This document shows positions 1 to 64,000 of a stretch of DNA of 64,000 nt, piece by piece. The position numbers and the translations under genes were made by a program. The first letter of the stretch is position 1, and each line of letters starts with the position of its first letter. Origin of the DNA: Xylogone sp. PMI_703 (Eukaryota > Ascomycota > Leotiomycetes); the NCBI GenBank assembly GCA_021399445.1, contig JAJTUQ010000002.1, forward strand, positions 4,402,001 to 4,466,000. Direction: 5' to 3'. The notes beneath the pieces were generated by a model that saw only the letters and a list, made by a program, of their open reading frames with translations, ran no database searches and had not been told where the DNA came from.

Positions 1-3000
1 TGACACAGGGAACAGGGGGTTGACCAAGACGGGAAACCGGATCGGAAATAGGACACACGGCGGGACGGGAAAATGGAAAATGCGAAACCATGAATAGGAT
101 GAAAGGTGTGAATGTTGAATGTTGATGTTGATGTTGATGTATTTGTTAATCTGAACAACTTGAATGAACCAACTTTTAATGATGAATTTGAGTGAGCAAG
201 TAATGCCATGGAGAGGGAGGCCTAGGTAGGAGAGGTACAGAAGAGGAACATAAAAGAAGGAGAGATGCGAAACTCTACTTATACGCATACGCATGATTCC
301 CCTAATCCAAAAAAATGTATCAGACTATGTCTTGCATTACACAGGTGTTCAAGGGGAGGAGTCGTGTTTTCTTTTTTCCCGCTCTTCCTCCTACAGTAGG
401 TTCACTGAATCAAGCAAAGCAGGCATACCCCTTACTTTTGAGGGCTGCCTTCCCCCTTCTGTAGTGCCGTAGCTCGAGTTTCTAGCTAACCTACCGGTAT
501 GACTTTGCTTACTCACCACGTCTTCCCCTGGCAACCCTCGAGGCATGCATGAGGCATCTGCTTTTTCGTGGGTCCCCATTGTTATATTTGTTGTTTTTAT
601 TCTTATTGTGTGGTTTTCGGTGCTAACTTTGGGTGATAACTAAAGTCTGGGGTTTGCTTGGGGTTTGGTGGGGGTTGGATGTCTTGGTATTGGTGATGTT
701 GGCCCATGGTGGGTTTACGGTATTATAGTACAAGAAGAGGATGGGGATGGAGACGGGATAACGTTTTGATGTATTTCTGATGGCAGCCTTTTCTTGTGAT
801 TTTGTCTTTATTCTTGTTCTTGTTCTTGTTCTTCTCTCTTGAGATTCCCTTTACCGTGATGAAGAGGCTCTAGGTAGAAGAATTGTGGTGCGAGGCGTTT
901 CCCCATCGTACGAGTTTTAGATCTAGATTCTGGGGTGGAATTTCTAGGTGTTACTTCATTTTTCTTGGCGCTGGGGTTTGGGGGCACTTTTGATCCTGGA
1001 GTAGACTCTGGTGCATGTAGGGACTTGAGGAGTTGCACTCGTACAGTGATCATGAATGTTGATGGGCTAGTGGAGTGATATTCGAAAGTGTGAGGATGAA
1101 GAAAGAGCACGTGAACGTTGGGATAGCTGTAATGGAAGGTGTGTTTACTGTGGTACACAGTATTCTGAGAACTACAAGAATTCCATGGTTGAGGGAGGCT
1201 GGTACATGATTACAGAACTCTGAGGAATGCGCATGCTGTGGATTCGAACTCTTTGTCATCATGGTTCTATGGTAGGCCTGGATGTGGAGAGGAACATCGT
1301 GGAATGTAAATGCATAAAAATAGAAAAATTCCCCGTTTTAGAGTGTTTTTATGCGCGTTGAATCTGCACAAACCGGATTGGCGGCTAACTTTATGCGGGT
1401 TCTTGACTCTTGTGACACCACGCAGACCTGGAAGCTACATTTGTAACACTGTAGCACAAAGTAGTTTTCAAGGTTCAGCTTGGAGATTTCTACAAGATAA
1501 ACTCGCAGCAGACAAGGCTTCAAGTAAAAAAATTGGTCGCGAGGCAGAGAAGACCAAGTAAGGGGTCTCTATTCCAGGGCAAGGGCAAAAATGTTTCTCC
1601 TGTAGTCTTGACTCTTGCGTGGCCATCAGTCATCCTGTGCTCGCAAATACGAGGTGTGGCGAGGCCCGATGCATCGAAGCTCTGGGTGGAGCTGGGAGCT
1701 CTCGAAGCTACCGTACTGTGGTTGCAGTACCGAGGAAGCTCAGGAAGTCACCAAGGTACCAATACAGTCTCATGATTATGGGAAAGTTCATGTTGATGGA
1801 GGATTTGTTCCGAAGAAACTGAAGATTGTGATGGTCCTACAAGTAGATGCTTGGCATGACATCGTCTTGGTCCCTCCACACCAGCAGTCTGGGCCAGGGA
1901 GAATAGAAGCGCAGGCGCTGCCCGTGCGGACCGAAGATGACGGAACTGACAGGTGGACTACCGGTGGGAAGTCAACTGCGAGGAAGTCGTGCTGCTTACA
2001 TAGAACAACGCAGCAGCACGCGATGTGTAGCAGCGCCAATGGCTGCATCACCAGAAGCATGCACAAAGTTGGCGATAATGGTTGTATTTACACAGGAAGT
2101 ACCGTACATACTCTAATGCTGGGTTTGGGAGAAATGTGTGAATCGTAATGGGAGCGTAATGAGGAAATACGACGCTGGATCTGTCCATCGGCCGCAAGAA
2201 CTCTCCGGAGTGGTGATGGGCAGACTCGCAGACAAGAGCCCAGAGACAAGACATTGGGTCACAGCATTGGCAAGTCACAGGCAGTTGGGTCCATACGTCC
2301 GGCCCCTGCTTGGCTCTCACCAGAATAGCAATACTAGGCCAAAAGTACAATAGTGCACGCTCCTCAGTGGCCACATACCCCAGCCTCCCCACCTCCTGGG
2401 GCCGACAACCGGGCCAAACACAGCCCTCGCCTGCAGCCTCCGGGCTCCCGTCCAATTCGCGTTACGAACTGGGCTCAACTGGGCCAATCCCCCCCCTTGC
2501 CTGGGGCGGTTCCTTCCCATTCTGTCGTGCTTGCTTCCTCCACCTTTTTCACTCTTTTCCCCTATCTCCTCCTCCTCTTATTCCCTCCTTCCGTCCCACT
2601 CTCTCGCTCTTTCTGTCCGTCCATCGACAACGACCTCCAAAAAAAAGGGTACATCTCTTCGACAACGGACCGCCTTCTCGATCGCTGTTCGGCCCTCGTT
2701 GTCGCCCACATTCGCTACCTGCTTGCTGCTTAATCTTTATCATCACCTAATATTTTTTCTGTCGCGTCCCTGCTTCTCGAGATCGTCAAACTGCGGGTTG
2801 TTTGCTTTTTGGAAAAACGTCAATTATTTCTTGGTACTCCGTGACGTCCAATAGTCCTCGCATCGGGAGATAGAAACGCATATTCCTTTTCTCGGGAGTG
2901 TTGATTGTTGACACCAGAAAAAATACAATTATTCACTACACTCGCTCTGCCTGTGCCTCGGGAATCGTTCGTTTAAGAATCCCTTCGCACTTCGCGCATC

Positions 3001-3114
3001 CCCATTTCGAGGCCTGGTTTTAGCCCCCGATCGACCGCCGGCCGTCTTCTTCATACCATCCTTCCTGCTTCACTCGTTGTGTCGCATTCATAACACGCAT
3101 ATCCAACTCTCACA
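1..3114. other. Intergenic region, no convincing gene
   Basis: No protein family could be recognised in any frame. Visible structures are a TTGATG-type hexanucleotide run near 113-141, a TTCTTG run at 811-834, and a strongly pyrimidine-rich stretch at about 2526-2626. The last probably belongs to the promoter or long 5' leader of the transglycosylase gene that starts at 3115. Open frames here (for example 1615-2148 and 2310-2750) are short, overlapping and low in complexity. Confidence 0.6.
811..834. repeat. TTCTTG microsatellite
   Basis: Four consecutive TTCTTG-like hexamers followed by TTCTCTC. Simple repeat with no apparent coding role. Confidence 0.8.
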
Positions 3115-4674
3115 ATGGTTCGAAGCTCCATTATTGCCGCGGCGCTGGTCTCGGCCTCTGTCGTTTATGGTCAGGCTACCTGTGGCCTAGATAAGAAGTG
3201 CCCAAAAGCTACTCCTTGCTGCTCCCGTAAGCTATTACCTGGAAGTTCTTGTCAAAACAATTTGCACAGATGACTGATCTTTTGCTACTGCTCAGAATAC
3301 GGACAATGTGGTGTCGGAGCTTACTGTCTCGGTGGTTGCGACCCTCGCTCCTCATTCTCCCTTGATTCGTGTGTGCCGGAGCCTGTCTGCCAGAGCAAGA
3401 CTTACAAGTTCGACTCTATGGATGGCATCACCTCCAAGACCGAGTACCTCGGAGACGCTACCAAAACCGACTGGGTTATGGATGGCCAGGCCGTCAACTA
3501 CAATGGCAATGTCCTTTTGACGATGGCACCAGACACTGTGGGAACTGTTTTGGCTAGCTCTACATACATGTGGTATGGTAATGTCTCCGCCAAGTTCAAG
3601 ACCAGCAGAGATGCTGGTGTAGTTACTGCCTTCATTCTGCTTTCTGATGTCCACGATGAAATTGATTATGAATTCGTCGGTACTGAGTTGACCACTGCTC
3701 AAACCAACTACTACTTCCAGGGTATTCCAGATTGTAAGTTATGATCCATACATATTGTCCAAAATTGGGATCGTGTATGATTGTGAAGACTGACCCTTAT
3801 CAATCCTGTAGACACGAACAGTGGTAACATCAGTCTCTCTGACACTTTCGACAACTTCCACACCTACGAGATCCAATGGACTCCAGACAGCATCACCTGG
3901 CTCGTTGATGGTCAAGTTGGACGTGTCAAGCAGAGATCCGAGACATACAATGCCACCGCCAAGCAGTGGAACTTCCCTCAAACGCCCGCACGTGTCCAAC
4001 TCTCCCTCTGGCCTGGTGGTCTATCTACCAACGCTCAGGGAACTATTGACTGGGCTGGTGGACCTATCAACTGGAACTCCCAGGATATCAAGAACAACGG
4101 CTACTACTACGCAACTTTCGCAGAGGTGACTATCTCCTGCTACAATGCTCAGTCTCCACCAGGAACCAACTCTGGCACTTCTTACACTTACAACAGCCCT
4201 CTCGGCTTGAACAACACTGTCGTTGATGGTGACAAGCCAACGGTTTTGAAGTCCCTTCTTGGCACTGGAACCAACATGTCTGCTGACTATCCCCACGCTC
4301 CATCTTCTTCATCTGGATCAAAGACAAACCCCTCTGCTTCTGCTTCTCCTTCAGCTAGTGACCTTGCTACCATCCCAGGCCTCAGTGGTGCCGGCCCAGG
4401 AACTGATGGCCACCCTGCTGATAGTGGTGACGACTCTTCCGGCAGCTCCTCCGCCTCCTCGCCTGCTCCCAGTGGTGGTGCCAGCGGCGGTGATTCGGGC
4501 AGCTCTAGTGGCTCTGGTGACGACGGTTTCAGCCAAGGCTCTGGTTCCGGTGGTTCAGGCAGTTCAGGCTCATCTCAAGGTAATAATGCAGCTAGGATTG
4601 GCAGCCAGGAAGGTGTCCTTAAGGGAAGCATCTTTGCTGGTATCATTGCAGTGGTTGCCATGATGGCTTTGTAA
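3115..4674 (+). CDS. UTR2: CRH-family GH16 transglycosylase with CBM18, GPI-anchored
   Basis: Three exons (3115-3226, 3296-3733, 3812-4674) give 470 residues. Introns begin GTAAGC and GTAAGT and end CAG/TAG in phase. Residues 1-19 form a signal peptide. Residues about 23-60 are a Cys-rich CBM18 chitin-binding module (CPKATPCCSQYGQCG). The GH16 catalytic motif DEIDYEF starts at residue 158, with E159 as expected nucleophile and E163 as acid/base. The tail is Ser/Gly-rich and ends in a hydrophobic segment (IFAGIIAVVAMMAL) typical of GPI addition. Family knowledge: Crh1/Utr2 enzymes link chitin to beta-glucan in the cell wall. The CBM18 favours Utr2 over Crh1. The call is strong; the exact paralogue name is less certain. 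Confidence 0.93.
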
Positions 4675-5459
4675 AGAATGCGTGCTTTACGATGAGGATG
4701 TGTAAAAAGGGGGCAGAGACGCGTATGGGTGAATGGATCTATTTTGGAATAATGCATCTTTTGGCATGGGAATTGGTATGCTTGGGTTTTCGCTCATTTG
4801 TTATTATGCGTCACCAGTTAGTCAAGCCTAGTACCGGAAAAGGGCAGGCCTGGTAGTATATTTAATGGCGTTTTTGGCCGTCCGCTCCCTTTGCCTTTTT
4901 GGATATTTACTTGAGAGGGAGGGATTAATTTTTTGTATAAGAAGCGATGATCAGGAGATGGGAAAATTGCAGAGGGTTAGAATCTTCCTACAATTTTCTT
5001 GTATATAGCATTAGCTTTGCTCTTGTGTTCTGTCAAATGACTTTGCTCCTTTTTCCTTTTGGTTAATCAATCCCCTTTTACGTTCCTGAGATTGATATTG
5101 TGTTGATGTATGAACTGAAGACATTGAGGATGATTAAGGATTGAGTGTTATTGAGCTTTCTCATTCGAGATGAGGATGTGATAATGAAGGACATGAGCCG
5201 TGCATTACATGTGTGCGTGGGGGTCAAAGGAAGAGTGGTTCCGGACTTGACTACTTCATCTATATATGCCTGTTTATATTTACATCTTACAATAATTTAA
5301 TGTCTTTCTTATCTATACTATGTTCTGCCGACTTACCTCTTTGGGTGAAAACGAGTCCTGTTTCAAAAAGGATGGATTTAAAAACGGCAGTGAGTGACTG
5401 AATATGGAAGTAATATTGTTTTAGATGTAGTATATTATCCATGTTGAAGGTATTATGAC
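4675..5459. other. Convergent 3' intergenic region
   Basis: AT-rich spacer between the 3' ends of the transglycosylase (+) and ALG2 (-). It should hold both 3' UTRs and terminators. No gene or repeat was seen. Confidence 0.7.
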
Positions 5460-7210
5460 TTAGCTATTCTTTCTCTCTGCCTCTCTAGCTCTCCGAGCCT
5501 GAGCCGTTTTCGTAAACCAAACCACAAGGTAAATAGACCAGCCCACTATAGATAACACCGTAGCTGTAAAAGGAGGTAATCGAGGAATGAGCCCTTTCTT
5601 CTCCGGAGCACCTGCAGTCGTCCGAAGACGTCTCATAAACCAGGAGAACACATCAGACACAATCACAAAGTTCGTGAAGAACACTAGTGCTATCTCAGGA
5701 CACTGTCGTCGGGGAGCATTTTCCATCCCTACAATCAGCTCCTCAAACCTCTCTGCCATTTTCGTCTCTGAAAACTCCGCCTTTACGCGCTTCTTCCCCG
5801 CGCTCCCCATCTTCTTCAGCTCTTTCTCAGGCAGCTTATGCAAAACATTATTCATGACGTCTGTCCAGCCGTCAACATCCTCCGTAGACCTCAACCACCC
5901 AGTCTTCCCCTCCACGACGGTCTCTAGCGGACCTCCTGTGTTTGCAGCTAAGACGGGAACACCGACTAACATGGCCTCGAGGGGCACGATGCCGAAGTGC
6001 TCATTAGACGGAGTGTAGAGCAGGAGTTTGGCTGATTTTAAGAGCTGGTCTTTGAGGGCCTTGGGCACAGAAAGAAGGAAAAGGACGTTGATGTCGTCGG
6101 GGACGTTGAGAGCTGTGACTACGGTTTTGACGGTTGCGGTTTTGAGACCGAGGGATTCGGCGAGGGCGATGAGGTCTTTGTGGTAGGAGACGTTTTCGGA
6201 GACGCGGTTGTCATAGCCTCCTGTTTTGTTTGTGTATGTTTAGTAATTGCAATTGGATATATGGTTGCTTTCTCCCTTTTGGGGATGGATTGTGTTATGT
6301 GAAATGAATGACCATGAAGACCTACCGGCTATGACTAGTCTCACTCCTTCTCTCCCATGCTTGCCTAGTCCAGCATATGCTTTAATCGCAAGCCCCACGT
6401 CCTTCTTCCGCTCAAAGCGATTGATGCTAAGTAAGATATCTTTCTCGTGCCACATCACTGACTCTGGGTCTTCGATTGGAATCGTGTTATCCTCCTTTGT
6501 ATCCACGCAGGGGTAAATAACCTCCCACTCTTTCCTCCCCGAATTCACCAACTCTGGCCATGTCTGGGCAGCAATGGACTTAGTGAACCCGGAGTTTACG
6601 GCAACAGAATCTGCAAACGACATGCTGAATTGTTCAACCCAATCAAACGGTATACGATACAGACGCTTGAGGATGTTGGTTCGGCCTCGAGCGAGGAGGA
6701 GGTCGGGGAAGTGGCAATAGAAGAGGATTCGTGCATCTGGGTACATATAACGGAGGCATGGGAGACCGGCGCTCAGTTGGTCGACGATGAAGGCATCTGG
6801 GTTTAAATTTGCGAGCTCGTAAGAGAAGTAGGTTTGGAGGATTAAGTGTAGCTGGCGAAGAATGGCGCAGAGAATAGAGAATCGGCCTAGGAGGGAGGGA
6901 GGGACGATAGTGTTACCGCGGACGCGGACATCGAGAGTTCCTAGGTGTGAGTTAGATAGATCGATATTTTAGTTTTCTGAATTTATAGCTTGCTTTAAAA
7001 AGAAATGAGAAAGGGAAAGAAGCTGTGATTACCATCTCGTGCCTCGTCGAAGCAGTGCTTGGGATCACAGTGACTTGTAAAGATAACGACCTTGTGGCCA
7101 CGGTTTTGTAACCCAACAGCTGCATCGATAATCAGTCGCTCAGCGCCACCGATCCCTAAATCCGGATGGAAAAAGATAATCGTCTTCTTTTGCTGCGTCT
7201 CTGCAGCCAT
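5460..7210 (-). CDS. ALG2: ALG2, GDP-Man:Man1GlcNAc2-PP-dolichol mannosyltransferase
   Basis: Three exons on the minus strand (7210-7033, 6940-6326, 6220-5460) join in frame to 517 residues. The N-terminus has the GT-B glycosyltransferase signature HPDLGIGGAERLIIDAA followed by SHCDPKHCFDEARDG. Further conserved blocks are FYCHFPDLLLA, LYRIPFDWVEQ and, in exon 3, the EX7E-type NEHFGIVPLEAML. Hydrophobic segments near the C-terminus fit association with the ER membrane. Family knowledge: Alg2 adds the second and third mannoses (alpha-1,3 and alpha-1,6) to the lipid-linked N-glycan precursor on the cytosolic face of the ER. The ATG at 7210 was chosen because it places the family N-terminus correctly; an in-frame ATG at 7330 would add 40 residues. 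It is transcribed away from the crotonase gene across a shared 643-bp region. Confidence 0.95.
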
Positions 7211-7853
7211 GGTAGAAGAGGACAGACTTGCACAGAGGCACAAGCTGATACCAAATCTGACGAGCAACGCCCGTGTGCAGATCACGTTGTCAGCGATGAG
7301 AGCCCCTTGCCGTTGTGTTGCAAGGCGCAATTGATAAATAAGTTAGGTGGGCATTGCTCCATAGAGCTCCTGTAGATGGACCTTGACGACAGATTTCGCG
7401 AGGGAGTGAGGGGAGCAACAGAGTGGGCAGGGATAATGAAATATTGGAGCCTCATGCGCAAGGCTGAAATAAGCTGCTGTTGCATGTGAAGAGGGTGAAG
7501 GTGCCACAGCCTTGCGATTGTGTCTTAACTCGGCTCCAGAGAATCTCAGTAGTTTACATTGTTGCTCAGTTACCGGTATACCTCAATGTTTTTGCGTAAG
7601 AGCTGTGTGAGAGATGAGGGGACATGTCGATGATTGGCACTGAAAACGCCAAAACACGGCTTTGATGATTACTCTACAAGATGAGATAGCTCATACTGGG
7701 CCGAGGTATCGGGCCTCGGATCAAACTCATAACTTCACGGGTATCAGGCTTCGCTGCAATACTTCCAAGATATAAGCGACATCTCCAGTACTTCAACTCT
7801 TGAATACCTAAAATCTATTCCAGACTTGACACCATAGCATAACCAGTTCGAAG
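7211..7853. promoter_or_regulatory. Bidirectional promoter ALG2 / crotonase
   Basis: The 643-bp spacer between divergent start codons must contain both promoters. No specific binding site could be assigned with confidence. Confidence 0.6.
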
Positions 7854-8775
7854 ATGGCAACAACTACTCTATTCAACATCCCCGTTGCGCCCTCCGCTGA
7901 AGATCCCACCAGCTCCGGAGCTGTGGTCGGCACTGTCCCAGCCCCAGGAGTTTATCTCTTGACCTTCTCATCGAATCCTGATAATAGACTCCGAACCAAT
8001 TTATGCCACGCATTGTTACAAGCCCTGGACATCATTGAATTTACCCAGCCTCCAGGAGTCGTAGTCACCACCTCTGCCATCCCGAAGTTCTACAGCAATG
8101 GCCTGGATCTTGATCATGCATTCAATACAAAGAGTTTCTGGGAGGAGAGTTTGTGGAAACTCTTCAAAAGGCTCCTGACGTAAGTCCTCACAAACTCCAA
8201 AGTCAAAATGATTTTCTCAGATCTGAGAAAAGGCGGTAAACATGCTAATTATCATCCGGGGGTATCTCAGCTATCCTATGCCCACCGTTGCTCTTCTGAA
8301 CGGCCACGCCTTCGCTGGCGCCCTTATGCTGGCAATGCACCATGACTACAGAATCTTTAATCCCACACGTGGTTTCCTTTGTCTTAACGAGCTCGACTTT
8401 GGCGCTACCATGAGACCACCCATGATCTCCATCTTCCGCGAAAAGATCCCCAATCCAGCCACCGTAAGAACTCTCGTAATTGAAGCCAAACGTTTCAACG
8501 CGAAGGATGCGTTAGAGGGAGGTATCGTTGATGGGCTGGGAGGCTTAAACGAGGCTCTGGAGTTTATTGCCCAGAGGAAGTTGACTGAGAAGGGTAAGAG
8601 CGGGGTTTATGGTAGTTTGAAGTGGGAGATATATAGACAGAGCATCGACTTTTTAGAGAATCATGAGAGAGAAGCGAAGAGGGAGAAAAAGCATATTGAA
8701 GACGAGGAAAGGCGCAAGAAGGAGACTCTTGAGAGAGTAACGAAGTGGAAAAACTCCGCAAACGCGAAGTTATAG
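7854..8775 (+). CDS. Peroxisomal enoyl-CoA hydratase/isomerase (crotonase fold)
   Basis: Two exons (7854-8179, 8271-8775; intron GTAAGT..CAG) give 276 residues. The crotonase oxyanion-hole segments are visible as SAIPKFYSNGLDLDH and ALLNGHAFAGALMLAMHHDYR, followed by LNELDFGATMRPPM. The protein ends in AKL after a charged alpha-helical tail, a canonical type 1 peroxisomal targeting tripeptide. Length and the substrate-loop pattern resemble the Eci1/Dci1-like fungal enoyl-CoA isomerases, so a role in peroxisomal beta-oxidation of unsaturated fatty acids is inferred. Hydratase and isomerase activity cannot be told apart here. It is convergent with the Cdc11-like gene, 267 bp away. Confidence 0.88.
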
Positions 8776-9042
8776 AAGATGTATACTTGGGATATTTCGC
8801 ACCTGCGTTTGCACAGGATTAGATTTGACTGTAAGAAAGCCAATTGCTCCTTTTTTGGAGCTGTAGGCTTAAGTTGTCTAATGTACAAAAAGAACTCGTT
8901 CAATCATTATTAAAACGCTATACAACAAAACCATTTCTTTCCCAACATCCCACGCGGGGTGATAATTCCAAACGCCTTTCTCTGAAAACAGATATTCCTC
9001 TACCCATGTTCATTATACCCAAGTCGTTTATTAGAGAAAATA

Positions 9043-12000
9043 TTAAGCAAAGCTATCCTCGGCCTGCCACCTTTCGCTTTGCCCTTCAATACTCTCACCC
9101 TTATTTTCTTCTGTATTCTCTTCTTCAGGACTCTGCTTCGGGATTTCGTCTTGCTTTGGTGGAGATCCAGCAACAAGTTTCGCTTCAACAAGTGCTTCCC
9201 AGACTATATCCTTAGCAAGTATTACACTGCTGTCAACTGCTAGCCCATCCAGAGTCTTTAGTCGAGGGCATCCCCCGAAAATCAATATTTCATACACCCT
9301 GCGCAGCATTCGGGTCTCCATATCAAGACAATTAGTATATCGTCGGTCATCTCTGGGGTCAGCCGCATCAAGCGTATATGGTTCAACAATTGCTCCCTCA
9401 TCTGGTCTGGCTCGATCTGACCGTAGAACCATACATCGCTCGACAACTGGAGGATAAAATCCCAGTGTAAGGGGATTGCTCCTGAGGTCAACTAGAGCTA
9501 AGCTTGCAAATTGTGCCAGTATATTGGTCGTCTTCCGTAGTCTAAAAAGCCGATTGCCAGCTAGATGGAGTTTCTTGAGTCGGACTATTCCTGCAAGAGA
9601 CTTCACATCTCTTAGTGCGTTGAAATTAAGGTTAAGAACACGGATATTAGACATCATCTGTCCAAACTCAGAAGGTAGCGATTCCAGCCCACAGTTTGCC
9701 AGCTCTAGATATTGTAGGTTGAGAAAGTCTACAGGAGGGTTGAAAGCACGCAAGGGGTTTCCTGAAAGGAATAGTTTCCGGATCTCGAACGCCTCTGATA
9801 AAAATCCCATGTCTATAGTTGTACCTTCCTGCTGTTCACGCATCGAGAGACTATCCATATGTTTCGTATGGACGAGTCCAGTTATTCTGCCTAAACGATT
9901 CCGGTCGAGATACAATAATCTCAAGTTGGGGAACTGACTGACATCGATAGACTCAAGATTATTTCCGCTCAACTTAAGGTACTTCAGTGCATGCAATTTT
10001 CCCGTTGATTGGATCTCCAGGTACTCCAACTTGTTATCCTCGAGATTTAGATTTGAGAGGGACTGAAGTCGTTCTAGATGCTCAACATTCCCGATAACAT
10101 TATCTTTAAGATCTAGATCAGTAAGTCGGTGGAGACTGGTGCCTTCAAAATCTACATTTTCAATCAAGTTTCCTCTTAGCCTTAGGCTCAGAAGCCCGTC
10201 GAGGTGAGCAATGCCATCTAATGATTTGATCTTATTATTATCTGCGCGTAATCCTCTTAGATGTATTAGGGAATCGAAGCAGCTCAGGCTTTCAATCTCG
10301 TTATTCGAAACATCGATGTACTGGAGGTTATGAAGATGACCCCAGGCGGTTAGGTCTGTCAATTGATTATGGGATATGCGGATTTCCCGGACTGTGGATG
10401 GAACCCCATTTAGTTGGCTGATCTGATTGTTCGATACGTCAAGCTCTTCGATCTTCTCGCAGAATTCATCAAGCTTGTGAAGATTTGTGAGTTGCTTGTC
10501 CTTCAGTTCCATGTACTTGAGATGCTCCCAGAATGGCTCGTATGGTTCGACTTCTGTAAGCTTTTCAACCAACGTTTTAATTGATTGCGATAGCGCACGT
10601 TTCGGTGGGGGTTGTCCACGGCGCTGGCCCCGAGCTATATAACTAACTTCTAAGCCAAATGATTCTTCCGCACGATGCATCGTAAAATCAGAGAGAGGCG
10701 TTAGTGTGAGCGTTCCGATTTCATGGAGTGGCCGTGGTGTTGGAAAGACTACGCTTGATGCTCTCGGTGTTGACAGTACCACACTAACGCTTTTTCGACT
10801 CATGTCCTCAGCTTCCTCAGCTAAAGACTCCTCATCACGCTCATCAATTCGTGAGACAGGACGACCAGAAAATGTATGACCAGGGATTGCCTTATGACGC
10901 ATTGTACCTCTCATCATATTTGAGGTAGGCTTCGGCCTTGTGTGGTTCCGGCCGGACAGAATTGAAGCATTACTGATATCGGATTCCTCCAAATCATCCT
11001 TCTCAGATATGTCTTCTTCGGAATCGTCTTCTAGGCTTCCTTCCTCATCATAGGAGTGTTGTATTATGGAGGCTACCGGTGAAGAAAATGAAATGGTCAC
11101 GTTTCGACGACGCCGTAGGTTTTCTGATTCGACACGATCTTCATAGATGGATATCTCCTTCTCAATTTCTTCATCGCCGGCATTCGTTAAGATAGTGCTG
11201 TCGTGTCCTAGAATAGCCTGCTCATCTTTGCTAGCTTCAATCACAGAGTCATCACCCCACGAGGTCGGCCTAGTATTGCTATCTGACAAAGTACCGTTGG
11301 AGACATACCGAGAGCTTTTTGAAGATTCTGATCGTAAGTAATCTTCAATTGCTCGTTTGTCTTGCAACGTGATGACTTCCAAAGCACCTTGGCGTCTCAA
11401 TTGCTCTACTCGGGTATCCTTTTTATTATTCGAAGAAGCCGACTTTAACCTCTGCAGTTCTAGAGTTTCATCAACAGATAAGTCGGGAATGTTTTCAAAT
11501 GGATCCTCCTCAGTCTCATCTAAACTCATCAACACTCTATCTCCGTTGCTGGGCCTGGGTGCTCTCCTTTTGACCCACATATTCCGCTCACTGTCAAAAA
11601 CCATTCCTGCTACATGGTCACCGATCAGTTGAGAGACCGTGTGAGGGAACACAACACCACGTGATCCCGAGCCCCTTGACGATCCCGTAGGAAGTGATCG
11701 AGAGGTAGAGTGGCCAGATAAGTTAGATCTATACGTTGGATACTCAACGTCACCATGGTCCTCACTGCTTATTCGGATAGACGAGGTCGAATGTTTTCGC
11801 TTCAAACCAAGTTCAGAAGTCCTTGAGAAGCGGATACTCGGCAGGTGGTTTTCTGCATCTTTCTCGTTGCTCTTAGGCAAACTACGATCCAGATTCGACG
11901 GATTTTGTTTTTCACTGACTATTTTCTCAGGATCGGCAGAATCTCCGGTTACAAGGAGAGATCTTAGAGATAAAGCATTTGTATCTTCGCCGTCACTAAT

Positions 12001-14634
12001 CTCCTCGTACTTTCGTAAGTGATCGAGAAGATTCGGATCTTCTTGAGTCCTTGAAGTTCTGGGTATTGGAGCTCCCTCACGGCTTGGTGGCCGCGAGAAA
12101 GGCTCTGTGGTAGAGTCTGTGGACTCTTGATATGAATCTTCTGCGGCCTCGAAATGTTTTGCTTCGTTTGATGGCTGGCGTTGCTCTAGTTCAGATTCCT
12201 CTAGGCTATTCAACCCAATTTGGGAAGGCCTTGCTTTCCCACGGATTCCTTCCATGATCTTTTTCGCCTCGTCCAAGAAGTCTTGTGTTGTGACGGAACC
12301 TTTTCGGGTGTCTGTTGACATCCCCAAATCCGTTCTGGTAGGCTTTACAGGGTCGGTAGACTTAATCTCTGTTGCCTTTTTTCCTTGTAGAAGCCTGGAG
12401 CCTTCAGGTGCAAGGAGGTCTACCTCACGCAACGGGCGCCGATCTTGATCACGAGAATTAGGTCGTAATATCGGCCGCGTAGCCAACACATCTGGTTCTG
12501 CTTCTTGCAAGTTATCTCCATTTTTGGCATCCTTCTTGTTTTGCCCAATTAGAGATTGCATTTGATGGTGGCTTTCCATTAACGGAGCACTGTGAGCAAG
12601 TTCAGAGCCGGCTTGAGTGTCTAATGTTCGCCGACGTTTTGGAGTACGGTCTTTCAGTGGTGATTTTGAGTTTCGTTTGCTCTCGGCATCGCTAGAAGTC
12701 TTCGGCGGTATTTTAGCCTTCCTTAGAGTTTGTCCTTCTTCTCTAGCTAAAGCGCGAGAAGTTTGCCTCGAACGAATCAGTTCTCGGATCGCAGTTGCTT
12801 TCTCGGCAATAGTACTTGAGCTTGTGTATCTTTTACGCGGCGAGCGTTGGTTATTCTGGGCTAGAGGAGCAGTATCAACCTGATTTCCAAGGAAACTTGC
12901 TGGCTGAGATCTGTTCTCTTTGTCTTCATCCAGGAGTCGGGAACTATGTATGCTGGACTGCATTTCATCACTAAACTGGAAGCCATCCAGATCGCCTCTT
13001 CCAAAACTTTGTACGTCCGTTGTACCCTGATGGCGTATCTCCAGTTCCTGTTGCTTTTCGGGACTTAGACTATTCATGAATGCCTCGTCTAAGGAAGAAT
13101 GTGCTGATTCTCTGTCTGTAGATGACTGCAGGGCTCCTCTTCGGACATCATTTTCTAAATCACCTTCAAACTGACTTAGCCTTCGGAGAAGCCTTTGATT
13201 TGTAAAAGTGTCATGTTTGCCAAAGAGCTTCAACGGACCCCCAGAGCTTAATTTTTGTTCCCTGAAATCATTCTTTCCCGAGCTATCATTAGAGTTATGT
13301 GGGACCACAAGGGAGGACGCAGTATTGGCCCGATCGGTTTGGTCATCTAATGAATGAGGCTTCTTCAAAACCGGAAGTTGCTTTGGCGTACTCGCTTGTA
13401 TTGATTCCTCTGGCAACAACCCTGACTCATCAATCGGAGCTAGAGAGGAAGGGCTAAGCATTCTCTTCTGAAATGATCCGTCTCTAGAACGACTCCCTCT
13501 GACAGCATTGACGAAACGTCCGTTATGCGCGTAATCCTCTGTTTCAGCTGACACGTCACCAGGAGCAGGCTCGGAGGTAGATCGTAGAATTTGAGTGGGA
13601 GCTCCACGATTGCCAGAATCAAGTTCATTAACGCGCTCTTGTAACTCAGCAGCGGAAAGATCCAATGACAGATAATTATCCCTCCCACTCTCATTACCTG
13701 TTGGAATTAAAATCGGACTCAGTCTTTCGTTACGTATATCACTTTGCCCACTAAGCGTACGGTGTGCTTCTTCGAAAGGTTGCCGTTGATGAGGTACTGC
13801 GAGGCTCATGTTGGAATCGGAAACTGAGTCATTCCCCGTCTCACCATCTTGGCTAACAGATGGTTTCGGCCTGAAATTGCTGCTCTGGCTGAGATCATTT
13901 GCGGAAAATTCGCTCACTGCACTTTGGTCCGCTAATATATAGGTCAGGCCTCGCGGCTTGTGCGCCTGGATTGGGTTTGTGGTTTCCTCGGAAAGCGAGG
14001 GCATATGGCTCGCTGCTTTTTCCTGAACTATTCTTGGAATATAAGGTGGAGGACTCGAGGGCATCACTAAGCTTAATTCTTCACCGACTTGGAACTGTAA
14101 CGCTGTCTTGTTTACTCCCTGAGCGCTTTGAGAAGGAGGAAGAAATATGCTTTCAAGGCCGCCAGGGCTAAAAAGGTCGCGCTGTTCTCCATACGCAATA
14201 TCGCCCTGTAATAATCTCTTTCTCCACTCCGGTGTATCTTTCCATGTCTCCCTTTGAGAAGAGCTTAGTTGTTTGTGCTGAATCGTATGGTGCTGTGTTG
14301 TTTGAATAGAGCTAGAAGGCGAGGGGGCAATGTTCTGCGCGTCTGCAGCATTTGGTAGTTCTTCACGGAGCTTCGAAGGACGTTGCCCTTGGGCGCGTTG
14401 GGGCTGAGGAATATTGCTATTGTTGTGACTGCGCTCACTGAGCGGACTGGTTACACCCTCGACCGCCAGTTGTGACTGCTTCTTAGGCTTGTATTTTGGT
14501 ATTCGACTTGGTGGCACGACTTTCGGGGTCTCAGGCGCAGGTGGATGGTTTGGTAGAGTCTCGACGAGGGAATCTTCAGATCCCGCCTGAGAGACCCAGT
14601 CCTCGGAGAGTGAATCCAACCAAGCGGGCGCCAT
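9043..14634 (-). CDS. Cdc11/Nud1/SnaD-like septation initiation scaffold (LRR)
   Basis: A single uninterrupted frame of 1,863 residues starting MAPAWLDSLSEDWVSQ. The first about 1,370 residues are Ser/Arg-rich and look disordered. Residues about 1,375-1,725 form a run of leucine-rich repeats of the SDS22-like type (IEELDVSNNQISQLNG, LQYIDVSNNEIESL, LTDLDLKDNVIGNV, LRLLYLDRNRLGRI), closed by an LRR cap region (ALVDLRSNPLTLGFYPP). Family knowledge: S. pombe Cdc11, budding yeast Nud1 and A. nidulans SnaD share this layout and anchor the septation initiation/mitotic exit network to the spindle pole body. The conserved WLDSLSEDW start and LRR position support that call. It is divergent from the unknown gene at 15505. 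Confidence 0.87.
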   Translation of the reverse strand: MAPAWLDSLSEDWVSQAGSEDSLVETLPNHPPAPETPKVVPPSRIPKYKPKKQSQLAVEGVTSPLSERSHNNSNIPQPQRAQGQRPSKLREELPNAADAQNIAPSPSSSIQTTQHHTIQHKQLSSSQRETWKDTPEWRKRLLQGDIAYGEQRDLFSPGGLESIFLPPSQSAQGVNKTALQFQVGEELSLVMPSSPPPYIPRIVQEKAASHMPSLSEETTNPIQAHKPRGLTYILADQSAVSEFSANDLSQSSNFRPKPSVSQDGETGNDSVSDSNMSLAVPHQRQPFEEAHRTLSGQSDIRNERLSPILIPTGNESGRDNYLSLDLSAAELQERVNELDSGNRGAPTQILRSTSEPAPGDVSAETEDYAHNGRFVNAVRGSRSRDGSFQKRMLSPSSLAPIDESGLLPEESIQASTPKQLPVLKKPHSLDDQTDRANTASSLVVPHNSNDSSGKNDFREQKLSSGGPLKLFGKHDTFTNQRLLRRLSQFEGDLENDVRRGALQSSTDRESAHSSLDEAFMNSLSPEKQQELEIRHQGTTDVQSFGRGDLDGFQFSDEMQSSIHSSRLLDEDKENRSQPASFLGNQVDTAPLAQNNQRSPRKRYTSSSTIAEKATAIRELIRSRQTSRALAREEGQTLRKAKIPPKTSSDAESKRNSKSPLKDRTPKRRRTLDTQAGSELAHSAPLMESHHQMQSLIGQNKKDAKNGDNLQEAEPDVLATRPILRPNSRDQDRRPLREVDLLAPEGSRLLQGKKATEIKSTDPVKPTRTDLGMSTDTRKGSVTTQDFLDEAKKIMEGIRGKARPSQIGLNSLEESELEQRQPSNEAKHFEAAEDSYQESTDSTTEPFSRPPSREGAPIPRTSRTQEDPNLLDHLRKYEEISDGEDTNALSLRSLLVTGDSADPEKIVSEKQNPSNLDRSLPKSNEKDAENHLPSIRFSRTSELGLKRKHSTSSIRISSEDHGDVEYPTYRSNLSGHSTSRSLPTGSSRGSGSRGVVFPHTVSQLIGDHVAGMVFDSERNMWVKRRAPRPSNGDRVLMSLDETEEDPFENIPDLSVDETLELQRLKSASSNNKKDTRVEQLRRQGALEVITLQDKRAIEDYLRSESSKSSRYVSNGTLSDSNTRPTSWGDDSVIEASKDEQAILGHDSTILTNAGDEEIEKEISIYEDRVESENLRRRRNVTISFSSPVASIIQHSYDEEGSLEDDSEEDISEKDDLEESDISNASILSGRNHTRPKPTSNMMRGTMRHKAIPGHTFSGRPVSRIDERDEESLAEEAEDMSRKSVSVVLSTPRASSVVFPTPRPLHEIGTLTLTPLSDFTMHRAEESFGLEVSYIARGQRRGQPPPKRALSQSIKTLVEKLTEVEPYEPFWEHLKYMELKDKQLTNLHKLDEFCEKIEELDVSNNQISQLNGVPSTVREIRISHNQLTDLTAWGHLHNLQYIDVSNNEIESLSCFDSLIHLRGLRADNNKIKSLDGIAHLDGLLSLRLRGNLIENVDFEGTSLHRLTDLDLKDNVIGNVEHLERLQSLSNLNLEDNKLEYLEIQSTGKLHALKYLKLSGNNLESIDVSQFPNLRLLYLDRNRLGRITGLVHTKHMDSLSMREQQEGTTIDMGFLSEAFEIRKLFLSGNPLRAFNPPVDFLNLQYLELANCGLESLPSEFGQMMSNIRVLNLNFNALRDVKSLAGIVRLKKLHLAGNRLFRLRKTTNILAQFASLALVDLRSNPLTLGFYPPVVERCMVLRSDRARPDEGAIVEPYTLDAADPRDDRRYTNCLDMETRMLRRVYEILIFGGCPRLKTLDGLAVDSSVILAKDIVWEALVEAKLVAGSPPKQDEIPKQSPEEENTEENKGESIEGQSERWQAEDSFA

Positions 14635-15504
14635 AGTTGATTAAATTGGCGATATAAACCGGTCAAATGTTGTGGTACATGAGGGCGGAACCGTTGTTAA
14701 TTGGCCTCTAATTTCGTGTTTGGTGTATTGTATGGTCCCGTTGTATATATGGGGCTGTCATGTAGTTGTAGTAGACCAAGAAGAATATGTGGGATTGACG
14801 ATATTGCTGATATTTGCTGTTCATGACGCGTGATGGCTTGGTCTATGCTTGCGCGCTACGACGTTGAATGCAAAGCCCCAAACCTAAGATTCCTGATCCG
14901 TGCGCGTTGCCATAGTAACAGTGCCTGGACGAGGCTGAGGCTGTGGCTGTTATCGCACTCCCCGCACCAGCATTCCAGCCTGTTGGAGCTGCCTGATTAG
15001 GAGATATATCTGTAAGGAGGTATATTTCAACAATATCAAATAGACTTTGTAGAGCTCTAACACAGATGTATGTCATCATTCCTTCATATCTTGGGATTTC
15101 AGAACACAGTGAAAGCACAGGACGGTTATGGCTGTGGCTACAAGTGCCTATGAGCTATTCTTTATTCACTTTCGTGGTTTAACCTTAAGCTCACCTGTAG
15201 ATCAGGACTTGTAGGAGCAATTTACATGTCCGTTCCCTCAACGTCTAATAATCTACCATGAGGCACAGGCTCGCGTAGTACAGTAGTGTGAGCCATTAAG
15301 GTTCGCCTTGAACCAAAAGTTCGTCTAAAAAACCACTTTACGCGAGAGATCACCTAGACAACGCAAACGCGACGTGAGAAGTGGCATTCACTTGCGCAAG
15401 TCTGCTTCTCACACAACCCCTGCAAACGCCGAAGTATCCAACGGTCTGTAATTCGATGGCTCTCAATATCCTGGATCCCAGTTTTGCATTGGTTATTGTC
15501 AACT
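14635..15504. promoter_or_regulatory. Divergent promoter region with an upstream ORF
   Basis: Spacer between the Cdc11-like gene (-) and the next gene (+). A 21-codon upstream ORF runs from ATG 15456 to TGA 15521 and overlaps the chosen downstream start at 15505 in another frame, so it could reduce initiation there. Nothing else was recognised. Confidence 0.5.
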
Positions 15505-18237
15505 ATGGGTGTGCAAAATGATAGGATAGCTCGAATGGTGGAGGGTGAAGCTGATGAGCCCCTTCACTACTCTGCATTTGTGGGGCCAGGAGATATTATC
15601 TGCGAAGGGTCTGATGCGGAGCAAAGCCCAGAGACAATTAGACGAAAGCATCGAAGATATGAACGTTATGCCTCACTATACTTGGAAGGGAAACTGCCAA
15701 TTATACAGTCAGCAAGCCTTAGGGGGCCCCTGGATAAGGAATCGGGTTGGATAAACCCGTGGCAGTCGCAGCCGAAAAGGAATATCAGAGGGAAGGAGGG
15801 TATGAAGCGTAAAAATGATACACAGAGTTCATTAGGAATGACATCTTTCAATTCATCCACACGTCTCAACTCGAGCAGGAGTGACGGCTTTCAAACCGCG
15901 AGCTCAAAGGTCGGCAAGGAGGTCAAGAGTAAAGAGAAAATGCGGGATCACGATGACACTGGCAGCTCTCAAAAGAGAGACAAGCGGGCCACAATCGCTG
16001 GGCAGTTGGTTGAATCAGCCGAGACGACTTCGGAAGGGAATAGTATAACAAACGTGAAGTCAAGGGAAACGTCAAAGCGAGCGTCTGAGTTAAGTTGGTT
16101 GAAAGGAGCGAGAAATTATAAACGGCCTCGATGGGACTCGACACCGGCTTCCACACCAACTCCTCTACCTAGTGTTCAGGTTAACAGGAGTCCAAACGAG
16201 TGTCAAGCGGCTGAAAACATGATTAGACATAGTCAGGCCACGGATATGCCGTTACCACGTGTTACAGATACATCTGGAAAAGATAGGACTGAACCTCGCG
16301 ATAATCAGATCAGCTCTTCTCTCCCGCACAGGCAACTGGGAAGCGAGGTAGGAATTGCAGATTATCAATCTCAAACTGGTTCCCAAGAACCGTCTGTTTC
16401 TCCCACTGATGAACTTCCTTGCCGGTCTTCAATAATTCTAAAGAGAGCAGCATCTACTGATAGACAAGACCCTTTCATAATACACGAACTTAATACCCAG
16501 GTTGATTCTTTCAGTGGAGTAGGCAGTCATATATGTAGTAGTTCTAACGGGGAGAGCAATACTAGGGCTAGCTTGAAGCTACACTCGGATCCAGATTATC
16601 CTAAGACTTCAACAAGAACAACTAGAATATCTATGGGGTGTGATGGAGAAAATAGCTTGATGACTTTGTTTGAGCCATCCTCGGGGGGTCTAGGCGGCTT
16701 TCATTATAAGCAGAGGCGAAGAAAATCCAATCTTCCAACACTACCCGACATGATCTCCAGAAGGAATCTTGATCTGGATCCATACAAGCAGACGCCACAA
16801 TCTAAAAGAATGGAGCCTCACTCTCCGTCTAGAACTCTGGGCTCGCCGTTCAAGAGTCAGACGGGAGATGGAGATAACGAGCAATGTGTAGAAGAGCAAC
16901 CTGAAGCGGAAAACCTGCCGGATTGGAAACAGAGGGCGGAAGTTTTGCAACATGATATAGAGATGCAAACTCAAGATGAGGAAGACTACAATCCGGCTCT
17001 CCACCATGATGATCTGAAATCTCTAGGCAATGCTCCTTGTTCTTCTTGTGATATGGTTAATGACAACAGCAACTCGGCAACTCTACGACTATCAGATAAT
17101 AGCCGGGGTGCGTCAATCGATCATAAAGAAGGAGAATTGGATATCTCCAGATCACCACCAGGAAGTCTAGAAATATCACAGCCTGATGTGATAAAAGCTT
17201 CTTCACAACATGACAAGTCCGAGCTTCCAGGTAAACCTCCAACACTTGGATCACCCCTGAAGTTGAAACCTATTTTTTCTTCTAAAAACCTGCAAATACA
17301 AAGTCCCTGGGCTCTTGAAAAATTTACGCCGCTACCAATAACATATGATGATGGCTCTAATAAACCAAGTTCAGAAGATGAACAAGATGATACGGATGAT
17401 ATTACCTTCGTCGAAGTGACTGACCAAGATACGTTGAACAAAAGTCAAGTTACAAATAGCCAGGGATCAGATCGTTTCATGACGCCAGTTGAAGATAACA
17501 TAAAGCCATTCAACGAGTTTATAACGCCGCTGCCTGCTGAGATCCAGGGCCCTACTACCTTGACGCAGATGCTCGAGCTTGAAACTACACATAATCCTTG
17601 GACTGAGACTACAAAGGCTACATCAAGCAAAAAGTGTAGAAAGAGGGTGTCATTTAACTTTATTTCTGAGGATGAAGACAATGAGCCGCAAAGCTCCGTT
17701 CCTTCGAAGAAACTCATCGGATCCCCGCCACCACCCATACACTCATTAAGGGACCTTTCTCAAGGAGATGCCCATGATGATGGATCTAGTAGTTTCGAGA
17801 ACCACTTCCGGGCAGCTTCCCGATATATCTCAACAAAGATAGGCTCTTCCTCACAAAGGAGCCCCAGGGTGGATGCAATGGCCGAGGCATTTATCAGTGC
17901 GGATATTCCTACATCACGACCAAGAGATCATTCTACTTCTGAGAACATTATTCATAGTCCTCGAGAGGCTCTTGCTGAACATCAATCCACCCTCAACTCA
18001 TCAAAGGAGAACTTTGGGAACTCCTACCTATCAACAGATAAAAGCTCTCTACGCAAAACTTCAACAATAATGGAAGAAATGGACGTAAATACTCTTATTG
18101 GGGAAATAGGGGATTTTTTACAGGAATGGGATGTCGAAACCGAGGTGAAGAATGTTGTTAGATTATCACAATCTAAGGACAGTAGTCAGACTACGTTACC
18201 GTTACGGAGAGGACTATTATCAGCTCCGGAGAGCTGA
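15505..18237 (+). CDS. Large disordered protein, function unknown
   Basis: A single frame of 910 residues from the first ATG (15505). The frame is open a little further upstream but without an ATG. The N-terminus MGVQNDRIARMVEGEADEP and the segment RYERYASLYLEGKLP followed by ASLRGPLDKESGWINPW look folded and family-like. The middle is Ser/Thr/Lys/Glu-rich and probably disordered, with many SP/TP sites. A second ordered patch lies at the C-terminus (MDVNTLIGEIGDFLQEWDVE). No enzyme motif, membrane segment or signal peptide is visible. Codon use and the absence of stops over 2.7 kb support a real gene; the function was not recognised. Confidence 0.8.
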   Translation: MGVQNDRIARMVEGEADEPLHYSAFVGPGDIICEGSDAEQSPETIRRKHRRYERYASLYLEGKLPIIQSASLRGPLDKESGWINPWQSQPKRNIRGKEGMKRKNDTQSSLGMTSFNSSTRLNSSRSDGFQTASSKVGKEVKSKEKMRDHDDTGSSQKRDKRATIAGQLVESAETTSEGNSITNVKSRETSKRASELSWLKGARNYKRPRWDSTPASTPTPLPSVQVNRSPNECQAAENMIRHSQATDMPLPRVTDTSGKDRTEPRDNQISSSLPHRQLGSEVGIADYQSQTGSQEPSVSPTDELPCRSSIILKRAASTDRQDPFIIHELNTQVDSFSGVGSHICSSSNGESNTRASLKLHSDPDYPKTSTRTTRISMGCDGENSLMTLFEPSSGGLGGFHYKQRRRKSNLPTLPDMISRRNLDLDPYKQTPQSKRMEPHSPSRTLGSPFKSQTGDGDNEQCVEEQPEAENLPDWKQRAEVLQHDIEMQTQDEEDYNPALHHDDLKSLGNAPCSSCDMVNDNSNSATLRLSDNSRGASIDHKEGELDISRSPPGSLEISQPDVIKASSQHDKSELPGKPPTLGSPLKLKPIFSSKNLQIQSPWALEKFTPLPITYDDGSNKPSSEDEQDDTDDITFVEVTDQDTLNKSQVTNSQGSDRFMTPVEDNIKPFNEFITPLPAEIQGPTTLTQMLELETTHNPWTETTKATSSKKCRKRVSFNFISEDEDNEPQSSVPSKKLIGSPPPPIHSLRDLSQGDAHDDGSSSFENHFRAASRYISTKIGSSSQRSPRVDAMAEAFISADIPTSRPRDHSTSENIIHSPREALAEHQSTLNSSKENFGNSYLSTDKSSLRKTSTIMEEMDVNTLIGEIGDFLQEWDVETEVKNVVRLSQSKDSSQTTLPLRRGLLSAPES

Positions 18238-20853
18238 AGTGAATACTAGATTCTTGCATTCAATTGTCATCTGTTTGGAGTATGGAGTATCGAATGAAAT
18301 ATTCCGGCGGTGGATGAATAGGGGTATCATGGAAGGATCTAGCTCCTTGCTATTCGCATGTCTCGCTCACGTGTCTTACCATTTGAATGTACCTAGCAAG
18401 TGTTTTTTGGCTGAAGAGACTTGGACATTCACTCCAATGATAACTTTGACGGCTGATATGCCATACATCTACACACGTGATAATTAATGGTCTGGGTATT
18501 ACGAATACGCCCCGCTTTGTCGTTTACGCTAGATGATGACAGTCATCTTTATTCCAAGATCCTCAGACTCGATGGGACTTCCCAATTTCTCCGATCATCA
18601 GCTACTATCAATAAGCTTTCACCGTCATTTCCTCCTGTTCCACATTTTTTAGCTGCTCAAGGCACGTGTGTGCACTAGCTAAGACAGTGACATTCCAGAT
18701 GGGTTCTAGATGGCCTCACGGAGATGGAACGTGGGATCGGGTCTCTCAACGGTTGGCACCCAAGATAATCACTCGATAGCTGGCATTTATTGATGATATT
18801 GCAGTTTCAATAATAATGTCCACCGGGGATCGGATCCTCGCAGAACGTGGTAGTGGCAAAAAAGGAGGCTCAATGGGCATGACAATCAGACTTGTGATAG
18901 TCTCGGCAATTACGATAATTAGTGGAGCTCTCGAACATTTCCCCACAATCTTCAAACCGTATGCCTGGGCAACAGACAATATGCAACACGGGCTGAGCAT
19001 TCGCGTTCGGGACGTCGACTGACCGTGTTTGAGCACCCAGCATCCGATTGCAAGGGAGTAGGAATCGGGATAGTCTCTCCTGAGGACCTCAACTTCCTAT
19101 ATGCATATCCGAAGAGATGGCTGTGCAAATAGATCATGCCATGGGACTGAGCCGGTGGCCCGCTGGATAGATCCGTGAGGCGGCAAATGAGCATTCACCA
19201 GAATCTACCTGCCTTGAAAATGCCTATATTAGTCAATTGGCCGAATAGCTCCTGCGGGTCCCCCGGTTTATCAATTCTATGGCACGGAGGGTATAGCCGC
19301 CTTCCTATCGAGAAGATTGGAGGTTGTGCTGGTTCCAAGATACGCAATTGATAAGGGATAAGACGAGAGGAAGTGCGGCCAACATTTAGGAAAGTGTGAA
19401 TTGATTCGGGGAATGTTTCCAAATGGGCATGTAGATAGATAGAATCAGAATCTCTCAATCTCTCAATTTCTCAAACATCAATTGTCGGTTGGATCTGGTT
19501 TGAGATACTGTAGTTTTTGAATAGCATTCCGGATTGGTGGATTTGTGGATTGCTATTAAGGACTCCAATTGTATTATGAAGCTGAAACTGGGGCCCTCAG
19601 CACTGATTGTCGCTGTCAATGACCGCTCGTGTCCTTGATCGTTTGTCGTAAATCTGCGAGTCGACCTGCTTGATCTCCCAATGAGGCCGGACCTCGCGCC
19701 CTGCTTTCGCAACGTCGACATTCGATACGTTTCCGCATGCTCGACGATTGGTCACTGCATATATGCTTGGTGCTGGATGAAGTGTCGTCAAGAACCGCGA
19801 TGCAACCGGAGCGGTCAGCCATGCGTTGTCGGAGCACGTTTTTGATTGATAGGTTGATATCGCGCGAGATCGAGCCCTTAGACTGCCGGCCGGGGAGCGC
19901 AAAGACGCTGCCGCTCAGGGCGCTGAGGCAGCTTCAGGGCAAGGCGGGTGATGGACATTCCAGGGCCCGGAGGGATTGCTGGAAGGAGAGGAAGAAAGGA
20001 GAAGGAGGAATGGACACGGTGCACAAAATGCTGCCCCTGTATGAGAAATAGAGTAAGACACAACGGTTGCAAGTAAAGAAGACACGCGCACCGGGAGGAG
20101 GTGAAGACAGGTTGCTGAGTGGAAAGGCGACTCGCATGTGGTTCATTGATTTCACCCAATAATTGAATTCTGCGGGGTGTGCGGCCCTCGGCGGTTGCTC
20201 AGCGCACACCCCCCGTCGCTCGGGAGCGGTGTCGCCTCGCCCAAGCGCCTGGGACGCGGAGACTCTCTCAGACAGCGTGCACAGTAAGCTGACTCGCGGT
20301 GGACAAAATAGTTGTCAGTGTGGTACTTCCGGGCTCGCCAAACTTTGGTGGCGACTTATGTACCACTGTGCCAATTATTTTGTCCGCCGCGAGGCTGAGA
20401 GCAGAGTGCAAAAAGCAAAAGCTGTGGCGCGCAACTGCCTTTGCCACTAACGCTCGCTTCGCGGCTTCCACCAAATTTGTTCCTGGCACGCACGTTTCTC
20501 TATTCCCCCTCCCTCAAGTCCTGGCTGTCTCAACACTGCTGCTCAATCTCCAAACGGCCGTGCGACTGCATCTCAGCACACAACTCACACAAACCCATAC
20601 GACCCTGCCACCGGCACAACGTGACTGCGCTGCTCGAGCTTCTTGAGCGCGGCGAAACAACCAGGCTGAGCCTCGTACCCGTCAACGCTGGGAGCATCGT
20701 CATTTCCAGTAACCGAGACTTACGGGCCAAACAAAGGCTTATGATCCGGCGACGTCAGCGTCCTATGTGCCCCCAACCAACAACTCCAATTGAGGCCGAA
20801 TACCTGCGAATCATTCTCCCACACTGCGGCTGGACTCGATAGATGTGCGCCTC
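18238..20853. other. 2.6-kb spacer, no convincing gene
   Basis: Contains only short overlapping frames with no recognisable family. The last about 900 bp become GC-rich and include a long hairpin (20293-20393). This part probably holds the promoter and 5' leader of the KCS1-like gene. Short upstream ATGs occur before 20854. Confidence 0.5.
20293..20393. repeat. 101-bp near-perfect inverted repeat (hairpin)
   Basis: The left arm begins CTCGCGGTGGACAAAATAGT and the right arm, read in reverse complement, begins CTCGCGGCGGACAAAATAAT. Pairing continues inward through GTGGTAC. The centre is itself self-complementary (TCGCCAAA..CTTTGGTGGCGA). The whole interval could fold into one long stem. It lies 460 bp upstream of the KCS1-like start. 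It could be a very small MITE, a foldback remnant or a structured RNA leader; no TA duplication is evident. Confidence 0.75.
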
Positions 20854-23800
20854 ATGTCAAGCTCCCCTTCTGAGCCCGAAAATGCCGCATCCGTCGCCGA
20901 ATCGGTGAGATCTGGCCCGGCCCAGCTCGATATCCATAAGAGCCCCGACGACGGCCAGAGCCAGGACAGAACCACGACTCTGCGATGGACGCCTCCCTCC
21001 CGCTCCAGCTCTAACCCCACTTCCCTCCTGACCCAAGGCCTCAACAACCGACCGGTATCCGTACCAGCAGTGCCCTCTGATATACCTGAGCCAGGAACCA
21101 CCCTCTCCTCCAGCGTTCCTCGAAAGCCCTCCGTGCCATCCTTGCAGCCACCACCCAGCTCTTTGTTTACACTTCCTGAGGAGGACAGCCAGCATGATGG
21201 AGTCTATAAGTTAGAGCCCCAGGACGCGCCTTCCAACATGGCAATGGTCGCCCCAGCACCGGCTGGTGATGTCGGGCCGCATAGGGTTGATGCCCCGCAA
21301 AATGGGATGAGTAGTGAGGTAAACATGCATGACATGGCCCATTTCAACACCCTACTTTCAAACCACCAAGATCTGTTGACCAGAGCCCGAGGACGCGGGA
21401 CATCCTTGGAGAGAACTGAAAAGGAGAAGCGGGTTCCACTTACACCACAACGATCTTATTCACTGAATCCTGGGGATACGGGCATGTCTCATTCTCCTAT
21501 TATTCCATTGAGCCCAGAAGGGGAGTCCATATCCAACAACCCGCCAGTTGAAGGTGTTCGGGCGTCTTACCGCTCCTGGAGAGATGTTCGCCCTGGTGTG
21601 TCGGCCGAGAAGGCTTGGTCGATCGGTGGACAAGGAGGAGATGATAGCGAAGGCGGACAGGTGGAGAGGTCGATAACAGAAGCTCTCGCTGGTGTTGAGC
21701 CAAATAGTCGTAGTCGAAAAGCAAGTCACAGTTTACGATTCTTCAAGGAAGGTCTTCCTGAGGATTCTTCAAGAAAGAAGGATAAACACAGAGGACGATC
21801 CAAGGAAAGCACGTCTCACGGTCCGAGGGCTAGCCTTGATTTGCATTCACACCATGATTCAGATCACCCTCCCACACTGTCATCCAGTCGTACATCAAGC
21901 CGGCCAAGTGCTTTGCCGTCCCCAATTGATCCTATTGATATCTGGCCTGGGGATGTATCTAAAACAGGCACAGCTATCCAGCAGAGTCTGAATCCAACGG
22001 AAGGTCTGGCACCTGAAGGCGAATACTATGATCCATCCAACACTATTGAAACGATCCCGGAGAATCAGCTCAAGACTATGCCTCCTCAACTACTAGAAGA
22101 AATTCGAAGGTTTCACAATCTAACTCCCGGTGCAGGCAAAGGCTCGTCATTTTCAAAAAGCATACCACTTACCCAAGCAGAGAAGTTAAAGTCACCCAAT
22201 GAAGAGCAACAAGACCGTGAAGATAAAGATTCCGACGGTGCTGAATTGTCACCAGTTAAAAGCTGTGATGATGATGAATCAGGCGAAGAGCACATCTCGT
22301 CTGCACTGTTTGTACCTCATCAAACTTCACCAGATCGCGAAGACGATGAAGAGAACATCGCGGGTGCATCGAGGAAGAGCTCGGATTCTCAGCAATGGTT
22401 GGAGAAACATGAAGTTCTACCACAGGAGGTGGACGACGAGCATGCCAACGAAGAACTAAAAGGTCGAGCGCAGCCCCAGTCTACTCGTCTTGAGAAGCCT
22501 CCGCAGGCGGACTATGAAGGTTATTTCCCAGATACGGCTTCAACTGATCAAGAGTCTCACGATGATACCGGCTACACAACAAGAGGGGAAGAGTCAAACT
22601 TCACAGACGATCCGGATCTTACACCGACGGAGTCATTTAAGCAAGGTGCCACGTTTCCAAATGCTCTAAAAAGAGAGGTTCGTGATCGACAACAGAAACG
22701 AAAACGGCCATTAGAAGCCATTGAACTCATTCCCTACAAGCATCAAGTTGGAGGGCATACAACAATGTGGCGGTTTTCGAAGCGTGCTGTGTGCAAACAG
22801 TTGAATAACCGCGAAAATGAGTTCTATGAAAAGGTTGAACAATATCACCCACAACTCCTGAAGTTCTTACCAAGGTATGTGGATGTTTGCTTTTTCCTGC
22901 CCCCTCAACTAGCCCATTGCGGAAGCTGAGTCTTTCCAAAGACCCCACAACTGTGCCCCTATACCACAATCAAGTTTCATTTTGCTAACGAAATAATTTC
23001 ATTTTTATATTAGATATATCGGTGTTCTCAATGTTACTTTTGAGAAACAACAACGCCGAAAAGCCAGCAGTAAAAAGGACGTCGCCGAGACCCCGGCTGA
23101 GCTTAAGCAAGACAAGGAAGAGATTTCCGGAGGTTCACAAGACAACCACGTGGATTCCTCGGCAGTAGCCGAGAATACGATAGTTGATCAGCCAACAGAG
23201 TCCAGAAGAGTCATCAGCCAATCTCTACAATCATCATCGGTCCCCATTCCTAAGGTTACGTTTGCGGATAACAGGCACATTATCCCAACAAGCCTCTTGC
23301 AGCCTCCAGTACCGTTCTTAGATCTCCAGCGGTCCAAAAGCGATGTAACTTCACTGTCGACCAATCGCCACGCGCGAACCCAATCACTAAAAGATGACAA
23401 CCCTCTCAATCGGCCATCCCTGTCCGAAAAACATGCTGTCAGTTGGGGAGCAACAACTGTCAATAAAAAACTGCGGAACGAAGTTTTCGGCGAAGCCTTC
23501 TTACAGCAGCCTATCCCAATTCATAGACATAAAAGACCTGCATCTCAGCATAGGACCTTGGGCAAGAAAAAGCATAGTCTCAGGGCCTCAAGTTCAGATC
23601 CCAATTTGAAGCCAGCTAAACAGGATGTTGATGGTTCTGGGGAGAAGTCTATCAGAAGACAGGCAATTGAGACTGCAGCGGAACGGAAGAATTTGATCGC
23701 TCCTCTTACTAGTATTAATGGGCATGCGTCCGATGAGGAAGGGGAGTTGGAATTCGATGGCAAAGCTGGCACTAGTGCTCCAGAGCCAGAAATTGCACGT

Positions 23801-24925
23801 TCCAGTAGTCCCAAGGGTAGACGTCCGAGGCGTTATTCTAGTGGAGGTCTTCGACGGAAACCAGTAGATGATGGCCAGAGCCGAGGGAACCTCAAGTATT
23901 TCGAGGAGGCCGATGATGCCGGTTATAAGGGAGATGTGGAAGACGTATTCCACATGGATGCTGATGCATCTAACCACCAGAAGGAAGTCTCACCCTCCAA
24001 GGAACCAACCAATATGCCCACCGAGAATGCTCATGATTCACTGCATAGCGCGCCCACGGATATTGAACAGGGCACAATGCTTCCTGCAAGTGCTATACCT
24101 CCACCACTTTTAGACTCGCATCGGCCAGTGAATCCTAAGGAAGCGCAGACTCACCGGGACTCTCGAGTCGAGTATTTTCTCCTACTCGAAGATCTGACTG
24201 CAGGCATGAAGCGGCCCTGCATTATGGATCTCAAGATGGGGACACGTCAGTATGGTGTAGATGCCAACGAGAAAAAGCAAAAATCGCAACAGAAGAAATG
24301 TGCAGAAACTACATCAAGGGAGCTTGGCGTGAGGGTCTGCGGCTTGCAGGTTTGGGACTCCAAGACTCAAAGCTATATTTTCCAAGATAAATACTTCGGG
24401 AGAGACCTAAAAGCAGGCCGCCAATTCCAGGATGCACTGACACGGTTCTTATATGATGGTGTAGATTATAGCAGTGTTCTACGTCACATACCTACTATTA
24501 TTCGCAAACTTTCTGAACTTGAGATCATCATACGTAGTCTGACTGGATACCGGTTTTACGCTGCTAGTCTTTTGATGTTTTACGATGGCGATGCAGGAGG
24601 CGAATATGAGAGCGACAGTGCACCTATTGAAAGAGAACCCAAGGGAACTAGGAAAGAGATTGACTTCAAGATTGCCGATTTTGCAAATTGTATCACAAAA
24701 GAAAATATTAGTTCAACAGAAAAACCTTGCCCACCAAGACATCCTGATCTACCAGATACTGGTTTCTTGAGAGGCCTAAGGAGCCTCAGGAAATATTTCC
24801 TGGCAATTCAAAAAGAGATTCAGGCTAAGGAGATGGATAAATATGATCCAGAAAAGCGGAATGGTTTGTTATCAGCCGATCTATTGGCCGAGGACGAGGA
24901 GGATGAGGGAGGTATAAGTTACTGA
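20854..24925 (+). CDS. KCS1: KCS1-like inositol hexakisphosphate kinase
   Basis: Two exons (20854-22874, 23014-24925; intron GTATGT..TAG) give 1,310 residues. The long N-terminal half is Ser/Pro-rich and disordered. The split kinase domain starts near the exon junction (KHQVGGHTTMWRF, then PRYIGVLNVTF across the intron). It then carries the inositol-polyphosphate-kinase signature PCIMDLKMGTRQYG (PxxxDxKxG) near residue 1,073, GYRFYAASLLMFYDGD and the late EIDFKIADFAN motif. Family knowledge: Kcs1 makes 5-diphosphoinositol pentakisphosphate (IP7) from IP6, controlling phosphate, ribosome and stress programmes. ATG 20854 is the first in-frame methionine. The two-part domain and large linker match fungal Kcs1. 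Confidence 0.93.
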
Positions 24926-25536
24926 GCGTTCCTTATGTTATGATGGATACAGGAAGATCCAAAAGTTTTTCCGGTATGAAAATTTCCTTTAAGGATTCGG
25001 ATGGGCGTCTTATAAAGGCTCTTGAATTTGCATTTTATACGGAGTAGGGTTTGGGGTTTGGGGTTGGGCCTGCGCATACCCTTTGCATTGTTTACTGGCG
25101 TTTGTTTTTGGAAGGCATAATGGCTTCATGTCTACCTATTTTTCGAGGAAGTTCTAGTCACGCTTTAGTATTGATACCTGCTTTTCAGCATACCTTACAC
25201 AGTAAGACGTTGATTAGCTCTCCTTCGCTGGACATAATTAAGCTCTATTTACTAAATTGAAATATGTTATATGATTTTGCAACTAATACTTTGAATTGAA
25301 CCTTCAGAGCCCCCTTAATTTTGTACTCCAGAAAAGGGGGGAGGATGCATTTTAATCACGTGACCACGTGATATGACGCTAAAGCCGGGACACGTCTATT
25401 CTAAGTGTGGCAGTCGCGGTATGATTCGCAATGCCGATTAGATACGTGGAAAGTATTGGTGATAATCCAGCAATCAATAGCTATAAAGCTCCTTGCTTCT
25501 CTGTTTTGCTGTGACACAACATACACCCTAGCTACC
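24926..25536. other. Intergenic region with E-box pair
   Basis: Holds the KCS1 3' end and the EME1 promoter. Two CACGTG boxes are present; no gene was seen. Confidence 0.6.
25357..25370. promoter_or_regulatory. Twin CACGTG E-boxes upstream of EME1
   Basis: CACGTG occurs at 25357-25362 and again at 25365-25370, two bases apart, about 170 bp upstream of the EME1 start. In fungi this core is bound by bHLH factors such as Cbf1 or Pho4-type proteins. Binding here is inference. Confidence 0.4.
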
Positions 25537-27577
25537 ATGCCTGTCGACGTCATTAATCTCCTTTCTTCAAGTCCCGATGTAACCGATAAATTCTCCACAC
25601 TCCCTCCTTCCAGAGTACCATACGCAAACAACAAGCACAATAATGTCGAGACAAAATCAGCAAAGGACGACTGGTTTGTCCTTTCTTCCGATGATGACGT
25701 ATCCAAAAATACGTATCCTGAATTGTCTACGACTATACCTGTAAACACCGCCTCTACGAAGTCTACCAGTATAGCCAGTATTGGTAGTAGAAATGGAGTT
25801 ACGAATACTGCACATGCAAAACCCACGACGACGAAAGACACCATTGATGGCTACCCTTCTATATTATCCGACGACTTCCCAAGCCCATCAAAACTAGATG
25901 AATTACTTCTTCCGAATCCCAAGAGAAGACGACTAGATTCCTCTCCAGAGCCATTGCCATTGAGATCTACCGCCACCAATGGCGCAAACGGAGATAAAGC
26001 GAGGGGATTCAAGAGATCTGTATCGAACATGGAAACGGTGTCAAAACCTATTGCAGCGCGTCGAGTTGTTAGTGCAGGGTTAAAGAGATCGAGCACAATA
26101 GCGACACATTTGGATAGCGATCCCATCGTCTTCACAAGTTCCCCAGATGCGTCTACAGCCATCAATCGCAAGACTACAAATCGCAAGAATCGTGAGATAG
26201 GAGGAATAGAGATTGAAGATCGGTTCGACAGAAATGGAGCCTCAATATCGAGCCGCAAAGCGAAGGTTAGCGACAGAGATTTTGGTATCGACGATTCAGA
26301 TAGCGATCTTCCTGACATTGGCGGACTGGCAAGCTACAAACCGAAATACACTTATTCTTATTCCAATTCATATGAAGACTCGCAAGACATTTCCACGAAA
26401 TCTAAATCGACAAAAACTTCTGAAGACAAAAAGGTAGAACGAAAGAAGAAATCCGAAGAAAAGGCTCTTGAGAAAGAAGCAGAAAAGGAGCGCAAACGTC
26501 TTGCGAAGGAAGAAAAGATACGAGAGAAGGAACGTGCTGCTGAGATAGCAAAAGTCAATACTCTGCGCACAGATAAGAAAGTCTCAGCACCAGAGATGAT
26601 TGTCGATATTCCTTCGTGTCTAGAGTCAAAATTTGTTGAGCAAGTGAAAACATTTCTCCGTCCGTTAAGCATTGAATATTCAGATTGGCAGAGTGATATC
26701 CCAATTTTCAAATGGCGAAGGAAGGTCGAGGCGGAGTTTAACAATGAAGCAGAGAGATGGGAACCCGTTCGACCGTACATCAAAAAAGAGAGACATGTTA
26801 TGTGTGTTATGCCTGCAAAAGATTTTGTGGATCTCGCTCTGGGGGCAGAAGGCAAAGATATTGATTCCCATGCGCTTCGTCTCAAAGCAAAATTCGATGG
26901 ATGTACCGTTATTTACCTGATTGATGGACTTGCGTCATGGATGAGAAAGAATAAAAATGTGAGAAATAGAGAGTTTACAGATGCCGTGAGAAGTCAAATG
27001 GTTGCCGAAGATAGTGCAGGCCAAAGAGGCAGGAAGAAGCAACAACCGGAATACGTTGACGAGGATATAGTTGAGGATGCATTGCTCAGGTTACAGGTTA
27101 TACATGGGGCACTAATCCACCACACTGCTTCCATGATCGAGATGAGCGAATGGGTTGTTGCATTTACACAACATATTTCTACCATCCCTTATAGGTAAGC
27201 TCATGTGGTATTTTCTTTTTGAGCAGTATATAAGCTAACAGCTTTGTTGGAGAAATCAAAAAGAGTCCTTAGATACCGGATTCTGCATGGAAACCGGTCA
27301 AGTGAAAACCGGTGATTCCCCATCCGATACATACGTCAAGATGCTCCAGGAAATCATTCGTATCACAGCTCCTGTTGCTTACGGAATAACAGCCGAGTAT
27401 CCAACTGTCCAGACCTTAGTTAAAGGACTAGAGAAGCACGGTCCGTTGGCGCTAGAAGATATTAGAAAAAGCGCAAATAAGGACGGTGGAGTAACTGATC
27501 GGAGGATTGGGCCAGCATTGAGCAAGCGGGTTTGGAAGGTATTTCTAGGGAGGGATGAGATGAGTTTGGATGTCTGA
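25537..27577 (+). CDS. EME1: EME1/Mms4, partner subunit of the Mus81 endonuclease
   Basis: Two exons (25537-27194, 27253-27577; intron 58 nt) give 660 residues; the junction reads PYR-NQKESLDTGFCM. The N-terminus is Ser/Thr-rich with the short VDVINLLSSSPD motif. A charged coiled segment (KKVERKKKSEEKALEKEAEKERKR) precedes the ERCC4-like region: KWRRKVEAEFN, HVMCVMPAKDFVDLA, CTVIYLIDGLASWMRKN. The C-terminal tandem-HhH-like part contains YPTVQTLVKGLEKHG and RRIGPALSKRVWKVF. Family knowledge: Eme1 pairs with Mus81 to cut branched DNA at stalled forks and recombination intermediates; it lacks the active-site residues itself. ATG 25537 was chosen over the frame extension, which has no upstream ATG. 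Confidence 0.93.
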
Positions 27578-27744
27578 ATGAACAGTATTTTAAAAGTATA
27601 TGATACCCTCTGAGATGAAACATTTTTTGTATTGTATATGGTAAGAGGTTTAGATTCGGTAGGCTCACGTCTCTGTTAGATTATTTATAATGAATCTATG
27701 CATATTTTTATTTTTCTTCTAACTTCTCTAATGACTAGCCCATA

Positions 27745-28752
27745 TCATCTCTCTATCTTTCCTACCATCCCTACATTCCCATATGAATCTACAATTCTCA
27801 CATCCGCCCCACCATCTGCATCCTCCTCATCCATCACAATCCGATATCTCTCCCCGCCATAAATGGGACTCGTAGCTCTATAGCTAATCTTTCTAGGGAA
27901 AATCATACCCTCGACTCCATCATTCTGCCCACCGCCCAAGACATCTCTCCAGAAATCGACAATGGACACTAAATTCAAGGGCCCATGGACCACAATCTCC
28001 CTATGTCCTTCCACCTTCCGACACCAATCCCTATCGTAGTGAATCCTATGCCCATTAAACGTGAGCGCCGAGAACCGGAACAACGTCACAGGAGTCTGGA
28101 CCAAATCCCTGGTATACCGACCCTCAGGCAGCGGTACCTCCTGCGCAGGCTTCGGCGGCGCAATATCAGCAGCTGATCTCCAATCCCCGTCGCCAATTAG
28201 CAGTTCAGGTCGGAAAATCCAGTTCCTGCGATCAATTAATGATACGCCGTGCTCATTCTCGAACGTCTTCTTGACGCCCACGACGACCATCTCCTCGCCT
28301 GCGCGCGTCTTCTTCCCAGCTGCAGACACCAGCTCCGTGGTCTCTGTTACTTCCTGGCCTATTCGAAGTGGATTCGTCGTCGTCCCGTCTGCTCCTCTCA
28401 CCCACTCGAGTTCTCCCCCGGCCCACATCCTGCGGGTGAAGGGCCGGGGAGGGTTGAACGAGGTGTCGGTGCCATCACGGCCGAGATCTTTTTCTAGTTG
28501 GGAGGGAGTGAAGTAGGCTAGATGCCATGTGGGTGGGAGAGGGGTATTTACAGACGGTAGGGAGGTGGATAGTTGGGTGCGGGAGAGGGTTGCAGCGAGA
28601 CGTTGGAGCTGATTCGCGTCGAGGAGTTGAGTGTGGGTGTGGGGTGGTAGGGATTGAGTTGCGGCGAGGAATTGTGCCGCTACGGCTGTTGCTGATGAGG
28701 ATTGAGATGGTGATGATGAGGTTGTGTGGAGTCGGCGGAGGAGCCGCGACAT
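27745..28752 (-). CDS. HTD2: HTD2-like mitochondrial 3-hydroxyacyl-thioester dehydratase
   Basis: Intronless, 335 residues. The N-terminus MSRLLRRLHTTSSS is a basic, Ser/Thr-rich presequence suggesting mitochondrial import. The middle carries FTRRMWAGGELEW and IDRRNWIFRP, and the C-terminal half the hydratase-2 type hot-dog motif FSALTFNGHRIHYDRDWCR followed by VHGPLNLVSIVDFW. This pattern belongs to the MaoC/FAS1-dehydratase-like proteins that include yeast Htd2, which dehydrates 3-hydroxyacyl-ACP in mitochondrial fatty acid synthesis. A mesaconyl-CoA hydratase-like annotation is also common for this family, so the substrate is uncertain. It is convergent with EME1 (167 bp). Confidence 0.85.
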   Translation of the reverse strand: MSRLLRRLHTTSSSPSQSSSATAVAAQFLAATQSLPPHTHTQLLDANQLQRLAATLSRTQLSTSLPSVNTPLPPTWHLAYFTPSQLEKDLGRDGTDTSFNPPRPFTRRMWAGGELEWVRGADGTTTNPLRIGQEVTETTELVSAAGKKTRAGEEMVVVGVKKTFENEHGVSLIDRRNWIFRPELLIGDGDWRSAADIAPPKPAQEVPLPEGRYTRDLVQTPVTLFRFSALTFNGHRIHYDRDWCRKVEGHREIVVHGPLNLVSIVDFWRDVLGGGQNDGVEGMIFPRKISYRATSPIYGGERYRIVMDEEDADGGADVRIVDSYGNVGMVGKIER

Positions 28753-29419
28753 GGTTGGGAATTGGGAATTGAAAGCATTGTGAAAGACAAGTTGAGCTTC
28801 ATATCTCTCATATATGTACTTTAGACAAAGCTCGTCATTGCCGAGGGAAGACGGAGTTGATAGGGTCTAGGTTATACCCGATTATTTCCTCAATCCTGGG
28901 GTAGCGAACGGGGATGGTGGGGTGCGGGATGGATCTATCTGCGCTCACTTCAATGAATTTGTGCAGTAAGAGCCTCAATGTTCCCGCAATCCAGTGATTA
29001 GTATCCCAAATTGGACTGCATCTACCCTCGCGTCAAGTATTTTGGTGGAGACCTTACTTCTGTCTCATGGACTTCTTTTCGTAACAGGTCTTGCACATAA
29101 AAGGTAATTGAATTAAAGTTATCAAACGACTGAATAACTTGACAGGTGCGAAATGCAACCATGCATAAATAACCCCCAGAACACCCATCCCCGATCTACA
29201 GTCTCCACCACAAAACAGCTAGCCTGAATTCTTGTGTCTGAGACATGGAAGAGCTCCGGCAGTGACATATTCAAATGACCTAACATGCATGCAGTATTGC
29301 CTCTATGGTATTGAAATGCAAATTATATCTCAAGAATATGCCTTAAAATTCATTAAAAGCGTGATGAGTATGAAAGTTGAAGAAAGCAGACTTTCTACAC
29401 TAAATGATCTTAGAGAAAC
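28753..29419. other. Intergenic region
   Basis: Spacer between the HTD2-like promoter side and the 3' end of the NLR gene. No gene or repeat was recognised. Confidence 0.6.
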
Positions 29420-32400
29420 TCAGCCCCCAATCTCAAGGTCGCATAACCATACCCTTCCAGAACTAGTGCCAAAAGCGACCTTTCCCCCTGATACTGCCGC
29501 ACACCGTGGTCGATACTCCGGCGGTATCAAAACCAGTTTCTCTGAATTATGTGTTATCCACATTTTATCTGAGCTTATCCCTACGATTTGATCCGAACCT
29601 ATTAAATCCAACAATGCCCTACCAGAGACGAAACAATACTCATCATAGCTATATGTGTCTCCGCCATTAACCAGCATATCATGGGGTTCGAATGTCTGTA
29701 AATGCTTGCCACTTCTCACATCCCGTATTTCTACCGTTGCACCGTCTGCATATAATAATGCAAGACGTGCTAGATTTTGTGAAAATGCTATAGCTTCAAC
29801 AGTACGGTCCTCATTGCATTTCAATGTTTGTATGCATCTACCACTCTTTGCATTCCAAATTTTTATGGTTCCATCTAATGAAGCTGATGCAACCAGTGTC
29901 GAATCATGTGAAAAATTAATCACATTGACAAAAATTGGATGTTTTTCCAGTTCTTGTAAGATTCTATTATTCATATCCCAAACTTTGATAGTATAGTCCA
30001 TTGAAGCCGATGCAAGCAGTCTAGAATCATGCGAAAAGACAACGGCGCAAACGCCACTGTTGTGGCCTTCGAATGTTTGCAAACAGTTTCCGGTAGTTAT
30101 ATCCCAAACTTTAACTGTGTGATCCCATGAGGTTGATGCAAGGAACTTGGAATCATGCGAGAAGGCTGCCGAAGTAGTATGACCGTTGTGACCTTTGAAT
30201 GTTTGCAAACAATTTCCAGTAATCGTATCCCAAATCTTAACCGTCTTGTCACCGGAGGCTGGTGCAAGCAGTTTAGAGTCATGAGAAAAAGCAACCGAGT
30301 GAACAGACCTATTATGACCTGTAAATGTTTGTTGACAATCGCCGTTAATTATATCCCAGATTTTGATTGTATGATCATCTGAACCGGATGCGAAGAATTT
30401 AGAATCATGAGTAAAAGCAAGTGAATTAACATCATCGTTATGGCCTCTAAGTGTTCTTAAGCATCTGCCAGTCTTTCCATTCCAAATTTTGATGGTCCGA
30501 TCCCTCGAACTTGACACAAGTAATTCAGAAATAGAAGACAAAATAACCGATAAAACGGCCCCATGATGGCCCTCAAGTGTCCTTAAGCACCCCCCAGTTT
30601 TGCTATCCCAAATTCTAATCGTCTGATCGTATGAGCCGGATGCAAGGAATTTTGAATCATAGGAGAAAACAACTGAATTCACAAATCCCCTATGGCCTTC
30701 AAGTGTCCTTAAGCAACTTCCAGTTTTGCTATCCCAAATCTTTATCGTCTCATCATCCGAACAAGATGCAAGCAATTCAGAGTTATGAGAGAAAATAACT
30801 GAACAAACACAGCTGCTATGACCTTCGAGTGTCTGTAAGCAAGGATTCCATTCATTTTCTATGCCCCACTGGATATTGATCGACTGGAACTTTTCTTTCT
30901 CGAAAAGAACTTTTATCAAGCTATGCCTTGGACTGAACAAGAGTGCAGATGCATATACTTGAAGGGGGTAGCTTTCTATCGCTTGCTTGTGATACATCAT
31001 GAATCGGCGTGCGTCTAGAACCAGTTTGCTCAATTGAAATGCATTTGTCGTTTTCTAAAGCATGTTATTATAATTGTTTGGAAGGGTAATTTCAGCATAT
31101 TAAAATCTACCTTAATTAAAGTCTCAAGCTTTTCCATTGAAATGATCCCTTCGGACATGCTTCTGCACAGGCTGAGAGCCTCAAGCCAGTGGATATATTT
31201 TTCTCTTATAAACATCTCGATAATACCTCCATCTTGCAGAGCAGCGTTAATGTCCCCACGAGAGCTCGAATTCCAGTCACATTCGTAGAGGTGATTAACC
31301 CAATAAATGCAAGAGTACCTTGACGTTTCTAATGGGTCAGGGTTTGGTTGTTTAACCTGCTCGATAGGATAGGACAATGTCTGTAAGTTATACATATCTC
31401 GATGTAAAGTCTTAGACATAGCCCAAAGTGACCTGGAAAAGATTGTATAATTTATTGCTGTGTTTCCAGATGGAAAGATTTTATCAGGTGCTTTCTTGGT
31501 TAAATAATCTTTCGCAGACTGATGTACCAAATATATAATGCCGTTTCGAACACTGATAAGTGAACCACAAGAATTAATGACCCCATCTAGATTTTCAAAT
31601 AGAATCTTAGGCTTGTCGATAAATAATGCCAATTCCTTTAAGGTAATAGGCCTATATACGGTTGTGACCAAGGCTAATATCTTTTTACAAAAATCTGCAT
31701 CGCGTGATTTGGACATTCTTTCTATCATCCGCTCGTAAAGAGAATCAAGTCCGGGCGGAAATGTGTTTAACTCTGCAAGAGCATGCCACTGTGTAATATC
31801 TTCGAAATGTTGACAAACCAAAGCAACCCAGAGGAAAGTGTTATTAGCATTTGAGAAGAAATGATTCAATATAGCATCTTGCGTTTTTTTGTTATACTGA
31901 TTCTGTTGTGCCAGTTTCTTAACTTTATGCCTGATATAGTTATTAACGGCGGTAGAAATAGATTCCGCGTTCAGCTCTAGGCAAAGAGTCATCTTATGCT
32001 CTGCTATTTCTAGCCGCCGTTCAATATCAAGCCAGTTACGGCTGGAGACAATCCATTTAACATGAGAAGACATGGATGACTTCTGTGTGATAAAATGCAG
32101 TAGTTTCGGCAAGTCTACTACACATTCATCAAGTGCATCAATAATCAAATAGACAGTCCTTTTTGCACTTAAATCTTGTAGAGTGTTTATCAAGAGCTCG
32201 GACAAGGCGGACCAGGCGTTGACGTCTTCGAAGAGAGCTTTACCAGCATCCTTGTACTTTTTCTGTATATGTGGGACGAGTGATGGTTGCTGATCAACAA
32301 GCATGTACAGGAGACCTCGTAACACAGCCGTAGCGCTATTAATTCGAGAATCGGTAGCCTGGCAGAAGAAATACGCCATAAGGCTCTTCCCGTCAGACTT

Positions 32401-32838
32401 GTCCAGTTCATTGATGATACCACAAATCAGCATTGTCTTTCCCTTACCGGGACCACCTTTGATCCACAGCAGGGGGCTTGGGCTCCGTTCCTCACGCCAT
32501 TCCTGGAAGTGGTCGTTGTCAAGGATCCAGCGGTACGAATCTACCAACAGGCCACCCTTCATTTCTTCGATCCGCCTCTTGTCATCTCTGGGGTCCGTAA
32601 GTCGGAGGTCAGTCAAACACTGGTCGCGATCGTGATTGATGACTTCATTAATAAACATCAGCAAAATCAATCCACTGAGACTAATATTTTAAGAGATTCA
32701 CCAACTTGGATTTCCACTGAAATTTCCTTGGATGACATGCCCACCAGCTGAAATACTACTCTGAAAGCTGTTTCCCTCTTGGACGATATTCTGCCCCCTC
32801 TCCTGCGCACTATTGCGGCTAAAGAGCCAGTTGAACAT
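29420..32838 (-). CDS. NACHT-WD40 NLR with N-terminal amyloid repeat
   Basis: Proposed exons 32838-32706, 32642-31111 and 31054-29420 join in frame to 1,099 residues. Exon 1 starts MFNWLFSRNSAQERGQ and carries one HET-s-type amyloid repeat (R0, residues 18-42). Then come the pre-NACHT motif CLTDLRLTDPRDDKRRIEE, Walker A GGPGKGKT at 107-114 and Walker B YLIIDALDEC at 209-218. After the second intron the junction IKKTTNAFQLSKLVLDARRF restores a family-standard linker. Eight to nine WD40 units follow from about residue 627. The first intron (donor GTTGGT, branch CTGAT, acceptor AAG at 32643) is the least certain part; an ATG at 32658 inside it could give a shorter form. Family knowledge: such STAND receptors oligomerise on a ligand and template amyloid folding of a partner effector. 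The effector candidate lies divergently 348 bp away. Confidence 0.88.
32713..32787 (-). other. Amyloid repeat R0 of the NLR
   Basis: Translates to VQEGNSFQSSISAGGHVIQG followed by N. It shares the pattern QxG-(S/N)-x-(F/Y)-(11 residues)-QGN with the two C-terminal repeats of the neighbouring effector. It sits within the first 42 residues of the receptor, the position R0 occupies in Podospora NWD2. It lies in a first exon of only 133 nt. Confidence 0.85.
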
Positions 32839-33186
32839 CTCTACTGCTGGAAGGCAGTGCAAGGATGACTTTAGCAGAAAGGAGGCGGGAATTGTAATTA
32901 ACTTCTACGTAGAAAATGATAAGGCTTTACCCTGCTGCCGAAATGATCCTACGTTTGAAGTCGTGAAGCTACGTGGTGGCAGTGTTTGTGAGCCTACGCC
33001 CAGCTATGTCGCTGAACGATGGGCAGTAATCGTGAGTTGGTGGATCTTTAACACTGCGTTACACTGCATAATGGGTGCTGAGAGGCTGCCACGTTTGCAG
33101 CCACTGTTGATTTTAGAATGTATTCAAGGGGGCTTTCTCGAATTTCTCTTCCCTCGTCTGAAACCGAAGATCTAAACTAGCTGAGA
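32839..33186. promoter_or_regulatory. Bidirectional promoter, NLR / amyloid effector
   Basis: The 348 bp between divergent ATGs (32838 minus, 33187 plus). Co-expression of receptor and effector is expected from this arrangement. An open frame across it (32813-33175 plus) has no family features. Confidence 0.65.
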
Positions 33187-34271
33187 ATGAGTTTCGGTAT
33201 CAGTATTGGCGACTTTGTTGCTGTCACGTCTTTGGCTTGGAACATCTACAACTCATGCAGGGATTCACCCGGTGAATTCAAGATCATTAGTGATGAGGTT
33301 GAGTCGTTACACATCATTCTTGAAAACAGTTCTAAACACATTCTACAATATGGAATAGATATAAATAAAGAGACAGAACTTAATCGCTTAATAGCTGGAT
33401 GTCATGCCGTTCTCAATGACATTCAGAAGCTTCTTGGGAGGTACAGCAAACTTGGGGCAAAGAAGCGAAATATATGGCGGAGGATAAGGTGGGCTATTGA
33501 GGATATTTCCGGAGTTAAAAATCGTCTTACTTCTACCGTTACTTTACTTACAGCATTTAACAGCAGCTTAGTAAAGTGAGTTCGCGTTTCTTCTTGATAG
33601 CTCGCTGAAATGATAGTAATTAAAGGGCTTACCATTTTTCTAGCTCTTGTCAAGCTAGAATCGAGACGAAGCTTGATCAATTGATCAACATCACTGAGCA
33701 GCCTGGTGGAATTACTCTCCCCCCAACTCTAATTGATGAGGATGCCACTTCTAAGCTTTCTCCCCAACCGGCAAACGAATCCCAGATTCCTTTGCAAACA
33801 CTTCGGATCCCCGAAGATGCGGAACAAAAACAATCCCAGTCGATGCCCATTATTGTTGAATCATCTACACCAAAATATTTGGACGGTAGCATGACTCCGC
33901 CGATCCAACGGGTTGACTCTGGGATTGACATGAGCTATGACGAAGCGTCAACCGGAGTATCAGGCGCAGAACCGACTTCGCCTTGCATGGGACTGAAGCC
34001 TCTTCTCATCAATCCTGCTCAGGTAACAGCTAATATCGTGAAGCCTGAGCAAGGGGTAAAGCAAAGAATCACTAGTCTTTCAGAATGCATAATAAACCAA
34101 GGAGGATCGATGTATAGTTCTAATATTAAAAGCAAAGATGTTACTCAGGGTAACGAGCTTCAAATTTCATCACCTAAGCCTTTCCATCAGTATATACAAG
34201 AAGGCTCTGAGTTTCGAGGAATTATTCATGCAGAAGTCTCAGTTGTACAGGGCAATAGAGTGATGATATGA
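33187..34271 (+). CDS. HeLo-like domain protein with two C-terminal amyloid repeats
   Basis: Two exons (33187-33575, 33644-34271; intron GTGAGT..TAG, 68 nt) give 338 residues. Residues 1-130, starting MSFGISIGDFVAVTSLAW, match the helical N-terminal domain seen in HeLo-like and STAND-associated fungal proteins. A Pro/Ser-rich linker follows. The C-terminus holds two 24-residue repeats, R1 at 281-304 and R2 at 315-338, separated by 10 residues; each ends in a QGN turn. This is the layout of HET-S and HELLF: a membrane-active helical domain held off until the prion-type tail is folded by an NLR template. Cell-death function is inferred from layout and from the neighbouring NLR, whose R0 matches R1/R2. 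No stop or frameshift is present, so it looks functional. Confidence 0.85.
34095..34166 (+). other. Amyloid repeat R1
   Basis: Begins NQGGSMYSSNIKSKDVTQGN. It keeps 14 residues between the first glycine block and QGN, as in R0 and R2. Confidence 0.8.
34197..34268 (+). other. Amyloid repeat R2, at the extreme C-terminus
   Basis: Begins QEGSEFRGIIHAEVSVVQGN and ends four residues later at the stop. Alternation of hydrophobic and polar residues fits a beta-solenoid rung. Confidence 0.8.
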
Positions 34272-34490
34272 AGTGTGAAATTAGGCCTTGAGCATGACTG
34301 TGTCTCCTACAATAGTATTTTTGATAACTCTTCGCCTAGGATCATTCTCGCTATCTTCTCTGCTATGCTTCATCTAGAATTCGTATAGCATTTCCATTAC
34401 TCATTCAAAGATGGCTCCAGATGAAACCAGCCTCATGGGAATAATAGGACAAACGCTTCAGAAAATCCAGTAGGAGCTTATTGGCAGGAA

Positions 34491-34566
34491 GCATATCAGT
34501 GTGATCCAACGTTTCAGAAATGCTCTCCCCCTAACATTTCTACCCAAGGGTAATAGAATCAAAATC
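34491..34566 (+). pseudogene. Degenerate amyloid-repeat fragment
   Basis: The DNA resembles the R2 coding segment: CATATCAGTGTGATCCAACG at the start and CAAGGGTAATAGAATCAAAA at the end, the latter equivalent to the QGN-R-I-K end of a repeat but with a one-base shift. A stop codon occurs just upstream (about 34470). No intact gene surrounds it. Probably a decayed repeat copy from a further duplication; chance similarity cannot be excluded. Confidence 0.35.
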
Positions 34567-34979
34567 ATGTTCCATCACGTAATATTGTTTGGTTATGGTG
34601 AATCTATTTCCTCGCGGCTCTCATGACTTGGGATATTCCACAAAATTTGAACATACACAGCCTTACAGCTGACGAAATGAAACTGCCACGACAGCGCTGG
34701 CCAAGCTGTCAATCTGCGAGTGATAGCCTCTCACTATGATCATTTATCTCCCACGTGTCCGCACTTCAGACTACCAAGAGCGTTTCCAATAAAAGCAAGG
34801 CCGATTACTGACACGTCCATAGATCTCATTTGTTCCTGCCTAGATCATGTTACACAACATACCTACGACAGCGACAGCAGATAATGACAAGCAGCATATC
34901 TTGCGGTATACGATATGAGGGCGAACACGTTTGTATCAAGACTTGCAGTATAATTTCAAATTGCGTTCTTTATGTTGAT

Positions 34980-35489
34980 ATACTTAAAGCGAAGGTCTCT
35001 CTAATGATATTTCCCATTTCTCAAATCTCCAAGTTCATATCAACACATTCTTTTATAATAATATGGTAAGGTCCTTCTCCTTATATTAGTTAATCCAAAC
35101 CCTTTCTAATATTATCTTCTCAGTCACAAACAAACCATCTCGACCGCCTAGCAAGAGACAGCATGAAGTAAACACCATCAAGTACAATTTTTATTACGAA
35201 AGCCTGACAATAAAAACACAGAGCCTCATCAATCCCCAAACCATCAGATATAACCTCCCAGAAAACAACAACTCGAGCCAGACTGGAAGCATTGCTTCCC
35301 AAGAGAGTCGGAGTCGTCACCCAAGAAGGCTCCAATTTCAAATCATCCGTGAAGGGCATCTCAATCAGTCAAGGAAACGAAGCGGAGATCACCTCGGTGA
35401 TATCTGAGTTCACACAGAAAGGGTCTGATTTTGAGGGACATGTCGAGGCGACGGCGTCGGTGATGCAGGGGAATCGGATTAAGTTTTAG
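34980..35489 (+). pseudogene. Decayed paralogue of the HeLo-like/amyloid effector
   Basis: The 3' end encodes two clear repeats: 35319-35390 (TQEGSNFKSSVKGISISQGN) and 35412-35486 (TQKGSDFEGHVEATASVMQG then N). Upstream, an intron-like interval 35066-35123 (GTAAGG..CAG) sits where the functional gene has its intron. It is followed by SQTNHLDRLARDSMK, resembling the effector exon 2 start, and then an in-frame stop. A linker block SLINPQTIRYNLPENN, like LLINPAQVTANIVKPEQ in the effector, lies in a different frame. At least two frameshifts therefore separate the parts, and no ATG opens the repeat frame. The first repeat is one residue short. A recent loss, or a short form made by unusual splicing, are the alternatives. 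Confidence 0.65.
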
Positions 35490-36654
35490 AGGACTTATGG
35501 AGTATACGGGATTTGGACATTTTAACGGGTTTTTTATGGTTAAGGGGGTTTGGTATGGGCGATTATGGTGTTTTAAAGGCGGGTAGAAAATAGAATTTGG
35601 ATTTCTCACGTGCTGTTTTCCTATGAGAACTAGTCTGAGATCGGTGTTCATCTAGTTGTGAGACCTTAAGAATTTGCTCCAGTTGCTCTGTTCAAGGTGA
35701 TTAATGCAGGGGAGTCTGGTCTTCTCTAATATCATTCATGTCTGGATTTCCCGGAAGACTCACATGAAGTTGATATACCATATGGAAGCACTTGGGGGAA
35801 CCTTGGACACCTACCAAATGCAACAATCCTAGCGAAGAGTATGGTCCATCAGACCTCAGAAATAACACAAGTCCACAAGTCACAAAATACACACGCAGGC
35901 TTCCAAGTATGTATATATGAACCCATTGAATTCTCAAATCTGCAGCTCAAAGTCTACTTCTCATCTCGAAACACGTCTTGATCTCATCTAAGGAGGAATA
36001 AAACCACGAGAAAGAGAAAACTTCCCAGATTGAGCCAAAAAGGGTACACCATAAAGGGACCCAATAAACCATTACTCACAAAAACCCAATCCATAAAAAA
36101 GAGGCCTCTCCCGCTTCATTTCCATCCTCCAAGTTCACACATACAGAATATTCGCACATACATCCTCCCCTCGTCTCTCGCATGAAGCAATGATAATGAC
36201 GGTCTAAGAAATCAAAAAGAAAACAAAAAAGGTAAAAACGAAGGGCATAAGAAGTATCTTGTTCTGATTCGTGTGGCTCATTTGTAGCAAATTATCCGAG
36301 CGTCTTGTAGGAACGAACAAAAAAGGAGTAACAAGAATAGCTGCGCCAAAGCGCCGCAACACCGTGTGGTGCACCGAGGCAAAAGAGAAGAAATGGATGT
36401 GGTATCTCATAAAGGGGGTTACATTGCTGTTGAGAACGATCTCTCCTCCATTCAGACATTCTCCATCTCATGTCATAGGAATAACGTCGTTGGGCAAAAA
36501 GTAGAAAAAAAGAATACAAGTCTCGAATCGAAAAAAAGGTGCCAAGTGTCGAAGATTGAATAATCATAAAAGGGAAGTCCTTCCTCACTTCCCCAATAAC
36601 AGCCTCCGCAAAACGTGAAAAGGGGTATAAGAACAAAGCAACAACCAAAACCAT
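35490..36654. other. Intergenic region
   Basis: Space between the decayed effector copy and the kinesin 3' end. The last few hundred bases probably form the kinesin 3' UTR. No gene was recognised. Confidence 0.6.
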
Positions 36655-39600
36655 CTAGAAACAATTCAGACTGCCCTTCTTCTTTTTCTTGTTGATGGCA
36701 TTCATCCGCTCCTCCAAATGCGCCCTGGCAATCTCAGCATCTCTACGCTTCTTCCTCTCTTCCTCAACTTGCTGCATGCTCCACCGACTCTCCTTCTCAG
36801 CATCGTTATTCTTCTCCTTCTCCTTCAGATCCTTCAACTCTTGCTCCAGATCAGTAGCCCGACGGCGCCATGCATCACAGTCTGCCTTGACCTTATTGGA
36901 CTGTCGTTCCAGATCTGTAAGTGCTTCTTCGAGGGTAGATGTAAGTTGTTTCTCTGCCTGGAGATGCTTCTCGATGGTCCGGATGCGGGCTTCTTGGTCT
37001 TCTTGGATTTGAGCCAAGGCAATATCCTTGGAAGTGGGGCGGTTGCCGGGAGGAGGAGATATGGTGCCGTTGGCTCCTGAAGGAATAGGGGGAAGAGGAA
37101 TTGCGGGTGGTGGAGATGGGAGAGAAGTGACTGAGGCGGTCTTGTGTAGAGTAGTGCCTCCAGTGACCGAGTTGGATCGATGAGTTCCAACTGCTGTAGA
37201 TTCCATGGCTTCCATCTTGGCCTAATTCACGTTAATAAAATACATTTGAGAATAGTGTGCCCAGTGGATGTACTTACCTGGAGAGCAGCATAATCTTCTT
37301 TGATGGTGGTCAATTCGGCTTGTAGGGCAATTTGACGAGCATTTGCTTCCTCCAACTGTGCGTTGCGCTCAGTCTGGAGTGTAGAGAGACGGTTGTTGGT
37401 GGCCTGGTGCTGATCAAAGTTGGTAGCCAACTGATCTTCAAGCTCTTCAACCAAGCGAGAGTTCTTCTTGTTCTTAGTCTCGAGATCATGCATTTCCTTC
37501 TTGACAGCAGCAAGCTGTTCGGAGATGGTAGCATGTTCAGCCTTGATTCGTGTTCCTTCCTCAGTCTCAAGGAGAAGGGCGGCGACTTCAGTTTTTGCAG
37601 TTTCCAGATCTTTCATGACACTATCGTTGATTGTTGAGAGATCAACCACATGTTTCTCTAACTCGCTGCTCTTTTGTTGTTCAACGAATAGAGCCTTATG
37701 GGCTTCGATCAAGTCCCTTACTCTGTCGTGTAATGTCTCAAGACTAACTTCTACACCAAGGGCAGAAGCAATCTCGGAAGCAACCTTGGTAAGGTGCTCG
37801 CGAGCCTCATCGAGGTCTGCTTCGAGACTATCGATATCTTCCTGGTATTGAGCTGTGAGCGCTGCAAATCTGGCTTCATGCTCAGAGTGAGATGTAGCTT
37901 GAATTTCTTCAATTTGCTTAGTATGAGTAGCATGAAGGAGGCTGAGGCCATCTTGGTGAGCCTTAACAATCTCAGCAATTTGTTGCTCGAGCGAGGAAAC
38001 AAGTTGTTTGTGGGTTTCAATCTCAGTGGCTGCTCGGTCACGCTCAACGACAATAGCGTCTCTGTCGGCACTGATGAAGTCTCTTTGAGAAGTGGCTTGG
38101 TCTCTTTCACTAGCAATAGCATCCTTCTCAGTAGCAAGAGCATCTCGTTCTGCGATAGCTACATCTCTTTCCGAAAGAAGAGCATTTCTCTCAGTAGTAA
38201 GGACATCTCTTTGAGAAGTAAGAGCATTTCTCTCAGAAACGAGTGCGTCCCGTTCAGCAACAGCAGCATCTCTAGCCGCAATGGCTTCGTCCCTCTCAGC
38301 AGCGGCTGCATCTCTCTCGGCGACAAGGGATTCTCTCTCAGAACTGAGAGTATCCCTGTGAGAAAGTGCGGTATCTCTATCCGCTACTGCAGCGTCTCGC
38401 TCCCTTGAGGCTGTGTCCCTTGCAGCAGTGGCTTGATCAAGTTGCTCCTGAGCAGTAGCATGCGATTGCTCAAGCTCGGCAACACGTGCTGTATGAGTGG
38501 CAACAGCAGCCTTTTGTTCCCTAATCTCCTTCTGGAGGTCGCGAAGGATGTCATTGGTGGTGTCATCCTGGGCTCTGGATTGGGCATTGGCGACGGACAA
38601 CTGCTGTTCTAGTTCAACGATGGTGGATGATAGCTGTTCTTCTGAGGCCTTCTTCGACTTCAGTGCATCCTCATGCTTGCTTTCCCAGCTCTTCAGCTCA
38701 GCCTCTAATTCTTCAACCTTCTTGCTCTGTACACCCATCTGCTCTTCCGAAGCTTGCACCGATGCCAACGCTGCTTCGTGCTTGCCCTCCCAGCTGGCTA
38801 GGCTGGCTTCTAACTCTTCCAGCTTCTTGTTCTTCTCGCGCAACTCCTCCTCTTTCTCTTCGAGAATCTTAGGGTCAATAGCTGCAGCAGCTTGAGCTTC
38901 TACGGAGGCACGCAAAGCTTCAACTTGCTCAAGAAGTTCTTTCTCCCGAGAGGCAATCTGCTCCTGGAGGATCTTAATTTGGTTCTCGCTTTGAACCAGT
39001 TGATCCTGCATGGTTGAGACTACTGATATGTCCATTGGCGAGGACTTCATGCTTGATCGCTCACGAGTAAGACCAGAAATGATTGTCATCTTCGTCTCCA
39101 TCTCCTTCTTGACAGCGCTGATATCAGCCTCAAGTTCCTGTACTCGCTCAGATCGGGCATGGAGTTCGTGCATAGCAGTGTTCAAGTTTAGTTCGAAGTT
39201 AGCCATGATATCTGGCTGATCTTCAAAGCTCTCAGCAGCAATATTCCTCAAAGTAGCAAATGACCGATGGGCACGATCAATGATCATGACATTCTGGCTT
39301 GACTTGCGGCGAATGACAGGTGTACCGGATCGCGGTGAACCGGAGTCGTTACTCATGTTCATCTTAGCTTTGGATACCTCAGTCTTCAATTCCTCAACCA
39401 GATCAAGCGCCTCCACGTGCTGCTCCTCCAGCTGAGCATACTTCTCTGCCAATTCTCGTTGTGCCTCTTCTTTCTCAGCGGCTAGTAGTCGCAGGCTCTC
39501 GATTTCTTGAGCGAGAGCCTCGTCGTTAGCTGTGATCGATGTGTTTCCATTAGTGATCACCTCTTCATCCTTGGACTCTAGTTTCTTCATGGTAGCTTCC

Positions 39601-42600
39601 CGTTCAGATTGTTGTTCTATCAATGTAGAGGGTAGCTCCCCAGCCGAGGACAATTCCGATAAGAGCGATCGCGAGGATGTAAATTGCCCTCCGGCATCCT
39701 TTAGATCCGCCACCCTCGCGTCTACTAAAAACGAAGCAGGCCTTGTCGCGGGTGTTGAGACAGATGGAAGGGAGTCACGGTTGCCAGAGTATCGGGCCTC
39801 ATCAACAGCGTCTTGAAGCTCTGCTAGAGTACGAAGAGCCTCTTCATACTTCGCAGCGAGCAAGTCATACTCGTTGACAGTGGTCTCGTGCTCAACCTTG
39901 AGATCAAACAACTCTTGCGTCACGTTCTCAAGCTTGTCTTCGATGAATTTCGACTGGGATGTGCTGTGGCTGGGATACTCGTTGTCAGTAGGCGCAGGAG
40001 GCAACTCTTTCTCAGACATAGAGGCGGGCATATCCGTCTCTCCATGGTCCTCGATCTCTTCTTCCTGTTCCTTCTCGTGTACCTCTTCTACAATTTCATC
40101 AATTGGCTCCCCATTATCCCTAGGCCCCTGAGATGCTGTTCGTGCCAGGCTGATTGGCCGAGAGTGCTCGTCACTATCCTCATCTTCCGTCTCGAGAATA
40201 GTATCCTTTCGACTTCTCCTGCTAGCAAGGCTCTGATGTCGAGAATGTGGTCCATGTCTGCCGTTCGTGAATGGCTCTGGAGACATGGTCTTCTCCGTCT
40301 CGGTAGGCTTGCTCTCCTGCTGGATATGGTCAAGTTCGTATAAGAGATTATCAAGCTTTCCAAGGCTTCTCTGCCGTTCAACAACATGCTCGAGACGCTC
40401 AATCTCACGCTGCATAAGCTCAGCATCCTGGTCTGCCTCAGCGAGACGCTCTTCTAGGGTAGAAATATAATCTTCGCAGGCTGCTTCGTTCTCACGTACA
40501 CGGGCGATTTCTTTTCTAAGCTCTACGACGATAGCAGAGTTCTTCTCTTCACCCGAGGTGTGTCCGTCGAGTCTGGCTTCAAGGTCATGGAGATAATTCT
40601 CAGTACTGCTTTCCCTATCCATCATCTTCTGGAGGCGAGACTGCAGCTGCTGGTTGACTGTTTCCACGTAGGCACACTTGGTTTCCTTCTCGAGGAGAGC
40701 AGTCTCCGTGGCAGATAGCGACGATCTGGTATTCGAGAGAGATTGCTCCAAACTCTGGATCGTCTTCTCGTACTCGAGTACGACTTGCTCAACCGCCTCG
40801 GCGAAGGAATTGGATCTCTTGAGTCGCTCAGTAGCGCTGTCGCCCAGCGTCTCCTCAAGTGCATGGTTATCTGCTTCCTCATCTCGAGCCCTGGCCATCT
40901 CAGCAATGAGCTTTGCGTGTCGTTGACTGAGAGCAGTATAGTTCTCCTGGAAATCGAGCAATTGATTCTGGAGCTCGATCTCACGCTCGTTCTGGCGTTC
41001 TGCCTTCTCCGCAGTTGAGTGAGTCCGACGATCGTCACCGTGTTCCGTGCTTCGGATCTGTTCTCGAAGGAAGGCAACTTCGGCCTTGAGACGTTCGATG
41101 AGGGCGTTTTTATCACTGTCATCATTCACTTGTTGAATCCTAGGCTTGCTCTGAATTGCACGTGCACGCTGTGCATATTGGACCGTGTTCAATGTCTCAC
41201 TCATATGGAATTCAGCGGGTGTAACACAAGCGATCATGTACGTGATAGCATTGCCTCCGAGCGAATCCTGAAGCAAACGGGTGAGTTTGGAGTCTCGATA
41301 TGAGACGTGGGCTCCTGCTTGTCGGGAAGATAGCTGGGAGATAACCTTTCCCAAGCTAGCAAGACCGGCGTTGATAGAAATACCCTCTTTGGCTCGCTCT
41401 CCCTGTGCACCTGTGTTTTTTAACCTTTCACTACCAGCCAAATCAACGAAGTGAAGTTTGCTGTCAATGGTGACCATAGCCTCAGCGCCGGACATGGCTT
41501 CCAGAGGCACGGAGAAGCGTTTTTCGGCCTTGCCTGTGGTCTGATACTTGTTCTTACGTTGAACAAGGTTAAGACTAAAGACGGCATGGGAACGAGAGGA
41601 CTTGGCATTGATAGCGGTCGAGTCGGTCTGTCGGATTGTAGATCCAAAGTTCAGTGCGTTCATCAGATCTTCAACACAGTTGATTTCAACGGAATGTAGA
41701 TTAGTAAGGAGAATGTGGCCCTTGGTGTCTTCTCGAATCGTAACCTGGCCCCGCTCATGGAGCGGGATGTGGTCCGGAATGAGTAGATCGCGTAATTGTT
41801 CATTATAGATTTCCACGTAGGTCGCCTTCAGTGTCCAATTCTTGTCCGATGGTCTGCTTGCCAGGTTCGGTGTCGTTGCGTACTTCAAGGGGGTACGGAG
41901 GCCTGACATTGAACCCCGATTACCACTCGATTTTCCGCCGTCCAATTTCTCGAAAAGGGCCGTCGCAGCACGTGGAATGACACCTAGGCCACGCGGGAAA
42001 TGTTAGTTGCATTGCTTCCTGGGTGCTCAGATGTTACACTGCCGCTGAGTGATTTCGGCCACCGGACAGAGACAGCATAAGGCAAATTGAGAGGTAGAAG
42101 AAAGAGAAAGAGAAAGGATAGCAAAGATAAAACATACCCATGGCTTCCATGTTGTGTTGATCAAGTGGGCCAGATGTACCCATTGTGTATGACTTTCCGG
42201 CACCTGACTGACCGTAGGCCAGCAGTGATACATTGTAGCCCTGCACGAAAGCCGTTGTACTCTCTTCCAAGTACTCCCAGATGCCTGCTTGGCCCACATC
42301 TTCACTGAAAACTCGGTCAAAGACAAAGAGCTTTTTGCCCTGGGGCGAATCGATCGTCAAACTGGTCGGCGATGTGACCTGAACGATAGCCCGTTGGAAT
42401 CGCTGAGGAATGAGTTCGTAGCCCGGATCCGTCGGTCTCAAAGGAGGTCGTACACGAATAGCTGCGCGAACATGCTGTTAGTAAGAAAAATGAAAATTGA
42501 AGTACTCATGTGGAATGTTTGAATTGAAACATGAGAGATATCGTGGTCAGATTGGGCAGATGATGGGCGAATAATACAATGCCCGATGCCCGATGCCCGA

Positions 42601-42890
42601 GAGAATATGCAAGATTGAAAAAGCGCAATGACATTGTTCTATCTCGGAAACAGGAGGCTCCAAGACACAAACAAGTATTAAACAAGTATTGCATGCGCCG
42701 TAACATATATATAAAAGGTATCGAACGTACCGACTTTGACCGAGGTCTTGCCATCTTCGTCTGAGGCTCGACTTCCACCACCTCCAACCTTACTGCTCAT
42801 GCTCATGCGGCTGGTGGTCCTGGCGGGGCGCATGATGGCGCTCATGGGTCGCGAGGGAACGGCCGCTGGCGAGCCAGGCGGAGAAGCCAT
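36655..42890 (-). CDS. Long coiled-coil kinesin motor (KIF4/kinesin-4-like)
   Basis: Four exons (42890-42731, 42461-42138, 41983-37278, 37221-36655) join in frame to 1,918 residues. The N-terminal motor shows AIRVRPPLRPTDPGYE, the P-loop AYGQSGAGKSYTMG, switch I NAKSSRSHAVF, switch II VDLAGSERLKNTG and neck-side motif YRDSKLTRLLQDSLGGNA. A very long coiled coil follows, including a stretch rich in seven-residue ERDxxxx units (about 38000-38420). The tail ends KKKKKGSLNCF. The N-terminal motor and size fit plus-end kinesins of the KIF4/KIF21 group. Subfamily is an inference. The start ATG 42890 precedes a Ser/Pro-rich leader; the frame extends upstream without another ATG. Intron 1 (269 nt) and intron 2 (154 nt) are long for this genome and intron 1 contains a short ATGCCCG repeat. 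Confidence 0.88.
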
Positions 42891-45800
42891 GGGCTCGAAA
42901 GAAGGAGCCGCGGTGGTTGCGACAAAATGTCGAGGAGTTGGGTGTTGTTGATGATTTCGGGCCAAGTCAGGGCAAACGCGTCGAGAACGAAGTAGCGTGT
43001 GTGTGTATGTATGGGTTGACTCGAAGAAGCGCTCTTTTTATTCGTCCGTTTGTATCTTTCTAGTATCCCTGTTTTCTCAACTTTTTTTTCCTTCTCGATG
43101 CCGGGTCGTGACGATCGTGATGGAAGATAGCAATGCGATGATGTTTTTTGTTCGTGTGTAGTAGTGAAAAAGAGGTGGTCCAAGTTTGAGGTGTTGTGGA
43201 GAGGTCGAGATGTGTTGACGGATGGACCAGGCCCAGATTAAAATTAACGCATGAAAAAAGGAGTGACGGGATTAGAGGTTGTGGTGGTTTGGTACCGTAC
43301 ACCAGTGGGATTGGAGAGAGAGCGCGCTGCTCCAGCAAGGGGGGTGGGAAGGGGGAGAGAGTGAAAAAAGAGAGGCCGCAAAGAAGAGGAAAAAAGATTA
43401 TAAAAACAGGAGCACCAGCTTGTATACGAAGGGCCGGATGGTTATATTATTATGGATCGCGCACGCACACAAGGCGATCTATCGCTTCCTTTTTTGGATT
43501 CTCCTTGACCCCGTTTGTAAAGCAGGAGGAAGGGGAGAGAGGGAGAAAAGAGGGAAAGGTACAAAAAAAAAGGAGACACGATCCAACTGGGGCGATCGCT
43601 CTCACGAAGCTTGCAAGGGGCCATGGACGCCAGGGCCGGATCCAGCTGGAGAGGGCGTTCTGGCGGATTCCAGCCAACCAGGAGCGGGCCAGGGCGGTGG
43701 GCGCGTTCCCCTGGGCGGGAGTTCGGTTTTCCGGGGGAGGAAAGAGCGCAGGGAAGAGCGTAGAGGGAAGAATGGCAGGCGCGCAGGGGTGAAAGCAAGC
43801 CAAAAGGGCAGGAAGCAGCAAGGCGTGGTGAGAAAAGCGTGGGAAGAGGGTAAACAGAAAAGGGTCCTGGGCCCCAAAAGCACCCCCAAAAACCCTCCAG
43901 TGCCCCAGGAAGAGAACGATGGGCGGTTGCTATGCAGGCAAGGTTGGGTTTAGGCCCGCGGTGGTCTGTGCCCGCCCCAAAGTCGCAAGCATCAAAAGGG
44001 ACCCGCCAGCTCGCGCAAGAGCGTGACTGCGACGGCCACAGCACAGCAACACGCACAGGCGCAGCGTTTTGAGAGCACCCTATTGCGTGTGTTTTCGAGA
44101 GAAGAGGGGAAGAGAGTCAAAAAAGCACATTATCTGCTCTGTTCAGTAACTCACAAGTTGTAACAGCAAAAGTGACAGAGTTTGATAGCTGAGGGGGCAG
44201 CTGAAGATCCTCGACGATCGCTCTGGGGGGAAATGCAGGATCGAGCCCCGCGATACTGTAGTGTGCTGTTCAGTATAGTGAGTACAGATGAAGGGGGTCG
44301 CATTGTCCTGTACTGTATTGTGGTGTAGTAATAATAAGCTGCCTGTAAGTACTGTATGTACGCTGTAAGGTACAGTATCCTGCTGTAAGTTATCGTACAT
44401 TGCACCGTAGCATTGGTGCTGCACCCAGTCCCACTGTATTACCGTACAGCAGAGAAGGCAATTCCAAATGACTGAATACTGTAATGTCACAGTACATACA
44501 GTACAGTGCAGTAAAGTGTATGGACAGAGACGAAGGAGAAGCGAATGGCATGTCCCGCAAGTCCCCTGGAGCTTGCTAATCGCTGGCCTACCGGTGTTCC
44601 GCACACGTGGGAAAGTCGCGACGGCAGTTTCGCGTCCGGCACTGGTCGCACCGCTACAGCAGCAGCAATATTATGCAAGAAGCAAAGAGGCAACAGAAGA
44701 AACCCTGTATCGATGAGACGCCACAGCAAGTTGTCTCAATGATTACCGTAGAAATGACGAACCTCCAAAATCACATTTATCATTCTTATGATATCTCCTG
44801 CTTTGTCATGCCCTGTCCCGTTGCCCAGGTACGCGAAGAGCGGGTACGCAGCGGATGGCAAATCATCGCTTGTTCCCCTTGAGGGTCCAGGCACAGGCAC
44901 AGGCACCGGGTCTGTTGCTCTCCAACGTCCGCACGCCGTCGCTCAGGCCAGCAGCCCCTGCATTACGGTCGCCCCAAAGCGGGCTAGGGCCGCGCTTGCC
45001 CACGCAGGGTTTGGGTCGCACAGTGCCGTCAGTGCAGCCAGCCTAGAGTGCCGAGTGCGGTAACTTTTGGTACTGTAGCTGCAGTACCTGGGAGGACTGA
45101 CCGACTTCAGGGGTTGTTCAGCACTGGTCCCCATCACGTATTGCGGTATTGCGACTGGATAGCCATCTCCACTGCTGCAGTCGCAATCGGCCTGCACGTT
45201 AAATAGCCTGCAGCAATTGGGGAGGTCACGCTTGTTCTTGATGAGTGAGAGGATGATAAGGAGCTGCATCACAGTTCCCATTAGGGGATACAGTATGGTA
45301 CGTAGAAAGCCAATGAGCCACAGTCAGCACATTATTCCGCCGCAAGAGCGAAGTGAAGAACGGTAGTAAGGACGTACCGGTACCTCCGTTCAGCCAGCAA
45401 AAAGCCCGATCTAGCCCAGTGTGGGAATTCCCAACTTCCTGCATCCAGTCTCGCCAAGTAGTCATCGTCACAATAGGGTCAGTCATCAACCCATCAGTCA
45501 TCGGTCGCCACTCCCAAGGTCATCTTACTTTTTATAGTTTGATCCGAGTTTTCCTTTTGATAAATAATGGCCACTGCTTTCTTCCCCAGTGGTTTCAGAC
45601 GAAATAGGCGACAGACGCCGCCGGGTCCGTTCACAGCGAATACCACTCCACGTACACCATCCCCGAACAGGCACGCCTTCGTGACGAGGGCTTTCGTATC
45701 ACTCACAACCTGATGGATCATCATTGTATGAGCAAAAGTAATACTCTCGATACCGTAGTGGTGAATGGTCCCGTGAAGAAATGGCAAGCTCGGCAGAAGG

Positions 45801-48761
45801 CAAACACGAATTGTTTTGTCCCAGGGGGCTGCGAGCGTAATCATCCACCTGACTACATCTGAATTATTAATTACCAATTGACCAACCGCAATCGAGTGCC
45901 AATGCAGAAACAAACGCTCCTTCACCTCTGCTCCGCGTTTGATTCGTTACGTCACCTGCACGGCGGGTAAAACTGCGAGGGATGTGATATGACAGCCGGT
46001 ACCTCTGTATCCCCCGTCACTCCTGCCACGGATTAACGGACGTACCCCGGTACTTAGTACCGCATTTTGACATATTACACCTCATTCACAATCACAGTTC
46101 CTCATCCAAAGCGAGAGCAGCGCTATCAGGGTCGCCATACACAGTTAATTCGCAATTCAAGACCCTGAATTGTACTGGTGAGACTTAATATTTACTGATA
46201 ACCGGCGCCACTTGCAGTGTGCTTCCTGACCACAGACAACCACTTCGGCTTTACTATCACGGCCTATATCAAAACGCCATATCCATATATATAACTCGCT
46301 TCTATATAATACCAGGCTATCTACGCTCAATGCCTAGTCTATAGCTACATAACTATAATTTACTGTAGACTTAGTGATACCGATGTGTGATATCAGTTGG
46401 AATAGGGTAAATGCGAAGTACCCCAAGTACCTTAACCCTCACGTCCGCATAGATAGATACAGAGACCAAGGCAGGATTGAGAGATGCAAGTATGAAACCT
46501 CCTTCGGGCATAGCGCCGCACACAAACAAGCTCCGTCCAAGCCCGCCAGATCGATCGGTTCCATCAAACTGCAAAACATCGTCCAATGGAAACATCCCGG
46601 ACAATCCTCCTCGCCGGCCTTGGGACCAGGCGCATCCATCGGTCTCGTCGCGCGCGCGGACTGCAACGGGCTTGCATGAACCATCTCTGCGCATCTGGAT
46701 TGTGCTCAGAAGAATGAGAATCATTGGGAATCGCCCAGAGAGCCCGGATGGATACTTCCTGTTTCTTTAGTTGACCAGCCAGTTATGCAATACCTCACAT
46801 CTTGTCACCAGAGAGGAGACCGAGCGTGCATAACTCGACCGTCCTTCCTCGTTTTGCCCCTCCATTCCCCTCCCACCAGAGGCTATATTGGATGCCATTA
46901 TACCTGCAACGCACGGCCGGCCATTGTTTTCTTCCCTCAGAGCAATACCAGCGTATTAACGATCACAACAACAAAGAGTTTTCTGGTGATCTAATAAGCA
47001 CAAGATACACATCCAGCATCTCTCCTCCGGGGCTTTGACTTGTTCGCGTGGGGTTGACCATTGATCAGACCATCAACCTCTGCCACAGTTGATTATCGGG
47101 GATAGCTTCTAACGCAGCACCATGTCCATTATCAAGTGATAATATGTGTTGCCGCCGCAGCCGGTGGCACTCTGTCTCGAGTTGAAAGGTACTTCGTCGT
47201 CATTCACCTCACTGTCCTTATTAGGCACTTTCAGGATGGACCATGGCGCACCTGCACCTGCATCTGCAAGGCAGTGGCGGGGTTCCCTAAGATATTCAGC
47301 AAAGCACCGTCCGAGCAATTTGTTTCGAACCATTGTCCACTGAGGTCTGAGCAATGGACCGTCTCCGTTTTTGTTTCTCGTGATCCTTCTTCCCCATACC
47401 TACAAAGCGCCTCAGAGGCTGAGCTGGCCTGCTATGACAGCCGAATGTGACCACCGAATCGGCCCCTCATCCGAGCAACTCATCATTTACTCTGTATCCG
47501 AGCTGGAAGCGATGCCGTATTACCATACTGCCAAAGGTTTCGTTCATCGCGGGGCTGAATGCTCTTTGCGAGCTAGGGAGATACATAGATGCCCCGCGCG
47601 ATGTTGCACCTCCCACTCACTGCCGGCAAACAACCCGCTGTCGCAACGCAACCCACCGTTCCATCTCCGTGTGTCCAGACCATCATGACTCCGGATTCCG
47701 AGCACCCTGTGCCCGCATGCACCTTTGCGCTTCAACAGCTGGTGCACATGCGAGTTGGGTGCAAGGAAACTGCAAGGAACAGGGAGCAAGGATTCACGGC
47801 ATCAAATACCGGTGTGTCAGATCTTTGAATCCTAGCTTGTAGCTTTTAAACGATGAACAATATCACCTCGATCACCTATGGTTATACTGTGAGATACCGG
47901 TATGGAAAAAGCAATATTCCCTCCCTTAGATGGTTGAGAATCGTGCCATGGTGGAGCAGATGGGATGCTTGAGTGAACGAATTGCGGAGGATATCTTGGG
48001 GAGCCTCACCCTCGCTCAGTTTGAGACTTCCCAGGATATATCCCTATCTAGTGCTTTCATGCGAATACACCATGACCGGGGTGTCTAACTTGGTCTATTT
48101 CCTCCTCAGAAACAGGCATTCCTTGTCTGGGATCATTGGAGTCAAGAGTAATAAGTCAGTGATGGACTGGCCAACATTCGTTCCTTCGCCGAAAAGCTTT
48201 TTGTCAGGCTGATTCTTGTAAAGAGACTTTGAATCTATTCAGCGTGGTCCGACACACGGAATATGAAGAAATTCGTCTGATCATGGGATCGGTGGATGTG
48301 GATGGATATCAAGCTTACATGGTAATCAAGTTTCTACACTGTGGAAGAGGTAGCTGGAGAACTAGGAAGTCCTGGCTCTTCATTTTGAAGGATGGCCGGT
48401 CTAGTCGTAAAAGCAGGACAACAAGCCGTCCTGGCTATAGCTAAGATGGTATAGTATATCCAAGGACCTCACAGTCTCTATTCTTCCAAGGGAGGCCTGC
48501 TCACGCTTGCATCTCTCAGTTCTGTCCTAGTCTCTGCATCTACTATATTCTCCGTGTTCGTGAAGGCACCGCACTTGAGTACTTGATGGTTTGTCTTGTT
48601 ATAGCCACTATCACAGACCGGTGTCACCTAGCCATGTAGCAAATCTACAGTGATGTACTTAAGCGGTATGGAACGCGGACCACGAGAACTAATAATAGTG
48701 CAACAAAAGGTGAAATCAGCTCAATTCTGACTTATAATAAAAAGGATAAGACGCAATACGT
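42891..48761. other. 5.9-kb gene-poor accessory stretch
   Basis: No protein family could be recognised. 43000-44100 is purine-rich on the plus strand and yields long but low-complexity open frames on both strands; it includes the kinesin promoter. 44250-44505 is dense in TACTGTA/TACAGTA palindromes. 45060-46060 has several GTACC/GGTACC elements. 46300-48700 holds only short overlapping frames. Possible contents are non-coding transcripts or decayed genes, but nothing can be supported. Confidence 0.5.
44254..44503. repeat. Cluster of TACTGTA/TACAGTA palindromic heptamers
   Basis: Exact copies at 44254-44260, 44311-44317, 44350-44356, 44371-44377, 44477-44483 and 44497-44503, with near copies (TACCGTA, CACTGTA) between them. 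Six in 250 bp is far above expectation for a heptamer and its complement. Spacing is irregular, so this is not a simple tandem repeat. Confidence 0.6.
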
Positions 48762-49847
48762 CTAATAATTGTGTTCATGATCATGATCATGATGTGTACG
48801 ATGATTTACATTTCCAAATATCGAAAGCCCATTCCTCCTATTCCACTCCACGATCCTGTCAAAATTCCGGCATCGGTGATGGACGTTGAAATCTGCTTGC
48901 GGCTCAGGAGGATCGTGGTCATGATCCATCCTCACTAGAACCGGGGTCACATCGGAGTGACACATGAGCGTCAGCCTCAACGTCTCGATACAATGATCTG
49001 TGTGCACCCGGAGGACTTTGAGCGGATACTTGAATTCAGCCGGCAGAGTGTCCTCGTTATACTTGTCCATCAAGAACCAAGTAAACTGGCGAATATAATT
49101 CTCGAGGGAAGCGTCAGACAAGTAAAAATTGGAGTTTAAGAATTAGCCGTACCAGACAGTGGAGCTGGTGGAATACTTCGAGTCCACCAACGTATCCTAT
49201 CCCTTGTTCTTCTTCTTCAGGTGCTTTCATGTAATCATCGAGCATATGACCGCTTATGTTCAACTTGACCATCTGATCTTCAGGAACTAGAATTTCTGCT
49301 TCTTTAGAAAAACATTTAGTATTTCTCTTGAATAGTCTGATACCCCTATTGACAGAAATAACCTTACGTTTCCATAACCTAAACCACGCCTCTTCTCGCT
49401 CAAGAGTCGGAGGCCCTATATATTCGTTCCTCTTATTGAAAGCATTAGAAAACTGCGTATCATACAGCTCTACGGCTTCAAAAGCGGGTGCTGTGTATAT
49501 ATTGTCAGGAAAAGGGACTTTTATCAAAGGGTGGGAGGGGTTTTTTCTTTTTGGTTATACCCACAGTAACCATCCGTTTGTTTCAAGCATGCTTGTAAAG
49601 TTTGGAGCCTTAAAGCGATGGAAGTCACCCAGAAAAGAGACACCAGTAGCGCTAAGCATATGAAGAAGAGACAATGCGTTAGGTCCAGTCGTACGATATT
49701 AAGGGATTTCCATGTTTTTGATATACGTGTTGTAGACCTCTCGGCGTTGGATGGGAGCTCTTTGTCGGAAGAGGAGGTTGATCCCTCTTCGTCTGGTGAG
49801 ACGTGTTGATATATCGGTCGTTGAAAGAACTTCATTGTAAGTAACAT
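48762..49847 (-). CDS. UstYa/DUF3328-family oxidase, membrane-anchored
   Basis: Three exons (49847-49565, 49490-49153, 49100-48762; introns of 74 and 52 nt) join in frame to 319 residues. Residues about 45-75 hold a single transmembrane helix (LFFICLALLVSLFWVTSIAL). Across the first junction the family motif YSPAFEAVELYD is restored. The two metal-type motifs HQLHC (ending exon 2) and HTDHC (exon 3) are both present. The C-terminus is His/Asp-rich (HHDHDHEHNY). Family knowledge: UstYa-type proteins oxidise and cyclise fungal ribosomal peptides such as ustiloxin and cyclochlorotine; others are halogenases or act on other metabolites. No peptidase, methyltransferase or transporter gene was recognised beside it. 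Small secreted peptide genes lie 0.4-5 kb upstream. A second ATG at 49835 would shorten it by four residues. Confidence 0.87.
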
Positions 49848-50283
49848 GCCGCAAAATCATTTGCGGAGGAGAAAGAGTAAGGGAAGGGGGTGAAGGTTCA
49901 GCCTGGAAAAGTTTGGCATCCGGAAGCTGATGTTGGAAAAGGGGGCCACTTCGAGGTAATGGCACACATCCACATTACGTGGACTAATCAAAATGCGTAA
50001 GAAGATACGTAATTATTACTAGTACTTACACACCATTACTTGATTTACGAAGCATTCTTATACAGTATAATGCTGCAATTTACTCCATTCAAATGCAATA
50101 TCCCATCCCTGCGCAATGACCGCCCCATTAACACACATGTCTTGGGTTATTCTACCTCCGAACCTCCCACAATGTCATATCATGATTCAGTCCCCTAAAA
50201 CTACAGTAAACACCCAACACTAAATTAATGAGGCGAACAGCTGTATGTTTACTAACATAGTAAAACCGAGATCCTTGCCAGCC
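49848..50283. other. Promoter-side spacer of the UstYa-type gene
   Basis: AT-rich, no gene recognised. It contains the upstream region of the oxidase and the 3' end of the small peptide gene. Confidence 0.5.
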
Positions 50284-50433
50284 TCATGGACCGAACACCT
50301 CCTCATCCGTAAGGGAATCTGCTAAACGCTCATACGGCGACTTGAAATCGGAGGGAGGAGCCGTAGGAGTGAGTGCTGAGCTCACCAGAAGCACAACGCC
50401 AGAGAACAGTAGGAAAGGGGACATGAGCTTCAT
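50284..50433 (-). CDS. Putative 49-residue secreted peptide
   Basis: A short frame from ATG 50433 to TGA 50284. It begins MKLMSPFLLFSGVVLLVSSA, a textbook signal peptide with a good cleavage site after SSA. The mature part would be 29 residues, LTPTAPPSDFKSPYERLADS plus nine acidic-rich residues. There is no cysteine, repeat or dibasic site. It lies 436 bp from the UstYa-type gene, in the same orientation. It could be a small secreted protein, a RiPP-like precursor, or a chance frame; a signal peptide this clean is the main argument for it. Confidence 0.4.
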   Translation of the reverse strand: MKLMSPFLLFSGVVLLVSSALTPTAPPSDFKSPYERLADSLTDEEVFGP

Positions 50434-51579
50434 GTCGGGAGTAGGGAGGATTTGGAGTTATAAGTTTGGGTTTAAATTTAAATTTCAAATGTAAGGGGTG
50501 AAAGTTGGGATATGAGAAAACAAGATGAGTGTCGATTAAGTGTAACAAAGCTACACTTGTGAGAGTGAATAGTTATATCGTGACGTTGGGTATGGTATAG
50601 GCTCGGCAGGCAGAAAGTTACAATCCGGTCTCCATGGAAAGTAAACCTGCTTCATTCCACACTCAGTTGACATGTTCCTGTGTAACATCGTACCTCTTGA
50701 CGTTAGCACTCATCTCTAGACTCTTCTGTTGATAGGTGATTCCAAAGCATACATACACCGTCTCATCTCTAGATGCCTCGTGCCATACATACCATTCTAA
50801 TAGGCTATCGTATAAGCCATTGCGCCGGTAAATCTTGTAATGTACTCTCTTAGGATGTCCTATATTCCAACAAAGCCTTGTCAACTGACCTTTCCCCCAC
50901 ACTATCTCATCGCCTTATCACAATAACGGAATAGACTCTCCGTGGCGATGAACGTGGTCGAAATACTTTCCTTTCCTGGCGACACATGTTCATTTTTCCC
51001 TGTTCATCTTGACTTTGTGACAGTACCATGTGTCGAGGGGTTTATTCAGCTTTTTCCATCATCAGCCTCCATATCTCAAAAATGAGTATTTCAGTTTTGT
51101 ATTATCTCTGTATATTAACTCTGTGTCAATGGATACCAGGTAATTCTCAATTTCAAAAATGATCAAAAGGAGGGAAGCGATGTTAGCAACCCCTGTACTT
51201 ACATACGAATTACTGTATACTGCTTCAACCTTCTGGAACTGAAAGAATTTCGCCAACTTTCAATCGTGATTTTCAAACGTTATCATACTTGTAATCTCAT
51301 ACAAAAATTAATTGATATTTGTATGATTCAAAAGTGTATTCTTTACTATTCAAAATTACGTTGGTTTTAGGTTCTACTTAACGTAATTCCGACAAAATGA
51401 CTAAAACTAAATTGTGTACTCCGTAAGAAAACTTAATTGAATTTAGGTTAAATTAGCTTATTCAAACAGTAGCAACCAAAGTTATCGAAAAGGAAATAAA
51501 CTGACCAACTTTCTTTCTGAGAGTAGCATAGTTTTCTTAGTTGAACCCACACCCTTCAATTTCTTATCAGTATATATTA
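50434..51579. other. Intergenic region
   Basis: AT-rich from about 51060. A frame at 50663-50902 (minus, 79 residues) has protein-like composition but no recognised family. Nothing else was seen before the transposon. Confidence 0.5.
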
Positions 51580-51618
51580 AGCCGCCCACCCGGCTAACCG
51601 ACATACCGGGTTCCCGAC
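51580..51618 (+). repeat. Left terminal inverted repeat
   Basis: 39 bp, begins AGCCGCCCACCCGGCTAACC; pairs with 53421-53459 with one mismatch. Confidence 0.95.
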
Positions 51619-51683
51619 ACCCCCTCCAAAAGCACACTCTCTCTACAAAATCAATTATTCCTACAACGCTACACTAGCTATAA

Positions 51684-53294
51684 CTATTCCAATTGAAATT
51701 CAAAGGTCAATTGCTCCATGGGCATAGATTCCACCAATTTAGAAGTTGTCACAGCCAATAATTCAGGGTTTCTAGCCTTCCAACTAGCTATTTTAGCTTC
51801 CAGCTCCTTCTTGGCTTTCATGATCTCTGGAATCTTCACAAACTTACTATTGGGGTTTTCAACTACTCGGAGCCTTTTAGAAGGCCTAATAGCTTCTAGC
51901 TGTAGCTCTAGTTCTTCGATTTTGCGATCTTTGAGCGTGAGAGCCATGTTTTTATCGTCCAAAGCTTTGCTGACTTTCCGAAGAAGTAAGCGCATACACT
52001 GATTAGAGTTTTCTAAGTGCTTTTGAATTTGCCACGTCAATTCAGTGATTTGGTGACCATGGCTAGGAGTAACAATTTCAATATCTGCTACCTTTTCTAG
52101 CTCATGGGTTGGTTTTGGGGGTGTTTGTGGTTCTGAAAGAGGTTGAATCACTTGACTAGAATTTAATGGCTTGTTGACATTCAATGGCCATAAACCTGTA
52201 GCTCTCCAGCCTTGTTCGATATTTTTAGCTTTCAAACCTTCTAACCTAGCTTTCTCATAACAAATAAGAAAGTTGCGTTTGCCAATTGGAGAAGAATCGG
52301 TCTTAGAGTCCAACTCAGCTATATAACGTCGATATGCAGCCTTCAGAGCCGAAAAAACTGACAAATCTAGTGGCTGTAAGACATGAGAAGCATGTGCTGG
52401 CAAGAAGGAAAGCAATATCTTGCTTTGGAAGCATTCCCACATGAATTCATCGGTTGTATGACTTCCATGGCCATCCAAAATCAATAATCGCCATTGATCT
52501 GAACTTTGAGGCCTAGTTTGAGGCTCAAAGATATCTTTTATCCATTCAACAGCTGTAGAATTGCTAGTCCAGCCATTTTCAGAGCAAGTGAATGCCCAGC
52601 CTTCATATTCTTCTAATCTTGAAGGGTACCACTGAGCCTGTACCTGTTTTCCTTTGAAAATAACTAAGGGTTTTATGTACTGGCCTGTAGCCGAGATACA
52701 CTCCAAAATTGTAGTCCAATGGCGGCTAGCATTGCCTTTCACATAGATTCTCTTCCTTGTAGAACTTCCAAGAACTAACCCATTAGTTCCTAACCCTTCC
52801 ATTATTCCTGTTTCATCCATATTATACCGATGTTGTGGAGGGATGGCCTTTATGGTAGGGTTCTCGAAAAGCTCAAAAAAAGCTCGAATAGACTCAGGGG
52901 AAGCTCCGTTTATGCGATGATTATCGATCCTTACACCTTTAAGTGTATGGATTTCAGGGTGGCGAGCCAAAAATCTAGACATCCAATTCTTTCCTGGTGG
53001 TCGATTTAACCCATTGATTCGGAGGAGCTTAGTGACCATAGATTTCACAATTGTATGGCTTGGAGCATAGCCTATATTGCTCTGGAGTAAAATCCAATTA
53101 GCTAATTGTGTTTCTTGACTTTCAGAGAGTATTTGCTCCAATTTATGGCTTGATCTACGAGGTTCTAGGCCACTTATTCTACCTATAAGGGTAGTGCGTG
53201 GTATTCCCCAGTCATTAGAAGCACTTTGAACACTTTGACCGTGCAACACCGCGTTAATTGCGCCTTGAACATCTTCTTCTTTGTATGGCGACAT
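51684..53294 (-). CDS. Pogo/Tigger-like DDE transposase
   Basis: 536 residues, intronless. The N-terminus MSPYKEEDVQGAINAVLHGQ with SNDWGIPRTTLIGRISG is a pipsqueak/CENP-B type helix-turn-helix, followed by a second CENP-B-like DNA-binding half (RPPGKNWMSRFLARHPEI). The catalytic core shows the DDD pattern: YNMDETG, LLILDGHGSHTTDEF and HVLQPLDLSVFSALK. The C-terminus has a coiled region. It cuts and pastes the surrounding element; both TIRs are present. All three catalytic acids are intact. Confidence 0.95.
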   Translation of the reverse strand: MSPYKEEDVQGAINAVLHGQSVQSASNDWGIPRTTLIGRISGLEPRRSSHKLEQILSESQETQLANWILLQSNIGYAPSHTIVKSMVTKLLRINGLNRPPGKNWMSRFLARHPEIHTLKGVRIDNHRINGASPESIRAFFELFENPTIKAIPPQHRYNMDETGIMEGLGTNGLVLGSSTRKRIYVKGNASRHWTTILECISATGQYIKPLVIFKGKQVQAQWYPSRLEEYEGWAFTCSENGWTSNSTAVEWIKDIFEPQTRPQSSDQWRLLILDGHGSHTTDEFMWECFQSKILLSFLPAHASHVLQPLDLSVFSALKAAYRRYIAELDSKTDSSPIGKRNFLICYEKARLEGLKAKNIEQGWRATGLWPLNVNKPLNSSQVIQPLSEPQTPPKPTHELEKVADIEIVTPSHGHQITELTWQIQKHLENSNQCMRLLLRKVSKALDDKNMALTLKDRKIEELELQLEAIRPSKRLRVVENPNSKFVKIPEIMKAKKELEAKIASWKARNPELLAVTTSKLVESMPMEQLTFEFQLE

Positions 53295-53420
53295 ATTTGA
53301 CTTAATGCGACTTTAAAACACGTCAAATTATTAAAATTGACTTCGAATTGGTGGAGTTATTCAAAAAACAAAATTGTAGAAACCTATATGAATCTTGCCA
53401 AAAACACGGTCGCGTTGGCT

Positions 53421-53459
53421 GTCGGGAACCCGGTGTGTCGGTTAGCCGGGTGGGCGGCT
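53421..53459 (-). repeat. Right terminal inverted repeat
   Basis: 39 bp; reverse complement of the left end except one base (C for T in the GACAYACC segment). Confidence 0.95.
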
Positions 53460-54269
53460 TAAACACTATCCCTTAAACGGTGGAAGTGCCGTTACACGGC
53501 CCACTTATGCTTATTTTAAGTACAGTAAACCTGCCTTCGTCTTGCTTACGCGCTAAAAATCCAAGTGGACCATTAAGATTCGAAGAATCTACTAGCGTAA
53601 ATCCCTGTTCCTTTTAAACGTATACGAGGTCTAATTTTCAGCATCCATCCAGTGCCTCCAAGATCTTGATTGTTAGAGAATCCAGCAGGCCAGGGTAGCC
53701 TATCGGATTCAAGATTCGTAATGTGGGGGCTTACTACTCAATCAACTTTGGTGGTTCTCATGTATCTAACGCACTAGTACTGCAGAAGTCTTTTATTTAC
53801 AATTGATTGGTCTAGAGAGAGCTCAGAGTGGAATAGAGGCGTATACAAAATTGATGTTGGGTATCAATTGGCTATGCGAGTATTCATACAGGTACTGCAG
53901 GAACGATATACGGTATCCATGTGTCGTCGAACTACCCAACTTCACGGAAGCGCCCAAGATATGAATAGGAATTACAAAATTACACAGCAAAGAGACACGC
54001 CTAGCCATGCCTAATAGCTCTTAAAGTTGAGGAAGAAAGAGTTGTTATTTATTGGCTTTTAACTCTGAGCGTGCTCTCTACAATCCCGGAATATCCATCC
54101 CCTGCCAACGACTGACATCCTTACTACAATGCTTCAGTCTATGCCATCTAATTATTTTCAATGTTCGACTACTTACAAATTTGGTAGGGTAAATATCGAC
54201 CATAGCACCCATTACCGCGTGAGTGTGCACTATTGGTTTCAGTTAGATGGTCTTGCCAACTTAGATTTA
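53460..54269. other. Intergenic region
   Basis: No gene recognised. A 61-residue minus-strand frame (53823-54008) has no family features. Confidence 0.5.
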
Positions 54270-54461
54270 TTAAACGTTCAGGGGTAATGAACATACAACA
54301 CCGCGAAGACATATTGCTTGTCCACTTTCACAGCCGCTACAGTCTGAGCTGGTAGAGCAAGGGGCACCGCAGCCAGCTCTCTCCGTCAATGATTCCATCA
54401 GGGGGTTGGCAGCCGCGAAGATGGCGAAGGAAGATAGAATAAACAAGTTTGACAACTTCAT
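54270..54461 (-). CDS. Small secreted cysteine-rich protein
   Basis: 63 residues from ATG 54461. The signal peptide MKLSNLFILSSFAIFAAA is followed by NPLMESLTER, a possible pro-segment ending before a basic site, and a compact domain with six cysteines (GCGAPCSTSSDCSGC, ICLRGVVC). This pattern is typical of secreted fungal effectors or antimicrobial-like peptides held by three disulfides. A longer frame starting at 54629 lacks a signal peptide, so the internal ATG is preferred. A late intron extending the C-terminus cannot be excluded. It is divergent from the repeat-peptide gene at 54965. Confidence 0.7.
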   Translation of the reverse strand: MKLSNLFILSSFAIFAAANPLMESLTERAGCGAPCSTSSDCSGCESGQAICLRGVVCSLPLNV

Positions 54462-54964
54462 TTTCGCTCTGTTAATATTGATATTAATCTTTCCAAGTTT
54501 TTTACTCTTGTTAGAATCTGGAGAGGAAAACGCAAGGAGAATTGCTGGCTTTATAAGCAACATAAACATGGGTGCAGAATTGATAAGCCCTTGGTTGTGG
54601 GGGTTACCTGAAGGAACAGGATAGCCCATTTTTACAGCGTGTGTTTGTTTCCATTAGATGATAGTGACTAAAGTTTTACTCAATGAGAATGTCAGATTAC
54701 TCAATTATATTATATACATGGTTAATTACCTGTAACCATTGATGGAGCATTCCTAAGCAGATGATGATAAAGAAGATGATGAGGAATCAGGGGCACACTG
54801 TAGTCTCTCTTGCAGGTATAAATTCAACAAGATATCCAGTGCTATCTTCATCTTCTTTGACAAGAAACATCAAGCATTATACTCCATCATCTTTCAATAC
54901 AGACACATTAAGTACGTGTATCCTCACTGTTAAAAAACAGAGGTTAACTTGACTCTTAGTCAAT
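54462..54964. promoter_or_regulatory. Bidirectional promoter of two small secreted proteins
   Basis: 503 bp between divergent starts. It likely drives both genes; no specific site was assigned. Confidence 0.5.
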
Positions 54965-55171
54965 ATGAAGTTCGGATACTCCATTGCATACGCTGCCCTT
55001 TTCTTGGGGATGGTATCTGCGGCAGCGATACCATCAAACGCAGAAAGGGACTCGAATCTGATTGAGATGAGGAAGGAAGACTGCACCTTATACAGCTGCA
55101 GAAGAGATCTGCCCGAACCAGTGTTAGAGAGGGAGGAAGACTGTACTTTGTACAGTTGCAGAAAGGCTTAA
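54965..55171 (+). CDS. Secreted repeat peptide precursor (KEP/RiPP-like)
   Basis: 68 residues. The signal peptide MKFGYSIAYAALFLGMVSAA precedes a short acidic pro-region and two copies of EDCTLYSCR spaced exactly 20 residues apart (55076-55102, 55136-55162). The copies are bordered by basic pairs: RK before the first, RR after it, and RK after the second. Within DCTLYSC the two copies differ at four nucleotides, all synonymous, which argues for selection on the peptide. The layout resembles Kex2-processed repeat proteins, from which dikaritin RiPPs and alpha-type pheromones are cut. Cys and Tyr side chains are plausible crosslink sites. The family was not recognised and the cyclised product is conjecture. 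A UstYa-type oxidase gene lies about 5 kb away. Confidence 0.75.
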   Translation: MKFGYSIAYAALFLGMVSAAAIPSNAERDSNLIEMRKEDCTLYSCRRDLPEPVLEREEDCTLYSCRKA

Positions 55172-56011
55172 GCAGAAGATGAACCTGGCCTCAGACTGCA
55201 TTTGCTTACAAGGCGGGCAGTGATCGTGGTAACAGATTATCAGACACTTTGCAAAGAATTTTATGTTCAAGAATAAAAGTCGTTGAGTACTGGCTGAACC
55301 AGATGTTGCGCAGTCCTCGTGGATGTTAGGAGCAAGTTTAAGGATCTACCGGAGGGTTTTTGTTTTTGAAGCTTTTGAAGCTTTTGATCATCCATTAGTA
55401 TATAACTACAAACTTTCGTTCAAGAAAAGAAATACAAGAGACTGTGTCTTTGTTTGCAAGTAACACTTGTACTTAAGATCTTCGTACCTCAATCAATATA
55501 CGTGATACCTCCCGTAAATATTGGGACCATTGCGTACGATTAGTTACCGCCTTTCCGAGCGGACCGGCACGAGGATACTTAGATATACCTTCAAGTTCTT
55601 CTGGGGGCCCAACTCCCGCCCTTGAAAAGATGAGCATTAAGATCCCATTAAGACGTAGATATGAAGATAAGATGGGAAGATCAGACACAGGGGTCCAATA
55701 TAGTATAGCATTACTTATAATTTCAATCCATCCATGCTAACATCAGACACTTCCTCTTAATACTACACACGCTTCTCTTTACTTTCTCACTATATATGTT
55801 ATTATGGACGTTGGATATAACAATAAGATTCCTGTATCTATGAAGGACGGAAGCCATTATCGCACGCTATATAAAGACCCAGATTTTAAACCCCGTATAC
55901 ACAGTGGATATAATAATATAAAGCTTGTCACTTCCGCTGCTCATCACAAAATAGGTATTAGTATATATGAAACCACAAACTTCCCCCTCCAGCTGCTTAG
56001 TATAATCAAGC
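55172..56011. other. Intergenic region
   Basis: Holds the 3' UTR of the repeat peptide gene and the ORC6 3' end. A short direct duplication TTTTTGAAGCTTTTGAAGCT is visible near 55360-55385. No gene was seen. Confidence 0.5.
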
Positions 56012-57478
56012 TCACCCCTCAGAGACATCCATCTCCATCCCCTCGTCTTGCAACTGCTGCTGCTGCTCACCCTCAATCTCCTCAATCCTCGCCATGATCT
56101 TCTCCTTCCAAATCGCGTACTCCCTCCTCTTCGCCTCCGTAAGACAATGTATCCTATCATTAATCATAGTTCCCAACCCACCACTCAGGACATCCTCGTC
56201 TTTGAACCCCCCATCTTCATTACCCTCGCCATCTTCTTCTCCTTCCAGTAGCTCATCCTTCCCTCCCCCATCTAGATCCTGCCCCGCCGAGCCCTCCTCG
56301 ATATTAGTGAACCAATCCAGCGTTAGCCATCCCGAGGAGTTGATCTCTAATAACCACGCATCCACATCCTTTGGTCCGATGGGTTCCCAACCATGCCAGT
56401 TCTTCTCCTCGTCTTGGTCCTCGCTTTTTCCTTTCCCTTTCCCTTCCTTACTCAATGCACCAGCAGTAGCAGAAGCAGAAGACCTCCCACCAACCCTCTC
56501 CAAAACCCACTCATCATCTCGAATCTGCTTCCCCAGAACATCCAACACCGCCTTCCTCTCCCGCGTATAAGCCTTCCCATCCGTCGCCGTGCCCCTCAGC
56601 CGCGTGGTAACAAAGAACCAAATCGCAGCCACCAGCGCAGGGATCTTCTCCTTCCCCTTCATCATCCTCGTCCCTCGTCCCTCATCCGCCTCATCGTCGC
56701 CGTCCCCGTCGCCATCCTCACCCGGTCGAGGCCCCGGCGTGGGCATCGTTAGCACGGTCTCCACCCCTGCGAGAACATGTGGGATCGCTCTCCGGGTGTG
56801 CAGTTTTCGACACATGAGCCTCACGCAGGGCGCGATCCAGGGGGGCACGGCGGCGGATTTCTCGGCCGCGGTTTTGTATTTAAGGCTGGATCGGGGGGTG
56901 CGGATGGGTACTGTGGTGTGTAGGGTGGGCATTGTCCGGGCGCGCTTGATTGTTGGGGAGCCATCTTCTGTTACGGTGGTGGTCTTCCTGGAGGGTGTGC
57001 TTTGGAGGTTGCGTTTGTGGGATTGGGGGGTTGCTGTGGATGTGGATGTTGATGTTGTTTTTGATTTTGAGCGTGGTGTGTTGGCGGTGCTTCTTGAGGT
57101 GGTGCTGAGGAGGTTGTCGAAGTGGTTGTAGAGCCTTGTGTAGATTCTTGGTGGGAGGGAAGGTCGGGGTTCGATTTTGGGGAGGTTGAGACTCGTTTTT
57201 AATCTATGTTTCCGTCCTCAAGAAGTCAGTGGAATGAATGTGAATGTGTTATGGACGAGGTGTTTTCGTCTGCACACTATATTGATAAATGCGTACCTTT
57301 CACATGCTATATTCGCGCAGACATATATCCTGGATGACTCCTCCTCCTGTCTCAACGAACTGGCTTTAACTCGTGATTGTGCGAGGAGTGAGTTGGTGAG
57401 GTCTCGCAGCTCTTGTGGCAGTGGACCATTATGTCTCGGGATGAGGTTGCTGAGCGCCGTCTCGACCAGGCTATTCAT
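56012..57478 (-). CDS. ORC6: ORC6, origin recognition complex subunit 6
   Basis: Two exons (57478-57297, 57203-56012; intron 93 nt) give 457 residues. The N-terminus MNSLVETALSNLIPRHNGPLP leads to the TFIIB-like helical repeat (ASSLRQEEESSRIYVCANIA), and the intron falls inside CER-LKTSLNLPKIEPRPSLPPRIY, a conserved position. The second helical half has VPPWIAPCVRLMCRKL and IPHVLAGVETVL. The C-terminus is Asp/Glu/Gly-rich with HGWEPIGPKDVDAWLLEINS and a final charged helix. Family knowledge: Orc6 helps ORC load the MCM helicase at replication origins. ATG 57478 was chosen because it gives the family N-terminus; ATG 57529 would add 17 residues. Confidence 0.93.
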
Positions 57479-57925
57479 CTGGACGTCTCTGTATTGTTTC
57501 TCTCTCTCTTCTCTCGTTCCCAGATACACACGCAGAAAATCTATCTCAATTGAACCTGTTCTGTCCGTTGCGTTGAAATTATCACTTCACTCCATACATA
57601 TCCCAACAGTTAATCTGCAGCAGTTTAAAAAACCCACAGCCTCGCCAATTGACCGCGGTGCCTGAATCCCCCTAACGCGCCACCCCTGTCCCATCTTGCA
57701 TCACAATCCGCTATCAACGGGAAGCTCCAGCCCCAGGCTTAACTAACGCCCCTGAAGTGAAACCGTAATCCGATAACTCTTAACTTCCAAGATAGAACCT
57801 CTGTTGCTCACCTTTCCCAGCTCTCCAAGCTTTTGTACTGCCTAAATTCTAAGATCAATTTCTTCTCCTCTTGTATTTTGTACATCTTTTTTTAGAAACT
57901 AGATTTCTCTCTTCTCTTCGAGATA
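57479..57925. promoter_or_regulatory. Bidirectional promoter ORC6 / EF-hand protein
   Basis: 447 bp between divergent starts, CT-rich near the EF-hand gene (57850-57925). No specific site assigned. Confidence 0.55.
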
Positions 57926-58783
57926 ATGGCTCCCAGCGCAAGGATAGCGGGCATTTACGCCGCCTTTTCAATCGCAATGGCAACTCTCGTAGCCGCGCAC
58001 GGAGGAGGATCACATCAGAAGCCACTAGAAGTTGATCCCGATGCAGATTGGGCCACAAGACACATGGCAGGTAAGACAAAACTCCTCCACATTTTGCAAA
58101 ATACAATCCCCCAATTGACTAAACACTAACACTTCTAAAATCTAGAGGAACACCACATCGCCAACTTCGACGCCCCCTCCTTCTTCACCCTCCACGACTT
58201 CGACAACAACGGCGTCTGGGACGCCGACGAGATCCTCAAGTTCTACGGCATGGAAGACGAGACCGCCAAGGACGTGCCGAAGGCCAAGCGCGACGAGATC
58301 GTGCGGGAGGTCATGGGCATGATAGACCACAATGGCAACGGGCAGATTACGATGGCGGAGTGGATGAGCTTCTGTACAGGGAATAACGGGCAGGGACCGA
58401 AGGGCGTGTTACCTGACTTTGGCACCGGGCCGGGCCATCATTGGGATTTGGAGACGGAGTATGAGATTCATCATTGGGAGAAGTAAGTTTGTCCCTTCCC
58501 TTCCCTTCCCTTCCCTTCCCTCTTCTCTTCTTGCTTTCTGTATTCCCTTGACTTTTTTCTTTACGTGAATAATTCTATCAGGGTCAGATGAGATAAGCTA
58601 ACTGACACTTCAAATAAAAGGTACCACGACGAGAACACTAAATTAGAAGACCTCACCCACCCCGAAGATATAGAACACTTCCGCAAACACGATGAGCTCG
58701 AAGCTCAAGCTGAGGCGCAGGCGAACTTGGATAGACAAGCCATTGTGGAGCAGAACATCCCCGAGAAGTTCCGGAGAAATTAA
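57926..58783 (+). CDS. Secretory-pathway EF-hand protein (Ssp120/nucleobindin-like)
   Basis: Three exons (57926-58070, 58146-58482, 58621-58783) give 214 residues. Residues 1-24 form a signal peptide ending VAAHGGGSHQ. Two EF-hand loops are clear: DFDNNGVWDADEI and DHNGNGQITMAEW, each with Asp/Asn at calcium-binding positions. A charged helical tail (HPEDIEHFRKHDELEAQAEA) follows. This combination matches yeast Ssp120 and the nucleobindin-like fungal proteins, which act in ER-Golgi cargo transport. Calcium binding is inferred from the loops. Intron 2 starts with a CCCTT microsatellite. Confidence 0.88.
58493..58520. repeat. CCCTT microsatellite in intron 2
   Basis: About five and a half CCCTT units just after the splice donor. 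Length variation is likely between strains. Confidence 0.85.
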
Positions 58784-59090
58784 CGAGTTGAAATCCACTG
58801 CATTTCGATCGGGTATGAAACTTGTAGCAGTCCTGAGTTGGGCCTGACTACAAATTTCTTGTTTTATGTATAGACATACGAAATTTTTAATGTTCTGTAA
58901 TTATGAAATGAAGATGTTGACGAGCTTGGAGCGGAGAAGGGATCATATAACAACGTGTGGGTTAGATATTGTAATATGTATGGTAGAGTTAGGTATGGGT
59001 TACTTCATCTGTTGGTCTATAACCGTGGTGCAGAAATAGACATAAGAGAAACACTAGGCATATGTCACTTAGATCATCCATGCTAGCTTA

Positions 59091-59517
59091 ACGTATTTCC
59101 CTGTTAGCCGGGCCACCCTATTAGACGGGCCACCGAAATTTACCGCAAAATCGATGAAATTCAACCCTTGATATCTCAACAAACATGGAATTATGAAAGA
59201 TAATATCTTGCCAATTTATTAATTATTAGAATTAAACCTTGAATATCCGGTTATTTTGTTTTTGAAACGTTTGTAATGTAGTTGACTTACAATTTGGACC
59301 TGTAATTCAAGGTCATTTTATTGCAGAACATAAACCACAGATACTGGCTGTGTCAAAATTTGTATACATATCAATTATCAACTAAATATATGAATAACAA
59401 AATTTGATCAAATATGGTTCCGTGGTTGTTGAGATATTACGGATTGGATTTCCTCGATTTTGCGGTAAATTTCGGTGGCCCGTCTAATAGGGTGGCCCGG
59501 CTAACAGGGAAACACGT
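59091..59517. mobile_element. 427-bp MITE with about 98-bp inverted repeats
   Basis: Ends begin ACGTATTTCCCTGTTAGCCG (left) and ACGTGTTTCCCTGTTAGCCG (right, reverse complement). The match runs for about 98 bp with roughly nine mismatches, through CCCTATTAGACGGGCCACCG and CTCAACAA. TA is duplicated at 59089-59090 and 59518-59519. The centre is AT-rich and carries no transposase. This is a non-autonomous element of the TA-inserting superfamily, lying between the 3' ends of two convergent genes. Its ends share only a GTTAGCCGG-like motif with the pogo element at 51580, so another transposase probably mobilised it. Confidence 0.92.
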
Positions 59518-60143
59518 TAGTCTTGCCCTGCTTGACAATCTTAACTACTTATCAGATTATCAAGTAAAACGAAATTCAGTAACTATCTCGGACAGCACAA
59601 TAGACACTTCGCAAATACAGATAATATTATCGTTTATATGAATATGATATTGGATGACATGTTTTACGCTAAGATCTATCTCATCCAAACCCCTCGAACA
59701 CGAGCTAAACCACCCCAAATTTCTCAAAAGAAGTGGATATACTACTAAACAAAATAAACAAAAGATAAGAAAAAACTAGATTTGCAACAAACACCTAAAT
59801 TTTTGCCCCAATTTCACATACATATATCGGGTCGAGGAGGTTTGTTCACAGCATATGGCTAAGGCGGGGAAGAGAGGAAGGGGCAAAAAATACAACAAAA
59901 AAGACTAAGCAGACAGCAGCAGTAAACAGTAGGTGGTGAAAAGATCAGGGTAACAAGGAAAATCATCCGCCAGTGAACGCCAGGAAAAACAACAATCAGG
60001 GGATGCCAGACGAACAAAAAAGCAAAAGCAGCCCGTTGTAAAACTTAACGCGTTTCATGGGAGTTCCCATTTCTCCCCATCTTCCATTCCGTTTTATATT
60101 TTCCCGTCAAGTTTTCTTTTTTTGTTTTTAGGCTAAGGCTTCT
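59518..60143. other. Convergent intergenic region
   Basis: AT-rich, probably the 3' UTR of the DENN-domain gene. No gene seen. The 307 bp before the MITE (58784-59090) is likewise the 3' UTR of the EF-hand gene. Confidence 0.6.
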
Positions 60144-63100
60144 TCAGTGTCCTCCAAGAGCACTAATTCTGGCACCAGCAGGCCTGTGAATCAATCCTGG
60201 CTTCGTAACAGGTTCAACAGGGTGGAGCTCGCTCTCACTTCGTCCCTCCAACTCCTCGTCACTATCCTCCACAATCTTGGTGGGGATATCATTGCCAATG
60301 TTGTACTGCTGGCTGCTGCGTTCTGGAGTTGTAGCAGAACTGGAAACGGACATCGAAGTGCTTGATCGGTGAATCAAATCCGGCGTCGGGGGAACACTCG
60401 ACGTGCGGCCGTGGGGGTGAAGCATACTTTCATCTCCGGCTTCTGAACCTTGCGCCGAGTAGTCTTTACCGTCGTCACTTGTGCCCGTGAGCGCTGAGAG
60501 AGTACTCCCTCGGTTAGTTTCACGCTCACGCTCACGCTCGCGGGCACGGTTGAAGGCAAGCTCCTCAGCCTCGACTTCGGCGTCGTGGGCGAGTTGCAAA
60601 CCTTCGACAGCTGCAGCACACTGCTCGCTGATATTGCGAATAATGTGGGCAATAGCATCTGTCTTATCCTTCAAGTGACGGTCGGCAACATCAATGATGC
60701 TGGCTTGACTAAACCGCTTGCTGTTACGGATATTGGCAATGAGACGGGCTTCCATTTCAGGGTTCATGTCTTCGCCATTCTGCTTGGAGAGTCTGTAGGC
60801 CCGGATGGCAGCACGATCGAAGCCATTCTTAGTCTCTCCCTCTGTCTTGCCATCATCCTCAAGTTCTAGCTGGCTAAGCTCCTCCTCAAAGCCACGTTCA
60901 ATATCTTCTGCAAGCTCGGGGCTCTTGCTGAGAGAGCGAACAATGTGCTCCATGTGATGAGTTTGGCCAGTAATCAAACTGCGCAAATGGAGCACGACAC
61001 GCTGAGCTTCATCACGTTGTCGGAGGATAGTCATGTTGGTATGTTGTAGTGCTGCAAGTTCCTTCTTGTTCCTCTTTCTCTCCCTCTCAAGCTCTTCAGC
61101 GATCTCCTGCTGGAGAACAAGAGCCTCAAGAGCATCGTCACGCTGTTTCTCTGTACCAGATAAACGAACGGTAAGACGGGCTGCATCATCCTTCTGCTGG
61201 TCAATAAGACCAGTGAGGCGTCTGTTCTCACGCTTGTGATTCTCAATCTTGACTTTGAGCTCTTGTGTCTCCTTGGTAAGCTGCTCAGCGAAGGCCTGGA
61301 ATTTGAGGAACTAGATATTATGTCAGTAAAAAAACATAACTCCTATCATTCTGTCCTGAATAGTTCGTACCTGTTGCTTCCAACTCTCAAGCTCTTCGAC
61401 GAGAAAGTTATTCCTCTTCGTGACTTTACCAAGCTCGGTATCCATACGGCCCTTAAGATTAATGAAATCTTGCCAGGCTTCAAGGGCGTCTCTTGAGTAC
61501 TGGTTGCGTTCTCTCACAATCTCGTTCAAATGTCTCATGGAAACCTTAGTCATGAGAGGTTTCTTGACTGAGCCACCGAACACGGCCTTCATGCCGGTAT
61601 TCCGTCCCTATATACTTGCATTAGCGATCTGAATTTAAAACACATATACAGTGTCTCTCTGATTATTAAATGGGGAAAGAGTTATAACATACCATCTTCT
61701 CGCAAACATGGTCCATGACAGCCATGACAGCATCTTGATTCCACCACTCAGGGTCCTGGATGGACTCTACCTCACCACGCATTACGATAATCTGACCAGC
61801 GGGGACCAATTTTCCACCACCGTATGCTGATCGGAGATGTTGTGGCACACCGGAAGGCGTGACATCTCCATTCAATGCTTGTGTCAGACGGTTAACCATT
61901 TTAGTTCGTTGACCGGCTGTAAGGGCAGATGGTGGGCTGGAGGTCAAGACGAAGTTGCGGTCCAGGTCGATGACCAAAGCGTCATTAGGAGCTGTGAAAA
62001 GAGATCGGCATTCAGCTGTGATACCAAGTATATATGGACCAGGCTCCTGGACGAGCTCATTTGCGTGTCTCGCATGGACTACGGGAACATATAGACCGCT
62101 CCACTCGTAGACACGGACGCAGTAACGAATGGTTTCTGAAGCCATAGTCAACATAGCTGGGTAGTGGCTGACGAAGATGATTCGGCGTGTGGGGGACAAT
62201 GCCGCCTCAATAACACCAACTATGTTGGGAATTGACAAGCAAGAAAACAAGGGCCACATAGCAAAGTTCTGGAAACCAGTCGGCGAAGAGGGGAATTGAT
62301 AGCAAAGAGCATAATCCTTCATATCAATTCGCACAAGATCGTTCAATCTCGGAGCTGGAAAACTGAGAATGCGAGAGACTTCCTCAGCGTGGAACAAGTT
62401 AGTGGCCTTGTTCCAGTGAATCCACATGCCTCGCAAGTAATCGCCCAAAAGGTTGTACAGAGGGTATCTGGAAAGGAATGACAAGCAGTAGGGAATCCAG
62501 TAAGTCTCATCGGGCGAATCGTAGAAGTCGGTTTCGGTCCTTCGGCGGAGGTCTCGAATCGTCTCAGCACGTTTCTCATCTGCTCTCGACCAGACACGCA
62601 GAGCGATACCGTACAGCGTATGAGATGAATCCTGTTGAAGAACGAAGGAGTGGTGCACGCAGTGTGGCTGGCTGCGACCAGTACAGATCTCTACATCGTG
62701 AGGGAAGCAAGCCTAAAAAATAGTCAATATCAGGATATCATCATACTCATCCCTCTCGTTTGCAGTGGAAAATGGAATGTTAGCTTACCCTCATGGCAGA
62801 ATGCAGAGCTCTAGCTATCTCATTATCTTGTTCCAGTCTAGGACTGCTTCCAAGGATCTCAGGAAGCCAGAACTGAGGAACCGCGCCCTTCATGTGACCA
62901 ATCTTTCCTTGCACTGGAGGTGGAGCTTTTACCCACTGCGATGGTTCTCGGCCAACACCGCACACCATGTAGGCATGAGTGAGGGTTTTCGGGGTCCGCT
63001 GTTGGGGCTTGATGGCCAGAGTGGATGACATAGGCTGAGTGATGCGCGAGTGCAAAGAAGATGTCCGGCTCGGAATCATCAGATTCTGTTCGCTCTGGTC

Positions 63101-63178
63101 GCGGGTGCCCGGACGAGCATCGCGATCACTCGTCTTGGGGCGAACGAAGGAGGCATGGCTGTTCAGTGAGGGTCCCAT
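60144..63178 (-). CDS. DENN-domain protein, putative Rab guanine-nucleotide exchange factor
   Basis: Four exons (63178-62789, 62712-61693, 61607-61371, 61310-60144), all phase 0, give 937 residues. The upstream DENN part begins LTHAYMVCGVGREPSQWVK and continues with HTLYGIALRVWSRADEKRAE and YCLSFLSRYPLYNLLGDYLR. The central DENN part has FQNFAMWPLFSCLSIPNIVG, LSPTRRIIFVSHYPAMLTMA and GLYVPVVH. A coiled-coil region follows (exons 3-4) and a Ser-rich tail ends RPAGARISALGGH. Family knowledge: DENN proteins activate Rab GTPases in membrane traffic; the Rab partner is unknown here. ATG 63178 is the first in frame. Confidence 0.9.
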
Positions 63179-64000
63179 GATTGTAGATTTCTAACGGTTC
63201 GTGCGCGTGTCGTGAAAGGTCTCCAGGGAAAATTCCAGTTCCAAGATATTATACTGCTGAATATACCCGATATTGTCGTTGTATTTTCTTCCCCCTTAAA
63301 GCTGTGATCTCTTCACCAGGAGCGACGAGGGGAGAAGCAGAAATGGATATCAACGATCAACACAGTTGACCGAGTTTGAAGAGGGGACAATGGCCCGATT
63401 GTGATGATGCCGAAAGGGATTTGTCGACGGACGGGAGGAATCAGAAAGAAGATGGAGGGTCCGGGTACGGTCTCAGCTTTTGTCGTCAGGGCCCAGCTGG
63501 GAGCAGCTCTCCGAGACACCGAAGGGAGTGTGTAGCGAACGGAAGCGTGGTCGAAGGCACGAGCGAAAAGGAGACAGGCGACAGGAGCGACAACAGCAAC
63601 AGGAGCAATTGGTTGCCGTCGAAAGGAGTCGAAAGTCAATCACCGCTACGAAGAGCCACGGCGACGCAGGTGCGAGATGCAGAGAATGCAATCGCGGGAG
63701 TGAAGGGAAAGGAAGAAGAGAAAAGAAAGAGAGACCCGGGTTAGAGAGCGAGAGGGAAAGGGAGGCAACAAAGGCACAGAATGAGAGGGAGAGAATGAGA
63801 GACTGGCAGAGGCTGGAAGGGTTTGGAGGGCGTCGTGCAGCGCGAGGGATTGGCCGGTGCTGGGCGGGAGAGCCCCCAGGCCCAAGGGAGGAAGGTGCCG
63901 CACACTATTTTGCATTAGCGAGTGTTAGCGAGCAAGCTAGCGCAGCCGAAGCGATGTGCAAGGAGTGCAGCTCAGGTCGGCCAGGGGGCAGCCCAAAGCA
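63179..64000. other. Promoter region of the DENN-domain gene
   Basis: GC-balanced and purine-rich on the plus strand (63700-63830). Overlapping low-complexity open frames on both strands; no gene supported up to the window edge. Confidence 0.5.

Follow-up and report, generated by a model that had tools for sequence, protein, structure and literature searches.

A divergent NLR and HeLo-like gene pair with shared amyloid-type repeats, and a third repeat-bearing element, in Xylogone sp. PMI_703

Organisation of the locus

The window analysed here is a 64,000-nucleotide stretch of DNA from the leotiomycete Xylogone sp. PMI_703. It holds a minus-strand gene for a NACHT-WD40 receptor predicted to carry one N-terminal repeat (R0) and a divergent plus-strand gene for a HeLo-like effector with two C-terminal repeats (R1 and R2; table 1). 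A sequence-only reading had described a repeat common to a NACHT-WD40 gene and a divergent small gene, in one and two copies respectively, and R0, R1 and R2 are these copies. Lying beyond the region which that reading covered (29420..34271), and overlooked by it, is a second pair of repeats, R1' and R2', at 35322-35474, approximately 1 kb downstream of the effector. Both predicted genes, their arrangement, the common repeat and its order-specific form can be read directly from the sequence.

Table 1. Features of the locus (positions in the window).
Feature	Position	Strand	Basis
Receptor exon 1, begins MFNWLF, carries R0	32706..32838	-	ATG-initiated open frame; joins exon 2 in frame, phase 1
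Receptor intron 1, 63 nt, donor GTTGGT, acceptor GAAG	32643..32705	-	gene model
Receptor exon 2, NACHT	31111..32642	-	PF24883 (137.3 bits) and PF05729 (52.9 bits) exceed their cut-offs
Receptor intron 2, 56 nt	31055..31110	-	gene model; same joint in deposited P0004
Receptor exon 3, WD40 repeats	29420..31054	-	PF00400, 8 stretches
R0 amyloid-type repeat, 20 residues, Q to N	32722-32781	-	receptor exon 1; HMM
Intergenic region, 348 bp, between the two divergent start codons	32839..33186	.	gene-model coordinates
Effector exon 1, HeLo-like domain	33187..33575	+	sub-threshold PF17111, PF14479, PF17107; four-helix model
Effector intron 1, 68 nt, GTGAGT...CTAG	33576..33643	+	gene model; deposited P0001 agrees on this joint
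Effector exon 2: linker, R1, R2, stop	33644..34271	+	gene model
R1 repeat, 19 residues	34098-34154	+	effector exon 2; HMM
R2 repeat, 20 residues	34197-34256	+	effector exon 2; HMM
Candidate third gene, 104 aa, exons 35063-35065, 35124-35167, 35222-35489	35063..35489	+	ATG, in-frame introns of 58 and 54 nt
R1' repeat, 19 residues	35322-35378	+	HMM
R2' repeat, 20 residues	35415-35474	+	HMM

The repeats and their detection

Five residues (Q, G, Q, G and N) are invariant in all seven repeats compared, namely the five of the window and the two of the Amylocarpus effector P0002. The spacing between F/Y and QGN, first given as 11 residues throughout, has that length in R0 and R2; in R1 it is 10. In three tails the R1-type repeat is one residue shorter than the R2-type. 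The loop between the N of R1 and the Q of R2 comprises 14 residues, or fewer if the published motif ends are used.

An HMM trained only on the two repeats of P0002 was run against six-frame translations of the window and of 46 loci in this genome (8,909 open reading frames, 416,440 residues); the loci partly overlap and include the window's own place (L016). The five repeats of the window occupy the top ranks with 33.7, 30.6, 29.2, 24.6 and 20.9 bits, and the next match, L016 copies aside, reaches 8.0 bits. A model that combines R1 and R2 with the two repeats of P0002 gives R0 14.9 bits and R1'/R2' 28.2/25.4 bits; under it the best scores in 20 residue-shuffled sets lie between 5.8 and 10.0 bits. 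A chance origin of the repeats is ruled out by the cross-species HMM together with the shuffled sets. Structure prediction of the tail gave a pLDDT of 46 and was set aside.

Used as protein queries against the genome at E 10, R0, R1/R2 and R1'/R2' recovered copies in the window only. Of the 32 NACHT matches in the genome, 30 were taken as loci, the window's own included; across the 29 others, each with 1.5 kb upstream, the sole accepted R0-like stretch is in the paralogue L017, where the second half scores 13.2 bits. The R0 of L017 is itself interrupted, and this paralogue is therefore a weak witness for the receptor splice. A few loose regular-expression matches in L017, L020 and L034 either read in another frame or did not resemble the motif. 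Matches in L030/L057, L054 and L056 score 5.9-9.7 bits, inside the shuffled range. Ten HeLo-like matches were found at E 1, one being the window's own and two being parts of one place, and the stretches scanned around them contain no repeat above the shuffled range.

The receptor and its predicted R0-NACHT joint

The three-exon receptor model encodes 1,099 aa, and its NACHT and WD40 parts both score over the Pfam cut-off. The eight WD40 units share a mean pairwise identity of 0.55 (maximum 0.68). In the deposited receptor P0004 (1,067 aa, start MSSKEISVEIQV), the last 1,054 residues match this model exactly, so that the intron 2 joint is the same; P0004 contains no R0. A protein-database search with the R0 region returned P0004 alone, over 37% of the query region (16 candidates).

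The disagreement concerns the first exon. In the model, the donor lies 25 bases past the start of QGN, in phase 1, and the same holds in L017; P0004 uses a donor 4 nt further downstream. That P0004 is correct, with R0 outside the receptor, is the reading of the deposited model, and its donor GTGAAT seems by eye no worse than GTTGGT. Its start at 32738, however, sets a different frame for the R0 exon, whereas the R0 frame holds the five invariant residues, and L017 keeps the GT of the 32705 donor and lacks that of the deposited one. We regard the deposited form as improbable. The paralogue supports the predicted in-frame splice from R0 to NACHT, against P0004.

The effector

The effector model encodes 338 aa in two exons. 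The domain encoded by exon 1, which the sequence-only reading had set apart from the classic HeLo, finds its best Pfam match in PF17111 (21.3 bits, E 0.00019, below the cut-off of 27.2), described as HeLo-like in PMC9815663; that distinction accordingly holds. PF17111 scores 13.1 bits on P0002, to which exon 1 is 64% identical, and a structure model predicts four helices for this exon. When the tail, R1'/R2', the HeLo-like domain and two profiles were searched against PDB sequences, no match reached E 0.001 (best E 0.2 and 0.23, chance-like), and Foldseek likewise gave no match. Neither a HET-s nor a HELLF chain is among the 50 matches listed, which excludes nothing. When the tail alone was searched against the protein database, only P0001 was returned (3 candidates); P0002 was not, so the reach of this search is short.

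The deposited effector P0001 has 440 aa and consists of the HeLo-like domain, R1, R1' and R2', with R2 spliced out. Because P0004 is without R0 and P0001 splices R2 away, both halves of the pair are obscured in the deposition, an illustration of how deposited gene models can hide such pairs.

Relationship to HRAM motifs and known systems

The published HRAM core is 17 residues long, with hydrophobic residues at positions 5, 8, 10, 16 and 18 and an invariant G at 19. All five repeats of the window have G at position 19, and by eye all five have a hydrophobic residue at 16 and Q at 18; positions 5, 8 and 10 need gaps to align, as their core is 18-19 residues by eye, 1-2 more than published. K/R at position 15, a preference and not a rule in HRAM motifs, is absent (H, D, S, S and S in R0, R1, R2, R1' and R2'). 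HRAM effectors carry two C-terminal motif copies separated by a loop of 6-18 residues.

A comparison of the repeats with HET-s-related families had been proposed, and the family profile PF11558 is without a match: at E 1 in R0, effector exon 2 and R1'/R2', and at E 10 in P0001, P0002, P0003 and the 69-aa R1'/R2' stretch. A whole-genome search with PF11558 also gave no match; no control matched either, so that search is uninformative. Among published double-motif proteins, PF11558 matches just 38 of 155. We assign no HRAM subclass because PF11558 is unmatched and the core is 1-2 residues too long. The initial placement in the HRAM class thus stands in part: the locus has the form of a NWD2/HET-S kind of pair, but class membership is not settled.

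The closest likeness is to NWD2/HET-S of Podospora anserina (HRAM1), described in PMC4518210 and PMC7885112 as a NACHT-WD40 NLR with one N-terminal motif adjoining a membrane-active protein whose C-terminus has two motifs. The pair described here differs from it in its HeLo-like rather than HeLo effector domain, unmatched PF11558, longer core and only moderately alike WD40 repeats. Adjacency of NLR and HeLo-related genes is itself common but no rule (98 of 155 cases in PMC4518210). FNT1/HELLF of the same species (HRAM5) shares a HeLo-like effector with two C-terminal repeats and one R0 in the NLR, as set out in PMC7885112. The claim that Podospora systems have exactly this layout is borne out for NWD2/HET-S but not for HELLF, whose NLR, FNT1, has NB-ARC and TPRs in that account, unlike the NACHT-WD40 receptor of the window. 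HRAM5 motifs, as given in PMC4518210, have Q at position 16, whereas it stands at 18 in the window. Q at 18, just before the invariant G, is shared with HRAM4 as described in print, whose core is 17 residues instead of 18-19. The Podospora HeLo-like protein is itself called HRAM4 in PMC4518210 and HRAM5 in PMC5485727 and PMC7889193.

Proposed signalling by the pair

On this evidence the two genes probably encode a receptor and an effector coupled through amyloid templating, as in NWD2/HET-S. The WD40 part of the receptor would sense a ligand and, by analogy with the family, the NACHT part would oligomerise and gather copies of R0. The clustered R0s may then nucleate a beta-solenoid-like fold and convert the R1/R2 tail of the adjacent HeLo-like effector, whose helical bundle would move to the membrane, leading to cell death. 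Amyloid formation, seeding and killing by the pair are what we infer from these parallels. The pair would add a leotiomycete member, missed by PF11558, to the immune receptors that signal via prion-like templating. It joins an already known kind of system, and the part of interest is R1'/R2'.

The R1'/R2' element

Within R1'/R2', three in-register charge pairs are of opposite sign and none is of like sign (permutation p 0.002, uncorrected, in a test of 28 comparisons, three of them between the two repeats of one tail); the remaining two tails show no significant pattern (p 0.34 and 0.71). Opposite in-register charges are reported for R1/R2 pairs in PMC4518210. Pfam and a comparison with the effector revealed neither an enzyme nor a HeLo-like domain beside R1'/R2', and the effector's HeLo-like domain and linker have no significant match in 34272-36500. 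Most likely, R1'/R2' shares in the same templating, whether attached to the effector as another tail or made as a prion-forming protein of its own.

As a second tail, R1'/R2' would end an alternative or even the true effector, with a splice from 34190 dropping R2. This is precisely the form deposited as P0001, and a search ahead of R1' found no HeLo-like remnant. P0001 has the same 58- and 54-nt introns as the candidate third gene, but they are preceded in it by an intron of about 800 nt that joins 34189 to 34990 (ends by eye), whereas the other five introns read are 54-68 nt; it also loses R2, which the Amylocarpus effector P0002 retains, terminating after it at a place matching the effector stop. 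We consider this form possible but doubtful. That the element is instead what is left of a second effector gene after decay is unlikely: its identity to the Amylocarpus tail (42%) is lower than that of the effector R1/R2 (61%), but R1' and R2' are in frame and free of stops, with the five invariant positions intact, and the missing match to the effector domain and linker also speaks against decay.

The reading as a small separate gene, encoding 104 aa and little but a prion-forming part, seems to us a reasonable candidate, if still a tentative one. It has an ATG followed by two in-frame introns, and the charge pattern is of the kind reported for R1/R2 pairs, although the other two tails show no significant one and the model demands a first exon of a single codon. 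Such a product could act as trigger, amplifier or decoy, and PMC7885112 reports that in Podospora the full-length effector is activated by PFD-only forms that have adopted the prion state. We therefore raise, as a speculative proposal, that the locus may encode a third, near PFD-only protein that maintains, propagates or blocks the amyloid state. If true, R1'/R2' would represent a natural trigger or brake of an unusual sort, and its role as trigger, amplifier or damper would be directly testable. No natural PFD-only gene was met in the literature searched, and absence from print is not claimed.

Three proteins sharing one motif at one locus are also described for the PP cluster of Chaetomium globosum (PNT1, HELLP and SBP) and the sigma cluster (PMC5485727, PMC7885112), where a third member is a predicted lipase. 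The HET-s allele and PFD-only laboratory constructs, as presented in PMC7885112, likewise have a prion-forming part without a working killing domain; the former is an allele with a changed HeLo domain and the latter are engineered, whereas R1'/R2' would be a separate genomic element. If R1'/R2' does act as decoy or trigger, its logic would be comparable to that of the pyrin-only proteins of animal inflammasomes.

Organization of the locus

The window sits on contig C12 of the Xylogone sp. PMI_703 genome, which comprises 50 Mb in 25 contigs, and its receptor and effector genes, their order, their repeats and their domains are established at the level of sequence (see table). The receptor matches the Pfam models of both NACHT and WD40 above their cut-offs. 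When intron 1 is read from a donor at 32705 to an acceptor end at 32643 (63 nt, phase 1), the exon encoding the N-terminal repeat R0 runs in frame into the NACHT exon, and intron 2 (56 nt) lies ahead of the WD40 exon. Pairwise identity among the eight WD40 units averages 0.55 and reaches 0.68 at most, less than the 85% that a repeat must show to count as highly conserved in the part of PMC4986451 consulted. The deposited proteins are identical to the gene models over 311 residues for the effector (P0001) and over 1,054 residues for the receptor (P0004). A 335-codon open frame (27745-28752, minus strand) adjoins the receptor gene.

Features of the window and of locus L048, a second divergent NLR/HeLo-like pair of the genome
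Feature	Position	Strand	Remark
Receptor gene	32838 -> 29420	minus	product of 1,099 residues
Receptor exon 1		minus	encodes R0
R1' and R2'	35322-35474		six-frame motif scan
L048 NLR	3161-5104	minus	
L048 HeLo-like stretch	5561-5911	plus	

The repeats and their relation to known amyloid motifs

A six-frame motif scan of the window recovers five repeat copies: R0, the pair R1 and R2 at the C-terminus of the effector, and a further pair, R1' and R2', downstream of it. The sequence-only reading had named the first three, all of which the scan finds, but its tally was incomplete, the extra pair having been missed. Q, G, Q, G and N are the invariant positions of the repeat, and the R1-type copy is one residue shorter than the R2-type copy in all three pairs: that of the effector, the extra one and that of Amylocarpus. 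Chance origin of the repeats is regarded as excluded, as the five copies take the top ranks with a model built from the two Amylocarpus repeats alone.

The repeats likely belong to the HET-s-related amyloid motif (HRAM) superfamily, although membership, as judged from sequence, is not complete. Of the features given in the part of the published description consulted (PMC4518210), the window repeats share G19, are hydrophobic at position 16 and have large polar residues at both ends, but their core is not of 17 residues and position 15 carries no positive charge; the earlier assignment to the HRAM class thus holds in part. The hydrophobic positions 5, 8 and 10 of that description can be matched only when gaps are introduced. 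Q at position 18 points to HRAM4, a comparison made by description rather than between sequences.

The layout of the pair bears out the likeness to NWD2/HET-S of Podospora proposed earlier and, judged by that layout, the two systems resemble each other in their working. As expected from the family, the WD40 domain would sense a ligand, NACHT would drive oligomerization, R0 would template R1 and R2, and the HeLo-like domain would damage the membrane.

The splice joining R0 to NACHT

The deposited receptor P0004 has a different beginning: it starts at 32738, within the R0 exon but in a different frame, and is without R0. The two forms can be compared in L017, the closest NACHT paralogue of the receptor in the same genome (69% identity over 80 residues at the NACHT start), whose alignment with the window also covers the R0 exon. 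L017 has retained the GT of the 32705 donor, which in both sequences lies in phase 1, 25 bases beyond the point where QGN starts, and the L017 acceptor leaves over the matching two bases, as in the window; L017 lacks the GT of the donor on which P0004 relies. The R0 reading frame of L017 is itself interrupted, so this paralogue serves as a witness to the splice site and not as a working receptor. From this comparison, the product joining R0 to NACHT appears likelier than the deposited form.

The surroundings of L017 (G000:C19:4678785, plus strand), covered by L046 and L047, contain no HeLo-like match at E 0.001 and no complete repeat, and L047 has few matches besides NACHT and WD40.

The extra repeat pair

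In the deposited effector P0001 (440 aa), the extra pair forms the end of the protein: this gene model exits exon 2 at 34190, jumps about 800 nt over R2 and terminates with R1' and R2'. The Amylocarpus effector P0002 (303 aa, 49% identity to P0001) has a plain end after R2. Alternatively, R1' and R2' may constitute a small separate gene of 104 residues, which would start from an ATG at 35063 and contain two introns (58 and 54 nt); a HeLo-like remnant was looked for upstream of the pair and not found. As a trigger, the extra pair would act like the PFD-only proteins of Podospora, where, according to the part of PMC7885112 consulted, tails in the prion state activate the full-length effector; as a decoy, it would resemble the pyrin-only proteins described in the section consulted of PMC10803020.

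Charges in register were compared 28 times, three of these comparisons being between the two repeats of one tail. R1' and R2' have three opposite and no like charges (permutation p 0.002, uncorrected for the 28 comparisons), a pattern that suits the extra pair forming a self-stacking solenoid. Such a solenoid finds no support in the charges of R1 and R2 of the effector (one opposite, none like; permutation p 0.34) or of the Amylocarpus tail (one opposite, one like; permutation p 0.71).

Other NLR loci of the genome

The NLR of L048 (G000:C21:2100500-2110400) starts with a short stretch containing TQINGN and ISIFGN, and the locus gives no match to the repeat model of the window. At L032 (G000:C10:142289, plus strand), the NLR is preceded by a stretch rich in Gly, Asn and Gln (GQQYIGTNHIG, as translated from the DNA by eye), which may represent another amyloid motif family. 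At the start of NACHT, the NLRs of L018, L019, L020 and L021 share 66-68% identity with the receptor of the window; they carry an N-terminal domain that, from a motif recognized by eye, we take to be HET.
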